From contig CANKGV010000001.1 in assembly GCA_947481575.1 (NCBI GenBank), positions 1 to 64,000 on the forward strand: a stretch of DNA of 64,000 bases, written 5' to 3'. Below, piece by piece: positions 1 through 64,000 of this stretch. The DNA comes from Alphaproteobacteria bacterium (GTDB lineage Bacteria; Pseudomonadota; Alphaproteobacteria; UBA2966; CAIVPW01). Each line of letters starts with the position of its first letter. The stretch's first letter is position 1. The translations under genes and the position numbers were made by a program. The notes under the pieces were generated by a model. The model was not told where the DNA came from. It was given only the letters and a program-made list of their open reading frames with translations, and did not search any database.

Positions 1-857
1 GCGGCGGGCCGAGCCGCAGCAGGCGCGGCGGCGGGCGGCGGCGCGACGGGTGCCGGAGCCGGGGTCGCCGCGGCCGGCGGCGTCGCGGGGCGACCCGACG
101 GCACTACTGCCTGCGGCGCAGCGGGAACAGCGACGGCCGGGACTTCGCCGCGGGTTGGTGCGGGCGGCACAGCCGCTTGCTGCGGCGCGGGCGCCGGGCG
201 CGGCGCGGCGGGAGTGGTTGCGGCAGCCGGAGCGGCCGGGGTGGCCGCCGCAACTGCGGGGGCCGGCGCCGCCGGTGCGGTGGGTCGAACCGCCGGCGCG
301 GCCGCCACCGCAGCAGGCGCCGCGGGCGCCGGCGCGGAAGGACGGGCCGCGGGTGTGGCGGCGACGGGCGGTGCCGGGGTTTGAGTGATCGGTGCGGGTG
401 TGGTGGCGCGCGGCGCTGCGGCGGCGGTCACGCCCGGATCGGCCGCCCTGGCGGGCGCCGGGATCTGGGTCGCGGTGACGGGCGGCACCGATACCGAGGG
501 TGCAGCCGGGGCGCGTACCGCGGGGGCCGGCGCGGGACGCGCCGTGGCTATTGCGCCGCCCGGGGCGCGCAACTGGACCGGTCCGTTGCCGGACATGCCG
601 GGGGCAAGCGGCAGAGCCGCCGGTACGGTGGCTGGCGCGAACGGCGTAGGTGCTGGGCGCACGGGCAGCGCGTAGCGATCGAGCAAATCGTAGTTGATGG
701 AGACGGGGGGCTGTCCGGCGCCGCCAATGATGACCGGGCCGTCCGCCAGCGCCGGGCCAGTGATGGCCAAGGCCGCGGCGGTTACCGACGCAAGCGTCAG
801 GGACTGCAGCAGAAACTGGGGTCGCGCCAAGGTTGGCGATGCGAGGCGGCGTTTCAA
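1..857 (-). CDS. Exported Pro/Ala-rich protein, C-terminal part outside window
   Basis: The frame is open from a TTG at 857 to the window edge, so only the N-terminal 285 codons are seen. The TTG is chosen because an AGGA lies 8 bases upstream and no ATG occurs before residue ~70. Residues 1-38 form a Sec signal peptide (KRR, a hydrophobic core, then a GPALA-D cleavage site). A short motif follows (VIIGGAGQPPVSINYDLLDRY), then hundreds of residues of low-complexity Ala/Pro. In related bacteria this layout often precedes a C-terminal OmpA-like domain, but that part is not visible, so the family is inference. It is transcribed away from suhB, with 173 bases between them. Confidence 0.65.
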   Translation of the reverse strand, partial: MKRRLASPTLARPQFLLQSLTLASVTAAALAITGPALADGPVIIGGAGQPPVSINYDLLDRYALPVRPAPTPFAPATVPAALPLAPGMSGNGPVQLRAPGGAIATARPAPAPAVRAPAAPSVSVPPVTATQIPAPARAADPGVTAAAAPRATTPAPITQTPAPPVAATPAARPSAPAPAAPAAVAAAPAVRPTAPAAPAPAVAAATPAAPAAATTPAAPRPAPAPQQAAVPPAPTRGEVPAVAVPAAPQAVVPSGRPATPPAAATPAPAPVAPPPAAAPAAARPA

Positions 858-1030
858 TCGAGTGTTCCTGGCCGGCCTTCCGGAACGAGGCTCAAACGGG
901 CGGCGGTAAACGGGCCGCATGCGCCTTGGGCACGATAACCCAGCGACTCATCAGCCACAACGGGTTTGCCCCAACGGGCCAACTGGCCCCAGATTTGGCC
1001 CCCCGCGATGAAGCGCTACGATTTAGGCGC

Positions 1031-1840
1031 TCATAGGGCGGAGCGGGAACCCGCATTGACAAGGGCTTCGCACATCAGCGGATGCAGCACCGGGTTGGTG
1101 GCAAGAATGCTGCCAGAGTGGAGCATGCCTTGGCCGCCGTTAACCTCGGAAACCGTCCCGCCCGCCTCCAGGACCAGCACGACGCCGGCGGCGAGGTCCC
1201 AGGGTTTCAGGCCGCCCTCCCAGTAGCCGTCGAACCGGCCTGCGGCGACCCACGCTAGGTCCAGCGCCGCCGATCCGAAGCGGCGGATGCCGGAGGTGAG
1301 TTCCATCATGGCGGCGAGTTGCGGCAGGTAGCCTTCTTTGCCGGCGCGGCCGCGATGCGGAATGCCGGTGACAACCACCGTGTCTTCCAACCGGCGGCGG
1401 TTGGCGACGCGGATGCGCTTTTCGTTCAAGTAGGCACCTTGGCCCTGTTCAGCCCAGAACATCTCGTCGCGGATCGGATCGTAGATCACACCGGCAAACG
1501 GCTTGGAGTCGCGTTCCAGCGCGATCGAAATGGCGAATTGCGGAATGCCGTGCAGGAAGTTGGTGGTGCCGTCGAGCGGATCGACCAACCAGCGGTTCGA
1601 GGTGTCGGTACCGACGACGACGCCCTGCTCTTCCATCAGGAAGCCGAACGTGGGGCGCGCCTTGGTCAGTTCGGCGCGGATCACTTCTTCGGCGCGGCGA
1701 TCGGCGGCGGAGACGAAGTCCGACGGGCCTTTGAGCGAGACTTGGAGCTGCTCGACCTCGCCGAAATCACGCAATAGTCCGCGCGCCGCTTTCTTGGCGG
1801 CACCGGCCATCACGTTGATCAAGGGGGAGCGAAGCGCCAT
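1031..1840 (-). CDS. suhB: Inositol-1-monophosphatase family protein (SuhB-like)
   Basis: A 269-residue Mg2+-dependent phosphatase of the inositol monophosphatase fold, which hydrolyses myo-inositol phosphates; bacterial SuhB also acts in rRNA antitermination. The family signatures are present: metal-binding E70/E71, the DPLDGTTNF motif at 87-95 and the second motif WDLAAG at 214-219. Length is normal for the family. It lies directly downstream of thiE on the same strand with only 15 bases between them, so co-transcription is likely. Family assignment is firm; which substrate is used cannot be read from sequence. Confidence 0.93.
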   Translation of the reverse strand: MALRSPLINVMAGAAKKAARGLLRDFGEVEQLQVSLKGPSDFVSAADRRAEEVIRAELTKARPTFGFLMEEQGVVVGTDTSNRWLVDPLDGTTNFLHGIPQFAISIALERDSKPFAGVIYDPIRDEMFWAEQGQGAYLNEKRIRVANRRRLEDTVVVTGIPHRGRAGKEGYLPQLAAMMELTSGIRRFGSAALDLAWVAAGRFDGYWEGGLKPWDLAAGVVLVLEAGGTVSEVNGGQGMLHSGSILATNPVLHPLMCEALVNAGSRSAL

Positions 1841-1855
1841 AGGCGGCGCGTCTTA

Positions 1856-2518
1856 TCAGCTTTCGCCGGGGTGTCCAATGGCCCCGGCGATCGCCGCGTT
1901 GAACGCAGCGACGGCGGCGGCCGGACCCTCAGCGTGTTCCCACACGCCGGACGACACGGCCAGAAAGTCGGCCCCGGCGGCTACCAGCGGTGCGCAATTG
2001 GCGATCGTAATCCCGCCGATGGCGACGCACGGGACCTCGATCACGTCGCTCCACCACTCCAGTATTTCCAGTTCGGCGTGGTGTTCCACGTCCTTGGTGG
2101 TGGTGGGAAAGAACGCACCAAACGCGACGTAGTCGGCCCCGCTTTCGGCGGCGCGGAGGCCAAGGTCTCGCGAGGCGTGGCAGGTGACGCCGAGAATGCG
2201 GTTCGCGCCGAGCGCGGCGCGGGCGGCGCGGATGTCGCCATCGCCCTGGCCGATGTGGGCCCCATCGGCATCGGCCTGAACCGCGAGGTCCGGGCGATCG
2301 TTGATAATTAGCGCCACGTTGTGGGTGCGGCACACTTCGCCCAATTCGCGGGCGGTGCGCACGACCGCCGCATCTGCGGCGCCCTTCATCCGCAACTGCA
2401 GGCAGGCGACATCGCCGGCGCCCAGCGCCGCGGTGAGTTGATCGGCGAATCCGTGCGGCAGCACGGGCGGCGTGATCAGGTAAAGGCGGCAGTCCGGCAC
2501 TTTGGTTGCTATTGGCAT
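1856..2518 (-). CDS. thiE: Thiamine-phosphate synthase
   Basis: A 220-residue TIM-barrel enzyme that joins HMP pyrophosphate and the thiazole phosphate to make thiamine phosphate in the cytoplasm. Visible family motifs are LQLRMK at 40-45, NDRPDLA at 73-79, GAHIGQGD at 86-93 and a late GGIT phosphate-binding segment. The ATG at 2518 gives the usual length; the frame continues upstream without a family match, so longer starts were rejected. It precedes suhB on the same strand. The kinase gene thiD lies about 17 kb away in this window, so the thiamine genes are dispersed. Confidence 0.9.
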   Translation of the reverse strand: MPIATKVPDCRLYLITPPVLPHGFADQLTAALGAGDVACLQLRMKGAADAAVVRTARELGEVCRTHNVALIINDRPDLAVQADADGAHIGQGDGDIRAARAALGANRILGVTCHASRDLGLRAAESGADYVAFGAFFPTTTKDVEHHAELEILEWWSDVIEVPCVAIGGITIANCAPLVAAGADFLAVSSGVWEHAEGPAAAVAAFNAAIAGAIGHPGES

Positions 2519-2584
2519 GGGGCTTGATGGCTTGCCGGACCTTCGCACGTCAAGGCACACTGCGGTGCAGCCTAGGAGAACCGC

Positions 2585-2878
2585 GTGACGGGAATCGACC
2601 AAGCCAAGAAACGCCTGGAGGATGCGGTCGTCCGTTTGGAGACCGAACTCAAGGCCAAAGTGGCGGCAATGCGGACAGAATTCGCCGACCAGCTGACCGC
2701 GCAACAGGCCCAAGTCGCGCGCGCGGCGAGCGAGCGCGACGATATGGCACGGCGGCTGGCGCGGGCAGAAACCGAATTGGAGCAGCTGCGCGAAGCCACA
2801 GAGGCGGCCGGTGCGCGCCTGGATGCCACCATGGACGATCTACGCGGACTGCTGGGCGAGAGCGACGCCCGTGGCTGA
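2585..2878 (+). CDS. DUF4164 coiled-coil protein
   Basis: A 97-residue, highly charged, almost entirely helical protein with heptad-like spacing of Leu/Ala/Val, predicted coiled coil over about residues 5-90. It matches the small DUF4164 proteins commonly encoded just before zapA in alphaproteobacteria; their role is not established, though the context suggests cell division. The GTG start at 2585 has an AGGAG six bases upstream. Its stop codon overlaps the zapA start by eight bases, so the two are likely translationally coupled. It is divergent from thiE, leaving about 66 bases for both promoters. Confidence 0.8.
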   Translation: MTGIDQAKKRLEDAVVRLETELKAKVAAMRTEFADQLTAQQAQVARAASERDDMARRLARAETELEQLREATEAAGARLDATMDDLRGLLGESDARG

Positions 2879-3224
2879 AATCGACGTAAACGTTGGCGGC
2901 CGCACCTATCGCGTCACGTGCAAGGACGGCGAGGAGCAGCACCTGCTTCAGTTGGCGGAACATCTGGACCGCCACGCGTTCGACATTGCCCGGACCAATT
3001 CCACGGCGGCACCGGCGCACCTGATGCTGCTGGCGGGACTGACGGTTACCGACGAATTGAGCCAGGCGCTGGACGAGGTCGACGACCTGAAGAAACAGGT
3101 CCGCGACGTGAAGGCGAATCGCGACCGCGAGGCCGGCGTATCGCGCGACACGGCCACCGTACAGTTCGTGGAAGGATTGGCACGCCGGATCGAGGACCTT
3201 GCCGGGCGTATCCGGAGTGCCTAG
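2871..3224 (+). CDS. zapA: Cell division protein ZapA
   Basis: A 117-residue protein that binds FtsZ and promotes filament bundling at the Z ring. The N-terminal globular segment (VNVGGRTYRVTCKDGEEQHL) is typical, followed by a long helical coiled coil from about residue 60 with the LMLLAGLTVTDEL segment. The GTG at 2871 is preferred over in-frame upstream codons because residues before it lie inside the DUF4164 gene in another frame and do not match the family. The downstream neighbours, 6S RNA and 5-formyltetrahydrofolate cyclo-ligase, form the conserved proteobacterial order. Confidence 0.9.
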   Translation: MAEIDVNVGGRTYRVTCKDGEEQHLLQLAEHLDRHAFDIARTNSTAAPAHLMLLAGLTVTDELSQALDEVDDLKKQVRDVKANRDREAGVSRDTATVQFVEGLARRIEDLAGRIRSA

Positions 3225-3261
3225 TTTCCCTAGTGGCGGGCACTGCCCTTCGCGTCAGACG

Positions 3262-3406
3262 ACAATTTCCCTGGGGCCTTCACATCCATCGGGAGCTGTT
3301 CCTACTGGAGCCTTGGTTCCGGCACACGGCGCCCACCTGCAGAGAGCAGGCCACAGAGGATGGGACGTCAACGGCCGGGTGGTCCCGCTGCTTCGAACCC
3401 AGTTGA
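3262..3406 (+). ncRNA. ssrS: 6S RNA (approximate ends)
   Basis: The non-coding gap between zapA and the 5-FTHF cyclo-ligase gene is the conserved site of 6S RNA, which binds and sequesters RNA polymerase holoenzyme in stationary phase. The gap fits: the 5' side has TTTCCCTGGGGCC, the 3' side has GGTCCCG and AACCCAGTTG, and CAA/CTGGG near the start can pair with CCCAG/TTG near the end to close a long rod. Internal segments such as GCTGTTCCT and GGAGCCTTGG resemble conserved 6S blocks. The ends are estimated from this closing helix. No covariance search was possible. Confidence 0.7.
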
Positions 3407-3414
3407 CCGACGAC

Positions 3415-4002
3415 ATGGACACCGCAAAGCGGCGCCTGCGCGCCCAGGCGAAGGCCAACCGCGCCGCATGTGCGGCTGCCGGCGGCGCCGATGCCGCGCT
3501 GCGGCTGGCAGAAATGTTCTTCGACTACATCAAGATTCCGGCGGGCACCGTGGTGGGCGCGTATTGGCCGATCCGCGATGAAATCGATGTGGCGCCGCTG
3601 ATGCACGGGCTGTTGGGGCGCGGCGCCGTGGTCGCGCTGCCCGTTGTTGGCGAGCGCGAGGCGCCGTTGGCGTTCCGGGTGTGGCACCCAGCGGTGACGA
3701 TGGCGGACGGGGAGCTGGGCACGTCGCACCCGCCGGAGCATGCCGACGAGGTACGCCCCACCCTGCTGGTCGTGCCGATGCTGGCGTTTGACCGTCTGGG
3801 CCACCGGCTCGGATACGGTGGCGGCTACTATGACCGCACGATCGCGGCCCTCCGCAGCACGGGCTCGATCACGGTGGTGGGCGTGGCGTTTGCCGGACAG
3901 GAACTGGACCATGTGCCGACTCACCCCGGCGACGAGACCTTGGACTGGGTGATCACCGAGGCCGGCGCCGTGCGTGCGCCCGGACTTCTTCTTCCGGAGT
4001 AG
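3415..4002 (+). CDS. fau: 5-formyltetrahydrofolate cyclo-ligase
   Basis: A 195-residue enzyme that converts 5-formyl-THF to 5,10-methenyl-THF using ATP, returning a dead-end folate to the pool. The C-terminal family signature is present (LAFDRLGHRLGYGGGYYDR, about residues 123-141), as is the N-terminal KRRLRAQAKANR segment. The ATG at 3415 gives the normal length; the open frame upstream runs through the 6S RNA gene and was rejected. The gene is the usual partner of ssrS. It ends four bases before the next start, so it is in an operon with the phosphoesterase gene. Confidence 0.9.
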   Translation: MDTAKRRLRAQAKANRAACAAAGGADAALRLAEMFFDYIKIPAGTVVGAYWPIRDEIDVAPLMHGLLGRGAVVALPVVGEREAPLAFRVWHPAVTMADGELGTSHPPEHADEVRPTLLVVPMLAFDRLGHRLGYGGGYYDRTIAALRSTGSITVVGVAFAGQELDHVPTHPGDETLDWVITEAGAVRAPGLLLPE

Positions 4003-4006
4003 TCGA

Positions 4007-4822
4007 GTGCGGGTTTTGTATCTGGGCGACATTGTCGGCCGCTCCGGCCGCGACGCGGTGGCGGAACACCTGCCCGGGCTGCGGCGCGATCTGCGGATCG
4101 ATTTTCTAGTGGTGAACGGCGAAAACGCCGCGGGCGGCTTCGGCATCACCGAAAAGATCTGCGGCCAGATGTTTGAGTTGGGCGTGGACTGCGTAGTGAC
4201 CGGCAACCACGTGTGGGACCAAAGCGAAACAGTGAGCCACATCGCCAATGAACCGCGGCTGCTGCGCCCGGCGAACTTTCCGCCCGGCACGCCGGGGCGC
4301 GGCGCCGGCATCTTCACCACCACCGGCGGCAAGAGAGCGATGGTGATCCAGGTGATGGGCCGTGTGTTCATGGATCCCTTGGACGACCCGTTCGCCTCGG
4401 TGCAGGCCGAACTGAACAAGGTGCGGCTGGGATCGACTGTGGACTTCATTCTGATCGACATTCACGCCGAAGCGACCAGCGAAAAGGCTGCCATGGGGCA
4501 TTTCGCCGATGGCCGCGCCTCGTTGGTGGCGGGCACCCACAGCCACATCCCGACCGCCGACGCGCAGATTCTGCCGAAGGGCACCGCCTACCAGACCGAC
4601 GTGGGCATGTGCGGCGACTACAACTCGGTGATCGGCATGGACCCGGTGGAGCCGCTGACGCGGTTCACCCGCAAGCTGTCCAAGGGCCGGTTCACGCCCG
4701 CCGACGGTCCAGCCACCGTATGCGGCGTGTTCGTGGAAACCGACGACCGCACCGGGCTCGCCCGGACCATCGAACCGGTGCGCATCGGGGGCCGGCTGAA
4801 ACCCAACATCCCCGCGCTTTGA
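4007..4822 (+). CDS. TIGR00282-type metallophosphoesterase (YmdB-like)
   Basis: A 271-residue calcineurin-like phosphoesterase. It begins at once with the metal-binding motif (VLYLGDIVG) and has NGENAAGGFG, GNHVWDQ and GTHSHIPTAD, all typical of the YmdB family, whose Bacillus member hydrolyses 2',3'-cAMP; the substrate here is not known. The GTG at 4007 was chosen because it lies seven bases after GGAG and directly before the first conserved strand; an upstream ATG inside the cyclo-ligase gene would add an unconserved leader. It is co-directional with and immediately follows the folate gene. Confidence 0.88.
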   Translation: MRVLYLGDIVGRSGRDAVAEHLPGLRRDLRIDFLVVNGENAAGGFGITEKICGQMFELGVDCVVTGNHVWDQSETVSHIANEPRLLRPANFPPGTPGRGAGIFTTTGGKRAMVIQVMGRVFMDPLDDPFASVQAELNKVRLGSTVDFILIDIHAEATSEKAAMGHFADGRASLVAGTHSHIPTADAQILPKGTAYQTDVGMCGDYNSVIGMDPVEPLTRFTRKLSKGRFTPADGPATVCGVFVETDDRTGLARTIEPVRIGGRLKPNIPAL

Positions 4823-4934
4823 GCTGGAAAACGTGGCATAGTCCGCGCCGTTCCTGTGCCGATGGGCCGGCGCTGGAGATCGTCGCGCGGTTTGTCTAAG
4901 TTCGCGCGCCCATCCGCTTTGTCAGAGCAAGACC

Positions 4935-5687
4935 ATGGCCGGCCATTCCCAATTCAAGAACATCATGCACCGCAAGGGCGCGCAGGACGCCCAGCGTGCC
5001 AAGATTTTCACCAAGATCATCCGAGAACTCACGGTGGCCGCGAAGACCGGGCTGCCCGACCCCAACACCAACCCGCGCCTGCGTGCTGCCGTTTTGGCGG
5101 CGCGCGAAGCCAACATGCCGCGCGACACGGTGGAACGGGCGATCAAGCGCGGCTCCGGGGAGCTGGCCGGCCAGAACTACGAGAACGTCCGCTATGAAGG
5201 CTATGGCCCCGGCGGCGTGGCGATGATCGTCGATGCCTTGACCGACAACCGCAACCGCACGGCTTCGGCGGTGCGCTCGGCGTTCAGCAAGTTCGGCGGG
5301 TCGCTCGGCGAGACCAACAGTGTATCGTTCATGTTCGACCGCCTGGGCGTGATCCGTTATCCGGCCGACACCGCGAACGCCGACCAGATGCTGGAAGCCG
5401 CCATCGAAGTAGGCGCAAACGACTGCAAGTCTGCCGACACCGGCCACGAAATCGACTGCGCGCCCGACCAGTTCCACGCGATCCTGGCGGCGCTGGAAAC
5501 GCGCTTCGGCGCCCCCACCTCCGCCGAGTTGGTGTGGCGGCCGCAGACGCTGGTGCCGCTCACCAAGGACGAACAAGTCGCCACCCTGATGAAGCTGATG
5601 CAGGCGCTGGACGACGATGATGACGTGCAGACCGTTTCGTCCAACGTGGAGATCTCGGACGAGGTGATGGGGCGCTTGAACGCGTGA
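4935..5687 (+). CDS. yebC: YebC/PmpR family DNA-binding regulatory protein
   Basis: A 250-residue protein with the hallmark N-terminus [19 protein letters not shown] and the central [19 protein letters not shown] block. It belongs to the YebC/TACO1 family, described both as transcription regulators and more recently as ribosome-associated factors that ease translation of proline stretches; sequence alone does not decide between them. That second role would suit a genome rich in Pro-rich proteins such as TolA and RodZ here, but this is inference. It lies ten bases before ruvC, the classical arrangement. Confidence 0.95.
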
Positions 5688-5697
5688 CAGGAGCCGC

Positions 5698-6213
5698 ATG
5701 AGGTTTCTCGGCCTGGATCCCGGTTTGCGCAAAACCGGGTGGGGCGTGATTGAATCGGCCGGACACACGCTGCGCTACGTGGACGCGGGCTGCGTGGTAA
5801 CCGAGGTCGTGCCGGAACTGGCGCGGCGGCTGGCCAGCCTGCACGAGGCTCTGAACGACGTCCTCGTACGCTACCTCCCCGACGAAGCCGCGGTGGAAGA
5901 GACCTTCGTCAACCGCAACGCCGGATCGACCTTGAAGCTCGGCCAAGCGCGCGGGGTCGCCATGCTGGCGCCGGCGATCAGGGGCATTCCGGTCGCCGAA
6001 TACGCAGCGCTGCTGGTGAAGAAATCGGTGACCGGCAACGGGCACGCTGGCAAAGAGCAAGTCCACGCGATGGTGACGATGCTGCTGCCGGGGTTTCGCG
6101 CGGCGAGCTTCGACGCGGCCGACGCGCTGGCGGTGGCAATCTGCCACGCCCACCACCGCGCCACCGCAGCCAAGGTGCGCGCGGCATTGGCCGCCAGCGA
6201 GGCGCGCGGATGA
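5698..6213 (+). CDS. ruvC: Holliday junction resolvase RuvC
   Basis: A 171-residue endonuclease that cuts Holliday junctions symmetrically at the end of recombinational repair. The RNase H-like acidic residues are visible: D7 in FLGLDPG, E67/E68 in AVEETF, and D139 and D142 in the C-terminal [16 protein letters not shown] segment. Length is normal. It is the first gene of ruvC-ruvA-ruvB, overlaps ruvA by four bases (ATGA) and sits ten bases after yebC, so the four genes probably form one transcription unit. Confidence 0.96.
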
Positions 6214-6827
6214 TCGGCAAGCTGAAGGGCCGCGTCGACACACTCGGCACCGACTCGGTGATCCTGGATGTGGGCGGCGTCGGCTACCACGTGTTTTGTT
6301 CCGCCAACACGCTGCGGGCACTGCCCGAGCCGGGCTTGGCGGCGACGCTGTTGACCGACATGCACGTGCGCGAAGATCACATCCACCTATTCGGGTTCGC
6401 CAACGACTCGGAGCGCCGCTGGTTCCGCGCGCTGCAGGACGTGCAGGGCGTGGGCGCCAAGGTAGCGCTGTCGTTGCTGTCGTCGGCCACCCCGCACACG
6501 CTGTCCCAGGCGATCGCGGCGCAGGACCCTGCGCCGCTCACCGAAGCCGCCGGCGTCGGCCCCAAGCTGGCCAAGCGCATCCTGGTGGAAATGAAGGACC
6601 GCGTCGCCAAGATCGGCGCCGATGCGCCGCGCACCGCCGGCCCTGGCGAGGCACCAATCGCCGCCGAGGACACCAACCACCAAGACGCGATCTCAGCGCT
6701 GGTCAACCTCGGCTACGGCCGCAGCGAGGCGTTCGCGGCGGTGGCCGCGGCAGCGCGCGCACCGGGCGACCACGAGGTTGAAGACCTGATCCGCGGCGGC
6801 CTCAAAGAGTTGGCCGGCAGCCGATGA
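6210..6827 (+). CDS. ruvA: Holliday junction branch migration protein RuvA
   Basis: A 205-residue protein that forms the tetramer holding the four-way junction and recruits RuvB. The OB-fold domain comes first ([20 protein letters not shown]), then paired helix-hairpin-helix motifs ([17 protein letters not shown] and [19 protein letters not shown]), then a flexible linker and domain III ([16 protein letters not shown]) that contacts RuvB. It overlaps ruvC and ruvB by four bases on each side, indicating translational coupling. Confidence 0.96.
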
Positions 6828-7891
6828 CGGGCACCCGTGCTGTGGCCGGTGAGTTCCGCGAAACCGATGCGGCCGAGGCAAGCATCCGGCCAAAGACGCT
6901 GGCGGATTTCGTTGGGCAGCCGGCGCTGGCCGAGAACCTGCGGGTGTTCATAACCGCGGCGCGCGACCGGGGCGAGGCGCTGGACCACGTGCTGTTAGCC
7001 GGGCCGCCCGGGCTGGGAAAGACGACGCTGGCGCACATCATCGCCCGCGAACTGGGCGTGAATTTCCGCGCCACATCAGGGCCGGTGCTTGCGAAGGCCG
7101 GCGACCTTGCGGCGATCCTGACCAACCTGCAGGAACGCGACGTGCTGTTCATCGACGAAATCCACCGGCTCAACCCGCTGGTGGAAGAGGTGCTGTATCC
7201 GGCATTGGAGGACTTCGAGCTCGACCTGGTGATTGGCGAAGGCCCGGCCGCCCGCTCCGTACGCATCGAACTGCCGAAGTTCACGTTGATTGGCGCCACC
7301 ACCCGCACCGGATTGTTGGCCACACCACTGCGCGACCGGTTCGGGATTCCCGCCCGGCTTTCGTATTACAGCGTCGAAGACCTGGTTCGCATCGTGGTAC
7401 GGGCGGGTGGCGTGCTGAATGCACCGCTGGCCGAAGACGGCGCGCTAGAAATCGCGCGACGCGCACGCGGGACCCCGCGCGTGGCGGGGCGCCTGTTGCG
7501 CCGTGTGCGCGACTTTGCCGCGGTGGAAGGCTCGCCGCGCATCGACGCCACCATCGCCGACCGCGCATTGACCCGCCTTGAGGTCGACACACTCGGATTG
7601 GATGCTATGGACCGTCGCTACATGCGGTGCATCGCCGAGACATTTGCCGGCGGGCCGGTGGGAATCGAAACCCTGGCCGCCTCGCTTTCGGAGCCACGCG
7701 ATTCGATCGAAGAGATTATTGAACCGTTCTTATTGCAGCAGGGCATGATTCAACGCACGCCGCGCGGCCGCATTCTCGGCCCGGCCGGATTCGCGCACCT
7801 GGGCATGAGGGCGCCGAAGACTGTTGCACAGGCGCAACTGGACCTGATGGCGGACGAAAATGGCCGCAATCTCAACACAATGGATGAATAG
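6824..7891 (+). CDS. ruvB: Holliday junction branch migration ATPase RuvB
   Basis: A 355-residue AAA+ motor that drives branch migration with RuvA. Walker A is GPPGLGKTT at 60-68, Walker B with the DEIH box lies at 111-114, and sensor 1 is in LIGATTRTG. The C-terminal winged-helix domain carries the RTPRGR element that contacts DNA. Length is normal. ybgC, which often separates ruvB from tolQ, is absent: tolQ begins 15 bases after the ruvB stop. Confidence 0.97.
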
Positions 7892-7906
7892 GAGTGAGGC
7901 CGGACG

Positions 7907-8635
7907 ATGGGAGCTGATGTAGTAAGCGCAACGGCGTTGGCGGGGTCAGGCGAATCGCTTTCGCTGATCGCGCTGTTCTTGCGCGCCGATTTCATCGTCA
8001 AAGTCGTGATCCTGTCGCTCCTGTTGGCATCGATCTGGTCGTGGGCGATCATTGTCGACAAGTTCATGCGCATGCGCCGCCTGGGCGGCGACGCGGACCG
8101 CTTCGAGAACGAGTTCTGGTCCGGCGGTTCGCTGGAAGAACTGTACGAGCGCGTCGGCGCGCAACCCACCGATCCGATGACCTTGCTGTTCGCTTCCGCC
8201 ATGCGCGAGTGGCGGCGCTCGACCAAGCGCGGCGGCGTCCTGGAAAAAGGCCTGCAGGCCGGTCTGCAGGCGCGCATCGGGCAGGTCATGCAACTCACCA
8301 TGAGCCGCGAGATGGAGCGCGTGGAGCGCTACATGGGCTTTCTAGCCACGGTCGGCTCGACAGCAACGTTCGTCGGTCTGTTCGGCACCGTGTGGGGCAT
8401 CATGAACAGCTTCGAATCCATTGCGGCGACCAAGAACACGAGCCTTGCGGTCGTGGCGCCGGGGATTGCGGAAGCGCTGTTTGCGACCGCGCTCGGCCTC
8501 GTGGCGGCCATTCCGGCAGTGGTCGCCTACAACAAGTTCTCGGCCGACATCGGCCGCTACGGCGCGCGGCTGGAGGCCTTCGCCGCTGAGTTCACCGCGA
8601 TCCTGTCCCGGCAACTCGAAGAAGAAGTCGCCTAA
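7907..8635 (+). CDS. tolQ: Tol-Pal system protein TolQ
   Basis: A 242-residue inner-membrane protein of the ExbB/TolQ family, the stator that with TolR converts proton motive force into TolA movement for outer-membrane constriction. Three membrane segments are visible, around residues 22-43, 138-160 and 180-200. The conserved GLFGTVWGIMNSF and GIAEALFATALGLVAAIPAV blocks are intact. It opens the tolQRAB-pal-cpoB run and ends directly against the tolR start. Confidence 0.96.
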   Translation: MGADVVSATALAGSGESLSLIALFLRADFIVKVVILSLLLASIWSWAIIVDKFMRMRRLGGDADRFENEFWSGGSLEELYERVGAQPTDPMTLLFASAMREWRRSTKRGGVLEKGLQAGLQARIGQVMQLTMSREMERVERYMGFLATVGSTATFVGLFGTVWGIMNSFESIAATKNTSLAVVAPGIAEALFATALGLVAAIPAVVAYNKFSADIGRYGARLEAFAAEFTAILSRQLEEEVA

Positions 8636-9142
8636 ATGGCTGGACCGATGCTGCCAGGCCGGACGACGCGGCGGGGCGGCGGCGCTTGGAGCCGCCGGCC
8701 GATGAGCGAGATCAACGTCACGCCGTTTGTCGATGTGATGCTGGTACTGCTGGTCGTGTTCATGATCACCGCGCCGCTGCTCACGGTGGGTGTTCCGGTC
8801 GACCTGCCCAAAACCCGCGCCGATGCCATTCCCGGTCAGGACGAGCCATTGTCGGTTTCGCTCGACGCGCAGAACCGTATTTGGGTGCAGGAGCGCGAAG
8901 TGGAGCTGACGAGTCTCGGTCCGTTGCTGAAGGAAGTCAGCGGCAACAAGCCCGATGTCCGCATCTTTGTGCGCGGTGACAAGGGTATCTCGTACGGGCG
9001 CGTGCTGGAAGTGATGAGCGAGATCAGCACGGCCGGGTTCACCCGCGTCGCGCTGGTCGCCCAGCCGGTTGAGCCACCGGCCAAGGGTGGCGCGGCGGCA
9101 AACCCGAAGGGCGCCGCAGCAACCCCAAAGGCCGCCCGGTGA
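8636..9142 (+). CDS. tolR: Tol-Pal system protein TolR
   Basis: A 168-residue ExbD/TolR protein: a short cytoplasmic N-terminus, one membrane helix starting in INVTPFVDVMLVLLVVF (with the proton-carrying Asp), and a periplasmic domain. The C-terminal tail beyond about residue 148 is rich in Ala, Lys and Pro and is longer than usual. The start codon immediately follows the tolQ stop, and the gene overlaps tolA by four bases. MSEINVTPF within it could also serve as a start, but the upstream ATG is contiguous with tolQ. Confidence 0.94.
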   Translation: MAGPMLPGRTTRRGGGAWSRRPMSEINVTPFVDVMLVLLVVFMITAPLLTVGVPVDLPKTRADAIPGQDEPLSVSLDAQNRIWVQEREVELTSLGPLLKEVSGNKPDVRIFVRGDKGISYGRVLEVMSEISTAGFTRVALVAQPVEPPAKGGAAANPKGAAATPKAAR

Positions 9143-10158
9143 ATATGCGCGGGCCAATGTTTGTGTCGTCGACGATCCACGTCGCGATCATTGCGCTCGT
9201 GTATTTCGGCGTGCCGCATTGGGCCGACAAGGACAAACCGCCCGAGGAGCACCCGATCGTCGTGGATCTGGTGAACGTGACCGAGAAGACCGTGGCCGCA
9301 TTGGCGCCGCCGCGCGTCGATCCGGTGCCGGCACCCGATCCAACGCCACCTCCGGCACCCACTCCGGCACCCGCTGCAGCAGTTCCTACGCCTCCCCCGC
9401 CACCTCCTCCGCCGCCAGCTCCAGCGGCCGAAGCTGCCCCGATTGCGGCGCCCGCGCCGACGCCGACACCTGCCGCCGAGGCTGCCCCGCAGCCCCGCGC
9501 GCCGGAGGCTGTCGCTACCCCAGCGCCCGCGCCGGTTGCCGCGCCGACTCCGAAGGCAGTGGCCGCCGCGCCAACGCCGCGCACCAAGCCGGCCGCGCCG
9601 ACTCCACCCAAGGCGGCCGCGGCACCAGCGCCGCGCACCAAGCCGGAACCGCCTAAGCAGCAACCGGCATTCGACCCAACCCAGATCGCAGCGCTGCTGG
9701 ACAAAACCAAGGCGCCCCCGCCGCCCGCCCCTACCCCGGCCCCCGCGGCAGCCAAAGAGCCGCCTAAGCCCACGCCGCAGGCCGCAGCGCCGGTTGCGCC
9801 GGTTATTTCGCAGACGGCGCGCCTGACCGATCAGCCGCTGAGCGTTTCGGAAATCGACGCGTTCCGTGCCCGTATCCAGGAGTGCTGGTCCGTGCCGGCC
9901 GGCGTTCGCGATGCCGCCAACCTGGTGGTCACCCTGCGCATCTTCTTAAACCCGAACGGCGAGCTTTCGCGCGAGCCGGATATCATTGAGGCGGCGCGCA
10001 TGAATTTGCCCGGGCAGGAAAACTTTCGTACTGCCGCTGAGAGCGCGCGGCGCGCCGTGCTAAAGTGCGCTCCCTACCGAATGTTCACCGCCGCGAAATA
10101 CGAAACCTGGCGCGAGGTCGAGTTGAAATTCGATCCGCGCGACATGCTGGCCCGATGA
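9139..10158 (+). CDS. tolA: Cell envelope integrity protein TolA
   Basis: A 339-residue protein that spans the periplasm from the inner membrane to Pal and TolB. It has an N-terminal membrane helix (about 7-22), a very long Pro/Ala-rich middle (about 55-225) in place of the helical domain II of enterobacteria, and a C-terminal TolA domain beginning near [16 protein letters not shown] with a later Cys that may pair in a disulfide. The GTG at 9139 overlaps the tolR stop. The TGA stop overlaps an ATGATG, but tolB probably starts further on. Confidence 0.9.
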
Positions 10159-10229
10159 TGCCCCGCGACATTCAAACGAATCTTCTCGCACCTCCGTCCG
10201 GCGCCACGGCGCCGCGCTGGGGGTTGTCC

Positions 10230-11576
10230 ATGCCGTTGTCGCGCCGCCAGGGATTCCGGGCTGCGGCGGGGCTGGCAGCAAGCGCCGCCGCACTGACGGC
10301 AATGCCTGCGCAGGCGGTGATCAGGGTCGACATCACCCGCGGCAACGTGGACCCGGTGCCGATCGCGGTTACCGATTTGTTCGCCGACACGCCGCAGGGC
10401 CGGAGCATCGGCGCGGATATCGCCCGCGTCGTGGCAGGCGACCTGGATCGCTCGGGCCTGTTCCGGCCGATCGCCAAGACCGCGTTCCTGCAGCGCCCCG
10501 AAGACATGCAGATGCTGCCGCGCTTTGTGGACTGGCGCACGATCAACGCCCAGGCACTGGTTACCGGCAAGACCACGCTGGAAGCGGACGGTCGCCTGCG
10601 CGTCGAATTCCGCCTGTGGGACGTGTTCGCCGAGCAGCAGATGGCCGGGATTTCCTACACATCCGCCCCAGACACGTGGCGGCGCGTGGCCCACCTGATC
10701 GCCGATGCAATCTACGAACGGCTGACCGGGGAAAAGGGCTACTTCGATACGCGCGTCGTGTACGTCGCGGAAAGCGGCCCGGCATCCAAGCGCGTGAAGC
10801 GCTTGGCGATCATGGATCAGGACGGCGCCAACCACCGGTTCCTGACGGACGGCAGTTACTTAGTGCTGACGCCGCGATTCTCGCCGACGGCACAAGAGAT
10901 CACGTACCTCGCGTACGTGAACGACCGGCCGCGCGTGTACATCTACAACATCGACACGGGCCAGCAGGAGATTCTCGGCGACTTCCCTGGGATGACGTTT
11001 GCGCCGCGGTTTTCGCCGGATGGCCGCAAGGTCATCATGACACTCGCCGACGCCGGCAACTCCGACATCTACACGATGGATTTGCACACGCGCGAAGTGC
11101 GGCGCCTGACCAACAGCCCGGCGATCGATACGTCGCCATCATTTTCGCCGGACGGCAACCGCATCACGTTCAACTCGGACCGCGGCGGCAGCCAGCAGAT
11201 CTATACGATGGACGCGAACGGCAACAACGTGCAGCGCATCAGCTTTGGCCAAGGCCGCTACGCGACCCCGGTGTGGTCGCCGCGCGGTGACCTGATTGCG
11301 TTCACCAAGTTTGACGCGAGTACCTTCTATATCGGCGTGATGCGCCCGGACGGCGGCGGCGAGCGTCTGCTGGCGCAAAGCTTCTTGGTGGAGGGCCCGA
11401 GCTGGGCGCCAAATGGCCGGGTAATCATGTATTACCGGCAGGACCAAACCAATCGTGATGGAACCGGCGGCGACGCACACCTATGGTCAGTGGACTTGAC
11501 TGGCTACAATGAACGGCTGATGGTTACGCCGCTGTTGGGCTCGGACCCAGCCTGGTCGCCACTATTGACGCCCTGA
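10230..11576 (+). CDS. tolB: Tol-Pal system beta-propeller protein TolB
   Basis: A periplasmic protein (448 residues from this start) with an N-terminal D1 domain ([20 protein letters not shown]) and a C-terminal six-bladed propeller seen as repeated FSPDG-type blocks ([28 protein letters not shown]). It binds Pal and TolA. The ATG at 10230 follows a G-rich site and begins a signal peptide with twin arginines (SRRQGF) and an AQA cleavage site; starts at 10155 or 10158 overlapping the tolA stop would add 24-25 residues before it. The Tat-like signal is unusual for a Sec-exported family. Confidence 0.92.
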
Positions 11577-11608
11577 GTGGCACCAAAGCGTCAAAACGTG
11601 ACGTTTGC

Positions 11609-11628
11609 GCCTTGCTTGAACGCAAGGC
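11609..11628 (+). terminator. Hairpin between tolB and pal
   Basis: A perfect seven-base-pair inverted repeat, GCCTTGC and GCAAGGC around a six-base loop, follows the tolB stop by about 30 bases. The next bases are only weakly T-rich (TCTGATTATTG). It may be a partial terminator that lowers read-through, with pal given its own promoter in the remaining 100 bases, or an mRNA stabilising element. A second palindrome, AAACGTGACGTTT, lies just upstream. Confidence 0.35.
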
Positions 11629-11731
11629 TCTGATTATTGTGCAACATTTAATGGACACCCGCGCCGGGCCGGGGTCGCCCGGGGCTGTGCCTACGAGCCA
11701 ACGTAGGCCGGTCCAACCGAAAGGAAGAAGG

Positions 11732-12295
11732 ATGCGTCGAGAACTTATTGGGCCAATCGTAGCCCTGTTTTTTGTAGCTGCCTGCCAGTCGACCCCCAAT
11801 GACACCGGCAACGCCGTGACCCAAGGCGCCGCCGCTGGTGGCGGCGGTGCGGGCGTGGCTCAGAACGCGGCCCCTGCGGCTGCTCCGGCTGCTGCTCCGG
11901 CGGCACGTCCGGCCGGCCCGACTGCGGGTACCCGCGCCGAGTTCGAGCAGGTGGTTGGTGACCGTGTGTTCTTCGACTTTGATAAGTTCGATTTGCAGCC
12001 GGTAGCCCGTGGAACCTTGGAACGCCAAGCCGCTTGGCTGAAGCGTTATCCCGCGGCCCGCGTGGTTGTTGAAGGCCATTGCGACGAGCGCGGCACGCGT
12101 GAGTACAACCTTGCCCTCGGCGAGCGTCGTGCCACTGCCTCGAAGAATTATCTCGTCGCCCTGGGCGTCGAGGCTTCGCGCATCACGACGATCTCGTACG
12201 GCAAGGAAAAGCCTGCGGTGCCGGGATCGAACGAAGCCGCGTGGTCCCAGAACCGCCGGGCCGTTACCGTGGTCAGCGGCGTCGCGACCAACTAG
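11732..12295 (+). CDS. pal: Peptidoglycan-associated lipoprotein Pal
   Basis: A 187-residue outer-membrane lipoprotein. The signal peptide ends in a lipobox (FFVAAC, Cys at about residue 19), followed by an Ala/Gly/Pro linker and an OmpA-like domain with FFDFDKFDL, VEGHCDERGTREYN and the LGERRA peptidoglycan-binding helix. The ATG at 11732 has AAGGAAG upstream and places the lipobox correctly; an earlier in-frame ATG would bury the signal. It anchors the Tol system to the wall and is followed by a clear terminator. Confidence 0.96.
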   Translation: MRRELIGPIVALFFVAACQSTPNDTGNAVTQGAAAGGGGAGVAQNAAPAAAPAAAPAARPAGPTAGTRAEFEQVVGDRVFFDFDKFDLQPVARGTLERQAAWLKRYPAARVVVEGHCDERGTREYNLALGERRATASKNYLVALGVEASRITTISYGKEKPAVPGSNEAAWSQNRRAVTVVSGVATN

Positions 12296-12313
12296 AAGAC
12301 TTTGACGACAAGA

Positions 12314-12352
12314 GGGCATCGGGCTGGAAAACGCCCGGTGCCCTTTTTCTTT
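12314..12352 (+). terminator. Rho-independent terminator after pal
   Basis: An 11-base stem GGGCATCGGGC pairs with GCCCGGTGCCC (one mismatch or wobble) around an eight-base loop and is followed directly by TTTTTCTTT. This is a textbook intrinsic terminator 18 bases after the pal stop, so cpoB must have its own promoter in the following 100 bases or depend on read-through. Confidence 0.9.
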
Positions 12353-12459
12353 GTGGTTGCTTCACCCCATTCCGGACAGCCGCAAAACCGCCGTACTCTG
12401 GCGGTCAAATACCGGCCGTCTGGTACTGGTGCGCGGATTTGCCGCGGGCCGGAGGCTTC

Positions 12460-13485
12460 ATGGCAAGAATGATTTCACGATCCCCGATTCACTGGCTTGC
12501 CGCCGCGTGTGTGGCCGCGCTGACCTTGGCCGCCGTGCCCGGGCACGCGCAAGACAACACGGTCGCGCAACTGACCGCACAGATCGAACAGTTACGTACG
12601 CAACTCAATACGCTGCAGCGCGACTACTACAACGGCCGGGGGCCTACGGGGCCCGCCGCCGCGGCACCGCTGGCGCTTGATCCCGCCCAGGCCGCGAACG
12701 CTGCGCAGTTTGAAGTGCGCCTGAGCCAGATCGAGGACGAAACGCGCGCGCTGGTTGGGACGCTTGAGGCGGTACGCCACGACGTCGACAGCAATCGCAC
12801 ACGCCTCGACAAGCTGGTGCAGGACGTCGACTTCCGGCTCGCACAGATCGAAGCGCGCATGGGCAACACCGCATCGGTGACGCCGGCGCCGGGCCCCGCT
12901 GCACCCGCAGTCCCACAGGCGGCTGCACCGACACCTACGCCCGCGACTCGTCCGGCGCCCGGCGTGCAGGGAATTGCCGGCCTGCAACCCGGCCAGCAGG
13001 TGCTGGGCACGCTGCCGGCGACGCAGCCCGTCACGAAGTCGATCCTGCCCAACGGCACACCGCGGCAGCAGTACGAATTCGCTTACAACCTGTTGGTCCA
13101 ACTCAAGTACGCCAACGCCCAACAAGCGCTGCGCGAATTCATCGCGGCCAACGGCGGCGATGAGCTCACCTACAACGCCCGGTATTGGCTGGGCGAGACA
13201 TACTATGCGCAGCAACAGTACCGCGACGCCGCGTCGGCCTTTTTGGAGGCCTACACGGCCGCCACGCCTGCCACCCCCGGCGGCCCGTGGAAGCCGAAGG
13301 CTGCGGACAGCTTGCTGAAGCTAGGGATGTCGCTGGCGCGCTGGGACAACCACAAGACCGAGGCATGCGCCGCACTGGCGCCGCTCAACCCGCCCGGCAA
13401 CGCAGCGGCCAATCCGCAGTTCCCGACCACCACCCCCGAGGTAAGGGGACAGGCCGCGGCTGAGCTGAAGCGGCTCGGCTGCTGA
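12460..13485 (+). CDS. cpoB: Tol-Pal cell division coordinator CpoB (YbgF)
   Basis: A 341-residue periplasmic protein. The signal peptide ends at GHAQD near residue 29, then comes a coiled coil (AQLTAQIEQLRTQLNTLQRD) that trimerises in the family, a Pro/Ala linker, and a C-terminal TPR region from about residue 200 (YEFAYNLLVQLKYANAQQAL, YWLGETYY). CpoB links Tol to peptidoglycan synthases at division. The ATG at 12460 follows GGAGG by four bases. It ends 13 bases before tilS. Confidence 0.9.
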   Translation: MARMISRSPIHWLAAACVAALTLAAVPGHAQDNTVAQLTAQIEQLRTQLNTLQRDYYNGRGPTGPAAAAPLALDPAQAANAAQFEVRLSQIEDETRALVGTLEAVRHDVDSNRTRLDKLVQDVDFRLAQIEARMGNTASVTPAPGPAAPAVPQAAAPTPTPATRPAPGVQGIAGLQPGQQVLGTLPATQPVTKSILPNGTPRQQYEFAYNLLVQLKYANAQQALREFIAANGGDELTYNARYWLGETYYAQQQYRDAASAFLEAYTAATPATPGGPWKPKAADSLLKLGMSLARWDNHKTEACAALAPLNPPGNAAANPQFPTTTPEVRGQAAAELKRLGC

Positions 13486-13498
13486 GCTCCGACGCGCC

Positions 13499-14794
13499 GT
13501 GGCCGCGCCCGCGCTGCCGCTAACCACCGATGACTTTGCGGCGTTGATCGCGCCGCTCGCACCCAGTACCGGGGCCATGGCAGTCGCCGTTTCAGGTGGC
13601 GCGGACTCGATGGCCTTGTGCCTCCTCGCCCACCGATGGGCATCCCACACCGGCCGAACCGTGTTGGCGCTGACGGTCGACCACGGGCTGCGCCCGGATT
13701 CCGCCGCCGAGGCCACCCAGGTCGCCGGGTGGCTGCACCGCCGCGGCATCCGTCACGCCGTGTTGCCGTGGACAGGGCCGAAGCCCACCGCAGGACTGCA
13801 GGCCGCCGCGCGCGCCACGCGCTACCGGCTGTTGGCCGAACGGTGCCGCGCGGAGGGGATCGCCGATGTGATGGTCGCCCACCATGCCGGCGACCAAGCC
13901 GAGACCTTCCTGATGCGGCGCGAACGCGGCAGCGGGCCGCGCGGCCTAGCGGCAATGCCTGCGGCCCGGCATGTTGACGGCATCCGGGTGCTGCGACCGC
14001 TCCTCCCCGTCCCTAAGGGTCGCCTAATCGCAACGCTGCAGGCATGCGGGCAGGATTGGGCAGAGGATCCTTCCAACGAAAACCAACGTTTTGCGCGTGT
14101 TCGCACGCGACTCGTGCTCGCGTCCGGTTCCCCATCCTCGACCGACCGGCTCGCTGCACTCGCGCACGTCCACGGGGTTCAACGCGAACAAGCCGATGCG
14201 GCGCTGACGCGTCTATTGGCCGAGTGTGCGTTCCCCGACCCGGCCGGGTTCTGCCGCATCGGCCTGCGGGAGCTACTTGCGGCGCCTCCGGCGATGGCCA
14301 CCACGGTTTTGGCCAGGGTGGTCACCACCGTTGGTGGCCTGACCTACTTGCCGAGTGACGCGAGTGCCCGCCGGGCCGTGTCGGCATTGGCGGCCGGCCG
14401 CAGCCACAGCCTGCACCGTTGCGTGTTGTGGCAAACCAGCATGGACGAGTATGTGGCGTGCCGTGAACTGCGGCGGCTGGACCGCCGCCCCATTGAACCC
14501 GGTAGTCCGGTGATGTGGGACGCACGCTTTTTGGTCGCCGTGGCGCCTGGACGAGGCCGCCCGGCCCTGGCAGTCGGTCCGCTTGGGCACTCCGGATGGG
14601 TCCAGGTTCGCCCCCGCGTGACTTCAGCCATCCCCCATCGCGCCCGGCTCGTGTTACCCACGGTCTGGGCGGGAGAGCGCGTCGTGGCGGTGCCGCACCT
14701 GCAGTTCGGCGCAAAATGGGGCGCCACAGCCACATTCTTGCCCGCGGAAAGCTTGGCCCCACCGCACTTTGCAGTTGTTTCGGCGGCGGAGTAG
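13499..14794 (+). CDS. tilS: tRNA(Ile)-lysidine synthetase
   Basis: A 431-residue enzyme that changes C34 of the tRNA-Ile CAU anticodon to lysidine, switching it to AUA decoding. The PP-loop SGGADS is at 32-37, and the [22 protein letters not shown] segment (shown here in part: [16 protein letters not shown]) matches the family. The C-terminal region is diverged, as is common in alphaproteobacteria. The start is a GTG at 13499. tilS followed by ftsH is a widespread arrangement; about 90 bases separate them here. Confidence 0.92.
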
Positions 14795-14883
14795 CCTATC
14801 TACTATTCTTGCTTCCAACGGTTGCTGCGGCGTTGCGGCGCGTGGCCCTCCCGAAGCACAGGTCCCTAGGAGCCAATGCCATC

Positions 14884-16809
14884 GTGAGCAGCTTCGGCAA
14901 GAACTTAGCCCTATGGGTGATCATCGGTGTTCTGGTGCTCGCCCTGTTCCAGATGTTCAGCCCCAGTTCCGACCGCGGACCAGAGTCGGCGCTCGCGTTC
15001 TCGGACTTCTTGGATGAAGTCCAAACCGGTCAGGTTAAGGACGTGACCGTAAAGGGCGCCGCGATTACCGGGCACTTCGCCGACGGCCGGGCGTTCCGCA
15101 CCTATGCCCCGAACGATCCGTCGCTGGTGGATCGCTTGTCCGCACGCGGCGTGCGCATCACGGCGGCGCCGCCGTCCGATGGGCCTTCGATCCTGAGCGT
15201 GCTGCTGGGCTGGTTCCCGTTCCTGCTGCTCATCGGCGTCTGGATCTTCTTCATGCGTCAAATGCAGTCGGGCGGCGGCAAGGCCATGGGCTTCGGCAAG
15301 TCCAAGGCCCGGCTACTGTCGGAGAACCAGACGCGCGTCACGTTCGACGATGTTGCCGGTATCGACGAGGCCAAGGAAGAACTGGAAGAGATCGTCGACT
15401 TCCTGAAGGACCCGCAACGCTTCCAGCGTCTGGGCGGCAAGATTCCGAAGGGCGCACTGCTGGTCGGCCCGCCGGGCACCGGCAAGACGCTGCTGGCCCG
15501 CGCCATCGCCGGCGAGGCTAACGTGCCGTTCTTCACCATCTCGGGCTCCGACTTCGTCGAGATGTTTGTGGGCGTAGGTGCGAGCCGCGTGCGCGACATG
15601 TTCGAGCAGGGCAAGAAGAACGCGCCCTGCATCATCTTCATCGATGAAATCGATGCGGTCGGCCGCCATCGCGGCGCCGGCCTCGGCGGCGGCAATGATG
15701 AACGCGAGCAGACGCTGAACCAACTCCTTGTGGAGATGGACGGGTTTGAGGCCAACGAAGGCGTAATTCTGATCGCCGCCACCAACCGTCCGGACGTACT
15801 GGATCCGGCACTGCTGCGCCCGGGCCGCTTCGACCGCCAGGTGGTGGTGCCGAACCCGGACATCCTGGGCCGCGAGAAGATTCTGAAGATCCACATGCGC
15901 AAGGTGCCACTCGCGCCGGACGTCGAGCCGCGTGTGATCGCGCGCGGCACGCCCGGGTTCTCCGGTGCGGACCTCGCCAACCTAGTCAACGAAGCGGCTC
16001 TGCTGGCCGCACGCAAAGGCCGCCGCTTGGTGACGATGTCCGAGTTCGAATCGGCCAAAGACAAGGTCATGATGGGCGCCGAGCGCCGGTCGATGGTGAT
16101 GTCGGACGCCGAGAAGAGCCTGACCGCGCATCACGAAGCCGGTCACGCTCTGGTGGCACACTATGTCCCGGCTTCCGACCCGATCCACAAGGCGACGATC
16201 ATCCCCCGCGGCCGTGCGCTGGGCATGGTGATGCGCCTGCCGGAAAACGATCGCGTCTCGCTGAGCCGCGAGAAGATGGAAGGCGACATCGCCGTTGCGA
16301 TGGGTGGCCGCATCGCCGAAGAGGTAATTTTCGGCCGCGACAAAGTGACATCGGGCGCCGCCCAGGACATCGAAATGGCGACCCGCATGGCGCGCGCGAT
16401 GGTGACCAAGCTCGGCATGTCCGATGCGCTGGGCCCGCTGTCGTACGCGGAGAACGAGGAAGAAGTGTTCCTCGGCCACTCGGTGGCACGCACCCAGAAC
16501 GTGTCGGAGAAGACCGCGGAGATGATCGACGCGGAAATTCGCCGCATCGTCGATGAGGGCTACAACCGCGCTCGCAACATCATCGTTTCCAAGCGTGGCG
16601 AGTTGGAGTCGCTGGCAAAGGGCTTGCTCGAATACGAGACCCTTACCGGTGAAGAGATCGGCACGCTATTGCGCGGCGAGGCAATTTCGCGTCCCGAGAC
16701 CGCAGACGACACGCCGGCCGGTAGCGCAGTGCCGTCCAGCGCCGCCGGGCGCACCCGCAAGCCTGGTAAAGAGCCGGGCCTCGAACCCAAGCCGCAGCCT
16801 GGGGCTTAG
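14884..16809 (+). CDS. ftsH: ATP-dependent zinc metalloprotease FtsH
   Basis: A 641-residue membrane AAA+ protease that degrades misassembled membrane proteins and regulators. Two membrane helices lie at about 7-24 and 105-123, enclosing a periplasmic domain. Walker A is GPPGTGKT (195-202), Walker B lies in [11 protein letters not shown], the SRH is [19 protein letters not shown] and the zinc site is HEAGH (417-421). The GTG at 14884 is chosen because a TAGGAG lies about 11 bases upstream and the protein starts like its homologues ([11 protein letters not shown]); longer frames cross tilS. It is in the tilS-ftsH-folP-glmM run. Confidence 0.96.
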
Positions 16810-16831
16810 GCCCCTGGCGGCTGCTCCAACG

Positions 16832-17968
16832 TTGACTGACGCTGGTACCCGAACCCCCGCCCTGGAGCGGGGGTTCGGCGTTGGCGCTAGGCTCTACCTT
16901 CGGCCCTTAGCGATCACCGGCGGCAGCGCCGCACGCGCCCTCGTGCGCTCGGGTGACGCCGTGTGGCTGGCCGGGGGACCGTGTGCGTTTTCGGCCCTGG
17001 AAGTCAGCGCCCGTGCGCCGGGTGGCGTGCGGCGGGCCACCGGCTCGGTCGCCACAGTGCGCCGCTGGGCCGAGGGCGAGGACGCCGCGAGCCGTGCTCG
17101 GTTCACGACGCTGTGGACGGCACTGACCAGCCCCCGGGGGCCGACTGCCGGGCTCGACTGGAGCCGTCCGCGGATCATGGGGATCGTCAACGTCACGCCC
17201 GACAGTTTTTTCGACGGCGGCCGCTTTTTCGGCGCGGCCGAGGCGATCGAGCGCGGCCGCGCGATGCGCCAGGCAGGTGCCGAGATTCTCGACGTGGGCG
17301 GCGAATCAACGCGCCCAGGGGCGCAGCCCGTTGCGGAACCGGAAGAGGCCCGGCGCGTCGTTCCAGTGGTGGAGGCGCTGGCGGCAGGCGGGCTAGTTTC
17401 CATCGACACGCGCCACGCCGACATTATGCGCGCTGCGATCGGTGCGGGAGCGGTAGCGATCAACGACGTCGACGCGTTGACGGGGCCGGACAGTTTGGCA
17501 GCGGCGGCGGCGTTGGCGGTTCCGGTGGTGCTGATGCACTGCAACGCCGACCCGCGCACGATGCAAAACGCGCCGGTTTACAGCGACGTGACGCTGGACG
17601 TGTTCGACTACCTGGAGGCGCGGGTGGCCGCGTGCGTCGCTGCGGGAATCCCGCGCGAGCGGATCGTGGTCGACCCTGGCATCGGATTCGCCAAGACGGC
17701 AGTTCACAACGCCGAACTGTTAGACGCGGTCGCTGCCCTGCACGCTCTTGGGTGCCCGGTCCTGTTGGGTGCCTCGCGCAAGAGTTTCATCGGCAAATTC
17801 AGCGTGGGCGAGGCCGCGGACGCGCGCCTACCGGGCTCGGTCGCGGCGGCGGTATGGGGCGCCAGCCAAGGCGTGCAAATTGTCCGGGTGCATGACGTGG
17901 CGGAAACCGCCCAGGCGCTTGCGGTATGGGCCCGGGCCACGGACCCTGCCCTGTTGGCGGCCGGCTGA
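16832..17968 (+). CDS. folP: Dihydropteroate synthase
   Basis: The enzyme condenses p-aminobenzoate with hydroxymethyl-dihydropterin pyrophosphate in folate synthesis. Signatures are [32 protein letters not shown] and [13 protein letters not shown]. About 110 residues precede the core, including [10 protein letters not shown], a leader also seen in alphaproteobacterial homologues. The only start after ftsH that includes this leader is a TTG at 16832, giving 378 residues, but a strong hairpin (16851-16876) would then lie inside the first codons. The true start is therefore uncertain. glmM follows after 19 bases. Confidence 0.85.
16851..16876 (+). terminator. Perfect 10-bp hairpin between ftsH and folP
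   Basis: GAACCCCCGC and GCGGGGGTTC form a perfect ten-base-pair stem with a six-base loop, 41 bases after the ftsH stop. No T run follows on either strand, so it is not a standard intrinsic terminator. It could protect the ftsH 3' end, pause transcription or hinder folP initiation if folP starts at the TTG at 16832. Confidence 0.45.
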
Positions 17969-17987
17969 AACTGGACTAGGAGACGGC

Positions 17988-19340
17988 ATGGCAAGAAGAT
18001 ACTTCGGTACCGACGGCATCCGTGGCACCGCCAACGCGGAACCGATGACCGCCGAGATCGCCCTGAAGGTGGGGATGGCCGCGGGCCGCCAGTTCTTGCG
18101 CGGCGACCACCGGCACCGCGTGGTGATCGGCAAGGACACGCGCTTGTCGGGCTACCTGCTGGAGCCGGCGCTGACGGCCGGATTCATTGCAGTGGGCATG
18201 GACGTGGTGCTGGTAGGGCCGATGCCCACTCCCGCCGTTGCCATGCTGACCCGTAGTTTGCGCGCCGACCTGGGCGTAGTGATTTCAGCATCGCACAACC
18301 CGTTTCAGGACAACGGCATCAAGCTGTTCGGCCCCGACGGCTTCAAGCTATCGGATGAGGTCGAACACGCGATCGAAGCCCGGATGGACAACGGCCATTC
18401 TGAAGGCCGCGCCAAACCCCCGGACCTTGGCCGCGCCATGCGCCTGGAGGACGCTCCGGGCCGCTACATCGAATATGTGAAGCACACGTTTCCCGAGAAC
18501 CGCACGCTCGATGGCATGAAGATCGTGCTCGACTGCGCCAACGGCGCCGCCTATCGCGTTGCACCGACCGTGCTGACGGAGCTCGGAGCGCAGGTCGTTG
18601 CAATCGGCGTGGAGCCAGACGGCTTCAACATCAACCACGGGTGCGGCTCCACCGCGACCGGGCGCATGCAGGAGGAGGTGGTGCGGCAAGGCGCGCATCT
18701 CGGCATCGCGCTGGACGGCGACGCGGATCGCCTGGTGATGGCGGACGAGCAAGGCCACATGTTGGACGGCGACCAAGTGATGGCGCTGATCGCGGAGTCG
18801 TGGCACGGGCGTGGGCTGCTGCGTGGCGGCGGTGTGGTTGCCACCGTGATGTCGAACCTTGGGTTCGAGCGCTACCTGGAAGGCATCGGGCTGACCTTGG
18901 ACCGGACCCAAGTGGGCGACCGTTACGTAATCGAGCGCATGGTCGCGACCGGGTGCAACCTGGGCGGTGAGCAGTCGGGCCACATCATCATGACCGACTT
19001 CTCGACCACTGGTGACGCATTGGTGGCGACCTTGCAGGCCTTGGCCGTGCTGGTCGAAAAGAAGCGCCCCGTGAGCGAAGTGGGCCGGATGTTTGCACCC
19101 TATCCGCAACTGCTGCGCAACGTGCGGTACGGCGGCGGCAAGCCGCTCGAGGACGCCAACGTAAAGCAGGTGATGGAAGCGGCCCGCGTGCGCTTAGGTC
19201 AGGACGGCCGGTTGCTGGTGCGCAATTCCGGCACCGAGCCGCTGATCCGCGTGATGGCGGAAGGCATCGACGAATCCTTGGTGATCGCCGTGGTCGATGA
19301 AATTGCGCGCGCGGTCGAGCGCGCCAGCGCCCGGCTGTGA
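17988..19340 (+). CDS. glmM: Phosphoglucosamine mutase
   Basis: A 450-residue enzyme that converts glucosamine-6-P to glucosamine-1-P on the way to UDP-GlcNAc for peptidoglycan and LPS. It has the N-terminal [13 protein letters not shown] signature, the phosphoserine loop ISASHNP (Ser102), the metal loop DGDADR and the C-terminal phosphate site [12 protein letters not shown]. The ATG at 17988 has an AGGAG nearby. The ftsH-folP-glmM order is conserved in many proteobacteria. Its stop overlaps the thiD GTG by four bases. Confidence 0.97.
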
Positions 19341-20125
19341 AGGGCCGCGTTCTGATCATTGCCGGCTCGGATTCGGGCGGCGGCGCAGGCATCCAGGCGG
19401 ACATCAAGACGGTGACGGTGCTGGGCGGCTATGCCGCCACGGCCATCACCGCCCTCACCGCGCAAGACACGCGTGACGTGCACGCGGTGTTCCCGATCCC
19501 GCCCGCGTTCGTGGCACGGCAGATGGAGGTCGTGCTGGCCGACATCGGCGCGGATTGCATCAAGACCGGAATGCTCCACTCGGCAGCGGTAATCGCGACA
19601 GTAGTTGAGGTGCTGACGCGCACAGCGCCCGGCACTCCGCTGGTGGTAGACCCGGTGACCGTTGCCAAGGGCGGTGCCCCGCTCTTGGAACCCAATGCGA
19701 TCGACGCGGTGCGCGGGCTGTTGTTGCCGCGCGCGACGGTTGCGACACCCAACATTCCGGAAGCTGAGTTGCTGACGGGCGGTAGAATCGGGTCCGTTGC
19801 CGCAATGGAGGCCGCTGGCCGTGCATTGCTGGCGTTGGGGCCGAAGGCGGTGCTGGTCAAGGGTGGCCACCTGGACCTGCCCACGGTAGTCGATGTCCTG
19901 GTGACCGCCGACGGCGCGATCCACATGGAAAACCCGCGCATCCACAGCACCAACACTCACGGCACCGGTTGCACGCTCGCATCCGCCATCGCCACCGGGC
20001 TGGCCCAGGGAATGAACGTGCGCGACGCGGTGGTGCGCGCCCGCGGCTATGTGTGGGAAGCGATTCGAACGGCGCCGGGCCTAGGCAAAGGCCACGGCCC
20101 TCTCAATCACGCCCGGTCGCTCTAA
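19337..20125 (+). CDS. thiD: Hydroxymethylpyrimidine/phosphomethylpyrimidine kinase
   Basis: A 262-residue ribokinase-fold enzyme that phosphorylates HMP twice to provide the pyrimidine half of thiamine. It has the N-terminal [19 protein letters not shown] signature, PNIPEAELL, and the C-terminal anion hole with catalytic Asp in the [12 protein letters not shown] block. The GTG start at 19337 overlaps glmM. Its stop overlaps that of the convergent HTH gene (CTAA shared by TAA and TAG on opposite strands). Confidence 0.95.
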
Positions 20126-20421
20126 CGCTGCTGCGCGACGATCCCGCCGACCGCTTCGCCACCGCGGCGCGCCTTGCGAGCGGACGGCTCGAACAAAATG
20201 CGTAGCCGCGATCCGGTGGCGAACGCGTAGCGCTCCAGCGTGCGAGTGGACGGCCACACGCGACCGCTTTCCAACCGCGCCACGACCGGCTGTGTCGTGC
20301 GCATGCGGTGCGCCAGTTCGTCCTGCGTTAGTCCGGCCCGCGTGCGCGCGGCCACCATTGCTGCAGCGAGCGCAAACTCCGCCTTACGGTTCCGGAGTCC
20401 GGAACGAGTCTTCCCTGCCAT
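20122..20421 (-). CDS. XRE-family HTH protein, orphan antitoxin-like
   Basis: A 99-residue DNA-binding protein with a Cro/C1-type helix-turn-helix at about residues 24-78 (LTQDELAHRMRTTQPVVARL). The layout resembles HigA/RelB-type antitoxins with an HTH, but no toxin gene is adjacent: upstream is a 73-base gap and the aminotransferase gene, downstream is convergent thiD with overlapping stop codons. It may be a lone regulator or a leftover antitoxin. The basic N- and C-termini (KTRSGLRNRK, ARKARRGG) could add DNA contacts. Confidence 0.75.
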   Translation of the reverse strand: MAGKTRSGLRNRKAEFALAAAMVAARTRAGLTQDELAHRMRTTQPVVARLESGRVWPSTRTLERYAFATGSRLRILFEPSARKARRGGEAVGGIVAQQR

Positions 20422-20494
20422 GGTCCTCCCCCGCAGCGGTGCCCACCGCTCGTTCGATTAGCCTGCCACGGGAAACGGCAGCGGACAATCCGGG

Positions 20495-21733
20495 CTATGC
20501 CAGATTGGCAATGGCGGCGCAGAACCGCGCCAGTTCCGCATCGGTGTTGTAGTAGTGGACTGAGGCACGCAAGAGCGCCGTGAACCCGCGCGCATCCATG
20601 TCCAGGCGGGTTTGGTGGGCGCGCGAAACGCTGATGTTGATCCCCTGTTCGCGCAGTTGCTCGCGGACGTCGTCGGGATCGGCGCCATCGACGGTGAACG
20701 TGACGATGGCGCACCGGTCTTGGCCGAGATCGCGCACCGTCACCCCGCGCAGTTCCCCAAGCATGGCGCGCAGGCGCCCGGCCAATCCGCGCACCCGCGC
20801 AGCAATCAGATCGAGCCCCCACGTGCGGGCGTACTCCACGGCGACGCACAGGCCGATCCGGCCGGCAATATTGCCTTCCCAGGACTCAAAGCGGCCGGCT
20901 CCGGCGCGCAGTTGGTATTCCTCAGGCGCCAGCCACGTCGCCGAGCCCTGATCGATGAACGGCGGCTCCAAGCGTTCGGCCAGTTCGCGGCGCACGTACA
21001 GGAACCCTGTGCCGCGCGGCCCACGCAGGAACTTGCGGCCCGTGGCGGTGAGCATGTCGCAGCCGATCGCCCGCACGTCGATGGGCATCTGCCCCACTGA
21101 TTGCACCGCATCGAGCAGGTACGGAATGCCGGCGGCGCGAGCCACCCGGCCCACTGCGGCAGCCGGGTTCACCAGCCCGCCGTTGGTCGGCACATGGGTC
21201 AGCGAGATGAGCTTCACCCGGTCGTCAATCGCCGCCTCCAGCGCAGCTATCGACAACTGGCCCGACTCATCGTTGGGGATCACCTCGATCTGCACGCCCG
21301 CGCGCCGGGCAACCTGGAGGAACGCAAGGTAGTTTGATCCGTACTCACTCACGCCCGTGAGGATGCGATCCCCCGGTGCAAGGGGCTGCGCGTAGAACAA
21401 CATGTCCCAGGCCCGGGTCCCGTTCTCGGTGAGGGCGATTTCGTCTCGTTCCGCCCCGATCAAGCCCGCGATGGCGTCGTAAGCCCGGGACAGCGGGCGT
21501 TCGGCACGCTCGGCCGCCTCGTAGCCACCGATTTCGGCCTCGAGCCGCAGGTGGTTGGCAACCGCCTCAACAACGCAATCGGGCATCAGGGAAGCACCGG
21601 CGTTGTTCAGGTGCAGGACCGTCTCGCAGCCCGGCGTTTCGCGCCGCGCCCGGATCACGTCGATCGACGGCGGCAAGGGTTCCACCCGCGGAATCTCGGA
21701 GGGCAAGCGGATCTGGTGGGGAAGTTCGTCCAT
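20495..21733 (-). CDS. Class V PLP-dependent aminotransferase
   Basis: A 412-residue fold-type I enzyme of the class V group (cysteine desulfurase, isopenicillin epimerase and EgtE-like). It shows LNNAGASLMP at the substrate end, VSEYGSN, YLLDAVQSVGQMP with the cofactor Asp, and the lysine-bearing TATGRKFLRGPRGTGFLYV. The reaction cannot be assigned: there is no clear catalytic Cys loop of a desulfurase. The ATG at 21733 begins just before the conserved region. It is divergent from serC; its upstream region overlaps the serC promoter and leader. Confidence 0.85.
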   Translation of the reverse strand: MDELPHQIRLPSEIPRVEPLPPSIDVIRARRETPGCETVLHLNNAGASLMPDCVVEAVANHLRLEAEIGGYEAAERAERPLSRAYDAIAGLIGAERDEIALTENGTRAWDMLFYAQPLAPGDRILTGVSEYGSNYLAFLQVARRAGVQIEVIPNDESGQLSIAALEAAIDDRVKLISLTHVPTNGGLVNPAAAVGRVARAAGIPYLLDAVQSVGQMPIDVRAIGCDMLTATGRKFLRGPRGTGFLYVRRELAERLEPPFIDQGSATWLAPEEYQLRAGAGRFESWEGNIAGRIGLCVAVEYARTWGLDLIAARVRGLAGRLRAMLGELRGVTVRDLGQDRCAIVTFTVDGADPDDVREQLREQGINISVSRAHQTRLDMDARGFTALLRASVHYYNTDAELARFCAAIANLA

Positions 21734-21788
21734 AGGATCCAACAAGCGCACGCCTACGGCGACTGTCAATCGGCCGCACGGGCGGCAA

Positions 21789-21816
21789 TTGACAAACCGG
21801 TGCGCCACCATACTAT
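21789..21816 (+). promoter_or_regulatory. Sigma-70 type promoter of serC
   Basis: TTGACA at 21789-21794 and TACTAT at 21811-21816 are separated by 16 bases. The match is close to the housekeeping consensus, and the implied start (about 21823) lies just upstream of the two leader hairpins, so the transcript would begin with the structured element. Confidence 0.75.
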
Positions 21817-21828
21817 CCGCCCCGGGCC

Positions 21829-21867
21829 ACGACCCCCCAACGGGTCGCGACTCTCTGAAAGGAGAGG
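21829..21867 (+). ncRNA. serC-type leader RNA with two hairpins
   Basis: Two adjacent hairpins precede the serC GTG. The first is CGACCC / GGGTCG with a six-base loop (21830-21847). The second is CTCTCT / GGAGAG closed by a GAAA tetraloop (21851-21866), and its 3' arm is the ribosome binding site. This matches the known serC motif of alphaproteobacteria in position and design. Opening or closing the second stem would control access to the ribosome site; the signal sensed is not known. Confidence 0.75.
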
Positions 21868-21870
21868 ACA

Positions 21871-23025
21871 GTGAAACCTCAAGTTCGACCGCAGCGGCCG
21901 TATTTTTCTTCCGGCCCGTGTGCCAAACGCCCCGGCTGGTCAACGGCGGCACTCCAGAACGCACTCGTTGGCCGTTCGCACCGTTCCGCCCCCGGCAAGG
22001 CGCGGCTGAACGAGGTGATTACCCGCACTCGCACCCTGCTCCGCCTGCCAGAGGGCTGGCGTGTGGGCATCGTGCCGGGGTCCGACACCGGCGCCGTTGA
22101 AATGGCGATGTGGTCGCTGCTCGGCGCACGGGGCGTCGATGTGCTGGGGTGGGAAAGCTTCGGCAACGACTGGATCAACGACGTCGTCAAAGAGCTGAAG
22201 CTCAGCGATGTCCGGTCCTTCACCGCACCGTACGGGTCCCTGCCCGACCTGCGCCAAGTATCGCCGGACCGCGACGTAGTGTTCACCTGGAACGGCACCA
22301 CCTCCGGCGTATGCGTTCCCAACGGCGACTGGATTTCGGACCGGCGCACCGGGCTAACGATCGCCGACGCAACATCGGCCGCGCTCGCCATGGATTTGCC
22401 CTGGCCCAAGATCGATGTAGCCACGTTCTCATGGCAAAAGGTGCTGGGCGGCGAAGGCGCGCACGGTGTGCTGGTGATGGGCCCGCGCGCGATTGAGCGC
22501 CTGCAGACCTACACCCCGGCGTGGCCGATGCCGAAGCTGTTCCGCATGGCCAAGGGCGGCAAGGTAAGCGACGGCCTATTTGAGGGCGAGACAATCAACA
22601 CGCCCAGCATGCTGTGCACGGAAGACGCCCTCGACGCCTTGCGCTGGGCCGAGGACATCGGCGGACTGCCCGCCACCATGGCGCGCTCGCGCGCCAATCT
22701 AGCTGCCGTGGCCGCTTGGGCCGCGAACTCCCGGTGGGCAGCGTTCCTCGCTACCGACCCGGCAACCATTTCCTGCACATCGATTTGCCTGAAGGTCATC
22801 GACCCCGCATTCACCGCACGCGATCCCAAGGCGCAGGCCGCGGTGATCAAGGCCGCGGCCGGCATGCTCGAGAAAGAGGGGGTCGCTTTCGACCTGGCCA
22901 GCTATCGCGATGCACCACCGGGCTTCCGAATTTGGGGCGGTGCCACCGTTGATGCCGGCGACATTGCCGCGGTGCTGCCGTGGCTGGATTGGGCATATGC
23001 AGCGGCGCTGCAGGAGCAGAAGTAA
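21871..23025 (+). CDS. serC: Phosphoserine transaminase
   Basis: A 384-residue PLP enzyme, second step of serine synthesis (3-phosphohydroxypyruvate to phosphoserine), also used for pyridoxine synthesis. Features are [13 protein letters not shown] at the N-terminus, VPGSDTGA, and the cofactor lysine K190 in [15 protein letters not shown]. This is the longer alphaproteobacterial type. The GTG start lies five bases after GGAGAG, which is sequestered in the leader hairpin. serA follows without a gap. Confidence 0.95.
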
Positions 23026-24630
23026 ATGCGCGTTCTGATTGCCGACACGATGAGCCCCCGGGCTGCCGAGATCTTCCGGGACCGCGGCGTGGAAGTGGAC
23101 GACCGCCCCGGCATGGCGGCCAAGGACCTGATCGCCGTTGCAGGTGCGTACGATGGCATCGCCGTGCGGTCTTCGACCAAAATCACCGCTGCCGTCCTGG
23201 ACGCGGCAACCCGCCTGCAAGTGGTGGGACGCGCCGGTATCGGCGTCGACAACATCGATGTCGCCGCCGCGACCGCCCACGGCGTGGCCGTGATGAATAC
23301 GCCGTTCGGCAACTCGATTACGACCGCCGAGCACGCCATCGCAATGTTAATGGCCCTTGCGCGCCAACTGCCCGAGGCAGACCGCTCCACCCATGCCGGC
23401 AAGTGGGAAAAGAACCGCTTCATGGGCGTGGAAGTGGCGGGCAAGACGCTGGGCCTGATCGGCTGCGGCAACATCGGTTCCGTTGTGGCCGACCGTGCCC
23501 AGGGCTTGAAGATGCGCGTGCTGGGCTACGACCCATACCTCTCGGCCGAACGCGCCGTCGCGCTGGGTGTCGAAAAAGTTGAACTCGAAGAGCTCCTTGC
23601 CCGCGCAGACTTCATCAGCTTGCACACGCCGCTGACCGACCAGACCCGCAACATCCTGGACGGCGCAGCGATGGCCAAGACCAAGAGGGGCGTGCGCATC
23701 ATCAACTGCGCCCGCGGCGGACTGATCGACGAAGAGGCGCTGCACGCGGCCCTGGTTTCCGGCCACGTCGCTGGCGCCGCGCTGGATGTTTTCGCCAAGG
23801 AGCCCGCCACCGACAGTCCGCTATTCGCGCTGGCGCAGGTAATCGCCACGCCGCACCTTGGCGCCTCCACCAGTGAGGCCCAGGAGAACGTGGCGATCCA
23901 GATCGCTGAGCAGATGTCGGACTTCCTGTTGCTGGGAGCCGTCACCAATGCATTGAATATGCCGTCGGTCAGCGCCGAGGATGCGCCAAAGCTGCGGCCC
24001 TACATGCGCTTGGCGCAGCAGCTCGGCAGCTTCGCTGCTCAGGTGACCGAGACGGGGATCAAGTCGGTGCGCATCGATTTCGAGGGCCAAGTCGCGGCAC
24101 TCAACACCCGGCCACTATCGGCAGTCGTGCTGGAAGGCTTCCTGTCACCGCTGATGACGTCGGTGAATATGGTCAACGCAACGGTCGTGGCGCGCGAGCG
24201 CGGCATTGCCGTAACCGAGTCGACCAACGAACGCGCGGGCGACTATCACTCCCTGATCCGCCTCACGATTGAGGCCGAGGGGCGAACGCATTCGGTGGCC
24301 GGCACGCTGTTCTCCAACAGCAAACCACGCGTGGTCGAGGTGGACGGCATCACGGTTGAGGCCGAACTGGCGCCGCACATGCTGTTCCTGATCAATGACG
24401 ACAAGCCGGGATTCATCGGCGCACTGGGCACGACCCTTGGCGGCGCCGGGGTGAACATTGCGACATTCCACTTGGGCCGCATGGCTGCTGGCGGCAGTGC
24501 CATGGCGCTGATCGAGGTCGACGGACCGATTCCCGAGGCAGTGCTGGATGCCGTACGGCGGCTGCCGTTGGTGCGCCAAGCCAAAGGGCTGAACTTCGCC
24601 CTGCCGCGCGTTGGCGCGCGCGCAGCCTGA
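23026..24630 (+). CDS. serA: D-3-phosphoglycerate dehydrogenase
   Basis: A 534-residue long-form (type I) enzyme, first step of serine synthesis. The NAD-binding fold is seen in GKTLGLIGCGNIGSVVADRA, the catalytic Glu in TPHLGAST context and the extra ASB domain between about 320 and 450. A C-terminal ACT domain (about 455-530, FLINDDKPGFIGALGTTL) is the usual site of serine feedback. The start codon directly abuts the serC stop. Together serC and serA give the phosphorylated serine pathway. Confidence 0.95.
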   Translation: MRVLIADTMSPRAAEIFRDRGVEVDDRPGMAAKDLIAVAGAYDGIAVRSSTKITAAVLDAATRLQVVGRAGIGVDNIDVAAATAHGVAVMNTPFGNSITTAEHAIAMLMALARQLPEADRSTHAGKWEKNRFMGVEVAGKTLGLIGCGNIGSVVADRAQGLKMRVLGYDPYLSAERAVALGVEKVELEELLARADFISLHTPLTDQTRNILDGAAMAKTKRGVRIINCARGGLIDEEALHAALVSGHVAGAALDVFAKEPATDSPLFALAQVIATPHLGASTSEAQENVAIQIAEQMSDFLLLGAVTNALNMPSVSAEDAPKLRPYMRLAQQLGSFAAQVTETGIKSVRIDFEGQVAALNTRPLSAVVLEGFLSPLMTSVNMVNATVVARERGIAVTESTNERAGDYHSLIRLTIEAEGRTHSVAGTLFSNSKPRVVEVDGITVEAELAPHMLFLINDDKPGFIGALGTTLGGAGVNIATFHLGRMAAGGSAMALIEVDGPIPEAVLDAVRRLPLVRQAKGLNFALPRVGARAA

Positions 24631-24637
24631 GCCCGCC

Positions 24638-25795
24638 ATGAACGACACCCTGCGCAAAGCGCTCCTGCCAAGCGGCCTGAGCGACACACTGATGCCCGAC
24701 GCCGCGTTTGAAGCGGACATGATCGAGCTGATGCTGGGCGCGTTCGCCGCGTGGGGCTACGAACGTGTGAAGCCGCCGCTGGTCGAGTTCGAGGCGAGCC
24801 TGCTGGACGGTCCGGGCGGCGCAATCGCCGCTCAGATGTTCCGGGTGATGGACCCGGTGTCCGACCGAATGATGGCGATCCGCGCCGACATCACGCCGCA
24901 GGTGGCGCGCATCGCCACCAGCCGCCTGCGCAATGCTGCGCGCCCGCTGCGCCTTTCGTATGCCGGCCCGGTGCTGCAGGTGAAGGGGACCGAACTGAAG
25001 CCTGAGCGCGAGATCACCCAAGTGGGGATCGAGTTGATTGGCTCCACCGCGCTTGCTGCGGACGCGGAAGTTATTGCCGCAACTGCCGACGCATTGCGCA
25101 GTGTCGGCATTGCCGAGCCGTCGTTTGACCTGACCATGCCGAACCTGGTGCCGCTGGTGTGCGCGGCCATGAAGCTCGACGCGGAAACCGCGGCGCACGC
25201 GCGCACTGCCTTGGACCGCAAGGACGCGGGTGCATTGCAGGCGTTGACGGGGCTCACCGCGAGTCAGCGCACCGTGTTGGCGGGTATGCTTTCGGCGGCG
25301 GGATCAGCGGAATCGTGCGTGGGCGCGCTCCAGGCCGCGAAGCTTGGATCCGCGGCAGAAGCGTTGGTGCGCGATCTCGGCACAGTGGTCAGTCACGTGC
25401 GCTCCGCCCTGCCCGACCTGCGGCTGACGGTCGACCCGGTAGAGTTCCGTGGTCTTGAGTACCAGACCGGCATCAGCTTCACGGTGTTTTCCCGCGGCGT
25501 GACGGAGGAATTGGGCCGTGGCGGACGCTATCCGCTGGCCAGCGGCGAGACCGCCACCGGCGCTACTCTGTTCATGGGCTCGGTGCTGCAGGGCGTACCC
25601 GCGCGAGCGGCAACGCGCTCCCTGTATCTTCCGTTCGGCACTACCGCCGCCCAGGCGGCGCGTGCCCGAGCCGAGGGTTGGACGACCAGGGCAGCGCTGG
25701 AATCCGACGCCAGCTCCCGCTCCGCCGCTGCGGCGCAAGGCTGCACCCACATTCTTGAAGGCGGCGCTCCCAGGCCGCTGCCCTCCCGCACATAG
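24638..25795 (+). CDS. hisZ: ATP phosphoribosyltransferase regulatory subunit HisZ
   Basis: A 385-residue paralogue of histidyl-tRNA synthetase that lacks charging activity and instead activates the short form of HisG in histidine synthesis. The class II-like segments are [34 protein letters not shown] and [15 protein letters not shown]. The synthetase motif around [14 protein letters not shown], present in HisS in this window, is absent. The ATG at 24638 is chosen; the frame also extends into serA. The gene implies that a short HisG is encoded elsewhere. purA follows after seven bases. Confidence 0.92.
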
Positions 25796-25802
25796 GATTG
25801 TT

Positions 25803-27092
25803 ATGGCGAATGTCGTCGTCGTCGGCGCCCAGTGGGGCGACGAAGGTAAGGGCAAGATTGTCGATTGGCTGTCGAGCCGCGCCGATATCGTGGTGCGCTT
25901 CCAGGGCGGTCACAACGCCGGCCACACGCTGGTTATCGGCGGCAAGACCTTCAAGCTAAGCCTGTTGCCGTCAGGCGTCGTGCGGCCCGACAAACTGTCG
26001 ATCATCGGCAACGGCGTCGTTGTCGACCCGTGGGCCTTGTTCGCAGAGATCGATGCAATCGCCGCGCAAGGCATTCCTGTTTCGCCGGCAAACTTGCGCA
26101 TCTCGGAGAGCGCGGTGTTGATCCTGCCGCTGCACCGCGACCTCGACACGTTCCGCGAGGATTCCACAAACCAGCCGCTGGGCACCACCCGGCGCGGCAT
26201 CGGTCCGGCCTATGAGGACAAGGTGGCCCGGCGCGCGGTGCGCGTGTGCGACTTGGCCGATCCCGATCAGATCACCGCACAGGTCCACAAGTTGCTGCTG
26301 CACCACAACGCGCTGCGGAAGGGCATGGACCGCCCGCCGGTGGACGCCGACGAATTGATCCGCTCGCTGAAAGCCATTGCGCCCAAGCTGATGCCGTACG
26401 CCGACCCGGTATGGCGGCGTCTGGATATCGCGCGCCGCGCCGGCAAGCGCATCCTCTTCGAAGGCGCCCAGGGTGCGCTGCTCGATGTCGATCACGGCAC
26501 CTATCCGTTCGTCACCTCGTCCAATACCGCGGCGGGTCAGGCCGCGGTGGGATCTGGGGTTGGCCCGGGCGCGTTGAGCTACGTGCTCGGCATCACCAAG
26601 GCCTATACGACACGCGTCGGCGGCGGCCCGTTTCCGACCGAGCTCAGCGACGAGGTGGGTATGGCGTTGGGCGAGCGGGGCAAGGAATTTGGCACAGTAA
26701 CCGGACGGCGGCGGCGCTGTGGTTGGTTCGACGCTGTGTTGGTGCGCCAAACCGTGAAGGTGAGCGGTATCGACGGCATCGCGCTGACCAAACTCGACGT
26801 TCTGGACGGCATGAAGGAACTGAAGGTGTGCACGCGTTACCGCGTGGACGGCCAGGATACCGACTATCTGCCGGCTTCCAGCGCACTGCAGAAGCGCGTG
26901 ACGCCGGTGTACGAGACCTTAGAGGGCTGGACCGACAGCACCCGCGGGGCACGCAGTTGGGCGGACCTTCCGGCAGCGGCCGTGAAGTATGTGCGCCGCA
27001 TCGAGGAACTGATCGAGGCGCCGGTGGCGCTGCTGTCCACCAGCCCGGAGCGCGACGATACGATCCTGATGAAGGACCCGTTCGCGGACTGA
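25803..27092 (+). CDS. purA: Adenylosuccinate synthetase
   Basis: A 429-residue GTP-dependent enzyme, first committed step from IMP to AMP. The N-terminal [20 protein letters not shown] contains the IMP/GTP catalytic residues, GGHNAGHT and [14 protein letters not shown] follow, and [15 protein letters not shown] carries the conserved Arg. The ATG at 25803 matches family starts. The hisZ-purA pairing recurs in alphaproteobacteria. It converges on cysA, with stops only three bases apart and no terminator seen. Confidence 0.97.
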
Positions 27093-27095
27093 GGG

Positions 27096-28181
27096 TTAGG
27101 CCGCCGGCCCGGCCGCCGGTGGCGGAGCCGCATTCGCGCTGAATACCCGCGCTTCCCGGGCGACCACGTTTACCTTCGCGCCGACGACGAGGTCGGGTAG
27201 GTGCTCCGACGAACGCGGGATTTCCGCTTCGACCATCGCCTGCAGGCCGTCCAGGGCCATTTCGACCTTCGCTACCGGGCCCGCCGCCGTGACGTGGCGA
27301 ATGGTGGCCGGCAAAGCGCGAACGTCGGAAACGATCTCCAGATCGTGCGGCCGCACAAACGCAATCGCCGGCCCATCGCCGATCCGCGGCGCCGTATGGC
27401 GCGCGAACGGGATGCCGTCCAGAATCGCGTGCCCATTTTCGACCATGCACGGAATGCGGTTGGCGTTACCCAGAAACTCGAACACGAACGGGCTTGCCGG
27501 GCGGTCGTAGACCTCGGTCGGCGTGCCGACCTGCTCAATGCGGCCGGCGCCCATGACGACAACACGGTCGGCGAGTTCGAGGGCCTCCTCCTGGTCGTGG
27601 GTCACAAACACACTGGTGAGCTTGAGATCGCTGTGCAGCCGCCGCAGCCACCGGCGCAGTTCCTTGCGCACCTTGGCATCCAACGCCCCGAACGGTTCGT
27701 CCAGCAACAGCACGCGTGGTTCGATGGCTAGCGCGCGCGCGAGGGCAACACGTTGGCGTTGGCCCCCCGAAAGCTGCGAAGGATAGCGGCCGCCGAGCTG
27801 TTCGATTTGCACCAGCCGCAGGAGTGTACTGACGCGTTCTTTGATGACGTCTGGCGTTGGCCGCTCGGCGCGCTTCTTCACGCGCAGGCCAAACGCGACG
27901 TTCTCGAACACGGTCATGTGCCGAAATAGGGCGTAGTGCTGGAACACGAACCCGACCTTGCGGTCGCGCACGTGGCTGGAGCTCGCGTCGTCTCCATCGA
28001 ACAAGATCTCTCCCGCATCGGGAAAATCGAGTCCGGAAATGCACCGCAGCAGAGTGGTCTTGCCGGACCCCGATGGCCCCAGCAGCGCGACTAACTCGCC
28101 ATCGTTGACGGTTAGGCTGACCCGCTCCAGGGCCCGAAAGTCCTGGAACCGCTTCGAGACGTTGCGGACATCGATGCGCAT
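27096..28181 (-). CDS. cysA: Sulfate/thiosulfate ABC transporter ATP-binding protein
   Basis: A 361-residue ABC ATPase that powers sulfate import with CysT/CysW and a periplasmic binding protein. It has Walker [10 protein letters not shown], the ABC signature [15 protein letters not shown] and Walker [12 protein letters not shown]. The C-terminal TOBE-like regulatory region (about 240-350) is typical. Last gene of a minus-strand sbp-cysT-cysW-cysA operon, 21 bases after cysW. Confidence 0.94.
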
Positions 28182-28202
28182 GAACAGCCTTGCGTTGAAG
28201 AG

Positions 28203-29057
28203 CTAGTGTGCGGCCCGGCGCCTAGAGCGAGCGAACTGCCAATCGAGCACGCTCTTGGCGACCAGGGTAACGACAGCCAAGAGTGCGAGTAGCGACGCCA
28301 CCGCGAACGAGGCTGAAATGTTGTAGTCGTTGAACAAGACTTCGACCTGTAGCGGCACGGTGTTGGTCTTGCCGCGAATGTGGCCGGAGACCACCGAGAC
28401 CGCACCGAATTCGCCCATGGCGCGGGCGTTACACAGGAGAACGCCGTACAGCAGTCCCCAGCGGACGTTGGGCAGAGTCACGCGGAAGAACGTCTGCCAG
28501 CCACTCGCCCCCAACGAGATCGCCGCAAGTTCCTCTTCGGTCCCCTGTTCCTGCATCAACGGAATCAATTCGCGGGCGACGAACGGGAATGTCACGAAGG
28601 TCGTCGCCAGCACGATTGCCGGCGTGGCAAAGAGGACCTTGATTCCATGATCCATTAGCCACGGCCCGCCTGCCCAGCCGCTCGACCCGAACATCAAGAC
28701 ATAGACCATGCCGGCGATCACCGGCGAGACTGAGAACGGTAGATCGATCAGCGTTGTGAGTACGCTCTTGCCGACGAATTCGAACTTGGCCACGGCCCAC
28801 GCCGCAGCGACACCGAATACGACGTTGGCCGGCACGGCGATCGCCGCCGCGAGCAGAGTCAGGCGAATGGCAGCCAGGGTGTCGTCCGTCGTGATCGCTG
28901 CGAGGTAGGCCGGAATGCCCTTTTTCAGCGCCTCATGGACGAGCACGGCCAGGGGCATGCACAGGAACACTGCCAAGAATCCCAGTGCAAGAAGGGTGAG
29001 AATCCACCGCACCACCACGGGTTCGGCAATGGACGATGCTCCGCGCGATGCGATCAC
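28203..29057 (-). CDS. cysW: Sulfate ABC transporter permease CysW
   Basis: A 284-residue inner-membrane permease with about six transmembrane helices, starting after a short cytoplasmic tail ([20 protein letters not shown]). The EAA loop that contacts CysA is visible as [20 protein letters not shown]. The segment [18 protein letters not shown] is characteristic of CysW/CysT. It lies ten bases after cysT and forms the channel with it. Confidence 0.94.
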
Positions 29058-29066
29058 GATCGTGCC

Positions 29067-29924
29067 TTACGCGTCGGCCGAGGAGCGCCGGTAGGCCCAG
29101 CGCTGCAGGATGTTGATTAACAAGAGAAGCGCGAACGACGCCACCAGCATCACCGCAGCGATCGCCGCAGCGGCACCTACTTTGAATTGCGCGAGTTGAA
29201 TCATGATCAGCAGCGGCACGATCTCAGACTTCATCGGCAGATTGCCGGCAATGAAGATCACCGACCCGTATTCGCCCAGGGCCCGGGCAAATGCGAGCGC
29301 AAAGCCGGTGAGCAGCGCTGGCCCCAGTGCCGGAAACAAGACGCGCACGAAGGTTTGCAGCCGTGTCGCACCAAGGCTTGACGCCGCCTCTTCCGCCTCG
29401 GGCTCCATGTCTTCCAGCACAGGCTGCAACGTACGCACGACAAACGGCAGTCCAATGAACACCAACGCGATGAATACTCCGCTCGGCGTGTAGGCGACCT
29501 TCCAGCCCAGCCAGTCCATAAGCGGCTTGCCCAACCAGCCGTTATTCGACGAAAACAAGGCCGACAGCGAGATCCCCGCGACGGCCGTCGGGAGAGCGAA
29601 CGGCAAGTCGACGAGCCCATCGATGATTCGGCGTCCCGGAAAGCGATAGCGCGTTAGAACCCAAGCGACGAGAAGGCCGAACACAGAGTTGACGATGGCC
29701 GCCGACAGCGAAGCGACGAGCGTGAGCCGGTAGGCAGCAAGAGCGCGCGGCGAGAACGCGGCGAGGACGAAGTCGTGCCAGCCCAGTTGGGCCGACTTCC
29801 AAAATACCCCTGCCAGGGGGATGAGAACGATCAGGCTGAGGTAGAACAGCGCGAAACCCAGCGCCGGCCCGAAACCGGGCAGGACGCTGGGCTTACGTAT
29901 GCTGCTGAAGAACCCCCGAGCCAC
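29067..29924 (-). CDS. cysT: Sulfate ABC transporter permease CysT
   Basis: A 285-residue permease, six or so membrane helices from about residue 17. The EAA loop is EEAASSLGATRLQTFVRVLF, and LPTAVAGISLSALF and FARALGEYGSVIFIAGN match the CysT branch. It is preceded by the binding-protein gene with 11 bases between, so it is the second gene of the operon. Confidence 0.94.
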   Translation of the reverse strand: MARGFFSSIRKPSVLPGFGPALGFALFYLSLIVLIPLAGVFWKSAQLGWHDFVLAAFSPRALAAYRLTLVASLSAAIVNSVFGLLVAWVLTRYRFPGRRIIDGLVDLPFALPTAVAGISLSALFSSNNGWLGKPLMDWLGWKVAYTPSGVFIALVFIGLPFVVRTLQPVLEDMEPEAEEAASSLGATRLQTFVRVLFPALGPALLTGFALAFARALGEYGSVIFIAGNLPMKSEIVPLLIMIQLAQFKVGAAAAIAAVMLVASFALLLLINILQRWAYRRSSADA

Positions 29925-29935
29925 CAGACCCTGGC

Positions 29936-30973
29936 TTATTTCGCGGGTTGGTAGATCTGGTCGAACACGCCGCCGTCGGCGAAGTGGTCCTTCTGTGCCT
30001 TGTTCCAGCCGCCGAACTTTTCGATCGTAGTCAGTTCGATGTTCGGGAAGCGGGCGAGATCTTCCTTCGCGGCGCTTTCCGGCTTGAATGGGCGATAGAA
30101 GTTCTTGGCAATCAGTGCCTGCGCTTCCGGGCTGTAGAGGTACGCGACGTACTCTTCAGCCAAGTCCCGGGACTTGTGCTTGTCGACATTGGTGTCGACC
30201 ACCGCCACCGGCGGAATGGCCAGAATGCTGAACGTCGGCACAACGATCTGGTAGTCGGCGCCGAGTTCCTTCAACGCCAGGAACGCCTCGTTTTCCCACG
30301 AGATCAAAACGTCGCCGATGCCCTTTTGGGTAAAGGTCGTGGTCGAGCCGCGGGCACCCGTATCCAGCACCGGAACGTTCTTGAACAGCGCGCCGAGGTA
30401 CGCCTTGGCCTTGGCTTCATCGTTGTTGTTCGCCTTGAGCGCGTAGCCGTAGGCCGCCAGGTAGTTCCAGCGCGCGCCGCCAGAGGTCTTTGGGTTCGGT
30501 GTAATCACCTGAACGCCTGGCTTCACCAGATCGCCCCAATCCTTGATGGCCTTTGGGTTGCCCTTGCGCACCAGGAACACGATCGTCGAGGTGTACGGCG
30601 CACTGCCGTTGGGCAGCCGCGCCTGCCAGTCGGCCTTAATCAACTTGCCGTTCCGGGCCACGGCATCGACGTCGAAGCCCAGCGCCAAAGTGACGACATC
30701 GGCCTCGAGGCCATCGATGACTGCTTGGGCTTGGGCGCCCGAACCAGCGTGGGACTGATTCACCTTTACGGTCTGCCCGGTCTTGGCCTTCCAGTGCGCG
30801 GCGAACAGCGTGTTGTAGTTCGAATACAACTCGCGCGTCGGGTCGTAGGAAACGTTGAGCAGTTCGCGGGTCTGCGCGAACGCCGGTGCGGCGGCGATGA
30901 ACGCGGTCGCCGCGACTACCGCAGCGCCAAGGGCGAGCCTGACGGCCCGGAAAGAGCTTTGCTTCGTGACCAT
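29936..30973 (-). CDS. sbp: Sulfate ABC transporter substrate-binding protein
   Basis: A 345-residue periplasmic protein. The signal peptide ends near APAFAQ, followed by the family start [13 protein letters not shown] and the ligand segments [38 protein letters not shown] and [17 protein letters not shown]. These fit the Sbp/CysP group; sulfate against thiosulfate cannot be separated. The ATG at 30973 has GGAG six bases upstream; another ATG at 30985 is possible. First gene of the operon, with a putative Rrf2-type operator about 115 bases upstream. Confidence 0.93.
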
Positions 30974-31087
30974 GATGGTCTCCATTCCGCCTTGGTACGT
31001 ATTCCTAATCAACTTGATCGACTTATACGCAACGCATGTCGCTGGTTGGCCCCCTCCGGCGTCAGCCCATTCGGGAAGATATCTTAT

Positions 31088-31111
31088 TTCTAATCACCTT
31101 AGTAGAGATAT
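31088..31111 (-). promoter_or_regulatory. Putative Rrf2-type operator upstream of the sulfate operon
   Basis: Read on the minus strand the site is ATATCTCTACTAAGG followed by TGATTAGAA. It matches 17 of 24 bases of a site directly upstream of the Rrf2 regulator gene (32511-32534), with the core ATATCTCYACTWAG shared. It sits in the only AT-rich stretch upstream of the sulfate-binding protein gene. Its identity as an operator is inferred from this match and the gene context. Confidence 0.5.
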
Positions 31112-31159
31112 ATCCTGAGAGTCAGGAGTGCGTCAACTCCCCTTCCTGCTAGGTGGCAT

Positions 31160-31930
31160 TCAGGAGAGGATTAGCTTGGCAGCGACAAGAGTTAGGACGA
31201 TCGCCAGCAGCATGCGCAGGCCTCGCTCTGGGATGAGCGGGGCGGCATAGCTGCCCACCAGGATGCCCGGTATCGAACCGATTAGGAGCGAGGACAGCAA
31301 GACGAGGTCAACGGAGCCAATCCACCAGTGGCCCAATCCAGCGACGAGGGTCAGCGGCACTGCGTGCACGACATCCGTGCCGACAATCCGGACTGTCGGA
31401 TAGGTCGGATAGAGCAGGAGAAGCGCCGTAACACCCACCGCCCCGGCGCCAACTGACGTGATCGAAACCAGGAAGCCGACCACCACCCCCGTTACGACGG
31501 TCAGGACCAAATCGCGCGTGGGGTGCGGTTCCTGCGAAACCCGGCGCAGGGATTGGATCCACTTGCGGAACAGCAGCAGCGTGGCTGTGAGCAGCAGTGC
31601 GCAGCCCAACGCGACGTTGATCAAGTGCGCGGACGCCGCGCTGCGGATGCCGAGGTGGGAAATGACAACGAGCGTGGCCGCCGCCGCCGGGACGCTGCCG
31701 GCCGCCAGCAGCCCAACGACCTTCCAGGCCACGTTTTGCTTGAAGCCATGGACGATTGACCCCGTGCCTTTGGTCACCGCCGCGTACAGGAGGTCCGTGC
31801 CCACTGCGGTGGCCGGATGAATGCCAAACAGGAGGACGAGGATCGGCGTCATCAACGACCCGCCGCCCACCCCGGTCAAGCCGACGATCAAGCCGACACA
31901 AGCGCCGGACAATATGTACAGAAGAGACAT
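31160..31930 (-). CDS. TauE/SafE family sulfite exporter-like membrane protein
   Basis: A 256-residue integral membrane protein with about eight hydrophobic segments. It contains the family motif GLTGVGGGSLMTPIL at residues 17-31 and a second related block SITSVGAGAVGVTALLLLYP, reflecting the internal duplication of the family. Members export sulfite, sulfonates or other organosulfur anions. Lying between the sulfate importer and the Rrf2 regulator, it probably relieves excess sulfite or handles another sulfur compound; the substrate is inference. Only about 190 bases separate it from the binding-protein gene. Confidence 0.85.
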   Translation of the reverse strand: MSLLYILSGACVGLIVGLTGVGGGSLMTPILVLLFGIHPATAVGTDLLYAAVTKGTGSIVHGFKQNVAWKVVGLLAAGSVPAAAATLVVISHLGIRSAASAHLINVALGCALLLTATLLLFRKWIQSLRRVSQEPHPTRDLVLTVVTGVVVGFLVSITSVGAGAVGVTALLLLYPTYPTVRIVGTDVVHAVPLTLVAGLGHWWIGSVDLVLLSSLLIGSIPGILVGSYAAPLIPERGLRMLLAIVLTLVAAKLILS

Positions 31931-31966
31931 TAGGTTCTGCGCTGATCCTGCCGAAGGGAGTCCGCA

Positions 31967-32000
31967 CGAGCACCGCGGCCAGAAAGGGCCGCGGTGCTCG
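31967..32000. terminator. Strong 14-bp hairpin between Rrf2 and TauE-like genes
   Basis: CGAGCACCGCGGCC and GGCCGCGGTGCTCG form a perfect 14-base-pair stem with a six-base loop, 24 bases after the regulator stop codon and 37 bases before the exporter start. No T run follows on either strand. It may partly uncouple the exporter from the regulator transcript or stabilise the regulator mRNA. Confidence 0.5.
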
Positions 32001-32023
32001 CGTTGGTTGATGAGCGGTGCGGG

Positions 32024-32500
32024 CTAGATGCCCAGCCCGTGCTGTTCCTGACTGTGGTCTTCGACTTCAAGCGCGGAGATCGCCGCCGCCGCCTCTGCCG
32101 CCTCGGCAATCGTTACGTTGTCGAGTACGTCGGCGATCGCATCGCGGACCCGGCGCATCTGGATGCGCACGCCGCATGTCACTTCGTCGCGGCAGTCGTC
32201 ACACTTGCGGTAGGCGTTGATGCTGGCGCACGGAAATGGGGCCAGCGGCCCATCGAGGACCCGGATGACGCGCCCGAACGTGATTTCTTCGGGCGGCTTG
32301 GCGAGGCCGTAGCCGCCATTTCTGCCGCGCTGGCTATGGAGCAAGCCATTCTTGCGAAGTTCCAGCAGGATCAGCTCCAGATACTTGCGCGGCACGTTCT
32401 CGCGGTCTGCGATCTCGGCCACTAGCACAAGTTGCCCAAAGGGGCGCTCCGCAAGCATGAGCAGCGCCTTCAACCCGTACTTGGCTTTCTGAGTAAGCAT
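32024..32500 (-). CDS. Rrf2-family transcriptional regulator
   Basis: A 158-residue winged-helix regulator. The standard start MLTQKAKYGLKALLMLAE is followed by a recognition helix around VPRKYLELILLELRKNG and the wing SQRGRNGGYGLAK. Four cysteines cluster at residues 91, 100, 103 and 109 (CASINAYRKC, DDC, TC), as in Fe-S or thiol-sensing members such as IscR, NsrR and CymR. Next to sulfate import and a sulfite-type exporter, it is a good candidate for a sulfur-assimilation regulator. The gene appears to be transcribed leaderless. Confidence 0.9.
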   Translation of the reverse strand: MLTQKAKYGLKALLMLAERPFGQLVLVAEIADRENVPRKYLELILLELRKNGLLHSQRGRNGGYGLAKPPEEITFGRVIRVLDGPLAPFPCASINAYRKCDDCRDEVTCGVRIQMRRVRDAIADVLDNVTIAEAAEAAAAISALEVEDHSQEQHGLGI

Positions 32501-32534
32501 TGCGGCCGATTTATAACAGACTAAGTGGAGATAT
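32501..32534 (-). promoter_or_regulatory. Promoter and putative autoregulatory operator of the Rrf2 gene
   Basis: On the minus strand, ATATCTCCACTTAG then TCTGTTATAA (32511-32534) matches the site upstream of the sulfate operon. Its end overlaps a TATAAAT element whose last base is about eight bases before the ATG, leaving no room for a ribosome binding site. A regulator bound here would cover the -10 region, fitting autorepression. Confidence 0.5.
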
Positions 32535-32563
32535 GGGCCAAACGGCCGTGCGCGCCCACCGGC

Positions 32564-33112
32564 CTAAAGCGCTACTTCGCCGGCCTGTTTCTTGAGTGCG
32601 TCGAGGAATTGGCGCGCGCTGCCCAAATAGGGATCGGCAGCTAGCGCCCGCTGGAATGCGCGTTGGGCATCGGGCGTGCGGCCCATGATGAGGTAGATCT
32701 GCCCCAGCCCCGCCAGCGCGCCAAAGTGGCGCGGTTCGAGCGCCAGGGTGCGGTCGATGTCCGCTATCGAGGCGCTGAACCGCCCCTGCAGGAAATACAG
32801 GGTCGCGCGGCGGTTCCAGCCCTCAACGAAATTGGGGGCCAGCGCGATGACCTTGTTGAAGGAATCGAGGGCGTTGTCGAAGTCGCCCTTGTTCATCGCT
32901 TGAGTGCCGCGCTCGAGCAGCAAGTCCGCCGTTGCACTGCCCGACTTCGCCAAAGCGCGGGTAATGGCCGTTTCCACCCGCGCTGCCTCCTGCCGATCCG
33001 TGGTCTCGCCCAGGCGGTTGAAAAGCGAATCCAAGGCCGGGTCCGCGGCAAGCGCCGGTGCAGCGAACACCGGCAGTGCCAACACCGCCGCAAATGAGAG
33101 GCGAATCCTCAT
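32564..33112 (-). CDS. Exported tetratricopeptide-repeat protein
   Basis: A 182-residue protein with a signal peptide (MRIRLSFAAVLALPVFA, cleavage near ALA-AD) and about three TPR units over residues 65-165 (GDFDNALDSFNKVIALAP, GRFSASIADIDRTLALEP, GRTPDAQRAFQRALAADP). It is likely a periplasmic scaffold; the partner is unknown. It follows glcF by 37 bases on the same strand, so it may be the last gene of the glycolate operon, though this kind of protein is also common alone. Confidence 0.85.
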   Translation of the reverse strand: MRIRLSFAAVLALPVFAAPALAADPALDSLFNRLGETTDRQEAARVETAITRALAKSGSATADLLLERGTQAMNKGDFDNALDSFNKVIALAPNFVEGWNRRATLYFLQGRFSASIADIDRTLALEPRHFGALAGLGQIYLIMGRTPDAQRAFQRALAADPYLGSARQFLDALKKQAGEVAL

Positions 33113-33149
33113 TGGGCCATGATAGCGCCGCGGTGCCGCAGCCCGCTAC

Positions 33150-34460
33150 TCACTGATTGGCGACTGGCCCGCGCGCCATAGGTTCGGGCCTGGGTCCGCC
33201 GGCCGCCCAATCCAACAGTTCCACCGTATGCACCATCGGCAAATCGGTGAACCGGGCCAAATGCAGCATGCAGCCAAGGTTGGCGCACGCCATGGCGCCA
33301 GCGCCGGTCTGGGCCAGATTTGCCGCCTTGCGGGCGCCGAGTTGGTCGGCGATCTCGGGCTGCAGCACGTTGTAGGTTCCCGCCGCGCCGCAGCACATGT
33401 GCCCCTCGCCCACTTCGGCGACCACGAACCCCGCCTTGGCCAGCAAGTCGCGCGGCTGGCGGGTAATGCCCTGGCCGTGCCGCAGCGAACACGAGTCGTG
33501 GTAGGCGATCGACGGTGCGCCCAACAGGTCCGCACCGGTACTTCCGCCAAGATCCGTCAGCACCTCGCTCACGTCACGCGCTAACGCAGCGACCCTGGCG
33601 GCGCGGTCGCGCCACTCGGGGTCGTCGGCAAACATGTGGCCATAGTCGCGCAACGTGGTGCCGCAGCCCGACGCATTCAGCACGATCGCATCCAGGCCGC
33701 GTTCGGTGTCCTCGCGGATCCAGGCTGCAATGTTGCGCTTGGCGAACGCCTTCGCCTCGTCGAGGCGGCCCAGGTGATGGGGCAACGCCCCGCAGCACCC
33801 GGCGCCCTCCGACACGACTACCTCGCAGCCCCGCCCGCGCATCACGCGCACCGTCGCTTCGCTGATGCGACCGCCCAGCACCTGCTGCACGCAACCTTGC
33901 ACCAGCGCCACGCGCTTGCGGCGCGGGCCATGCGCGGCGAACACCTGGGGCGCGTGTATGGGTGATGGCGCGGGGATGCCGCCGCGCGGCGCAGTGGCAA
34001 CCAAGCGCCGCAGCCGCGCCGGCAATGCCCACGCCACCCACCGGCCGGGAATTGCGGCTATCAGGGACAGGCGGAACAACCACGGCCGTGGCAGCAACAC
34101 CGCCAGCAGCGCGCGGAACAGGCGATCGGACAGCGGGCGTGTGTACTCGCCTTCGATCCTTGCACGGGCACTGTCCACCAGATGCATGTAGTCGACACCA
34201 GAAGGGCACGATGTCGTGCACGCAAGGCAGGACAGGCAGCGGTCGATATGCCGCACCGCCGTGTCGCGCACCTCCCCACTTTCCAGCATGTCCTTCATCA
34301 AGTAGATGCGGCCGCGCGGACTATCGCGCTCGTCGCCGAGCAGCGCGTAGGTCGGGCACGTCGACAGACAGAAGCCGCAGTGCACGCACTTGCGCAGGAT
34401 GCTGTCGGCCTCCTGCACGCCGGCATCTGCAAGCTGGACCGGGGTAAAGTTCGTCTGCAT
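33150..34460 (-). CDS. glcF: Glycolate oxidase iron-sulfur subunit
   Basis: A 436-residue subunit that carries electrons from the flavin subunits to the quinone pool. Two ferredoxin-type clusters are visible near the N-terminus (CVHCGFCLSTCP and CLSCLACTTSCP), followed by two CCG domains (EGAGCCGALPHHLG, VGEGHMCCGAAGTY). The ATG at 34460 overlaps the glcE TGA by one base and fits family starts; a longer frame would add residues from glcE. Length is normal. Confidence 0.95.
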   Translation of the reverse strand: MQTNFTPVQLADAGVQEADSILRKCVHCGFCLSTCPTYALLGDERDSPRGRIYLMKDMLESGEVRDTAVRHIDRCLSCLACTTSCPSGVDYMHLVDSARARIEGEYTRPLSDRLFRALLAVLLPRPWLFRLSLIAAIPGRWVAWALPARLRRLVATAPRGGIPAPSPIHAPQVFAAHGPRRKRVALVQGCVQQVLGGRISEATVRVMRGRGCEVVVSEGAGCCGALPHHLGRLDEAKAFAKRNIAAWIREDTERGLDAIVLNASGCGTTLRDYGHMFADDPEWRDRAARVAALARDVSEVLTDLGGSTGADLLGAPSIAYHDSCSLRHGQGITRQPRDLLAKAGFVVAEVGEGHMCCGAAGTYNVLQPEIADQLGARKAANLAQTGAGAMACANLGCMLHLARFTDLPMVHTVELLDWAAGGPRPEPMARGPVANQ

Positions 34461-35644
34461 CAAACGCCCATGCGCCCAGGGTTGAGGATGCCGTGCGGAT
34501 CGAACGCCGCCTTCACGCGCCAACTCAACGCGGCGACCGCCGCCGTTAGCGGTTGCATCGCACCGGCGGCGGCGCGAACGGTATCCGGTGCGCGCACCAG
34601 TGTTGCGTGTCCGCCGTACGCGGCGAATGCGTTACGGACTGCCTGCGCCTGCGGGTCCGCGCCGCGCACCGCAACCCACACCAGTCCGCCGCACCAATCG
34701 AACAGCACGTCGGCATCCATTACCGCGGCAATCGCGGCCGCAGTCGCCACGCCTGCCGATGGCGGTACGGACACCCGCCACAGCAAGACGTCCTGCGGCA
34801 GCAGCCGCACGTCGCGGATTGCGCGCCACAGGCCTTGCGACTCTTCGCGCTCCAACGTCGTCGCGTTGGCCGGCCGCAGCATATCGCGCAGAAGGGCGAG
34901 GCGATGCGCGACCGAGGCTGACAGGCCTTCGACGCGGAGGACCGTCGCTGACGCGCCCGCGATCGCCGCAATTCCGGATCGCCGCGCCGCCGCAGCCGGA
35001 AGATGTGCCAGCCCGGAAACATCCGCTTGGACGCCTGCCGCCTGCATCAACGCAGCAACTCCCGGCCCGTCTCCCAGACCGTGGAGCACGAGCGTCATCG
35101 AGTCTTCCGGCGCGGGCATCACTTTGACCGACACCTCGGTCATCACCGCCAGCGTGCCGAACGACCCGGCCAGCAACTTCGGCAGATCGTAGCCGCTAAC
35201 GTTCTTCACGACCCGCCCACCGGTCTTGAACACTTCACCGGCCCCAGAGACCGCCGCCACTCCCAATAGGTGGTCACGCGCTGCCCCGGCGAATGGACGC
35301 CGCGAGCCGGCCGCATTGCACGCCAGGGTCCCGCCAAGGGTGGCGTCACCGCCCGTTCCAAGAATCGCGCCCCAATCCGGCGGCTCGAACGCCAGGTGCT
35401 GGTGATGGGCAGCCAGTGCGCCGGTCACTTCGCGCAGTGTGGTTCCCGCCTTGGCGGTCAAGACCAGTTCCTCAGGCTCATACGCGACAATGCCCGTCAG
35501 TGCCGAAACATCGAGGGTATCCCGGGCCGCCACCAGTCCACCCCACGCCGCCTTGGTACCGCCCGCGGCGATGGCGAGGGGTGTGCGGGATGCGACCGCC
35601 TGAGCAATCGCATCGCGCAGTTCGGGCTCAGTTGTGGGGCGCAT
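34460..35644 (-). CDS. glcE: Glycolate oxidase FAD-binding subunit
   Basis: A 394-residue VAO-family FAD protein. The segment LAIAAGGTKAAWGG starts the FAD domain, and GTGGDATLGGTLACNAAGSRR, then GGRVVKNVSGYDLPKLLAGS, provide the cofactor site. GlcE is shorter than GlcD and forms the complex with GlcD and GlcF. The ATG at 35644 overlaps the glcD stop by one base (ATGA), indicating coupled translation. Confidence 0.94.
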   Translation of the reverse strand: MRPTTEPELRDAIAQAVASRTPLAIAAGGTKAAWGGLVAARDTLDVSALTGIVAYEPEELVLTAKAGTTLREVTGALAAHHQHLAFEPPDWGAILGTGGDATLGGTLACNAAGSRRPFAGAARDHLLGVAAVSGAGEVFKTGGRVVKNVSGYDLPKLLAGSFGTLAVMTEVSVKVMPAPEDSMTLVLHGLGDGPGVAALMQAAGVQADVSGLAHLPAAAARRSGIAAIAGASATVLRVEGLSASVAHRLALLRDMLRPANATTLEREESQGLWRAIRDVRLLPQDVLLWRVSVPPSAGVATAAAIAAVMDADVLFDWCGGLVWVAVRGADPQAQAVRNAFAAYGGHATLVRAPDTVRAAAGAMQPLTAAVAALSWRVKAAFDPHGILNPGRMGV

Positions 35645-37131
35645 CAGAACCGGGGCAGATCGGGGAACCGCTGAGCGCCGCCATGTACATGGACGCGCCC
35701 CAGTTCCGCGCAGCGATGGAGGACCGGAAATACTTTGCCCGGGTTGAGGGCGCCTTCCGGGTCGAATGCGCACTTCACGCGCTGCTGCACGGCGAGGTCC
35801 ACTTCGGTGAACATCTCGCCCATCAAATCGCGCTTCTCGACGCCCACACCGTGCTCGCCGGTCAATACGCCCCCGACCGCAACGCACAGGCGCAGAATGT
35901 CCGCTCCGAATTCCTCCGCGCGTTCCAACTGCCCGGGCTGGTTCGCGTCGTACAACACGAGCGGGTGCAGGTTGCCATCACCGGCATGGAACACATTGGC
36001 TACCTGTAGCCCGTAGTGCTGCGACAGCTCTCCGATGCGGCCCAAGACGTGGGAGATCTGGCCGCGCGGAATAGTTCCGTCCATGCAGTAGTAGTCTGGA
36101 GCCAATCGTCCCACCGCCGGAAATGCGGCCTTCCGACCGGCCCAGAACTTGAGCCGCTCCGCGTCGTTGGCGCTGACGCGGATCGATGTCGCGCCGCACG
36201 ACCTCGCGATGGCGCCGACGCGGGCCGTGAGTTCTTCCGCCTCGACCGCTGGGCCGTCTAGTTCCACGATCAGGATCGCTTCGGCGTCGAGCGGATAGCC
36301 GGCACGGGTGAAGGCTTCTGCGGCGTGGATCGCAGGCCGGTCCATGAGTTCCATGCCGCCGGGAATGATTCCGGCGCCGATGATGCGCGCCACACACTGG
36401 CCTGCGGCCGCAACGGTGGCAAATCCGACCAGCGAGGCGCGCGCCGTCTCGGGCTTGCGCAAGATGCGCACCGTCACCTCGGTGACCACGGCCAGCAGAC
36501 CTTCTGACCCGGTGAGCACGCCCAGCAGATCGTACCCTGCGGCATCGAGGTGACGGCCGCCGAGCCGGATCACCTCGCCGTTCATGAGAACGGCCTCGAC
36601 ACCGAGCACGTTGTTGGTGGTGAGCCCATACTTCAGGCAGTGCACGCCGCCGGCATTTTCCGCCACGTTGCCGCCAATCGTGCACGCGACTTGGCTGCTC
36701 GGATCGGGCGCGTAGTAGAAGCCGCGCCCATGCACCGCCGTACTGATGTTGGCGTTGGTCACACCCGGTTGCACCACTGCGCAACGGTTCGCGTAGTCGA
36801 CCTCAAGGATGCGGTTGAACCGCGCCATGCCGAGCAGGACTCCGTCGGCCAGCGGGAGCGCGCCACCCGACAGCGACGTGCCCGCACCGCGCGGCACGAC
36901 CTTGGCACCAAATGCCGCGCACGTGGTCAGGATCGCCGACACCTGGGCGGTGGTGCTGGGCAGTACGACCAGCATCGGCAATTGCCGGTAGGCGGTGAGT
37001 CCGTCGCTCTCGTAGGGACGGCGCGAGTCTTCGTCGGCCAGCACCGCCGCTTCGCCCACGATGACCCGGAGCGCCGCAGCGAGTTCGCCGCGACGGCCGA
37101 GAACGCGCGCATCGGGTTCCGGCATCAACAT
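35644..37131 (-). CDS. glcD: Glycolate oxidase subunit GlcD
   Basis: A 495-residue FAD-linked oxidase that converts glycolate to glyoxylate. It shows VVPRGAGTSLSGGALP and CTIGGNVAENAGGVHCLKYG in the FAD domain, and the C-terminal GDGNLHPL and GEHGVGVEKRDLM motifs with metal and active-site histidines. First gene of glcDEF. The same complex can act on D-lactate-like substrates. Its promoter must lie in the 115 bases between it and rpmJ or the convergent side; none is obvious. Confidence 0.94.
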   Translation of the reverse strand: MLMPEPDARVLGRRGELAAALRVIVGEAAVLADEDSRRPYESDGLTAYRQLPMLVVLPSTTAQVSAILTTCAAFGAKVVPRGAGTSLSGGALPLADGVLLGMARFNRILEVDYANRCAVVQPGVTNANISTAVHGRGFYYAPDPSSQVACTIGGNVAENAGGVHCLKYGLTTNNVLGVEAVLMNGEVIRLGGRHLDAAGYDLLGVLTGSEGLLAVVTEVTVRILRKPETARASLVGFATVAAAGQCVARIIGAGIIPGGMELMDRPAIHAAEAFTRAGYPLDAEAILIVELDGPAVEAEELTARVGAIARSCGATSIRVSANDAERLKFWAGRKAAFPAVGRLAPDYYCMDGTIPRGQISHVLGRIGELSQHYGLQVANVFHAGDGNLHPLVLYDANQPGQLERAEEFGADILRLCVAVGGVLTGEHGVGVEKRDLMGEMFTEVDLAVQQRVKCAFDPEGALNPGKVFPVLHRCAELGRVHVHGGAQRFPDLPRF

Positions 37132-37246
37132 GGGAGTCTCGCGCTACGCCGCTGGCGGTGCGGATCGTTGGGTTTGCGCGAGGAACAATGGGCAGCGATC
37201 GGCCCGAAGGCAAACGCTGCGTGGCGACCAAAGGCCGCCGGGGCGA

Positions 37247-37372
37247 CTAGCCCTGGCGCGCCTTGTAGCGCGGGTTCGTCTTGTTGATGACGTAGACGCG
37301 GCCCTTGCGGCGCACGACCCGGCAGTCGCGGTGACGCTTCTTCAATGACTTCAGAGAGTTGGCGACCTTCAT
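37247..37372 (-). CDS. rpmJ: Ribosomal protein L36
   Basis: A 41-residue, very basic 50S subunit protein ([20 protein letters not shown] start, [11 protein letters not shown] end). It is the zinc-free form with one Cys in place of the CxxC...CxxxxH knuckle, the normal alphaproteobacterial version. The ATG at 37372 gives the exact family length; the frame continues upstream only as a spurious extension. It is a single gene outside any ribosomal operon, between glcD and the HAD phosphatase. Confidence 0.95.
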
Positions 37373-37444
37373 GACACACGTCTTCCGGGTTGTTTGAGCG
37401 CGCGGACCATAGGGACTAAGCCCCCCCAAGTCAACCGCGCCGAG

Positions 37445-38092
37445 TCAGCCAAACACGCCGTGTTCCGCCAGTATCTGGTGCGCCTCCGCCATAGTTTCAG
37501 CTGGGCGGACGAGGAATCCGCGATTGAGTTGGGACAGCGCCTCGTCGCGCTGTCCGTGCAGCGACAGCACATGAACCGCACCGGTGAACCCAGCCCCTTT
37601 GGCGGCAACGACATCGCTGGCCATATCGCCCACCATCCACGACAGCCGCGGATCGGCGCCGATAAGGCGCGCCGCATGCAAAGGCATCCCCGGCCCGGGC
37701 TTTCGCCAATATTCGTGTTCGGCGCCCCACGCGCGGGTGTGTTCCGGGTGAAAGGCGCATGCCACGCGAGCGTCCAGCCAGGCGCCGTGGCGTTCCAGCC
37801 GCGCGTCGATCTCCGCCTCGACCTGCTCCCACGCGTCCCATCCGTACATGCCGCGATCGATTCCCGATTGGTTCGAAACCAACGCCACCGGCACTCCGGC
37901 CCGGTTGGCAGCCCTGACCAAGTCCGCGGCGCCTTTGCGTAAACGCAGGTCCGCGACTTTGTGCAGGTAACCGACCTCTTCGACCAATACGCCGTCACGG
38001 TCCAGGAATAGCCCTGCGCGGGGGATCCCGACGTCCAACCCGGGCCGTGTCCGGGCCCGGACTCCAGCCGGCAATGCTGGCTCTTTCCACAT
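37445..38092 (-). CDS. HAD-IIIA phosphatase, GmhB/HisB-N-like
   Basis: A 215-residue haloacid dehalogenase family enzyme. Motif I is GLFLDRDGVL, motif II LVSNQSGI, motif III RKPGPGM and motif IV VGDMASDVVAAKGAG, closest to D-glycero-D-manno-heptose-1,7-bisphosphate phosphatase. That family binds zinc with CxH and CxC; here only the first half (CAFHPE) remains and the CxC is replaced by EYW before RKP. The substrate is therefore uncertain. The ATG at 38092 starts a 25-residue leader before motif I. It lies 17 bases after the SUMF1-like gene. Confidence 0.8.
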   Translation of the reverse strand: MWKEPALPAGVRARTRPGLDVGIPRAGLFLDRDGVLVEEVGYLHKVADLRLRKGAADLVRAANRAGVPVALVSNQSGIDRGMYGWDAWEQVEAEIDARLERHGAWLDARVACAFHPEHTRAWGAEHEYWRKPGPGMPLHAARLIGADPRLSWMVGDMASDVVAAKGAGFTGAVHVLSLHGQRDEALSQLNRGFLVRPAETMAEAHQILAEHGVFG

Positions 38093-38109
38093 GCCGCAAA
38101 TATAGGCCG

Positions 38110-38892
38110 CTACAGCGACCGCGCCACCCGGAAGCCCACGTCCCACTCCCGGTGCACGGGGTCGACGGAGCCGCGCATCGCCGAGCGCGCGACACCAACT
38201 TTGTTGTTCCAGGTGCCGCCCCGCAGCACCCGGTCGGTGCCCTCGCCCGCCGTCCACGCCTCGCCGTTCTCCGGCGCACCGGCGTAGGTCGGATGGTAGC
38301 GGTCCTCGACCCACTCGATCAGGTTCGAGTTCATATTGACTAGGCCAAACGCATTCGGCGCCGAAACCGGATCCCCCGCTGGGCCACCCTGGTACACATA
38401 GGCGGCGACGGTGGTGCCGAACGGGTACGGAGTCGTTGTGCCGGCCCGCGCTGCGTACTCCCATTCGGCCTCGCTCAGCAGCCGGTATTCCTTACCGGTC
38501 TTCGCCGACAGCCACGTCACGTAGGCCTTCGCTTCGTTCCAGTTCACGGTCCGCACCGACAACTCCGGCCGCGGCCAACCATGCGAGTCGGGACGATAGC
38601 GCCCGCAGCCGCCATCGGCGGCGCAGGCGTCCCACTGAGCAAACGAAAGTTCGAACTTGCCGACGGCAAACGGCTTGGCGATGGTGATGCGGTGCACGGG
38701 CCCCTCGTCGGCACCACGGCCCGCTTCCCCCGGCGGCGATCCCATAAGGAAGCTGCCGGCCGGCAGCACCACCATCTCCGGGCAATTGTCGCAGTCGCGA
38801 AACGCACTACCAGGCGCAGGCGCGACTTGAGCTTGGGCCGCTTCGGCAACAAGGCAAAGCACGGCAAGCGCTGCGGCAACCAATACCTTCAC
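38110..38892 (-). CDS. Exported SUMF1/FGE-sulfatase domain protein, probably non-catalytic
   Basis: A 260-residue protein with a signal peptide (cleavage near AQAQ) and a formylglycine-generating-enzyme fold: FLMGSPPGEAG, PVHRITIAKPFAVGKFE, LLSEAEWEYAARAGT, NAFGLVNMNSNLIEWVEDRY and RVLRGGTWNN. Real FGE enzymes have two catalytic cysteines shortly after the RGGS/T motif; here the segment is NNKVGVARSAMRG, without Cys. No sulfatase gene is nearby. It is thus more likely a binding or structural member. Two cysteine pairs (DCDNC and CAADGGC) may form disulfides. Confidence 0.85.
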   Translation of the reverse strand: MKVLVAAALAVLCLVAEAAQAQVAPAPGSAFRDCDNCPEMVVLPAGSFLMGSPPGEAGRGADEGPVHRITIAKPFAVGKFELSFAQWDACAADGGCGRYRPDSHGWPRPELSVRTVNWNEAKAYVTWLSAKTGKEYRLLSEAEWEYAARAGTTTPYPFGTTVAAYVYQGGPAGDPVSAPNAFGLVNMNSNLIEWVEDRYHPTYAGAPENGEAWTAGEGTDRVLRGGTWNNKVGVARSAMRGSVDPVHREWDVGFRVARSL

Positions 38893-38941
38893 GGCGGCCC
38901 TCCCGAAGTTCAGCGGGGAATGCTAGCGCGAACTCGGCGGG

Positions 38942-39169
38942 TCAGGGAGACTTGTTGGGCGGGACTTGAATCCAAGCGAACCGCGGCACGGTCTTGCCTT
39001 CAACTACCACGTGTTCTTCGAACATCGCGCGCGGGCGCACCCACAGGCCGCGAGCGCCGTAGAGCGCCCGATACACCACGAACTCCTCGCCGGTTTCAGA
39101 GTGCGTGGCACAGCCGACGACTTCGTATTCGTTGCCCTTGTAGTGCCGGTAGAGTCCAGGCTCGGTCAT
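38942..39169 (-). CDS. DUF1653 domain protein
   Basis: A 75-residue, single-domain protein matching the DUF1653 family (GLYRHYKGNEYEVVG, then TGEEFVVYRALYG and WVRPRAMFEE). The function of the family is unknown; the fold is small and beta-rich. It begins with a plain ATG and lies alone between the SUMF1-like gene and the DUF3185 gene, both on the same strand. Confidence 0.85.
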   Translation of the reverse strand: MTEPGLYRHYKGNEYEVVGCATHSETGEEFVVYRALYGARGLWVRPRAMFEEHVVVEGKTVPRFAWIQVPPNKSP

Positions 39170-39248
39170 CGCCGCTCGGCCTCGCTATCTCACCCACGCA
39201 TTCGCGATCATAGCGCTCCGCGGTAGCAGGCCCGGCCAACCAGAAGCG

Positions 39249-39452
39249 CTATACGCGCCGGCCGAACATGGCGAGCAGGCCACCCGACGCCATTAGGGCC
39301 ACGCCGCCCATGACATACCACATGGTGTGATTCGTATAGCGACCGGTCAGAGTCTCGGCGACTTGGTCGAGTGGCGCCTGCGAGTAGTGGTAGCCGAAGC
39401 CGAGCAGCACCGCCCCGATGACGACGGCAACAATTCCGATGGGTTGGTTCAT
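39249..39452 (-). CDS. Small DUF3185 membrane protein
   Basis: A 67-residue protein with two predicted membrane helices (about 5-23 and 45-62) joined by a loop with SQAPLDQVAETLTGRYTNHT, the DUF3185 pattern. The ATG at 39452 follows AGGAG by seven bases; the frame upstream is unrelated. The function is unknown. It belongs to a group of small genes here whose relatives are often stress-induced. A large hairpin separates it from the gene upstream. Confidence 0.8.
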   Translation of the reverse strand: MNQPIGIVAVVIGAVLLGFGYHYSQAPLDQVAETLTGRYTNHTMWYVMGGVALMASGGLLAMFGRRV

Positions 39453-39520
39453 GGTGGTCTCCTGTGGACGAATGGCAGCGCCTAGTTGCCGTCGCATGTG
39501 CAAATCCCGAAATCAATCAC

Positions 39521-39551
39521 GGCGACCGCGACCCTGGGGTCAGCGGTCGCC
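39521..39551 (-). terminator. Large hairpin downstream of the DUF3309 gene
   Basis: GGCGACCGC and GCGGTCGCC form a nine-base-pair outer stem with a further inner GACCC/GGGTC pairing, making a nearly unbroken hairpin about 12 bases after the DUF3309 stop. No long T run follows. It probably ends or stabilises the csbD-DUF3309 transcript. Confidence 0.55.
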
Positions 39552-39562
39552 GGTTGGAATAG

Positions 39563-39721
39563 CTAGATGCGGCCCGTAAGCAGCAAAATCACCACGATGA
39601 TGACGACGATTCCGATGCCGCCGCTGGGGAAGTAGCCCCAGCCCCTGCTGTGCGGCCACGCGGGGAGCGCACCCACAAGAATTAGGATGAGGAGGACGAG
39701 GAGAATGGTGTTGAGGCTCAT
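39563..39721 (-). CDS. DUF3309 small membrane protein
   Basis: A 52-residue hydrophobic protein: one helix from MSLNTILLVLLILILVGALP, a short loop WPHSRGWGYFPSGG, then a second helix IGIVVIIVVILLLTGRI. This is the typical DUF3309 sequence. The ATG at 39721 has GGAG upstream. The gene lies 24 bases after csbD on the same strand, so both are probably in one transcript. The role is unknown; relatives are common in stress-related clusters. Confidence 0.85.
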   Translation of the reverse strand: MSLNTILLVLLILILVGALPAWPHSRGWGYFPSGGIGIVVIIVVILLLTGRI

Positions 39722-39745
39722 TGCGGTGCTCCGGTCAGGCTGCGG

Positions 39746-39919
39746 CTATTTTCCGGACAACGTGTCCTTCAGACCGCCCACGGCGTTCTGAATCTTGCCT
39801 GCGGCCTTGTCGGTCTTCCCCTCAACCTTCAGCTTGGAGTCGCCGACGATCGTTCCGACGGTTTCTTTGATCGCGCCCTTCATCTGTTTCACGGCGCCTT
39901 CGACACGGTCCTTGTTCAT
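39746..39919 (-). CDS. CsbD-like stress protein
   Basis: A 57-residue, charged, helical protein with the CsbD family pattern (MNKDRVEGAVKQMKGAIKE, then VGDSKLKVEGKTDKAAGKIQ). Relatives are small general-stress proteins of unknown action. The ATG at 39919 gives the usual length. The long frame upstream was rejected. It is divergent from the OmpA-like lipoprotein gene across a 343-base gap. Confidence 0.9.
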   Translation of the reverse strand: MNKDRVEGAVKQMKGAIKETVGTIVGDSKLKVEGKTDKAAGKIQNAVGGLKDTLSGK

Positions 39920-40262
39920 CTTGCGATACTCCTGGCTGGTCTCGCGCATTGCTGCGCAGCGATCGGTGGTTGCCGGCCATGGGTACCAGGAAACACGCGG
40001 AGGCCATGTTCCGGATAGCACAGGCTGGATTCCGCGTCGGATCATCGCGGCGTGCCGCATTCCGCCTTGCCCCGTCACAAAGCCGCGACGGGGTGGCCGA
40101 GGCGGAAGCACTGCTAGATCCCGTCTTCATTCGAAGCGGGAAGTGAGCACCATAATAATTACTTTGTAGCGTGTGCCGCCCGGCACACATGAACCACAAT
40201 GTGGCGCGTATTCATGGTGACAGATGCAGCAAACATTTGCTGTCGATCGAGAGGTCACCAAG
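39920..40262. other. Long intergenic region between csbD and the OmpA-like gene
   Basis: No gene is supported in these 343 bases. It contains a perfect inverted repeat GTGTGCCG-CC-CGGCACAC at 40171-40188 just after the only AT-rich patch (ATAATAATTACTTTGTAG, 40152-40169). CATGAA and TTCATG flank CCACAATGTGG at 40189-40217. These are likely promoter and operator parts for the OmpA-like gene. No clear general-stress sigma factor promoter was found on the csbD side. Confidence 0.5.
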
Positions 40263-41204
40263 ATGAATTTCCATGATATTCAACAGTCACTGTTGGAGAA
40301 TCGCCGCAAGATTTGGCTGGCTCTTCCGGTCGGTCTTCTGATTCTGGGCGGTTGTTCTTCCGGCAACTCTGCCTACAACAAGACGACGGACGGCGGTTAC
40401 CACGCGCGCAGCAATAGCCCCGGCTACAAGGCGCTGCAGGACGGCAACTACGTGTACGCGGCCCAGTACTTCGAGGCCGCCAACCGCGAAACGCCGAACA
40501 ACCCGTACTTTGAACTCGACCTCGCCGCTGCCTACCAGCGTCAGGGCCGGATGGCCGAAGCAGAGCCACTGCTACGCCAGGCGATGCTGCATGGCGCGGA
40601 TGAAGACCCGGTCGCCTGGACCACCAACCTCGCCGAGAACCACTCGGTCGCCGAAACCGCGTGCCAGAACCTCGACATGGGGCTGACGATCGCGGCGACC
40701 CCAGGGATCGCGACCGAATGCCAGCGCTACCGCACCGTGGCTTTGGCTGAACCCGTGGCCGCGCCGACCCCTGCAGTTGCCGTGCCGGTGTTCCAGCCGG
40801 CGTTCGTTCCGGTGGCAGTCGCGGTTGCCGCCCCCGTGGCGGCTCCGGTGGCGCAGCCTGCGTTCGTACGCGGCACCTCGCGCGGCTTCATCTACTTCGA
40901 CTTCGACAAGTCGGGGCTGACCCCAACCGGCAAGGATCAGGTCAACACTTTCGCGGCCGAATTGCGCAGCGACATGGCCGTCCAGGTCGTTCTGCTCGGC
41001 AAGGCCGACCATCCCGGCACTGATGAATACAACATGGAGCTCTCGGATCGCCGTACGACCGAGGTCCGGAACGCACTCATCGCGGCGGGGATTTCCGGGA
41101 ACCGCATTACCTCCCACTACGTGGGCGAGCGCGAAGCTCCGGTAGTAACGGCCGAGGACACTCGGGAACAGCGCAACCGCGTGGTTGAACTGACCATCAA
41201 CTAG
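40263..41204 (+). CDS. OmpA-family lipoprotein with TPR-like region
   Basis: A 313-residue protein. The ATG at 40263 has GAGAGG upstream and leads to a lipobox ending LLILGGC. After it come a helical TPR-like segment (about 50-125: ALQDGNYVYAAQYFEAANRE, LAAAYQRQGRMAEAEPLLRQ), a Pro/Ala/Val linker and a C-terminal OmpA-like domain from about residue 205 (FIYFDFDKSGLTPTG, LSDRRTTEVRNALI). It is probably anchored in the outer membrane and bound to peptidoglycan, like a second Pal. Confidence 0.88.
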   Translation: MNFHDIQQSLLENRRKIWLALPVGLLILGGCSSGNSAYNKTTDGGYHARSNSPGYKALQDGNYVYAAQYFEAANRETPNNPYFELDLAAAYQRQGRMAEAEPLLRQAMLHGADEDPVAWTTNLAENHSVAETACQNLDMGLTIAATPGIATECQRYRTVALAEPVAAPTPAVAVPVFQPAFVPVAVAVAAPVAAPVAQPAFVRGTSRGFIYFDFDKSGLTPTGKDQVNTFAAELRSDMAVQVVLLGKADHPGTDEYNMELSDRRTTEVRNALIAAGISGNRITSHYVGEREAPVVTAEDTREQRNRVVELTIN

Positions 41205-41246
41205 CCGCCAAGCGCTGCGCTGCAGCAGCGCCTCTCCTCACGACAC

Positions 41247-41290
41247 GGCGCCATCGTCGCAAGATCTGCACGATGGCGCCGTCCGTTTGT
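41247..41290 (+). terminator. Hairpin after the OmpA-like lipoprotein gene
   Basis: GGCGCCATCGT and ACGATGGCGCC form a perfect 11-base-pair stem around a 12-base loop, 42 bases after the stop. It is followed by GTCCGTTTGT, a weak T-rich stretch. This is likely the terminator of the lipoprotein gene and separates it from the 31-residue reading frame after it. Confidence 0.6.
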
Positions 41291-41315
41291 GCGCCCCCTC
41301 ACAGGATGGACTGAC

Positions 41316-41411
41316 ATGAACACGTACACGATCGCCAGGATTGCCCTCGGCCTGCTGGCCGTAACGACCCTGGCCGCGTGCATCGGCGTGATCTTCCCGG
41401 TGCCGGTGTAA
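41316..41411 (+). CDS. Small putative lipoprotein (31 residues)
   Basis: The frame encodes MNTYTIARIALGLLAVTTLA then ACIGVIFPVPV. It has a hydrophobic signal-like segment with a lipobox (TLAAC, Cys22) and a short tail. AGGA lies nine bases before the ATG. It would leave a lipid-anchored peptide of ten residues, like small entericidin-type lipoproteins, but no family is recognised. The gene ends eight bases before the convergent FAD oxidoreductase stop. The coding call is moderate. Confidence 0.5.
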   Translation: MNTYTIARIALGLLAVTTLAACIGVIFPVPV

Positions 41412-41419
41412 CGGCCACC

Positions 41420-42868
41420 CTACTCGGCGTAGTGGCGCAGCAGCAGGACGTTGTACTTCATGACGTCGTTCAGCGACTCGAAGCTTGCCGAACTGCCTGC
41501 GTACCAAGTGTCGTGACGGCCCTGCATCGCGAAGATGTCCCACGGCAGGCCTTCGGCAACCGCCGCGGCCGGAAAACGCGGGCAGTACGCCCACCGGCAG
41601 CGCTGCACGATTGATAGGTCGGCGAAGCCGAGTTGCCGCATCTCCGGCGCGAAACTCTGATCGAGATCTGCGAGCACAGCTGGGCCATGGGCGTCTTGGC
41701 GGAACTGATAGGCCACGCCCAGCGCGGGGCCGATATTCGCCGCCGGCGCCAGAAAGCGCCGCTCGCGCACGCCACTGACCGACAGTGTGGGATTGGGTGT
41801 CAGCGCGTCGGCGACGTTCAGCGCGTAGGCCGTCGCGGGCCAGCGGGACGCCTTGAACAGTGTCGTAACGAACGACGAATGGAGGAACTGCCCAAAGATC
41901 CGCTGTTCGTCGTCGCTCGGCTGCGCGAGGTAGCCGAGCGAACCGCGGAGATCGCCCGATAGAATGATCTGGTCGAAGCGCTCCTCGGTAGCTCCATTCT
42001 CGGTCCGCAGCGTGACGGCAACCGGCCGGCCGCCACCCGGGCGTTCGATCGAAACCACTTCACAACCCAGCCGGATGTCGAGTTGGTCGCGCGCCGCGAT
42101 GGTGGTGAACAGGCTCTGGCTGCCCCGGTCCACCGCCGAGACGATCGGCCGCCGGGTTAGCCCCAGCCGGGTCAGGATGAACGACACCACGAAGCGGCGC
42201 TCGTTCCACAGCAGCGGATAGAACGACGGCGAAGTCTCCAGCACGCCATAGCCCTGCGCCGATGTGGCCAAGCGGAAAAACGGTTCCAGAATCTGCAGGC
42301 GGCAACGTTCCATGAGTTCGCCGAACGGCGCGGCAAGTTCGCGCAGGACCGCCGGGGTGGGGCGGTCGCTCAGTGGGTAGTAACCCCGGCCGAGGAGCCG
42401 GTTGCGCTCGGCCACGAGCCGCCGCACGGCACCCAATGCGTCGATCAGGCGCCGCGCAGCGCCGCCAGGCCGCAGGGTGCCGGACCGGATCAGCCGGTCC
42501 GTTAGGTGGCCGGTCCAGGCATCGAGGCTGTAGGTGGTGAGGCTGCCGGAGAATGCCGCAGTGACCACGTCGCGGGCCAGCGCGGGCGGAGAAACCACAC
42601 GGCCGGCGTCATACTGGGCGAGCAAGCGCCGATATTCATCGTAGTTGGAGGGGACGTAACACGCACCCATCTCGAAGACGGTGCCATCGTGAACCACCGA
42701 CAGGGACTTGCCGCCGACCCGGGTGTCGCGCTCCAGCACGGTCACCCGGCCGAACCCGCGCTGCTTCAGCAGATGGGCTAGGTGGACCCCGGCGGGACCG
42801 GCGCCGACGATACCGATGCGGTGCCGCCGCAGCAGACGCGGTGCCGTTTGGCCGGTAGTCCCGGTCAT
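41420..42868 (-). CDS. FAD-dependent amine oxidase-like oxidoreductase
   Basis: A 482-residue flavoprotein with an N-terminal Rossmann motif (IGIVGAGPAGVHLAHLLKQR) and an FAD-binding VLERDTRVGGKSLSV, as in the NAD(P)-binding-8 and flavin amine oxidase families. The rest contains the substrate domain; no specific substrate is evident. The ATG at 42868 has AAGGG upstream. It lies 23 bases from the degenerate tRNA-Val copy, so before the island inserted it was probably directly downstream of the tRNA gene. Its promoter region may therefore be changed. Confidence 0.8.
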   Translation of the reverse strand: MTGTTGQTAPRLLRRHRIGIVGAGPAGVHLAHLLKQRGFGRVTVLERDTRVGGKSLSVVHDGTVFEMGACYVPSNYDEYRRLLAQYDAGRVVSPPALARDVVTAAFSGSLTTYSLDAWTGHLTDRLIRSGTLRPGGAARRLIDALGAVRRLVAERNRLLGRGYYPLSDRPTPAVLRELAAPFGELMERCRLQILEPFFRLATSAQGYGVLETSPSFYPLLWNERRFVVSFILTRLGLTRRPIVSAVDRGSQSLFTTIAARDQLDIRLGCEVVSIERPGGGRPVAVTLRTENGATEERFDQIILSGDLRGSLGYLAQPSDDEQRIFGQFLHSSFVTTLFKASRWPATAYALNVADALTPNPTLSVSGVRERRFLAPAANIGPALGVAYQFRQDAHGPAVLADLDQSFAPEMRQLGFADLSIVQRCRWAYCPRFPAAAVAEGLPWDIFAMQGRHDTWYAGSSASFESLNDVMKYNVLLLRHYAE

Positions 42869-42891
42869 CGTCCCTTGGCCCCCAAAGCCCG

Positions 42892-42941
42892 GGAATGGTG
42901 GGCGCGCCTGGATCGAACCAGGGCCCCCTAAGACGTCAACG
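42892..42941 (-). repeat. Degenerate duplicate of the tRNA-Val 3' part (att-like)
   Basis: Bases 42892-42924 match 45051-45083 at 32 of 33 positions (one G deleted) and the similarity continues, with changes, through GTCAACG. This covers the CCA end, acceptor strand, T arm and half of the anticodon arm of tRNA-Val. The 5' half of the tRNA is missing, so it cannot be functional. It is the expected distal attachment scar of an element integrated in the tRNA gene. Confidence 0.8.
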
Positions 42942-43112
42942 CCCGCGAAACGGCGGACGCAATTCAAGCGAACTCAGAATAGCGGAAAGCCGCAGAAATG
43001 AACTCGATTTGCGTGCGGATTGCCTGCCCCCAAATCGGTAAGAGGTGACAATCGCTTCGAATTGCCCAGGAGTTCTTCCCGCCGGGACACAGGGCCCATA
43101 CTCTGGCACCCG

Positions 43113-44825
43113 ATGTCCGACGCAATTCGCTGGTACGACGCCAATGCCGAAAATGTATCTCGGCGCTACGAGTCAATAGCGGCCGAGGCTGTCCACGGCT
43201 GGCTCGCCAACCTTCTGCCGAACGCCCCCGCGCTGGTATTGGATGTTGGCGCTGGGACTGGCCGAGATGCCGCTTGGCTCGCTTCAATGGGGCTAGAGGT
43301 CGTTGCCGTCGAGCCGTCCGGTGCAATGCTCACCGAGGCCCAACGTGCCCATCCATCGCCATCAATCCGGTGGATCTCCGACGCCCTACCAAGCCTCGAC
43401 AAAGTATTTCGCCTGGGGCTGTCATTCGACCTGATCCTGTTAAGCGCAGTTTGGATGCACGTTCCTCCCGCTGATCGAGCTCGCGCCTTCCGTAAGCTGA
43501 TCACACTCCTTAAGCCCGGCGGCTGCATTGCCATCACACTGCGGCATGGGCCAGCAGAGCCCGACCGCGGCATTCACGACGTTTCAAATGTTGAAATTGA
43601 GAAACTTGCACGTGCACATGGTGCTTTCGTCGAAAGAACCACCAAGAGCAAGGACGCACTTGGCCGCGACGCGATCACATGGACCCAGCTTGCTGTGCGC
43701 CTGCCCGACGATGGTAGCGGGGCACTACCGTTGCTCCGGCACATCATCCTCAACGACAACAAGTTTTCGACCTACAAATTGGCGCTGCTTCGTACACTTT
43801 GCCGGATAGCAGATGGCGCGGGCGGATATGCGAGCGATGCCGGTGACGGCGACGTTGCGGTTCCACTCGGCTTGGTCGGCCTCTACTGGGTGCGCTTATT
43901 CAAGCCGCTTCTCGCTGCCGGTCTTCCGCAAAATCCGACCAATCAGGGGGATGGACGGCTTGGATTCGTCAGAGACGGCTTTCGCAAGTTAAGCGGCGTC
44001 TCGCATCTAGATTTGCGCGTCGGCATGCGTTTCGGCGAGGACCGGTCGGCCGCGCTTCATTCTGCGTTACGCGATGCGTGCGAAACGATCACTCGCATGC
44101 CAGCACGTTTCATGACCCTTCCGGGTGGCGGGCCCGTCTTTCGGGTCGAGCGGATTGGGCGGGTGCCACGGCGAGGCACAATCCACCTGAACGCGACCTA
44201 TCTTTCCAGTTTTGGTGAACTATTCGTCCCACGGCATCTGTTTCGCGCGCTCCAGCGCTTCGACGTATGGATTGAGCCAGCACTCGTCGCTGAATGGTCG
44301 AGGCTAATGACCAGCTACGCCGAGGGGCAAGGGCGAAAACTATCGGAGGCCGGGATCGCTGCGGCGATGGCCTGGTCGGAGCCAAGCCGCGATGTGCGGA
44401 TCGCTAGAGATCAAGCCGTTCGGCTCATGAAGTCTGGCAAGCTGTATTGCGTCTGGAGCGGCCGTGCACTTTCCGCCGACGCTCTCGACGTCGACCACTG
44501 CTTCCCGTGGTCCGCATGGCCCTGTGACGATCTTTGGAATCTTCTTCCGGCACATCGCGACGTAAATCAGAAGAAGAAGCGCAACAAACTGCCCGGCGCT
44601 GAGCTGCTTCGATCAGCCCAAGGCCGAATCCAGGAATGGTGGGACAAGGGATACTTGAAGGCCCCCAACCAAATGTTGTCCGAGCGGTTCATGACCGAAA
44701 CGAAGGCGACCCTACCGGTCATCGAGCGCGTCGACTTTCAGGTCGGCGATGTATTCGACGCGTTGAACATGCAGCAGATTCGCTTGAAGCACGATCAACA
44801 AATTCCGGTTTGGGAACCCACGTAG
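43113..44825 (+). CDS. Class I SAM methyltransferase fused to HNH endonuclease
   Basis: A 570-residue protein. Residues about 35-150 form a Rossmann methyltransferase: motif I LVLDVGAGTGRDAAWL, then VVAVEPSGAML, and LLKPGGCIAITLR. Residues about 195-430 are unassigned, beginning HIILNDNKFSTYKLALLRTL. Residues about 440-500 are an HNH nuclease: LYCVWSGRALS, then DVDHCFPW with D461/H462, LWNLLP with N476, and VNQKKKRNKLP. The zinc cysteines of many HNH domains are missing. The ATG at 43113 has no clear ribosome site; CATACT 11 bases upstream could be a -10 for a leaderless message. Domains are clear; a defence role is inference. Confidence 0.85.
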   Translation: MSDAIRWYDANAENVSRRYESIAAEAVHGWLANLLPNAPALVLDVGAGTGRDAAWLASMGLEVVAVEPSGAMLTEAQRAHPSPSIRWISDALPSLDKVFRLGLSFDLILLSAVWMHVPPADRARAFRKLITLLKPGGCIAITLRHGPAEPDRGIHDVSNVEIEKLARAHGAFVERTTKSKDALGRDAITWTQLAVRLPDDGSGALPLLRHIILNDNKFSTYKLALLRTLCRIADGAGGYASDAGDGDVAVPLGLVGLYWVRLFKPLLAAGLPQNPTNQGDGRLGFVRDGFRKLSGVSHLDLRVGMRFGEDRSAALHSALRDACETITRMPARFMTLPGGGPVFRVERIGRVPRRGTIHLNATYLSSFGELFVPRHLFRALQRFDVWIEPALVAEWSRLMTSYAEGQGRKLSEAGIAAAMAWSEPSRDVRIARDQAVRLMKSGKLYCVWSGRALSADALDVDHCFPWSAWPCDDLWNLLPAHRDVNQKKKRNKLPGAELLRSAQGRIQEWWDKGYLKAPNQMLSERFMTETKATLPVIERVDFQVGDVFDALNMQQIRLKHDQQIPVWEPT

Positions 44826-45054
44826 CGGACTGGGGCCACACAAGGGCATTGCATCGATCACGAGCAAGATCTGCGAATCGCGAATACCGGTTGGCGCCAG
44901 CAATCTCGACGCTCGAACCGATTCGGCGCTTCACATCATCAAGGCCCAAGCTGCGAGAACCACTACAGAGCCCATTTAGGGCGCGTTTTGGTTGGGATCC
45001 AGTGGGGATTCAAATCGGCCAGCCAGGGAAAATCCCGCTAACCATCGAAAGGAA

Positions 45055-45130
45055 TGGTGGGCGCGCCTGGGATCGAACCAGGGACCCCTACGATGTCAAC
45101 GTAGTGCTCATACCGCTGAGCTACGCGCCC
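45055..45130 (-). tRNA. tRNA-Val (anticodon GAC)
   Basis: Read on the minus strand, the 76-base gene has acceptor GGGCGCG/CGCGCCC, D arm GCTCAGCGGTATGAGC, anticodon arm CTACG-TTGACAT-CGTAG with anticodon GAC, T arm CCTGG-TTCGATC-CCAGG, discriminator A and an encoded CCA. All stems are fully paired. The 3' part is duplicated at 42892-42941, marking the gene as the integration site of the island downstream. Confidence 0.97.
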
Positions 45131-45272
45131 ATTCCCGGCCGGGCGTGACCGCCCAGCGCGAAAAATCGCCGCCATATCACCTACAACCTGCCTCGTTGGC
45201 AAGCGCGCGGTTTGATCCCCCTATGGTGCGGCCTCCTTGCGTCAAAGCGCGCTTCACCCGTAAGAAGGTTTC

Positions 45273-46190
45273 GTGGGTACCTCCAGCGCTTCCTTAGCGG
45301 CGCGTCTCCAGCATCCGCCTGGACCGCGGCAGCCGTTTGAAATCCTGGCACCGGCGGCGCAGTCGGTGCCGTTGGTGTTCGTGTCGCCGCATTCCGGCAC
45401 CGACTACGATCCCGCGTTTGTGGCGTCTTCGCGGCTCGACATGACCACCCTGCGCCGATCGGAAGACAGCTTCGTCGACGAATTGTTCCAGGCCGCGCCC
45501 GCTTCCGGGGCGCCGCTGCTGCGCGCCCACTTTCCGCGCGTGTACCTGGACCCGAACCGCGAACCGTGGGAACTGGACCCCACCATGTTCGAGGACGAAC
45601 TGCCGGCGTTCGTGAACACGTCGTCGCTCCGCGTGGCCGGCGGTCTCGGCACGATCGCCCGCGTGGTGACCAACGGCGCCGAGGTCTATCGCGGCAAGCT
45701 GCGGTTCGCCGAAGCCGAACGGCGCGTGCGCCAGCTGTACATCCCATTCCACGAAGCGATCCAGGACCTGCTCGCCGCCACCGTGGACCGGTTCGGCGTG
45801 GCGCTCCTGATCGACTGCCACTCGATGCCATCGGTGGGCGGACCCATGGACCGCGACCCCGGCCACGAGCGCGCCGACATCGTGCTGGGCGACCGCTACG
45901 GCACCAGTTGCGCCCACGGCATCACCGAGGCCGCAGAGCGGTACCTGTCCCGCGCCGGACTGCGCGTGGCCCGCAACGATCCCTATGCGGGCGGATTCAC
46001 CACCCGCAATTATGGGCGGCCCGAATCCGGCGTCCACGCGCTGCAGATCGAGATCAAACGGTCGCTGTACATGGACGAGGCGCGCATCCTGCCGTTACCT
46101 TCGATGGCCGCGGTGAAGGCGATCGTCACGTCGCTGATCAGCGTGCTCGCGTCACTCGATCACCACGCGCACCGGGAGCAGCGCCGCTAG
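45273..46190 (+). CDS. N-formylglutamate amidohydrolase family protein
   Basis: A 305-residue metal-dependent hydrolase of the FGase family, which includes HutG-type enzymes of histidine breakdown. Motifs are FVSPHSGTDYDPAF (metal His), DPNREPWELDP, LIDCHSMPSVGG and HALQIEIKRSLYMDE with the catalytic Glu. No other hut genes are near, so the physiological substrate is open. The GTG at 45273 follows AAGAAGG. Its stop overlaps that of amrS on the opposite strand within CTAG. Confidence 0.9.
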   Translation: MGTSSASLAARLQHPPGPRQPFEILAPAAQSVPLVFVSPHSGTDYDPAFVASSRLDMTTLRRSEDSFVDELFQAAPASGAPLLRAHFPRVYLDPNREPWELDPTMFEDELPAFVNTSSLRVAGGLGTIARVVTNGAEVYRGKLRFAEAERRVRQLYIPFHEAIQDLLAATVDRFGVALLIDCHSMPSVGGPMDRDPGHERADIVLGDRYGTSCAHGITEAAERYLSRAGLRVARNDPYAGGFTTRNYGRPESGVHALQIEIKRSLYMDEARILPLPSMAAVKAIVTSLISVLASLDHHAHREQRR

Positions 46191-47341
46191 CTTCCCGCTG
46201 CCTTGCGCCGCTGTTCCAACTGCGCGGCGAAGCGCTTGAGATTGACCGGCATCCGCCGCGCCCCCCAGGTTCCCGGCGGACCGTCAAACACTCCCGGCAT
46301 CGGATAGCCGCACGCATTGCACTTGCCTTCGCCGGTTAGCGCCCACGTGCCGAGGGTGTGCCAGTTGCGGCCGATCACCTTGGCGCCGCAGCCCGGGCAG
46401 TAGGTGGAACTGCCCTCCTCGTCGTGCACGTTGCCGACATAGACGAAGCGCAGGCCGGCCCCGCGGGCGATCGCACGGGCGCGGGTGAGCGTCGCGTGCG
46501 GCGTGCGCGGCAGATCGGTCATGCGGTAGTCCGGATGGAACGCCGTGAAGTGCAGCGGCACATCCGGGCCCAGGTTCTCGGCGAACCATTCGGACAGCGC
46601 GGTGATCTCTTTCTCGCCGTCGTTTTGGCCCGGGATCAGCAGCGTGGTGACTTCGAGCCACGTCGAGGTTTCGTTGTGGATGTACTTCAGCGTGTCCAGG
46701 ACCGAGTCGAGACGGCCGGTGCACAGTCGCTTGTAGAAGTCCTCGGTGAACGCCTTCAGGTCGACGTTGGCGGCATCCATGTAGCGGTACATTTCGCGCG
46801 CCGGTTCGGGGCAGATGTAGCCTGCGGTGACCGCGACAGTCTTCACGCCCACCGCGTGGCACGCCTTGGCGACATCGACCGCGTATTCCAGGAACACCGT
46901 CGGATCGTTGTAGGTGAAGGCGACGGAGCGGCAGCCGGCGGCGAGCGCGGCCTTGGCCAGCAGCTCCGGCGACGCCGCATCGGCCAGCGTGTCCATCTGG
47001 CGCGACTTCGACATGTCCCAGTTCTGGCAGAACTTGCACGTGAGGTTGCAGCCTGCAGTGCCGAAACTGAGGATCGCGGTGCCCGGCAGGAAGTGGTTGA
47101 GCGGCTTCTTCTCCACCGGGTCGACGCAGAAGCCCGACGAGCGGCCGTAGGTGGTGAGCACCATGGCGCCGTCCTTGGCGGCGCGCACAAAGCACAGGCC
47201 ACGTTGGCCATCGTTGAGTTTGCAGAAGCGCGGGCATACGTCGCACTGCACGCGGCCATCGGCCAGGGTGTGCCAATAGCGCGCCGGTACGCCCTCGATC
47301 ACGTCCGGGGCTTCCGCTGCAGGTGCCGTTTCTTGCGTCAC
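46187..47341 (-). CDS. amrS: AmmeMemoRadiSam system radical SAM enzyme
   Basis: A 384-residue radical SAM protein. The cluster motif CNLTCKFC (C98, C102, C105) is preceded by an extra cysteine group (CDVCPRFC) and followed by a C-terminal CPGCG/CNACG zinc-type pair. AFTYNDPTVFLEYAVD is typical of the family. Its chemistry is unknown; it co-occurs with Memo and AMMECR1 proteins. The GTG at 47341 starts just before the conserved region. A much longer upstream frame crosses amrB and is not real. Its start lies 27 bases from that of the divergent amrB-amrA gene. Confidence 0.92.
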   Translation of the reverse strand: MTQETAPAAEAPDVIEGVPARYWHTLADGRVQCDVCPRFCKLNDGQRGLCFVRAAKDGAMVLTTYGRSSGFCVDPVEKKPLNHFLPGTAILSFGTAGCNLTCKFCQNWDMSKSRQMDTLADAASPELLAKAALAAGCRSVAFTYNDPTVFLEYAVDVAKACHAVGVKTVAVTAGYICPEPAREMYRYMDAANVDLKAFTEDFYKRLCTGRLDSVLDTLKYIHNETSTWLEVTTLLIPGQNDGEKEITALSEWFAENLGPDVPLHFTAFHPDYRMTDLPRTPHATLTRARAIARGAGLRFVYVGNVHDEEGSSTYCPGCGAKVIGRNWHTLGTWALTGEGKCNACGYPMPGVFDGPPGTWGARRMPVNLKRFAAQLEQRRKAAGS

Positions 47342-47368
47342 GTGGTGAGCGTCCCTATCCTCGGCGCA

Positions 47369-48763
47369 ATGGGATTTGGCGCCGCAGGCACTGTCCGCAA
47401 CCCGTTCGTTGCCGGCTCGTTCTACCCCGCTTCCGAGGGGGAGTTGCGCGCGGCCGTCACCGGCCACCTCAGCAACGCGGCAAAGGCCGCCGGCGCGCCG
47501 GTACCCAAAGCGATTATCGCCCCCCATGCGGGGTACGTCTATTCGGGCGCCATCGCCGGCACTGCGTATGCGCGGCTGGTCCCGGCCCGCAACACGATCC
47601 GCCGCGTTGTGCTGGCCGGACCATCGCACCGGGTGCCGTTCCGCGGCATCGCGATTCCGACCGTGACCGGGTTTGCCACGCCCTTGGGGGTGGTGCCGCT
47701 GGACCGGGACGCACTGGGCCGGATTGCGCAACTGCCGTTCGTGCATGCCCGCGACGATGCCCACGCCGCCGAGCACAGTTTGGAGGTCCACCTGCCGTTC
47801 CTGCAGGAGACCCTCGGCGAGTTCCAATTGGTGCCCCTGGTGGTCGGCGATGCGACCCCGGCCGAAGTGGCGGCGGTGCTGGAAGCGTTGTGGGGCGGGC
47901 CGGAATCGTTGACGGTCATCAGTTCCGACCTGAGCCACTACGAGACCTACGAGACCGCGCGGACGATGGATGCAGCGACGTCTTCCGCCATCGTGCGCCT
48001 GGACGGCAACGCCATTGCCGAGAAAGGCGCGTGCGGGCGCCGGCCGATCCGCGGGCTGCTGGAACTGGCGCGCCGGCAGGGCATGCGGGCAACCGCAATC
48101 GACGTACGCAATTCCGGCGACACCGCAGGGCCCAAAGACCGTGTGGTGGGCTATGGCTCCTACATCGTGGAGGAGAACCCGCGCCTGCCGGACTCCGCGC
48201 GCGCGGTGCTCCTTGCTGTCGTACGCGAGGTGGTGACCCGTTCGGCCCAGAACCCGCAGAATGAACCGGGCGTGGACCTGTCGCGGTATGCGCCCGAGTT
48301 GGTGGCGCCGCGCGCCGCGTTCGTGACATTCACCCGCCAAGGTCATTTGCGTGGCTGCATCGGATCGCTGGAAGCGCACCAGCCGCTGGTGCTGGATGTC
48401 GCCCGCAACGCGTTCAAAGGCGCGTTCCGCGATCCGCGCTTCCCGCCGATCACGGCCGAGGAAATCCCGCAGTTGGCCGCCAGCATCTCGGTGCTGAGCC
48501 AGCCGGGCGAGCTGCAACTGGGCTCGGAAGCCGAGTTGTTGAGCATCATCCGGCCGGGCATCGACGGGTTGATCCTGGCCGATGGCGGCAAGCGCGGCAC
48601 GTTCCTGCCCAGCGTGTGGGAGCAACTGCCCTCCCCCAAAGACTTCCTGCAGCGCCTGAAACTGAAGGCCGGTTTGGCGGCCGATCACTGGTCGCCCACG
48701 GTGCGCGTGTGGCGTTACCAGACCGAATCGTTCGGAATGGCTCTGGGAGCCACGATCCATTGA
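47369..48763 (+). CDS. Fused AmmeMemoRadiSam proteins B and A (Memo-AMMECR1)
   Basis: A 464-residue fusion. Residues about 10-265 are the Memo-like B domain (FVAGSFYPAS, IIAPHAGYVYSG, SSDLSHYETYETA, a dioxygenase-like metal fold). Residues about 285-460 are the AMMECR1-like A domain (PRAAFVTFTRQGHLRGCIGS, LILADGGKRGTFLPSVWEQL). The two are often separate genes; here they are one chain encoded beside amrS. The ATG at 47369 is taken; in-frame GTGs at 47342 and 47345 are alternatives. A terminator hairpin overlaps the stop. Confidence 0.9.
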   Translation: MGFGAAGTVRNPFVAGSFYPASEGELRAAVTGHLSNAAKAAGAPVPKAIIAPHAGYVYSGAIAGTAYARLVPARNTIRRVVLAGPSHRVPFRGIAIPTVTGFATPLGVVPLDRDALGRIAQLPFVHARDDAHAAEHSLEVHLPFLQETLGEFQLVPLVVGDATPAEVAAVLEALWGGPESLTVISSDLSHYETYETARTMDAATSSAIVRLDGNAIAEKGACGRRPIRGLLELARRQGMRATAIDVRNSGDTAGPKDRVVGYGSYIVEENPRLPDSARAVLLAVVREVVTRSAQNPQNEPGVDLSRYAPELVAPRAAFVTFTRQGHLRGCIGSLEAHQPLVLDVARNAFKGAFRDPRFPPITAEEIPQLAASISVLSQPGELQLGSEAELLSIIRPGIDGLILADGGKRGTFLPSVWEQLPSPKDFLQRLKLKAGLAADHWSPTVRVWRYQTESFGMALGATIH

Positions 48764-48774
48764 TCGTGGTCTTT
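48750..48774 (+). terminator. Terminator hairpin overlapping the amrB-amrA stop
   Basis: CCACGATC and GATCGTGG form a perfect eight-base-pair stem with a CATT loop that includes the start of the TGA codon, followed by TCTTT. A second repeat, CCTGAAT and ATTCAGG, lies about 15 bases further on. Together they probably end the amrB-amrA transcript. Confidence 0.5.
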
Positions 48775-48963
48775 GGCTCACCCCTGAATGCATTAGTGGA
48801 TTCAGGTTGGTAGGCACGATGGCTCCACATTCACATGATGAATTGCGTTCAAATCCGCAGATTCATTTGAGATTCGTGGTTGACAGCCCCTTGCCGGAGC
48901 CTCCACTCTCGCCCCCAAAGCAGCACTAAGACTGCACGAGGACTGCACTGAACTACCCTGGGG

Positions 48964-51900
48964 ATGGGGATGGCCAAAACAGCCACGGGCGCGAAGGATT
49001 CCGCCGTTACTACCCATAACCACGCGACAACCAGCCCCATCATCGGTCATCTCGGCAGCGGTTTCCGCCGCGCCATTCTTAGCGCCACGGCGTTGGCGCT
49101 GGTCCTTTCCGTTGCTGTGCTGATGGTTCCGCGCGCGCCCGCACACGGCGCGCAGCCGCCCGCGCGCACTGCGGCGGCGCCGGCCAAGACGGCGGCGGCA
49201 CCCGTCAAAGCAGCTGCGGTAGCGGCCAAGACCCCCGTAGCACCGGCACCCAAGCTGACCGTCACCGCCACCCCGTTTGCGGGCGGCGTGCTTCGTACGG
49301 TCGTCATCGAAAAGGGCAGCACCTTGCTGTCCGCGTTGATCGCTGCGGGCGTGAACAACGACGCCGCCAACGACGCAATCCGTGCTCTGGCGAAGCAATT
49401 GGACCCGAATAAGGTCGCGCCCGGCCAGAAGATCGAAGTGCTGTTCGCCGGTGCGCAGATGCGCGTGTCTTCGGTGCGCCTGCCGATTTCCGCCAGCAAG
49501 GGCGTCCAGGCAGTCGCCGCCGCGGGGAACTTCACCGCATCGACCTACGACCCGAGCCACGTGCCGGCACCGGCCACCGGCCCCCTGGTATGGGTCGACG
49601 GCGGCGTAACTTCGCGCACCTTGGAACTGAAGGCCGGCCAGACGCTCATGGCCGCGGTGTTGTCGCTGGGCGCCGACCGCCTGGAAGCGGACCGCGCGGC
49701 CGCCGCGGTGGGCAAGCTGTTCAACGTGCGCAAGATGCAGGTGGGGCAGCACATCACCGCGATCTTCGGCGACGGCATGCAGTTGTTGGGCCTGTCGGTT
49801 TCGCTGGACGGCGATGCGGAGGTTGCCGCGTACCTTTCCGAGGCCGGCGCGTACGAGCCGACCCGCACGACTGCCGACGAGCGCGCCGAACTGGCCGCGA
49901 CCGTGGGCCAGCGTGCGCCCGTGCAAGACCTGCCGGACGTTGCCGCCACCCCGCTGCCGCTGCCGGTCGCGATCAAGACGGGCGCCATCGGCAAGGGCGA
50001 CACGCTGATCGACGTGATGCTGCGCCTGGGCGCCGGCCGTGCGGAAGCGGCAGCCGCGAGCCAAGCAGTGGGCACTGTGCTGAACTTGCGCCAACTGCAG
50101 ATCGGCCAAAGCGTGGCCGCTTCGTTCGGCCAGCGCGACGGCGACCGCGCCCAGCGCCTGATCGCCGTTTCCGTGGCGACGGGCCCCGACAAGGAAGTGG
50201 CCGCCATCATCGCCGCCGGCGACGAATTCACGGCGCTCCGCACCACGCCGGCCCAGCGCATCCAGCGCCTGGCGGCGATCGTGACGCCCGCCGCGCCGGC
50301 GCCGATTGCGGCAGCGCCCACGGCGGTGGCCGACGCCGGCACCGCCGCGGCGAACGCACCGCTGCAGCCCCTCGATCTGGCGACGACGTTCCACACCGCC
50401 ATCGCCGGTGAGACCATCGTCCGCGCTGCCACTACCTTGGGCGCCAACCTGAACGACGCGTTGTTGGCGGCCCAAGCGCTGGCAGAAGAGTTCCCGACGG
50501 GCCAACTGGCCGAGGGCCAATTGGTGACCGCCACCCTGGGCCGGGTCGCGGCCGGCGGCGAGACGCGATTGCTGGCGCTGTCGATCGTCATGGCCGCGAA
50601 CGACGAGATTCTGGCGCTGTTGACCGAGGACGGCGCATTCGAGACCGACCACATGACCCCGGCGGAGCGCGCCAAGCTGATCGCCGAATCCCTGGCGCCG
50701 CGGCCCCAAGCCGAGGACGTGGTGGCGGAAGCGGACACCGGCGACGACGTGCCGGGGCTGGTGGGCTACGACCACAACATCCAGACGCTGATCGTGAGCC
50801 GCGGCGACACGCTGCTGAGCGCCGCCATGAACCTGGGCGCCGCGCGTGCCGATGCGGTGGGCGCCATCGAAGCGCTGACCACCCTGTTCGACGCCCGCAG
50901 CCTGCGCGTGGGCCAAGTGATCGAGGCTACCTTTGGCCGCATCGAGCGCGATGGGCCGATGCGCCTGCTGGCCCTGGCGCTGGCGGTGAACTCGAACGTC
51001 GAAGTGGCTGCGTTCCTGAGCGAGACCGGCAACTTCGCGCCACGCACGCTGACCAAGGAAGAACACGAGCAAATCGTTGCCGCGGTGACGGGCGAAGGCG
51101 TGCAGGACGTGTTGGCGACGCCGGCGAAGGCCGTGCCCGCGGTCATTGCCGCCGCACCCTCCCCCACGCCCGGGTTTGAGTGGCTGGCGACGATCGACCG
51201 CTCGGTGACAGTAAAGCCGGGCAGCACGCTGCTGGAAGCGGTGCTTTCGGCCGGGGCGACCCAGCAGGACGCCCACGACGCCATCGAGGCGCTGACCGAG
51301 ATCTTCAACCCGCGCCAGCTGCAAGCCGGACAAGTGATCCGCTTGAGCTTTGGCGGTGCCGACCAGGGCGACTGGAGCAAGCGCTTGGTGGCGGTGAACC
51401 TGCCGCTCAACGTGGAACGCGAAGTGGCGGCGCTGCGCGCGCCCACCGGCGATTTCGGCTCGAAGGAGATCGTGAAACCCCTGGGCCTGGACGTGGTGCG
51501 GGCCTCCGGCACGATCGGCGACAGTTTGTTTGGTGCGGCGGCCAAAGCGGGCGTGCCGAGCACCGTGATCATGGATCTCGTGAAGATCTTTTCGTGGGAC
51601 GTCGACTTCCAGCGCGACATCCAGACCGGCGACAAGTTCGACCTGATGTTTCAGCGCTACGTCGACGATCACGGCAACCCGGTGAAGGTGGGCGCGATCC
51701 AGTACGCTTCGCTGACGCTGAGCGGCACGACCTTCAAGCTGTACCGGCATGAAACCGCCGATGGCGTGATCGACTATTACAACGAGCAGGGTGCCAGCGC
51801 GCGCAAAGCGCTGCTGCGCACGCCGATCGACGGCGCGCGCCTTACTTCCACCTTCAGCAACTCGCGCATGCACCCGGTGCTGGGCTATAGCCGCGCCCAC

Positions 51901-52311
51901 AAGGGCGTGGATTTCGGTGCGCCGATGGGCACGCCGATCCAGGCAGCGGGCGACGGCATCATCGAGTTCGCCGGTCCGTTCTCGGGCTACGGCAATTACC
52001 TGCGCATCCGCCACAACTCGGACTACAAGACCGCCTACGGCCACATGACCGCGTTCGCCAAGGGCATCCGCCCAGGCGTGAAGGTGCGCCAGGGCCAGAT
52101 CATCGGCTATGTCGGCATGACCGGCCTCGCCACCGGCCCGCACCTGCACTACGAGATCCTGGTGCATGACACCCAGGTGAACCCGCTCGCGGTGAAGATG
52201 GCGATCGGCAAGAAGCTGGAAGGCCGCGAGTTGGCCCAGTTCCAGGGCGTGCGCCAGAAGACCGATGTGGCGCTGGCCACCGTGCCGGCCCTCAGGCTCG
52301 CCGCGAAGTAG
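48964..52311 (+). CDS. Giant M23 metallopeptidase with seven tandem OapA/LysM-like modules
   Basis: An 1115-residue protein. After a basic N-terminus and one membrane or signal helix (about 35-57) come six related modules beginning near residues 112, 217, 336, 475, 605 and 744, each with a V-x-x-G-x-TL start, a ten-residue helix and a Q-x-x-x-GQ-x-I strand, and then the canonical OapA/Csd3-type module near 846. The peptidase domain (about 955-1080) has HPVLGYSRAHKGVDFG, YGHM and GPHLHYEIL, so the LytM zinc site is complete. Relatives in most bacteria have one or two such modules. ATG 48964 or 48970 could be the start. It likely cuts peptide cross-links for growth or division. Confidence 0.93.
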   Translation: MGMAKTATGAKDSAVTTHNHATTSPIIGHLGSGFRRAILSATALALVLSVAVLMVPRAPAHGAQPPARTAAAPAKTAAAPVKAAAVAAKTPVAPAPKLTVTATPFAGGVLRTVVIEKGSTLLSALIAAGVNNDAANDAIRALAKQLDPNKVAPGQKIEVLFAGAQMRVSSVRLPISASKGVQAVAAAGNFTASTYDPSHVPAPATGPLVWVDGGVTSRTLELKAGQTLMAAVLSLGADRLEADRAAAAVGKLFNVRKMQVGQHITAIFGDGMQLLGLSVSLDGDAEVAAYLSEAGAYEPTRTTADERAELAATVGQRAPVQDLPDVAATPLPLPVAIKTGAIGKGDTLIDVMLRLGAGRAEAAAASQAVGTVLNLRQLQIGQSVAASFGQRDGDRAQRLIAVSVATGPDKEVAAIIAAGDEFTALRTTPAQRIQRLAAIVTPAAPAPIAAAPTAVADAGTAAANAPLQPLDLATTFHTAIAGETIVRAATTLGANLNDALLAAQALAEEFPTGQLAEGQLVTATLGRVAAGGETRLLALSIVMAANDEILALLTEDGAFETDHMTPAERAKLIAESLAPRPQAEDVVAEADTGDDVPGLVGYDHNIQTLIVSRGDTLLSAAMNLGAARADAVGAIEALTTLFDARSLRVGQVIEATFGRIERDGPMRLLALALAVNSNVEVAAFLSETGNFAPRTLTKEEHEQIVAAVTGEGVQDVLATPAKAVPAVIAAAPSPTPGFEWLATIDRSVTVKPGSTLLEAVLSAGATQQDAHDAIEALTEIFNPRQLQAGQVIRLSFGGADQGDWSKRLVAVNLPLNVEREVAALRAPTGDFGSKEIVKPLGLDVVRASGTIGDSLFGAAAKAGVPSTVIMDLVKIFSWDVDFQRDIQTGDKFDLMFQRYVDDHGNPVKVGAIQYASLTLSGTTFKLYRHETADGVIDYYNEQGASARKALLRTPIDGARLTSTFSNSRMHPVLGYSRAHKGVDFGAPMGTPIQAAGDGIIEFAGPFSGYGNYLRIRHNSDYKTAYGHMTAFAKGIRPGVKVRQGQIIGYVGMTGLATGPHLHYEILVHDTQVNPLAVKMAIGKKLEGRELAQFQGVRQKTDVALATVPALRLAAK

Positions 52312-52603
52312 TCCCGCCGGGGGGACGGCCCCCGGCCAGTCGGCCCACCGATAATACGGACGATTTACGGTAGCGGCGCGCCCGCGCGGGCGCGGCGAAC
52401 GACCGTGCCGTTTTGTACCGTTTTCGCGTAAATACGCGAGAAATACGCTGCTCGCGATTCCGTGAATGCCCATGGGTCCATCCTTTTTGGACTCGCCATG
52501 ATGGATCACGTTATGTATTGTGTCAATACGTATCGTGTCCGCCGGTGGGGGCCGGATCGGCGCCGGCTGGGACCCTTCGACCCGTTCCGCTTACACTAAC
52601 GCC
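52312..52603. other. Non-coding region with several palindromes
   Basis: No gene is supported here. It contains GCCGGGGG-GACGG-CCCCCGGC (52316-52336) right after the M23 stop, likely a terminator without T run; CGCGTA-AA-TACGCG near 52424; and GTATTG-TGT-CAATAC at 52515-52529, about 75 bases before the methyltransferase start. The last two look like protein binding sites. The region is richer in A/T than its surroundings. Confidence 0.45.
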
Positions 52604-53134
52604 ATGGTGATTCTGATCGCGGTGACCGTACTGGCGGCGGTGCTGCTGGCAGCGCGGTGGTGGACGACACCGTACCGGCCGGGGACGGTGGCGTTGCCCT
52701 TTCCCCCGCCGTTGCCGGCGCTGCTGGCGATTGCGTTGGGCGGCGTGTGCGAACTGGTCTGGCCCACGACGTGGGCGCCAGGACCGGTCGCCACGATCCT
52801 CGGCGCGGCACTGGTGGCACTGTCCCTTGCCGTGATCGGCGCGGCGGGGATCGCGTTCCGCAGCGGCGGCGTAAGCCCGAACCCTGGACGCGTGGTGCCG
52901 GTGGTGCTGGAGCGCGGCATCTTCCGGCTGTCGCGCAATCCGATGTACGTGGGGTTCCTGCTGTTGGCGATCGGCAGCGGCGTGTGGGCGGACTCGATCT
53001 GGATCGCCGCCTTGGCTGTGCCTGCGTGGGCGGTGCTGCACTTCCAGATCGTGGTGCGCGAGGAGGCATACCTCGCGGGCTTGTTCCCGGAAGCCTACGG
53101 AGCCTACCGCGCGCGCGTGCGGCGCTGGCTGTAG
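52604..53134 (+). CDS. ICMT/PEMT-like membrane methyltransferase
   Basis: A 176-residue protein with about four hydrophobic helices and the C-terminal signature RGIFRLSRNPMYVGFLLLAI, then REEAYLAGLFPEAYGAYRA, of the isoprenylcysteine carboxyl methyltransferase and phospholipid methyltransferase group. Bacterial members methylate unknown lipids or isoprenoids. The ATG at 52604 places the first helix at the start. The next gene begins 29 bases after its stop. Confidence 0.85.
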   Translation: MVILIAVTVLAAVLLAARWWTTPYRPGTVALPFPPPLPALLAIALGGVCELVWPTTWAPGPVATILGAALVALSLAVIGAAGIAFRSGGVSPNPGRVVPVVLERGIFRLSRNPMYVGFLLLAIGSGVWADSIWIAALAVPAWAVLHFQIVVREEAYLAGLFPEAYGAYRARVRRWL

Positions 53135-53163
53135 GGCCGGCCCACAGTTAGTCTGCCCGCGCC

Positions 53164-53685
53164 GTGATCGACGTCCTGGCCATATCCGGCAGTTTGCGCG
53201 CCGCTTCGAAGAACACGGCATTGCTGGAGGCGGCAGTGCGTGTGGCCCCGCAGGGCATGCGCGTGCGGCGGTTCCGCGGGCTGGGCTCGTTCCCGTTGTT
53301 CAACCCGGACACCGAATTTCCGACGCCGCCACCGGTGGCGGATTTCATTGCACAGATTGCCGCCGCCGATGCGTTGTTGATCGCCAGCCCCGAGTACGCC
53401 CACGGCGTGACCGGGGTGATGAAGAACGCGCTGGACTGGGTGGTGAGCAGCCCGGCCTTCATCGACAAGCCGGTCGCGCTAGTGAACGCATCGCCGCGGG
53501 CGACGATTGCCTATGGCGCGCTACGGGAAACGCTGGTGACGATGTCGGCGCGGATGATCGAGGGCGGGTGCGTGACGATTGCGGTGCCGCCGATGGCACG
53601 GGATGCGGAGGGGGTGCTGGCGGTGCCGGATTTGGTGGTGGCGTTGCGCAGCGCGTTAGCGGAAATCCAGCGGGCCACTCAGTAA
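53164..53685 (+). CDS. NADPH-dependent FMN reductase
   Basis: A 173-residue flavodoxin-like protein with the FMN phosphate loop ISGSLRAASKN at the N-terminus and the SPEYAHGVTGVMKNALDWV segment typical of the azoreductase/ArsH-related NADPH FMN reductase family. It reduces flavin, quinones or other acceptors. The GTG start at 53164 is taken at the first conserved strand. It ends one base before a palindromic repeat that is present again 0.9 kb further on. Confidence 0.88.
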   Translation: MIDVLAISGSLRAASKNTALLEAAVRVAPQGMRVRRFRGLGSFPLFNPDTEFPTPPPVADFIAQIAAADALLIASPEYAHGVTGVMKNALDWVVSSPAFIDKPVALVNASPRATIAYGALRETLVTMSARMIEGGCVTIAVPPMARDAEGVLAVPDLVVALRSALAEIQRATQ

Positions 53686-53720
53686 GGCGTGGATGGCCGG
53701 AACAGGTCCGGCCATGACGG
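53686..53720. repeat. REP-like palindromic repeat, copy 1
   Basis: GGCGTGGATGGCCGGAACAG is followed by GTCCGGCCATGACGG. The core ATGGCCGGA and TCCGGCCAT is a perfect nine-base-pair stem. The same element, with compensatory changes in the stem, occurs at 54594-54627. It also lies where a terminator for the FMN reductase gene would be expected. Confidence 0.75.
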
Positions 53721-53725
53721 CGGAT

Positions 53726-53749
53726 ATACTTAGGTGTTGACCTTAGTAT
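53726..53749 (+). promoter_or_regulatory. Putative ArsR operator
   Basis: ATACTTAGG and CCTTAGTAT form an imperfect inverted repeat (eight of nine positions) around a six-base spacer TGTTGA, 23 bases before the ArsR-family start codon. A TTGACC -35-like element overlaps it. A dimeric winged-helix repressor bound here would block the ArsR/SRPBCC promoter, fitting autoregulation. Confidence 0.6.
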
Positions 53750-53772
53750 CTGTGCGTTCCACATTGTCGGCG

Positions 53773-54099
53773 ATGCATGCGGTCGACACCCTATTTCGCG
53801 CGCTGGCGGATCCCACCCGGCGCCATGTGCTGGAACGGCTGGCCCGGAGCCCGGCTTCGGTGAGCGAACTGGCGGAGCCGTTTGATATGGCGCTGCCGTC
53901 GTTCGTGCAGCACATGGCCGTGCTGGAGCAGAGCGGGCTGGTGCAATCCACCAAGACCGGGCGGGTGCGCACCTACCGCATCGTGCCGCAGCAATTGGCA
54001 GCCGCCGAGGATTGGCTGGGCAAGCAGCGCAGCCAATGGGAGCGGCGCATGGACCAGTTCGACGACTACGTGATGGAACTTAAAAGGAAGCGCACATGA
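53773..54099 (+). CDS. ArsR-family winged-helix repressor
   Basis: A 108-residue regulator with the ArsR fold ([20 protein letters not shown], then [28 protein letters not shown] as the recognition region). It has no metal-binding ELCVC motif, so it belongs to the metal-independent group that is commonly paired with AHSA1/SRPBCC genes. The ATG at 53773 is favoured; GTG 53734 lies inside the putative operator. The stop overlaps the next start (ATGA). Confidence 0.9.
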
Positions 54100-54584
54100 C
54101 GATGATTTGGCCGCCCAAGGCCGACCCGAAGCTGGACCTGGTGCTGGATCGCGTTATCGACGTGCCGCGCGACTTGGTGTGGGAGGCGCTGACAAAGCCC
54201 GACCACGTGATGAAGTGGTTCTGCCCGCGCCCGTGGACCACGACCGAGTGCGAGATCGACCTGCGCCCCGGCGGGGTGTTCCGAACGGTGTTTCGGTCGC
54301 CGGAAGGCGAATCGTCGCCCAATCTGGGTTGTTTCCTGGAGGTGGTGCCGCAGCAGCGGATCGTGTGGACCGACGCGCTGCTGCCGGGCTTCCGGCCCGC
54401 GCCGGCGCCGTTCATGACGGCGTTCATTGTGCTGGCAAGCGAAGGCACCGGCACCCGCTACACCGCCACGGCGGTGCACGGCGACGAAGCGGTCCGCAAG
54501 CGCCACGAGGAGATGGGGTTCCACGGCGGGTGGGGCACCGCGCTGGACCAGATGGTTGAGGTCGTGAAGGGGATGCGGCGGTAG
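54096..54584 (+). CDS. SRPBCC (AHSA1-type) domain protein
   Basis: A 162-residue START-like protein: [40 protein letters not shown] and the C-terminal helix [13 protein letters not shown] mark the AHSA1 family with a hydrophobic ligand cavity. The ligand is unknown. Four-base overlap with the ArsR gene shows that the two form a cassette, whose function in other bacteria is often a response to an organic compound. Confidence 0.9.
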
Positions 54585-54593
54585 AGGAAGAGA

Positions 54594-54627
54594 GGCGTGG
54601 ATGGCCGGGACAAGCCCGGCCATGACG
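54594..54627. repeat. REP-like palindromic repeat, copy 2
   Basis: GGCGTGGATGGCCGGGACAA is followed by GCCCGGCCATGACG. The stem ATGGCCGGG/CCCGGCCAT is perfect. Compared with copy 1 at 53686-53720, the stem change A to G is matched by T to C on the other arm, so pairing is preserved. It lies between convergent SRPBCC and clpB genes. Confidence 0.8.
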
Positions 54628-54637
54628 CACCGCTACA

Positions 54638-57292
<2,655 letters not shown>

Positions 57293-57424
57293 GAACCGGA
57301 GCTCCTGGTCAGGCAGCGGCCGACAGGCATCCCCCGACGGGCGATGCGGGCGGCTCCAAACGCTGCGGCAGGCGCGGCGGCCCCAAACGGGCACCGGCCG
57401 GCGTCACCACCGGCAGCACCCGTG

Positions 57425-57452
57425 ATATTGGCATCCGCGCACCCGGTACAAG
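57425..57452 (-). promoter_or_regulatory. Possible sigma-32 (heat-shock) promoter of clpB
   Basis: On the minus strand, CTTG (57449-57452) is followed after 17 bases by CCAATAT (57425-57431), which partly fits the alphaproteobacterial heat-shock consensus CTTG-N17/18-CYTATNT. It lies about 130 bases upstream of the clpB start. The match is imperfect and is offered because clpB is a known heat-shock gene. Confidence 0.3.
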
Positions 57453-57525
57453 GGCGCGGGGCCGCTGCGAGCGAGTCTCACGCCCGCAGCAAACGACGCT
57501 GCAACCAGACCGGTGGAGCAGCCGG

Positions 57526-58011
57526 TCAGCTGACCGGCGGCAGATCGTCGTCGGGATCGGTCAGGATCGGCTGGTCGGTGCCGGACGCCTGCATCTCGTT
57601 GCTGTTGCCGCCGTCTTGGCCTTGGCGCTGCTGGCCGTCGGCCATCGGCGCACGGCCGTCGCCTTGGCCATTGCCGTTGCCGTCGCCGGAGCCTTGCTGG
57701 TCGCCGCCCTGGCCATTCGGCTTGCGCTGCTGCCCGGAGGCGCTGAGCACGCGGTAGTAGTGCTCGGCGTACTGCAGGTAGCCTTCGGCCGCTACGCGAT
57801 CGCCGGCCGACTGGGCTTCGCGCGCCAAGTTGGTGTAGCGGTCGAACAGTTGACCGGCGTTGCCGCGGACCTTGTTGCCTTCGGGGCTGCTCGATTCGAG
57901 CGAGCGATTCATGTTGGGTGGCAGGCGACCACCACCACCGCCGCCACCGCCACCGCCGGGCCCACCGGGCCTGCCGTTGCGTGACCGCTTGGAGTTATTC
58001 CCGCGTCTCAT
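57526..58011 (-). CDS. DUF4167 protein
   Basis: A 161-residue protein. The N-terminus is basic and Gly-rich (MRRGNNSKRSRNGRPG, then a poly-Gly run), followed by the DUF4167 core (VRGNAGQLFDRYTNLAREAQ, GDRVAAEGYLQYAEHYYRVL) and a disordered Gln/Gly/Asp-rich tail. It is a conserved alphaproteobacterial protein, often next to prmC-prfA, and may bind nucleic acid; the role is not established. An 18-base perfect palindrome (57521-57538) spans its stop codon. Confidence 0.85.
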   Translation of the reverse strand: MRRGNNSKRSRNGRPGGPGGGGGGGGGGRLPPNMNRSLESSSPEGNKVRGNAGQLFDRYTNLAREAQSAGDRVAAEGYLQYAEHYYRVLSASGQQRKPNGQGGDQQGSGDGNGNGQGDGRAPMADGQQRQGQDGGNSNEMQASGTDQPILTDPDDDLPPVS

Positions 58012-58221
58012 GTTCCCTTTACTGGTGTTGTAACGAGTTAGCCTTCACGCACGTTGATGGAAAGGCGCATGCACCGCGGGGCGGAACCGGACCATATTTC
58101 CCCCGGTAGTTCGCCATAGGCGAACTTGCCATCCCGGGTCCGGTAGAGGGTGCTGGCGAGGAATTTGTCGTCCGGAATGCGTTGGTCACGCGTTCACAAA
58201 CTGACTCCCTAGATCGGAAGC

Positions 58222-59091
58222 CTATCCGGAAGGGGTTTGGTTTCCAAGCGTTTTTCTGGCCTGGGCAGCCAGAACGCAGCGTTCCACCCCCGCCAGATCG
58301 GCACGGGTGCCGATCACCCGAAGCCCCACCCCGGCCATCAACTGCGCCACCGCTTGGGCCTGGCCCGCCCCCACCTCGAACGCGACGAGGCCGCCGGGGG
58401 CGAGATGCGGGGGCAGCGCCCGGACAATCGCGCGGTAGTGGGCGAGGCCATCGGGCCCGCCGTCCAGTGCCGCGCGCGGATCGTAGTGGGTCACTTCCGG
58501 CGCCAGCGCGCTCAGGTCGCCGGACGGGATGTACGGCGGATTGGCGACGATGACGTCGAACGTGCCGACGACCGGCGCAAACCAACTGCCGGCGGCGAAC
58601 TCCGCGCGGCCTTCCAAGTCGAGGCGCGCGGCGTTGGCCGAGGCGGTGCGCACGGCCTCCGGCGCGATGTCGATGCCGAGACCGTGGGCCGCCGGAAATT
58701 CGCGCAGCAACGCACACAACAGACACCCGGTGCCGGTGCCGAGGTCGAGGATGGTGGCGGGCGGACGTGCCTTGCGTTCCGCCACCACCGCTTCGATCAG
58801 CGTTTCCGAATCGGGGCGCGGATCCAACGTGGCGGGGGTGACGGCGAACTCCAGGCCCCAGAACTCGCGCACCCCGGCGATCCGCGCGACCGGCTCGCGC
58901 AACGCCCGGCGCTGCACCAGCGCATCGAAGCGCGCGGCTTGGCCTGGGTCCAGGTCCAGTTTGGGATCGAGCAGCGCGGCGGGGGTGCCGAGTACCATGG
59001 CCGCCAGCAGGCGGGCGTCGCGCACGGCGGCCTCCACCCCGGCCCGTTCCAGCGTCGCGCACGCGGCGCGCAACGCTTGCGCCAAGGTCAC
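58222..59091 (-). CDS. prmC: Release factor glutamine methyltransferase
   Basis: A 289-residue SAM enzyme that methylates the Gln of the GGQ motif in RF1 and RF2. It has an N-terminal helical domain, motif [17 protein letters not shown] and the substrate-binding [10 protein letters not shown]. The GTG start at 59091 overlaps the prfA stop by four bases. Directly following the gene of its substrate PrfA is the classical arrangement. Confidence 0.95.
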
Positions 59092-60182
59092 GCGCCGGGC
59101 TCGTCCAGCTGCGCGAGGCGTTCGGCTTGGTCTTGAGAGATCAGCGCCTCGATAACTTCGTCGAGGGCTTCGCCGGCCATCACCTTGTCGATCTGGTGGA
59201 CCGTCAGGTTGATGCGGTGGTCGGTGACGCGCCCCTGTGGGAAGTTGTAGGTGCGGATGCGCTCCGACCGGTCGCCGGTGCCGACCTGGCTGCGCCGCGC
59301 GGCGGAGCGTTCGGTCTCTTGCTCAAGGCGCTTCTTTTCATAGAGGCGGGCGAGCAGGATCTTCATCGCCTTGGCGCGGTTCTTGTGCTGGGACTTTTCG
59401 TCCTGCTGGGTGACGACCAACCCGGTGGGCAAGTGGGTGATGCGCACCGCGGAATCGGTGGTGTTTACCGACTGGCCGCCGGGGCCGGACGAGCGGTACA
59501 CGTCGATGCGCAACTCGTTGTCTTGCACCTTTACGTCGATCTCGCGCGCTTCCGGCAGCACCGCGACGGTGGCCGTGCTGGTGTGGATGCGCCCCTGGGT
59601 TTCGGTATCGGGTACCCGCTGCACGCGGTGCACGCCGGATTCGAACTTGAGCCGCGCGAACACGGCGGAGCCGGAGATGGTGGCTTGGGCTTCCTTGATG
59701 CCGCCCTGTTCCTTTTCGCCGTAGGACATCATCTCGAACTTCCAGCCGTGCAGGTCGGCGTAGCGCTGGTACATGCGGAACAGCTCGGCGGCGAACAGGC
59801 CCGCTTCTTCGCCGCCGGTGCCGGCGCGCACTTCCAGAATGGCGTTGCGCTCGTCCGCCTCGTCCTTGGGCAGCAGCGACACCTTCACCCTGTTCTCAAG
59901 GTCGGCCAAGTGCTTGCGGGTGTCTTGCAGCTCGGCCTCGGCGAGCGATTTCATCTCGGCGTCGGTACCGGGATCGGCGACCAGCTGCTCGGCGCCCGCG
60001 ACGTCGGCGCGCACCTTCTGCAACGCCTCGATGGCCGCCACGATGGGGCCGAGTTCGGCGTATTCCTTGTTCAGCTTGATGAACGCGTCGCCGCCGCCGC
60101 CGCCGGCGGCGAGCTGCTGCTCCAACGCGCGGTGACGGGTCATGACGCCGGCCAGCGTCTCATCGGAGATGCGCGCGGCCAT
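59088..60182 (-). CDS. prfA: Peptide chain release factor 1
   Basis: A 364-residue factor that ends translation at UAA and UAG. The GGQ loop is in [19 protein letters not shown], and an acidic coiled N-terminal domain precedes the stop-codon recognition domain ([20 protein letters not shown]). Length is normal. It begins two bases after hisS ends on the same strand, and prmC overlaps its stop, so hisS-prfA-prmC are likely one operon. Confidence 0.97.
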
Positions 60183-60184
60183 GG

Positions 60185-61432
60185 CTATTGCAGGTAGACC
60201 TGGAGCGCGTCGACCAGGCGGTCGAGCGGCACCTCGGTTTGGGTGCCGTGGGCAAGGTCACGCACGGTGGCGATGCCCTTGGCGATTTCGTCATCGCCCA
60301 GCAGCACCGCGGCACGCGCACCAACCTTGTCGGCACGCTTCATGCGTTTGGCCAAGCTGCCGGAGAAGCCAAGCTCGACGCGATGGCCGTGGCTGCGCAG
60401 ATCGCGGGCGATCTTGGGCGCCAGCGCTTCGCCCTGTTCACCGACCGGCACGATCGCCACTGGGTGGTGCGGTTGCGGTGCAGCCGCCAGCAGCAGCGCC
60501 AGCCGTTCGACACCGCCGCCCCAACCCACCGCAGGGGTAGCAGGGCCGCCCATAACGCTGACCAACCCGTCGTAGCGGCCGCCGCCGATCACGGTGCCCT
60601 GGGCACCCAGGGCGGTGGTCGTGAATTCGAACGCGGTGTGCGAGTAGTAATCGAACCCGCGCACCAGCCGGTCATTGACCGTGTAAGCGATCCCCAGCGC
60701 ATCGAGCCCGGCGCGCACGGCGGCGAAGAAGTCTTGCGACTCGGCATTGAGCGAGTCGGCGAACTTTGGCGCATCGGCAACCAGCTTGCGGTCGTCCGGG
60801 TCTTTTGAGTCGAGGATGCGCAGCGGGTTCTTGATCAGCCGGGTCTTGCTGTCATCGGACAGGTCGGGGGCATTCGCGGTGAAGTAGTCGACCAGCACGT
60901 CGCGGTAGGCCGTACGGCTATCCGAATCGCCGAGCGAGTTGATCTCAAGCTGCACCTGGGGCGCGACGCCGAGCGCGGCCAGAATGTCCTGGCCGAGCGC
61001 GATGACTTCGACATCGGCGCCGGGGTCGGCGACGCCGAACACTTCGACGTTGATCTGGTGGAACTGCCGCATGCGGCCCTTCTGCGGGCGCTCGTGGCGG
61101 AACACCGGGCCGGTGCAGAAGAACTTGAGCGGCAGCTGCTGCGCCAGGCCATTGGAGATCAGCGCACGGACGATGCCGGCGGTGAATTCGGGCCGCAGCG
61201 TGATCGAATCACCACCGCGGTCCACGAATGTGTACATCTCCTTGGTGACCACGTCGGTGGTCTCGCCCAGGGTGCGCTGGAACACTTCGGTGAATTCGAA
61301 GACTGGCGTGGCCAGCTCGGCATAGCCGTAGCGCTCGGTCCACTCGCGCGCGGTATCGGTGACAACGCGGTGACGCCGCAGGTCGTCCGGCAACAGATCG
61401 TGGGTGCCGCGCACCGGCTGAAGCTTTTCCAT
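60185..61432 (-). CDS. hisS: Histidyl-tRNA synthetase
   Basis: A 415-residue class II synthetase. Start [17 protein letters not shown] is standard; motif 2 is [20 protein letters not shown]; the histidine A motif and motif 3 follow ([22 protein letters not shown]), then the anticodon-binding domain. The ATG at 61432 is taken; an in-frame extension to 61468 lacks support. The paralogue HisZ at 24.6 kb lacks the HERPQ loop, confirming this as the charging enzyme. Confidence 0.96.
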
Positions 61433-61493
61433 CCGGGGTTTCCTAGCGCACGGGCGGCAAATGCGCAAAGCCCTCCCCCGCCGGGGCAGCGGG

Positions 61494-62615
61494 CTACTCG
61501 GCGGCGGTGGCCGTTTGCGCCGCCGCGGCCTCGATGGCGGCGGCCTTGGCTTCGACCATGGCGACGATGTGGTCGATCAGATCGCCGTCGTTGGTGCGGT
61601 GGTCGGCGATGCCGGAGACATACACTTGGTGGGTGCCCTTGCCGCCGCCGGTCAACCCAATATCGGTTTCGCGGGCTTCGCCGGGGCCGTTTACCACACA
61701 GCCCAGCACCGAGAGGGTGATGGGGGTGCGGATGTGGGCCAAGCGTTGTTCCAGGGCTTCGACCGTCTTGATGACCGGGAACGCTTCGCGCGCGCACGAA
61801 GGGCACGCGATCACGGTGACGCCGTGGCGGCGCAGGCCGAGGGATTTGAGCATTTCAAACCCGGCGCGGACTTCTTCCACCGGGTCGGCAGCGAGCGACA
61901 CGCGGATGGTGTCGCCGATGCCGCTCCATAGCAGCGCGCCGATGCCGATCGATGACTTCACGGTGCCGGCGCGCAGGCCGCCCGCTTCGGTGATGCCGAC
62001 GTGCAAGGGGTAGTCGCACTCTTCGGCCAATTGGCGGTAGGCGGCGACGGCGAGGAATACGTCGGACGCCTTCACGCTGATCTTGAACTCTCGGAAGTCG
62101 TGGTCTTCCAGGATGTGGGCGTGGCGCATGGCGCTTTCGACCAGCGCTTCCGGGCACGGGCTGCCGTACTTCTGCAGTAGGTCGGATTCCAGCGAGCCGC
62201 CGTTCACGCCAATGCGGATCGAGACGTTGTGGTCCTTGGCGGCCTTCACCACCTCGGCCACGCGCTGCTTCGAGCCGATGTTGCCGGGATTGAAGCGCAG
62301 GCAGGCGGCGCCCGCCTCGGCGGCCTCGATCGCGCGGCGATAGTGGAAGTGGATATCGGCGACGATCGGCACCGGCGAGTGGCGGACGATTTCGTGCAGC
62401 GCCGCGGTGCTTGCCTCATCGGGGCATGAAACGCGGACGATATCGGCGCCGGCCGCCGCCAGTTCGGCCACCTGGGCGATGGTGGCGGGCGCATCGGAGG
62501 TGCGCGTGTTGGTCATGGATTGGACGGTGATGGGCGCTCCGCCGCCGACGGCAACCGGGCCGACGTGGATTTGCCGCGAGGGGCGGCGGGCGATCTCGCG
62601 ATAGGCGCGCGTCAT
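61494..62615 (-). CDS. ispG: (E)-4-hydroxy-3-methylbut-2-enyl-diphosphate synthase
   Basis: A 373-residue Fe-S enzyme of the MEP isoprenoid pathway, converting MEcPP to HMBPP. The N-terminal TIM barrel starts [19 protein letters not shown], and the cluster-binding cysteines are in [13 protein letters not shown] and [11 protein letters not shown]. The chain lacks the insert of the chloroplast type. It sits between rodZ (11 bases away) and hisS on the same strand, the same order as in many proteobacteria. Confidence 0.96.
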
Positions 62616-62626
62616 AGACCCAGTAC

Positions 62627-64000
62627 TTAGGGCGCGACGGCAGTGCCGTTCAACAACTTCTCGGGCATCAGCGAGACGTTGCGGCGCACGGAGCCTGCAG
62701 GCCCCAGTGCCGGGATCAGGCGGCCATCGACCAAGACATCGATAGCGCCGGCGTTGCCGGTCATCATCACGAGGTCGTCGCGCGACGGCGCGAGGTACTT
62801 GTCGCCGGCCCGCAGAATGCGGGTGAGCAGGAGTTCGCCAGCGGCGCCGGTGATCTGCACCCAGCTGTCTTGGGTGGCGAGGATGACGACGCGGGCATTG
62901 GTGCCGACCGCGCCGTAGGTCTGGCCGCCGGGCAACGCGGCCAATTCAGCCGGTGCGGCGGGCGGGATGGCGGGCGGCGCGGCCTGCACCACAGGTGCGG
63001 GCGCGGGCGGGGTCACCGGCGCCGCAGCGGCGACGGTCACCGGGGGCCGGGGCACGGCGGGCACAACCGGCGTCACTTCGACCGGGGCGGCCGGCGCGGG
63101 CGTGGGCGCTGCGGCGATCACAACGGGGAGCAAGGCTTCGGCCGGCGGCGTGACCGCGGGGGTGGCGGCCTGAACTTCGGCGACGACCGGCGCGGCAGGC
63201 TCCGCAGGAGCCGGAGCAGGCCCAGCTATGGCCGCCGCTTCGGGCGCGGGCGCTGGGTCAACTGCGGCGGCAGGCGCAGCGGCGGGCAACTCGGGCGCCG
63301 GTGTGGCCGCTGGGCCCGGCGGCGTTACGGCAGCGGCCGGTGCGCGGGCCGGGGCAGGCGCGACGGCATCGGGCGGCGTGACATTCGCCGGGGTGCCCTG
63401 GAATAGGCCGAGCACCTTGTTCAGCGCGTTTTCCAGCGCACCAGGAGTGGCCACGGCGGGCGCAGCAACCGGGGGCGTGGGAGGCGCCGCAGGAACCGCA
63501 ACGGGTGCGGCGGCGACCGCCACCGGAGCCACCGCTACGGGTTCGACCGGGCGGCGCACATCGGTGTTGGCGAAGGCGTTGTCGATCAGCGGGCGCGGCG
63601 CCAGGGCCGAGTCGGACGCAGCGGCGACCGGAGGTGGCGGGACGCGTTCGATGCCGACGTTGCCGGCGCGTTCGGAATAGAACCACGCGCCGAACACAAC
63701 CGCGGCCAGGAACGCGGACATGCCGAGCAACCAGCCGCGGGGAACGCGGTCGGCGGTTTCGGCGGTCGGGAATACCAGCGGCGAGTGATCGCGCTTCTGG
63801 TTGGTTTCGGCCTTGAACGCTTCCACGGCGGCGGTGGGATCCATGCCGAGGTAATCGGCGTAGGAGCGCACAAAGCCGAGGGCGTAGGCCGGCGCCGGCA
63901 GATCGCCGAAGCGGCCGTCTTCGATGGCGGTGAGATGTTCGCGACGGATGCGGAGCGCAGCAGCCACATGGCCCATGTCGAGGCCAAGGTTGTTGCGGGC
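62627..64000 (-). CDS. rodZ: RodZ-like protein (HTH and DUF4115), N-terminus cut by window
   Basis: The frame runs open to the window end, so the first residues are missing. The visible start is part of a helix-turn-helix of the RodZ type ([20 protein letters not shown], then [19 protein letters not shown]). One membrane helix follows ([19 protein letters not shown]), then about 240 residues of Ala/Pro/Val-rich linker, and a C-terminal DUF4115 domain ([19 protein letters not shown]). RodZ links MreB to the membrane and controls cell shape. Neighbour ispG supports the call. Confidence 0.88.

Follow-up and report, generated by a model that had tools for sequence, protein, structure and literature searches.

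A methyltransferase-HNH nuclease fusion as the only gene of a remnant tRNA-Val island: a probable defence protein with a putative methyltransferase gate

In the stretch of alphaproteobacterial DNA analysed here (64,000 nucleotides, referred to as the window), a gene encoding both a methyltransferase and an HNH nuclease is the only coding gene between tRNA-Val and a decayed repeat of that tRNA. This raises the question of whether the gene is mobile and serves in defence and, if so, what a methyltransferase does in one chain with a nuclease. The features of the locus are as follows.

42891-42941, no strand: att-like remnant, a decayed copy of the tRNA-Val 3' half (repeat alignment)
43113-44825, plus strand: coding sequence of the 570-aa methyltransferase - middle domain - HNH fusion (open frame; AlphaFold2 model)
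43113-43700, plus strand: class I SAM methyltransferase module, residues 1-196 (Pfam, structure match, conserved columns)
43701-44387, plus strand: middle domain, mostly helical, residues 197-425 (alignment of relatives, structure comparison)
44448-44594, plus strand: HNH_4 (Cas9-type) nuclease core, residues 446-494 (Pfam, alignment, structure)
45051-45101, no strand: matching att half, within and adjoining tRNA-Val (repeat alignment)
45055-45130, minus strand: tRNA-Val (GAC), intact, with the island at its 3' end

The fusion gene was intact, with an ATG start and 570 encoded residues, in an open frame that extends to 607 codons. Its GC content was 0.594 (GC3 0.649), whereas six other genes in the window had 0.63-0.69 (GC3 0.77-0.87); it occupies the lowest-GC stretch, and GC was lower in just 0.5% of 1.7-kb windows, which overlap the fusion gene itself. 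The two repeats matched at 47 of 51 positions with one gap, corresponding to the 3' half of tRNA-Val(GAC) from the anticodon loop outward; in local alignment they scored 38, and no other segment of the window scored above 12. No integrase gene was present between tRNA-Val and its decayed repeat. Because the repeat at 42.9 kb is decayed and no integrase lies between the repeats, we regard the island as a remnant. In relatives of the same family, tRNA-Val stays beside the N-formylglutamate amidohydrolase gene and its opposite flank varies (about 2.0 kb in G001, 5.7 kb in G004 and 7 kb in G007), and in a sister genome (G005) a phage-type tyrosine integrase (Pfam E 3.7e-24) abuts the same tRNA-Val. 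The variable flank and this integrase, together with the lack of one between the repeats, indicate that the fusion gene is the cargo of a remnant tRNA island. A duplicated tRNA 3' end, foreign composition and an integrase at the site in relatives, the features of tRNA-integrated genomic islands, were all found. The initial annotation had described a single 570-residue protein with methyltransferase and HNH parts, encoded by the sole gene between att-like repeats at tRNA-Val and differing from its neighbours in base use. Each of these points was borne out (by Pfam matches at residues 42-137 and 446-494, by the list of open reading frames with the repeat alignment, and by GC and GC3), and the single-gene tRNA island that it proposed is supported as mobile and refined here to a remnant. 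Two other parts of the window drew attention: the region at 38100-42900, beyond the att remnant, with OmpA-like and FAD amine-oxidase genes, is also unlike the relatives at the tRNA-Val site, and the gene at 48964-52311 encodes a 1115-aa protein with several repeats of about 120 aa (GDTLLxAxxxLGAxxxDAxxA...) followed by an apparent C-terminal M23 peptidase domain.

The methyltransferase part was recognised by Pfam as Methyltransf_25 (residues 42-137, E 6.7e-16). In an AlphaFold2 model of the 570-aa fusion (pLDDT 88.3, pTM 0.85), residues 1-199 matched class I methyltransferases with Z 19-22 (UbiG, ChlM, NTMT1, METTL6 and others), and the Foldseek list for this part was headed by E. coli CmoM. 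Among the best structural neighbours, the substrates are small molecules, tRNA and the N-termini of proteins. With a Rossmann-like fold, GxGxG motif I and an acidic SAM-binding loop, the predicted module is a class I SAM-dependent methyltransferase, whose landmarks are the SAM motif DVGAGTGRD, E67, W114-M115-H116, R144 and R152. The region of motif IV reads LLSAVWMHVPP, in which the (D/N/S)PP(Y/F) of amino-DNA-methyltransferases is missing and the WMH is invariant in fused relatives; a PC motif is absent from the methyltransferase sequence as well. Judged by these motifs, the target is probably not a DNA base. The initial annotation was right in noting that NPPY is lacking, and its suggestion of a target other than DNA gains support. 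A compact restriction-modification enzyme, whose methyltransferase would modify host DNA while the HNH domain cuts unmethylated DNA, would account for two activities in one chain and for the many nuclease neighbours that are restriction enzymes (see below), but we consider it decidedly unlikely in view of the motifs just described, the kinds of methyltransferase that are structurally closest and the lack of a recognisable target-recognition domain. Residues D44, G46, G48, G50, E67, D90, H116, R144 and R152 were invariant in HNH-fused, membrane-protein-linked and stand-alone forms, and the active site as a whole was invariant in nearly all relatives, fused or not. This constancy of the pocket argues for catalysis on a shared substrate. 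In PADLOC the fusion protein matched only mad2, through the methyltransferase part alone (2.8e-17), and neither PADLOC nor NCBIfam held a model for the full-length fusion. The likeness to Mad2 of the MADS system is generic, since three unrelated control proteins matched the mad2 profile too, and membership of MADS was rejected.

The middle domain (residues 197-425), with the motif K(S/F)STYKLALLRxLxRIAD, had no meaningful Pfam or NCBIfam match, nor was a target-recognition domain recognised in it. A weak fold match to the sulfur-binding domain region of ScoMcrA (Z 6.7, rmsd 6.5) had no profile support (hhalign probability 0.2%), and identity with a sulfur-binding domain gained no support beyond that fold match. 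The nuclease could be assigned more closely: Pfam HNH_4 matched residues 446-494 (E 1.2e-7), and the C-terminal part matched the HNH domains of Cas9 proteins in structure (Z up to 7.7, Acidothermus Cas9) and in sequence (E 0.0087). Its core is intact (DVDHCFPW, N476, N485, K489), carries the DH...N...N/K residues of Cas9-type HNH (HNH_4) domains, and has D459, D461, H462, N476, N485 and K489 invariant in 23 relatives. Against viral structures, only short generic HNH matches were obtained. The fusion protein had no Pfam match to RuvC and so is not of the Cas9 or IscB kind; an Rfam search over 41000-46500 returned only the tRNA, no tandem repeats were found, and association with a guide RNA was rejected on these grounds. 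A homing endonuclease was likewise rejected, as no intron or intein host was seen.

About 20 full-length relatives with 40-82% identity were found in assemblies of five phyla (Pseudomonadota, Nitrospirota, Acidobacteriota, Actinomycetota and Planctomycetota), and further relatives on plasmids. The window protein grouped with proteins of a Nitrospiraceae MAG (82%) and a Rhizobium MAG (79%), both known from MAG contigs in which binning errors are possible; this grouping points to horizontal transfer. The HNH module was patchy, being present in 6 of 385 genomes of the class. Genes near the relatives were often those of restriction enzymes. For example, in Marinobacter the gene for a PLD-helicase-DUF3427 type IV restriction enzyme overlaps the fused gene, HNH_2 enzymes lie near fused genes at four loci (L022, L024, L028, L029), a DUF4420/MzaD-like protein at another (L021), and McrBC on a Roseomonas plasmid. 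At 20 further loci, the models matched among 99 neighbours (PADLOC E<=1e-15) included mREase_IV (4 proteins), HNH (2) and type I models, as well as ZorD, DpdE, MzaE, LmuB and NERD-UvrD, compared with mostly housekeeping look-alikes (such as DinG, IscS-like DndA and SspA) among 99 control proteins taken from the same genomes at shifted positions; these counts refer to models rather than systems, and the control is one sample. Restriction and defence genes are thus enriched near the relatives relative to control regions of the same genomes. Clustering of homologues near defence genes, the check proposed by the initial annotation, was therefore found (type IV, HNH_2, Mza and McrBC neighbours; plasmids), and the opposite case that it named, homologues as core genes in housekeeping contexts, was not observed for the fused proteins but was seen in part for some alphaproteobacterial stand-alone methyltransferases, which lie beside cobT, clpB and genes of that sort. 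From the position of relatives in defence islands and on plasmids, the fusion protein probably has a role in defence. We also considered that a decaying island gene had been kept by chance, as selfish or non-defence cargo with a metabolic methyltransferase. The mutated att remnant, the absent integrase and the homologues that are frameshifted or interrupted (L041, L043, L006) fit such a history, but the open reading frame in the window is unbroken and retains every invariant residue, intact relatives at 40-60% identity exist in several phyla, and their neighbourhoods are those of defence genes, which makes this explanation very unlikely.

As a reused module, METHYLTRANSFERASE was found in 36 of 398 genomes of the phylum, fused to the HNH nuclease, fused to a membrane protein or standing alone. 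New here is the occurrence of the same methyltransferase module unfused beside other restriction-type nucleases or helicases, or paired or fused with a membrane-type protein. In gammaproteobacteria, a stand-alone methyltransferase gene lay directly before that of an HNH_2 enzyme (L139, L143) or a helicase matching type IV models (L144); at L140 it directly preceded, and overlapped by 1 base, a PLD-helicase-DUF3427 gene. A split version was found at L141, with the methyltransferase followed after 8 bp by a middle+HNH protein that aligned collinearly with the fused module over two stretches (E 1.4e-9), and at L135 and L194 a fused or stand-alone gene was convergent with a PLD-helicase. In genome G515 the same split nuclease adjoined a different small class I methyltransferase; at this locus (L192:5866-8010) the middle+HNH protein has an S24 (LexA-like) peptidase domain, which is also present in the PLD-helicase of L140. 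Another genome (G704, L194:3715-7845) has a stand-alone methyltransferase of the window protein's family and, facing it, a TehB-like methyltransferase paired with a PLD-helicase. Proteins near members of this family (L142:4489-6372 and L198:4157-6091, the latter with no Pfam match) and near an SBD-HNH enzyme (L075:139-1470) resemble the DNA-phosphorothioation-associated putative methyltransferase. In the tree, the gammaproteobacterial stand-alone methyltransferases beside nuclease genes nested inside HNH-fused clades, consistent with partner exchange. Several alphaproteobacterial stand-alone forms formed separate branches and had no nuclease neighbour, so that some stand-alone members may serve outside defence; at L145, a gammaproteobacterial member is flanked by tsf and pyrH.

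The partner found in lambdoid phages and prophages of E. coli (phi458, L066, L068) is a protein of 190-213 aa that has several hydrophobic helices and precedes the methyltransferase. This version is present in 29 of 5,426 complete E. coli genomes, and in Sphingomonas and relatives a hydrophobic membrane-type protein and the methyltransferase are fused; membrane topology was read off the sequence rather than taken from a dedicated predictor. The two-gene unit of E. coli temperate phages occurs at L054:2336-3519, L066:5420-6591 and L068:2703-3950; it stands right after the integrase in phi458 (Orf2 and Orf3), and a PAPS-reductase-like gene adjoins it in L066, L068 and the E. coli genomes. An association with membrane-type proteins in temperate phages and in Sphingomonas, with the effector partners varying around a constant methyltransferase module, would suit abortive infection, in which the methyltransferase fold senses the SAM level or a phage product and frees a toxic nuclease or membrane protein, and the cell dies. 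However, H116, R144 and R152 are invariant beyond what SAM binding involves, for which a pure sensor has no obvious need, and we hold this explanation to be unlikely.

We lean instead towards a mobile single-gene restriction-like defence protein, in which the nuclease would be gated by a methyltransferase that does not act on DNA bases. The HNH domain would cut invading DNA, which the middle domain may help to bind. The methyltransferase would be an active enzyme whose substrate is a small molecule (nucleotide-like or other), RNA or a protein. It may serve as a licence or gate, either keeping the nuclease from doing harm while the cell is uninfected or arming it once infection occurs. That the module is kept while its partners change speaks for a role in controlling or licensing the partner, and against one in marking DNA at a specific sequence. 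The same gate might be reused, as a neighbouring gene or a fusion, with other restriction-type nucleases and with the membrane-type protein. A more speculative extension, which we put forward tentatively, is that a portable methyltransferase not acting on DNA is a general immunity switch combined with four or more kinds of effector (Cas9-type HNH, HNH_2, SauUSI-like PLD-helicase and membrane protein), of which the window protein would be the most compact form. Marking DNA is what the methyltransferase does in the restriction systems that are known. If the gated-nuclease reading is true, a methyltransferase without DNA-base chemistry would provide a different way of discriminating self from non-self, or of silencing a nuclease. 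The pairing recurs across several lineages as well as among E. coli prophages, which makes it amenable to direct testing in a laboratory strain.

In the papers searched, we found neither a methyltransferase-HNH fusion nor a defence system made of a methyltransferase and a membrane protein; the prophage version may have been described before, for instance in Brenes and Laub 2025 (E. coli prophage defence; cited in PMC13092281). Among known systems, type IIG and other single-chain restriction-modification enzymes also combine methyltransferase and nuclease in one polypeptide, as the initial annotation had pointed out in proposing a type IIG-like design. The comparison fails because the window protein is without motif IV of amino-DNA-methyltransferases and without a recognised target-recognition domain, and because its nuclease is HNH, whereas that of type IIG is PD-(D/E)XK. 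Cas9-type HNH domains (HNH_4, PF13395) share the fold and residues of the nuclease core, but in the window protein no RuvC, bridge helix, guide RNA or CRISPR was seen and the partner is a methyltransferase. The type IV enzyme ScoMcrA (SBD-HNH) is similarly a single-chain HNH enzyme with a helical domain, which reads DNA in ScoMcrA and resembles the middle domain weakly in fold but without sequence support; the SBD-HNH enzymes in PMC7461809 have no methyltransferase part, unlike the window protein. SauUSI-like PLD-helicase-DUF3427 enzymes turn up repeatedly as genomic neighbours, and at L140 and L194 such an enzyme has a small class I methyltransferase as its own partner. A single polypeptide suffices for the activity of SauUSI, which has no methyltransferase partner (PMC3874153), and enzymes of this kind combine a PLD nuclease with an ATPase, whereas the window protein carries an HNH nuclease.
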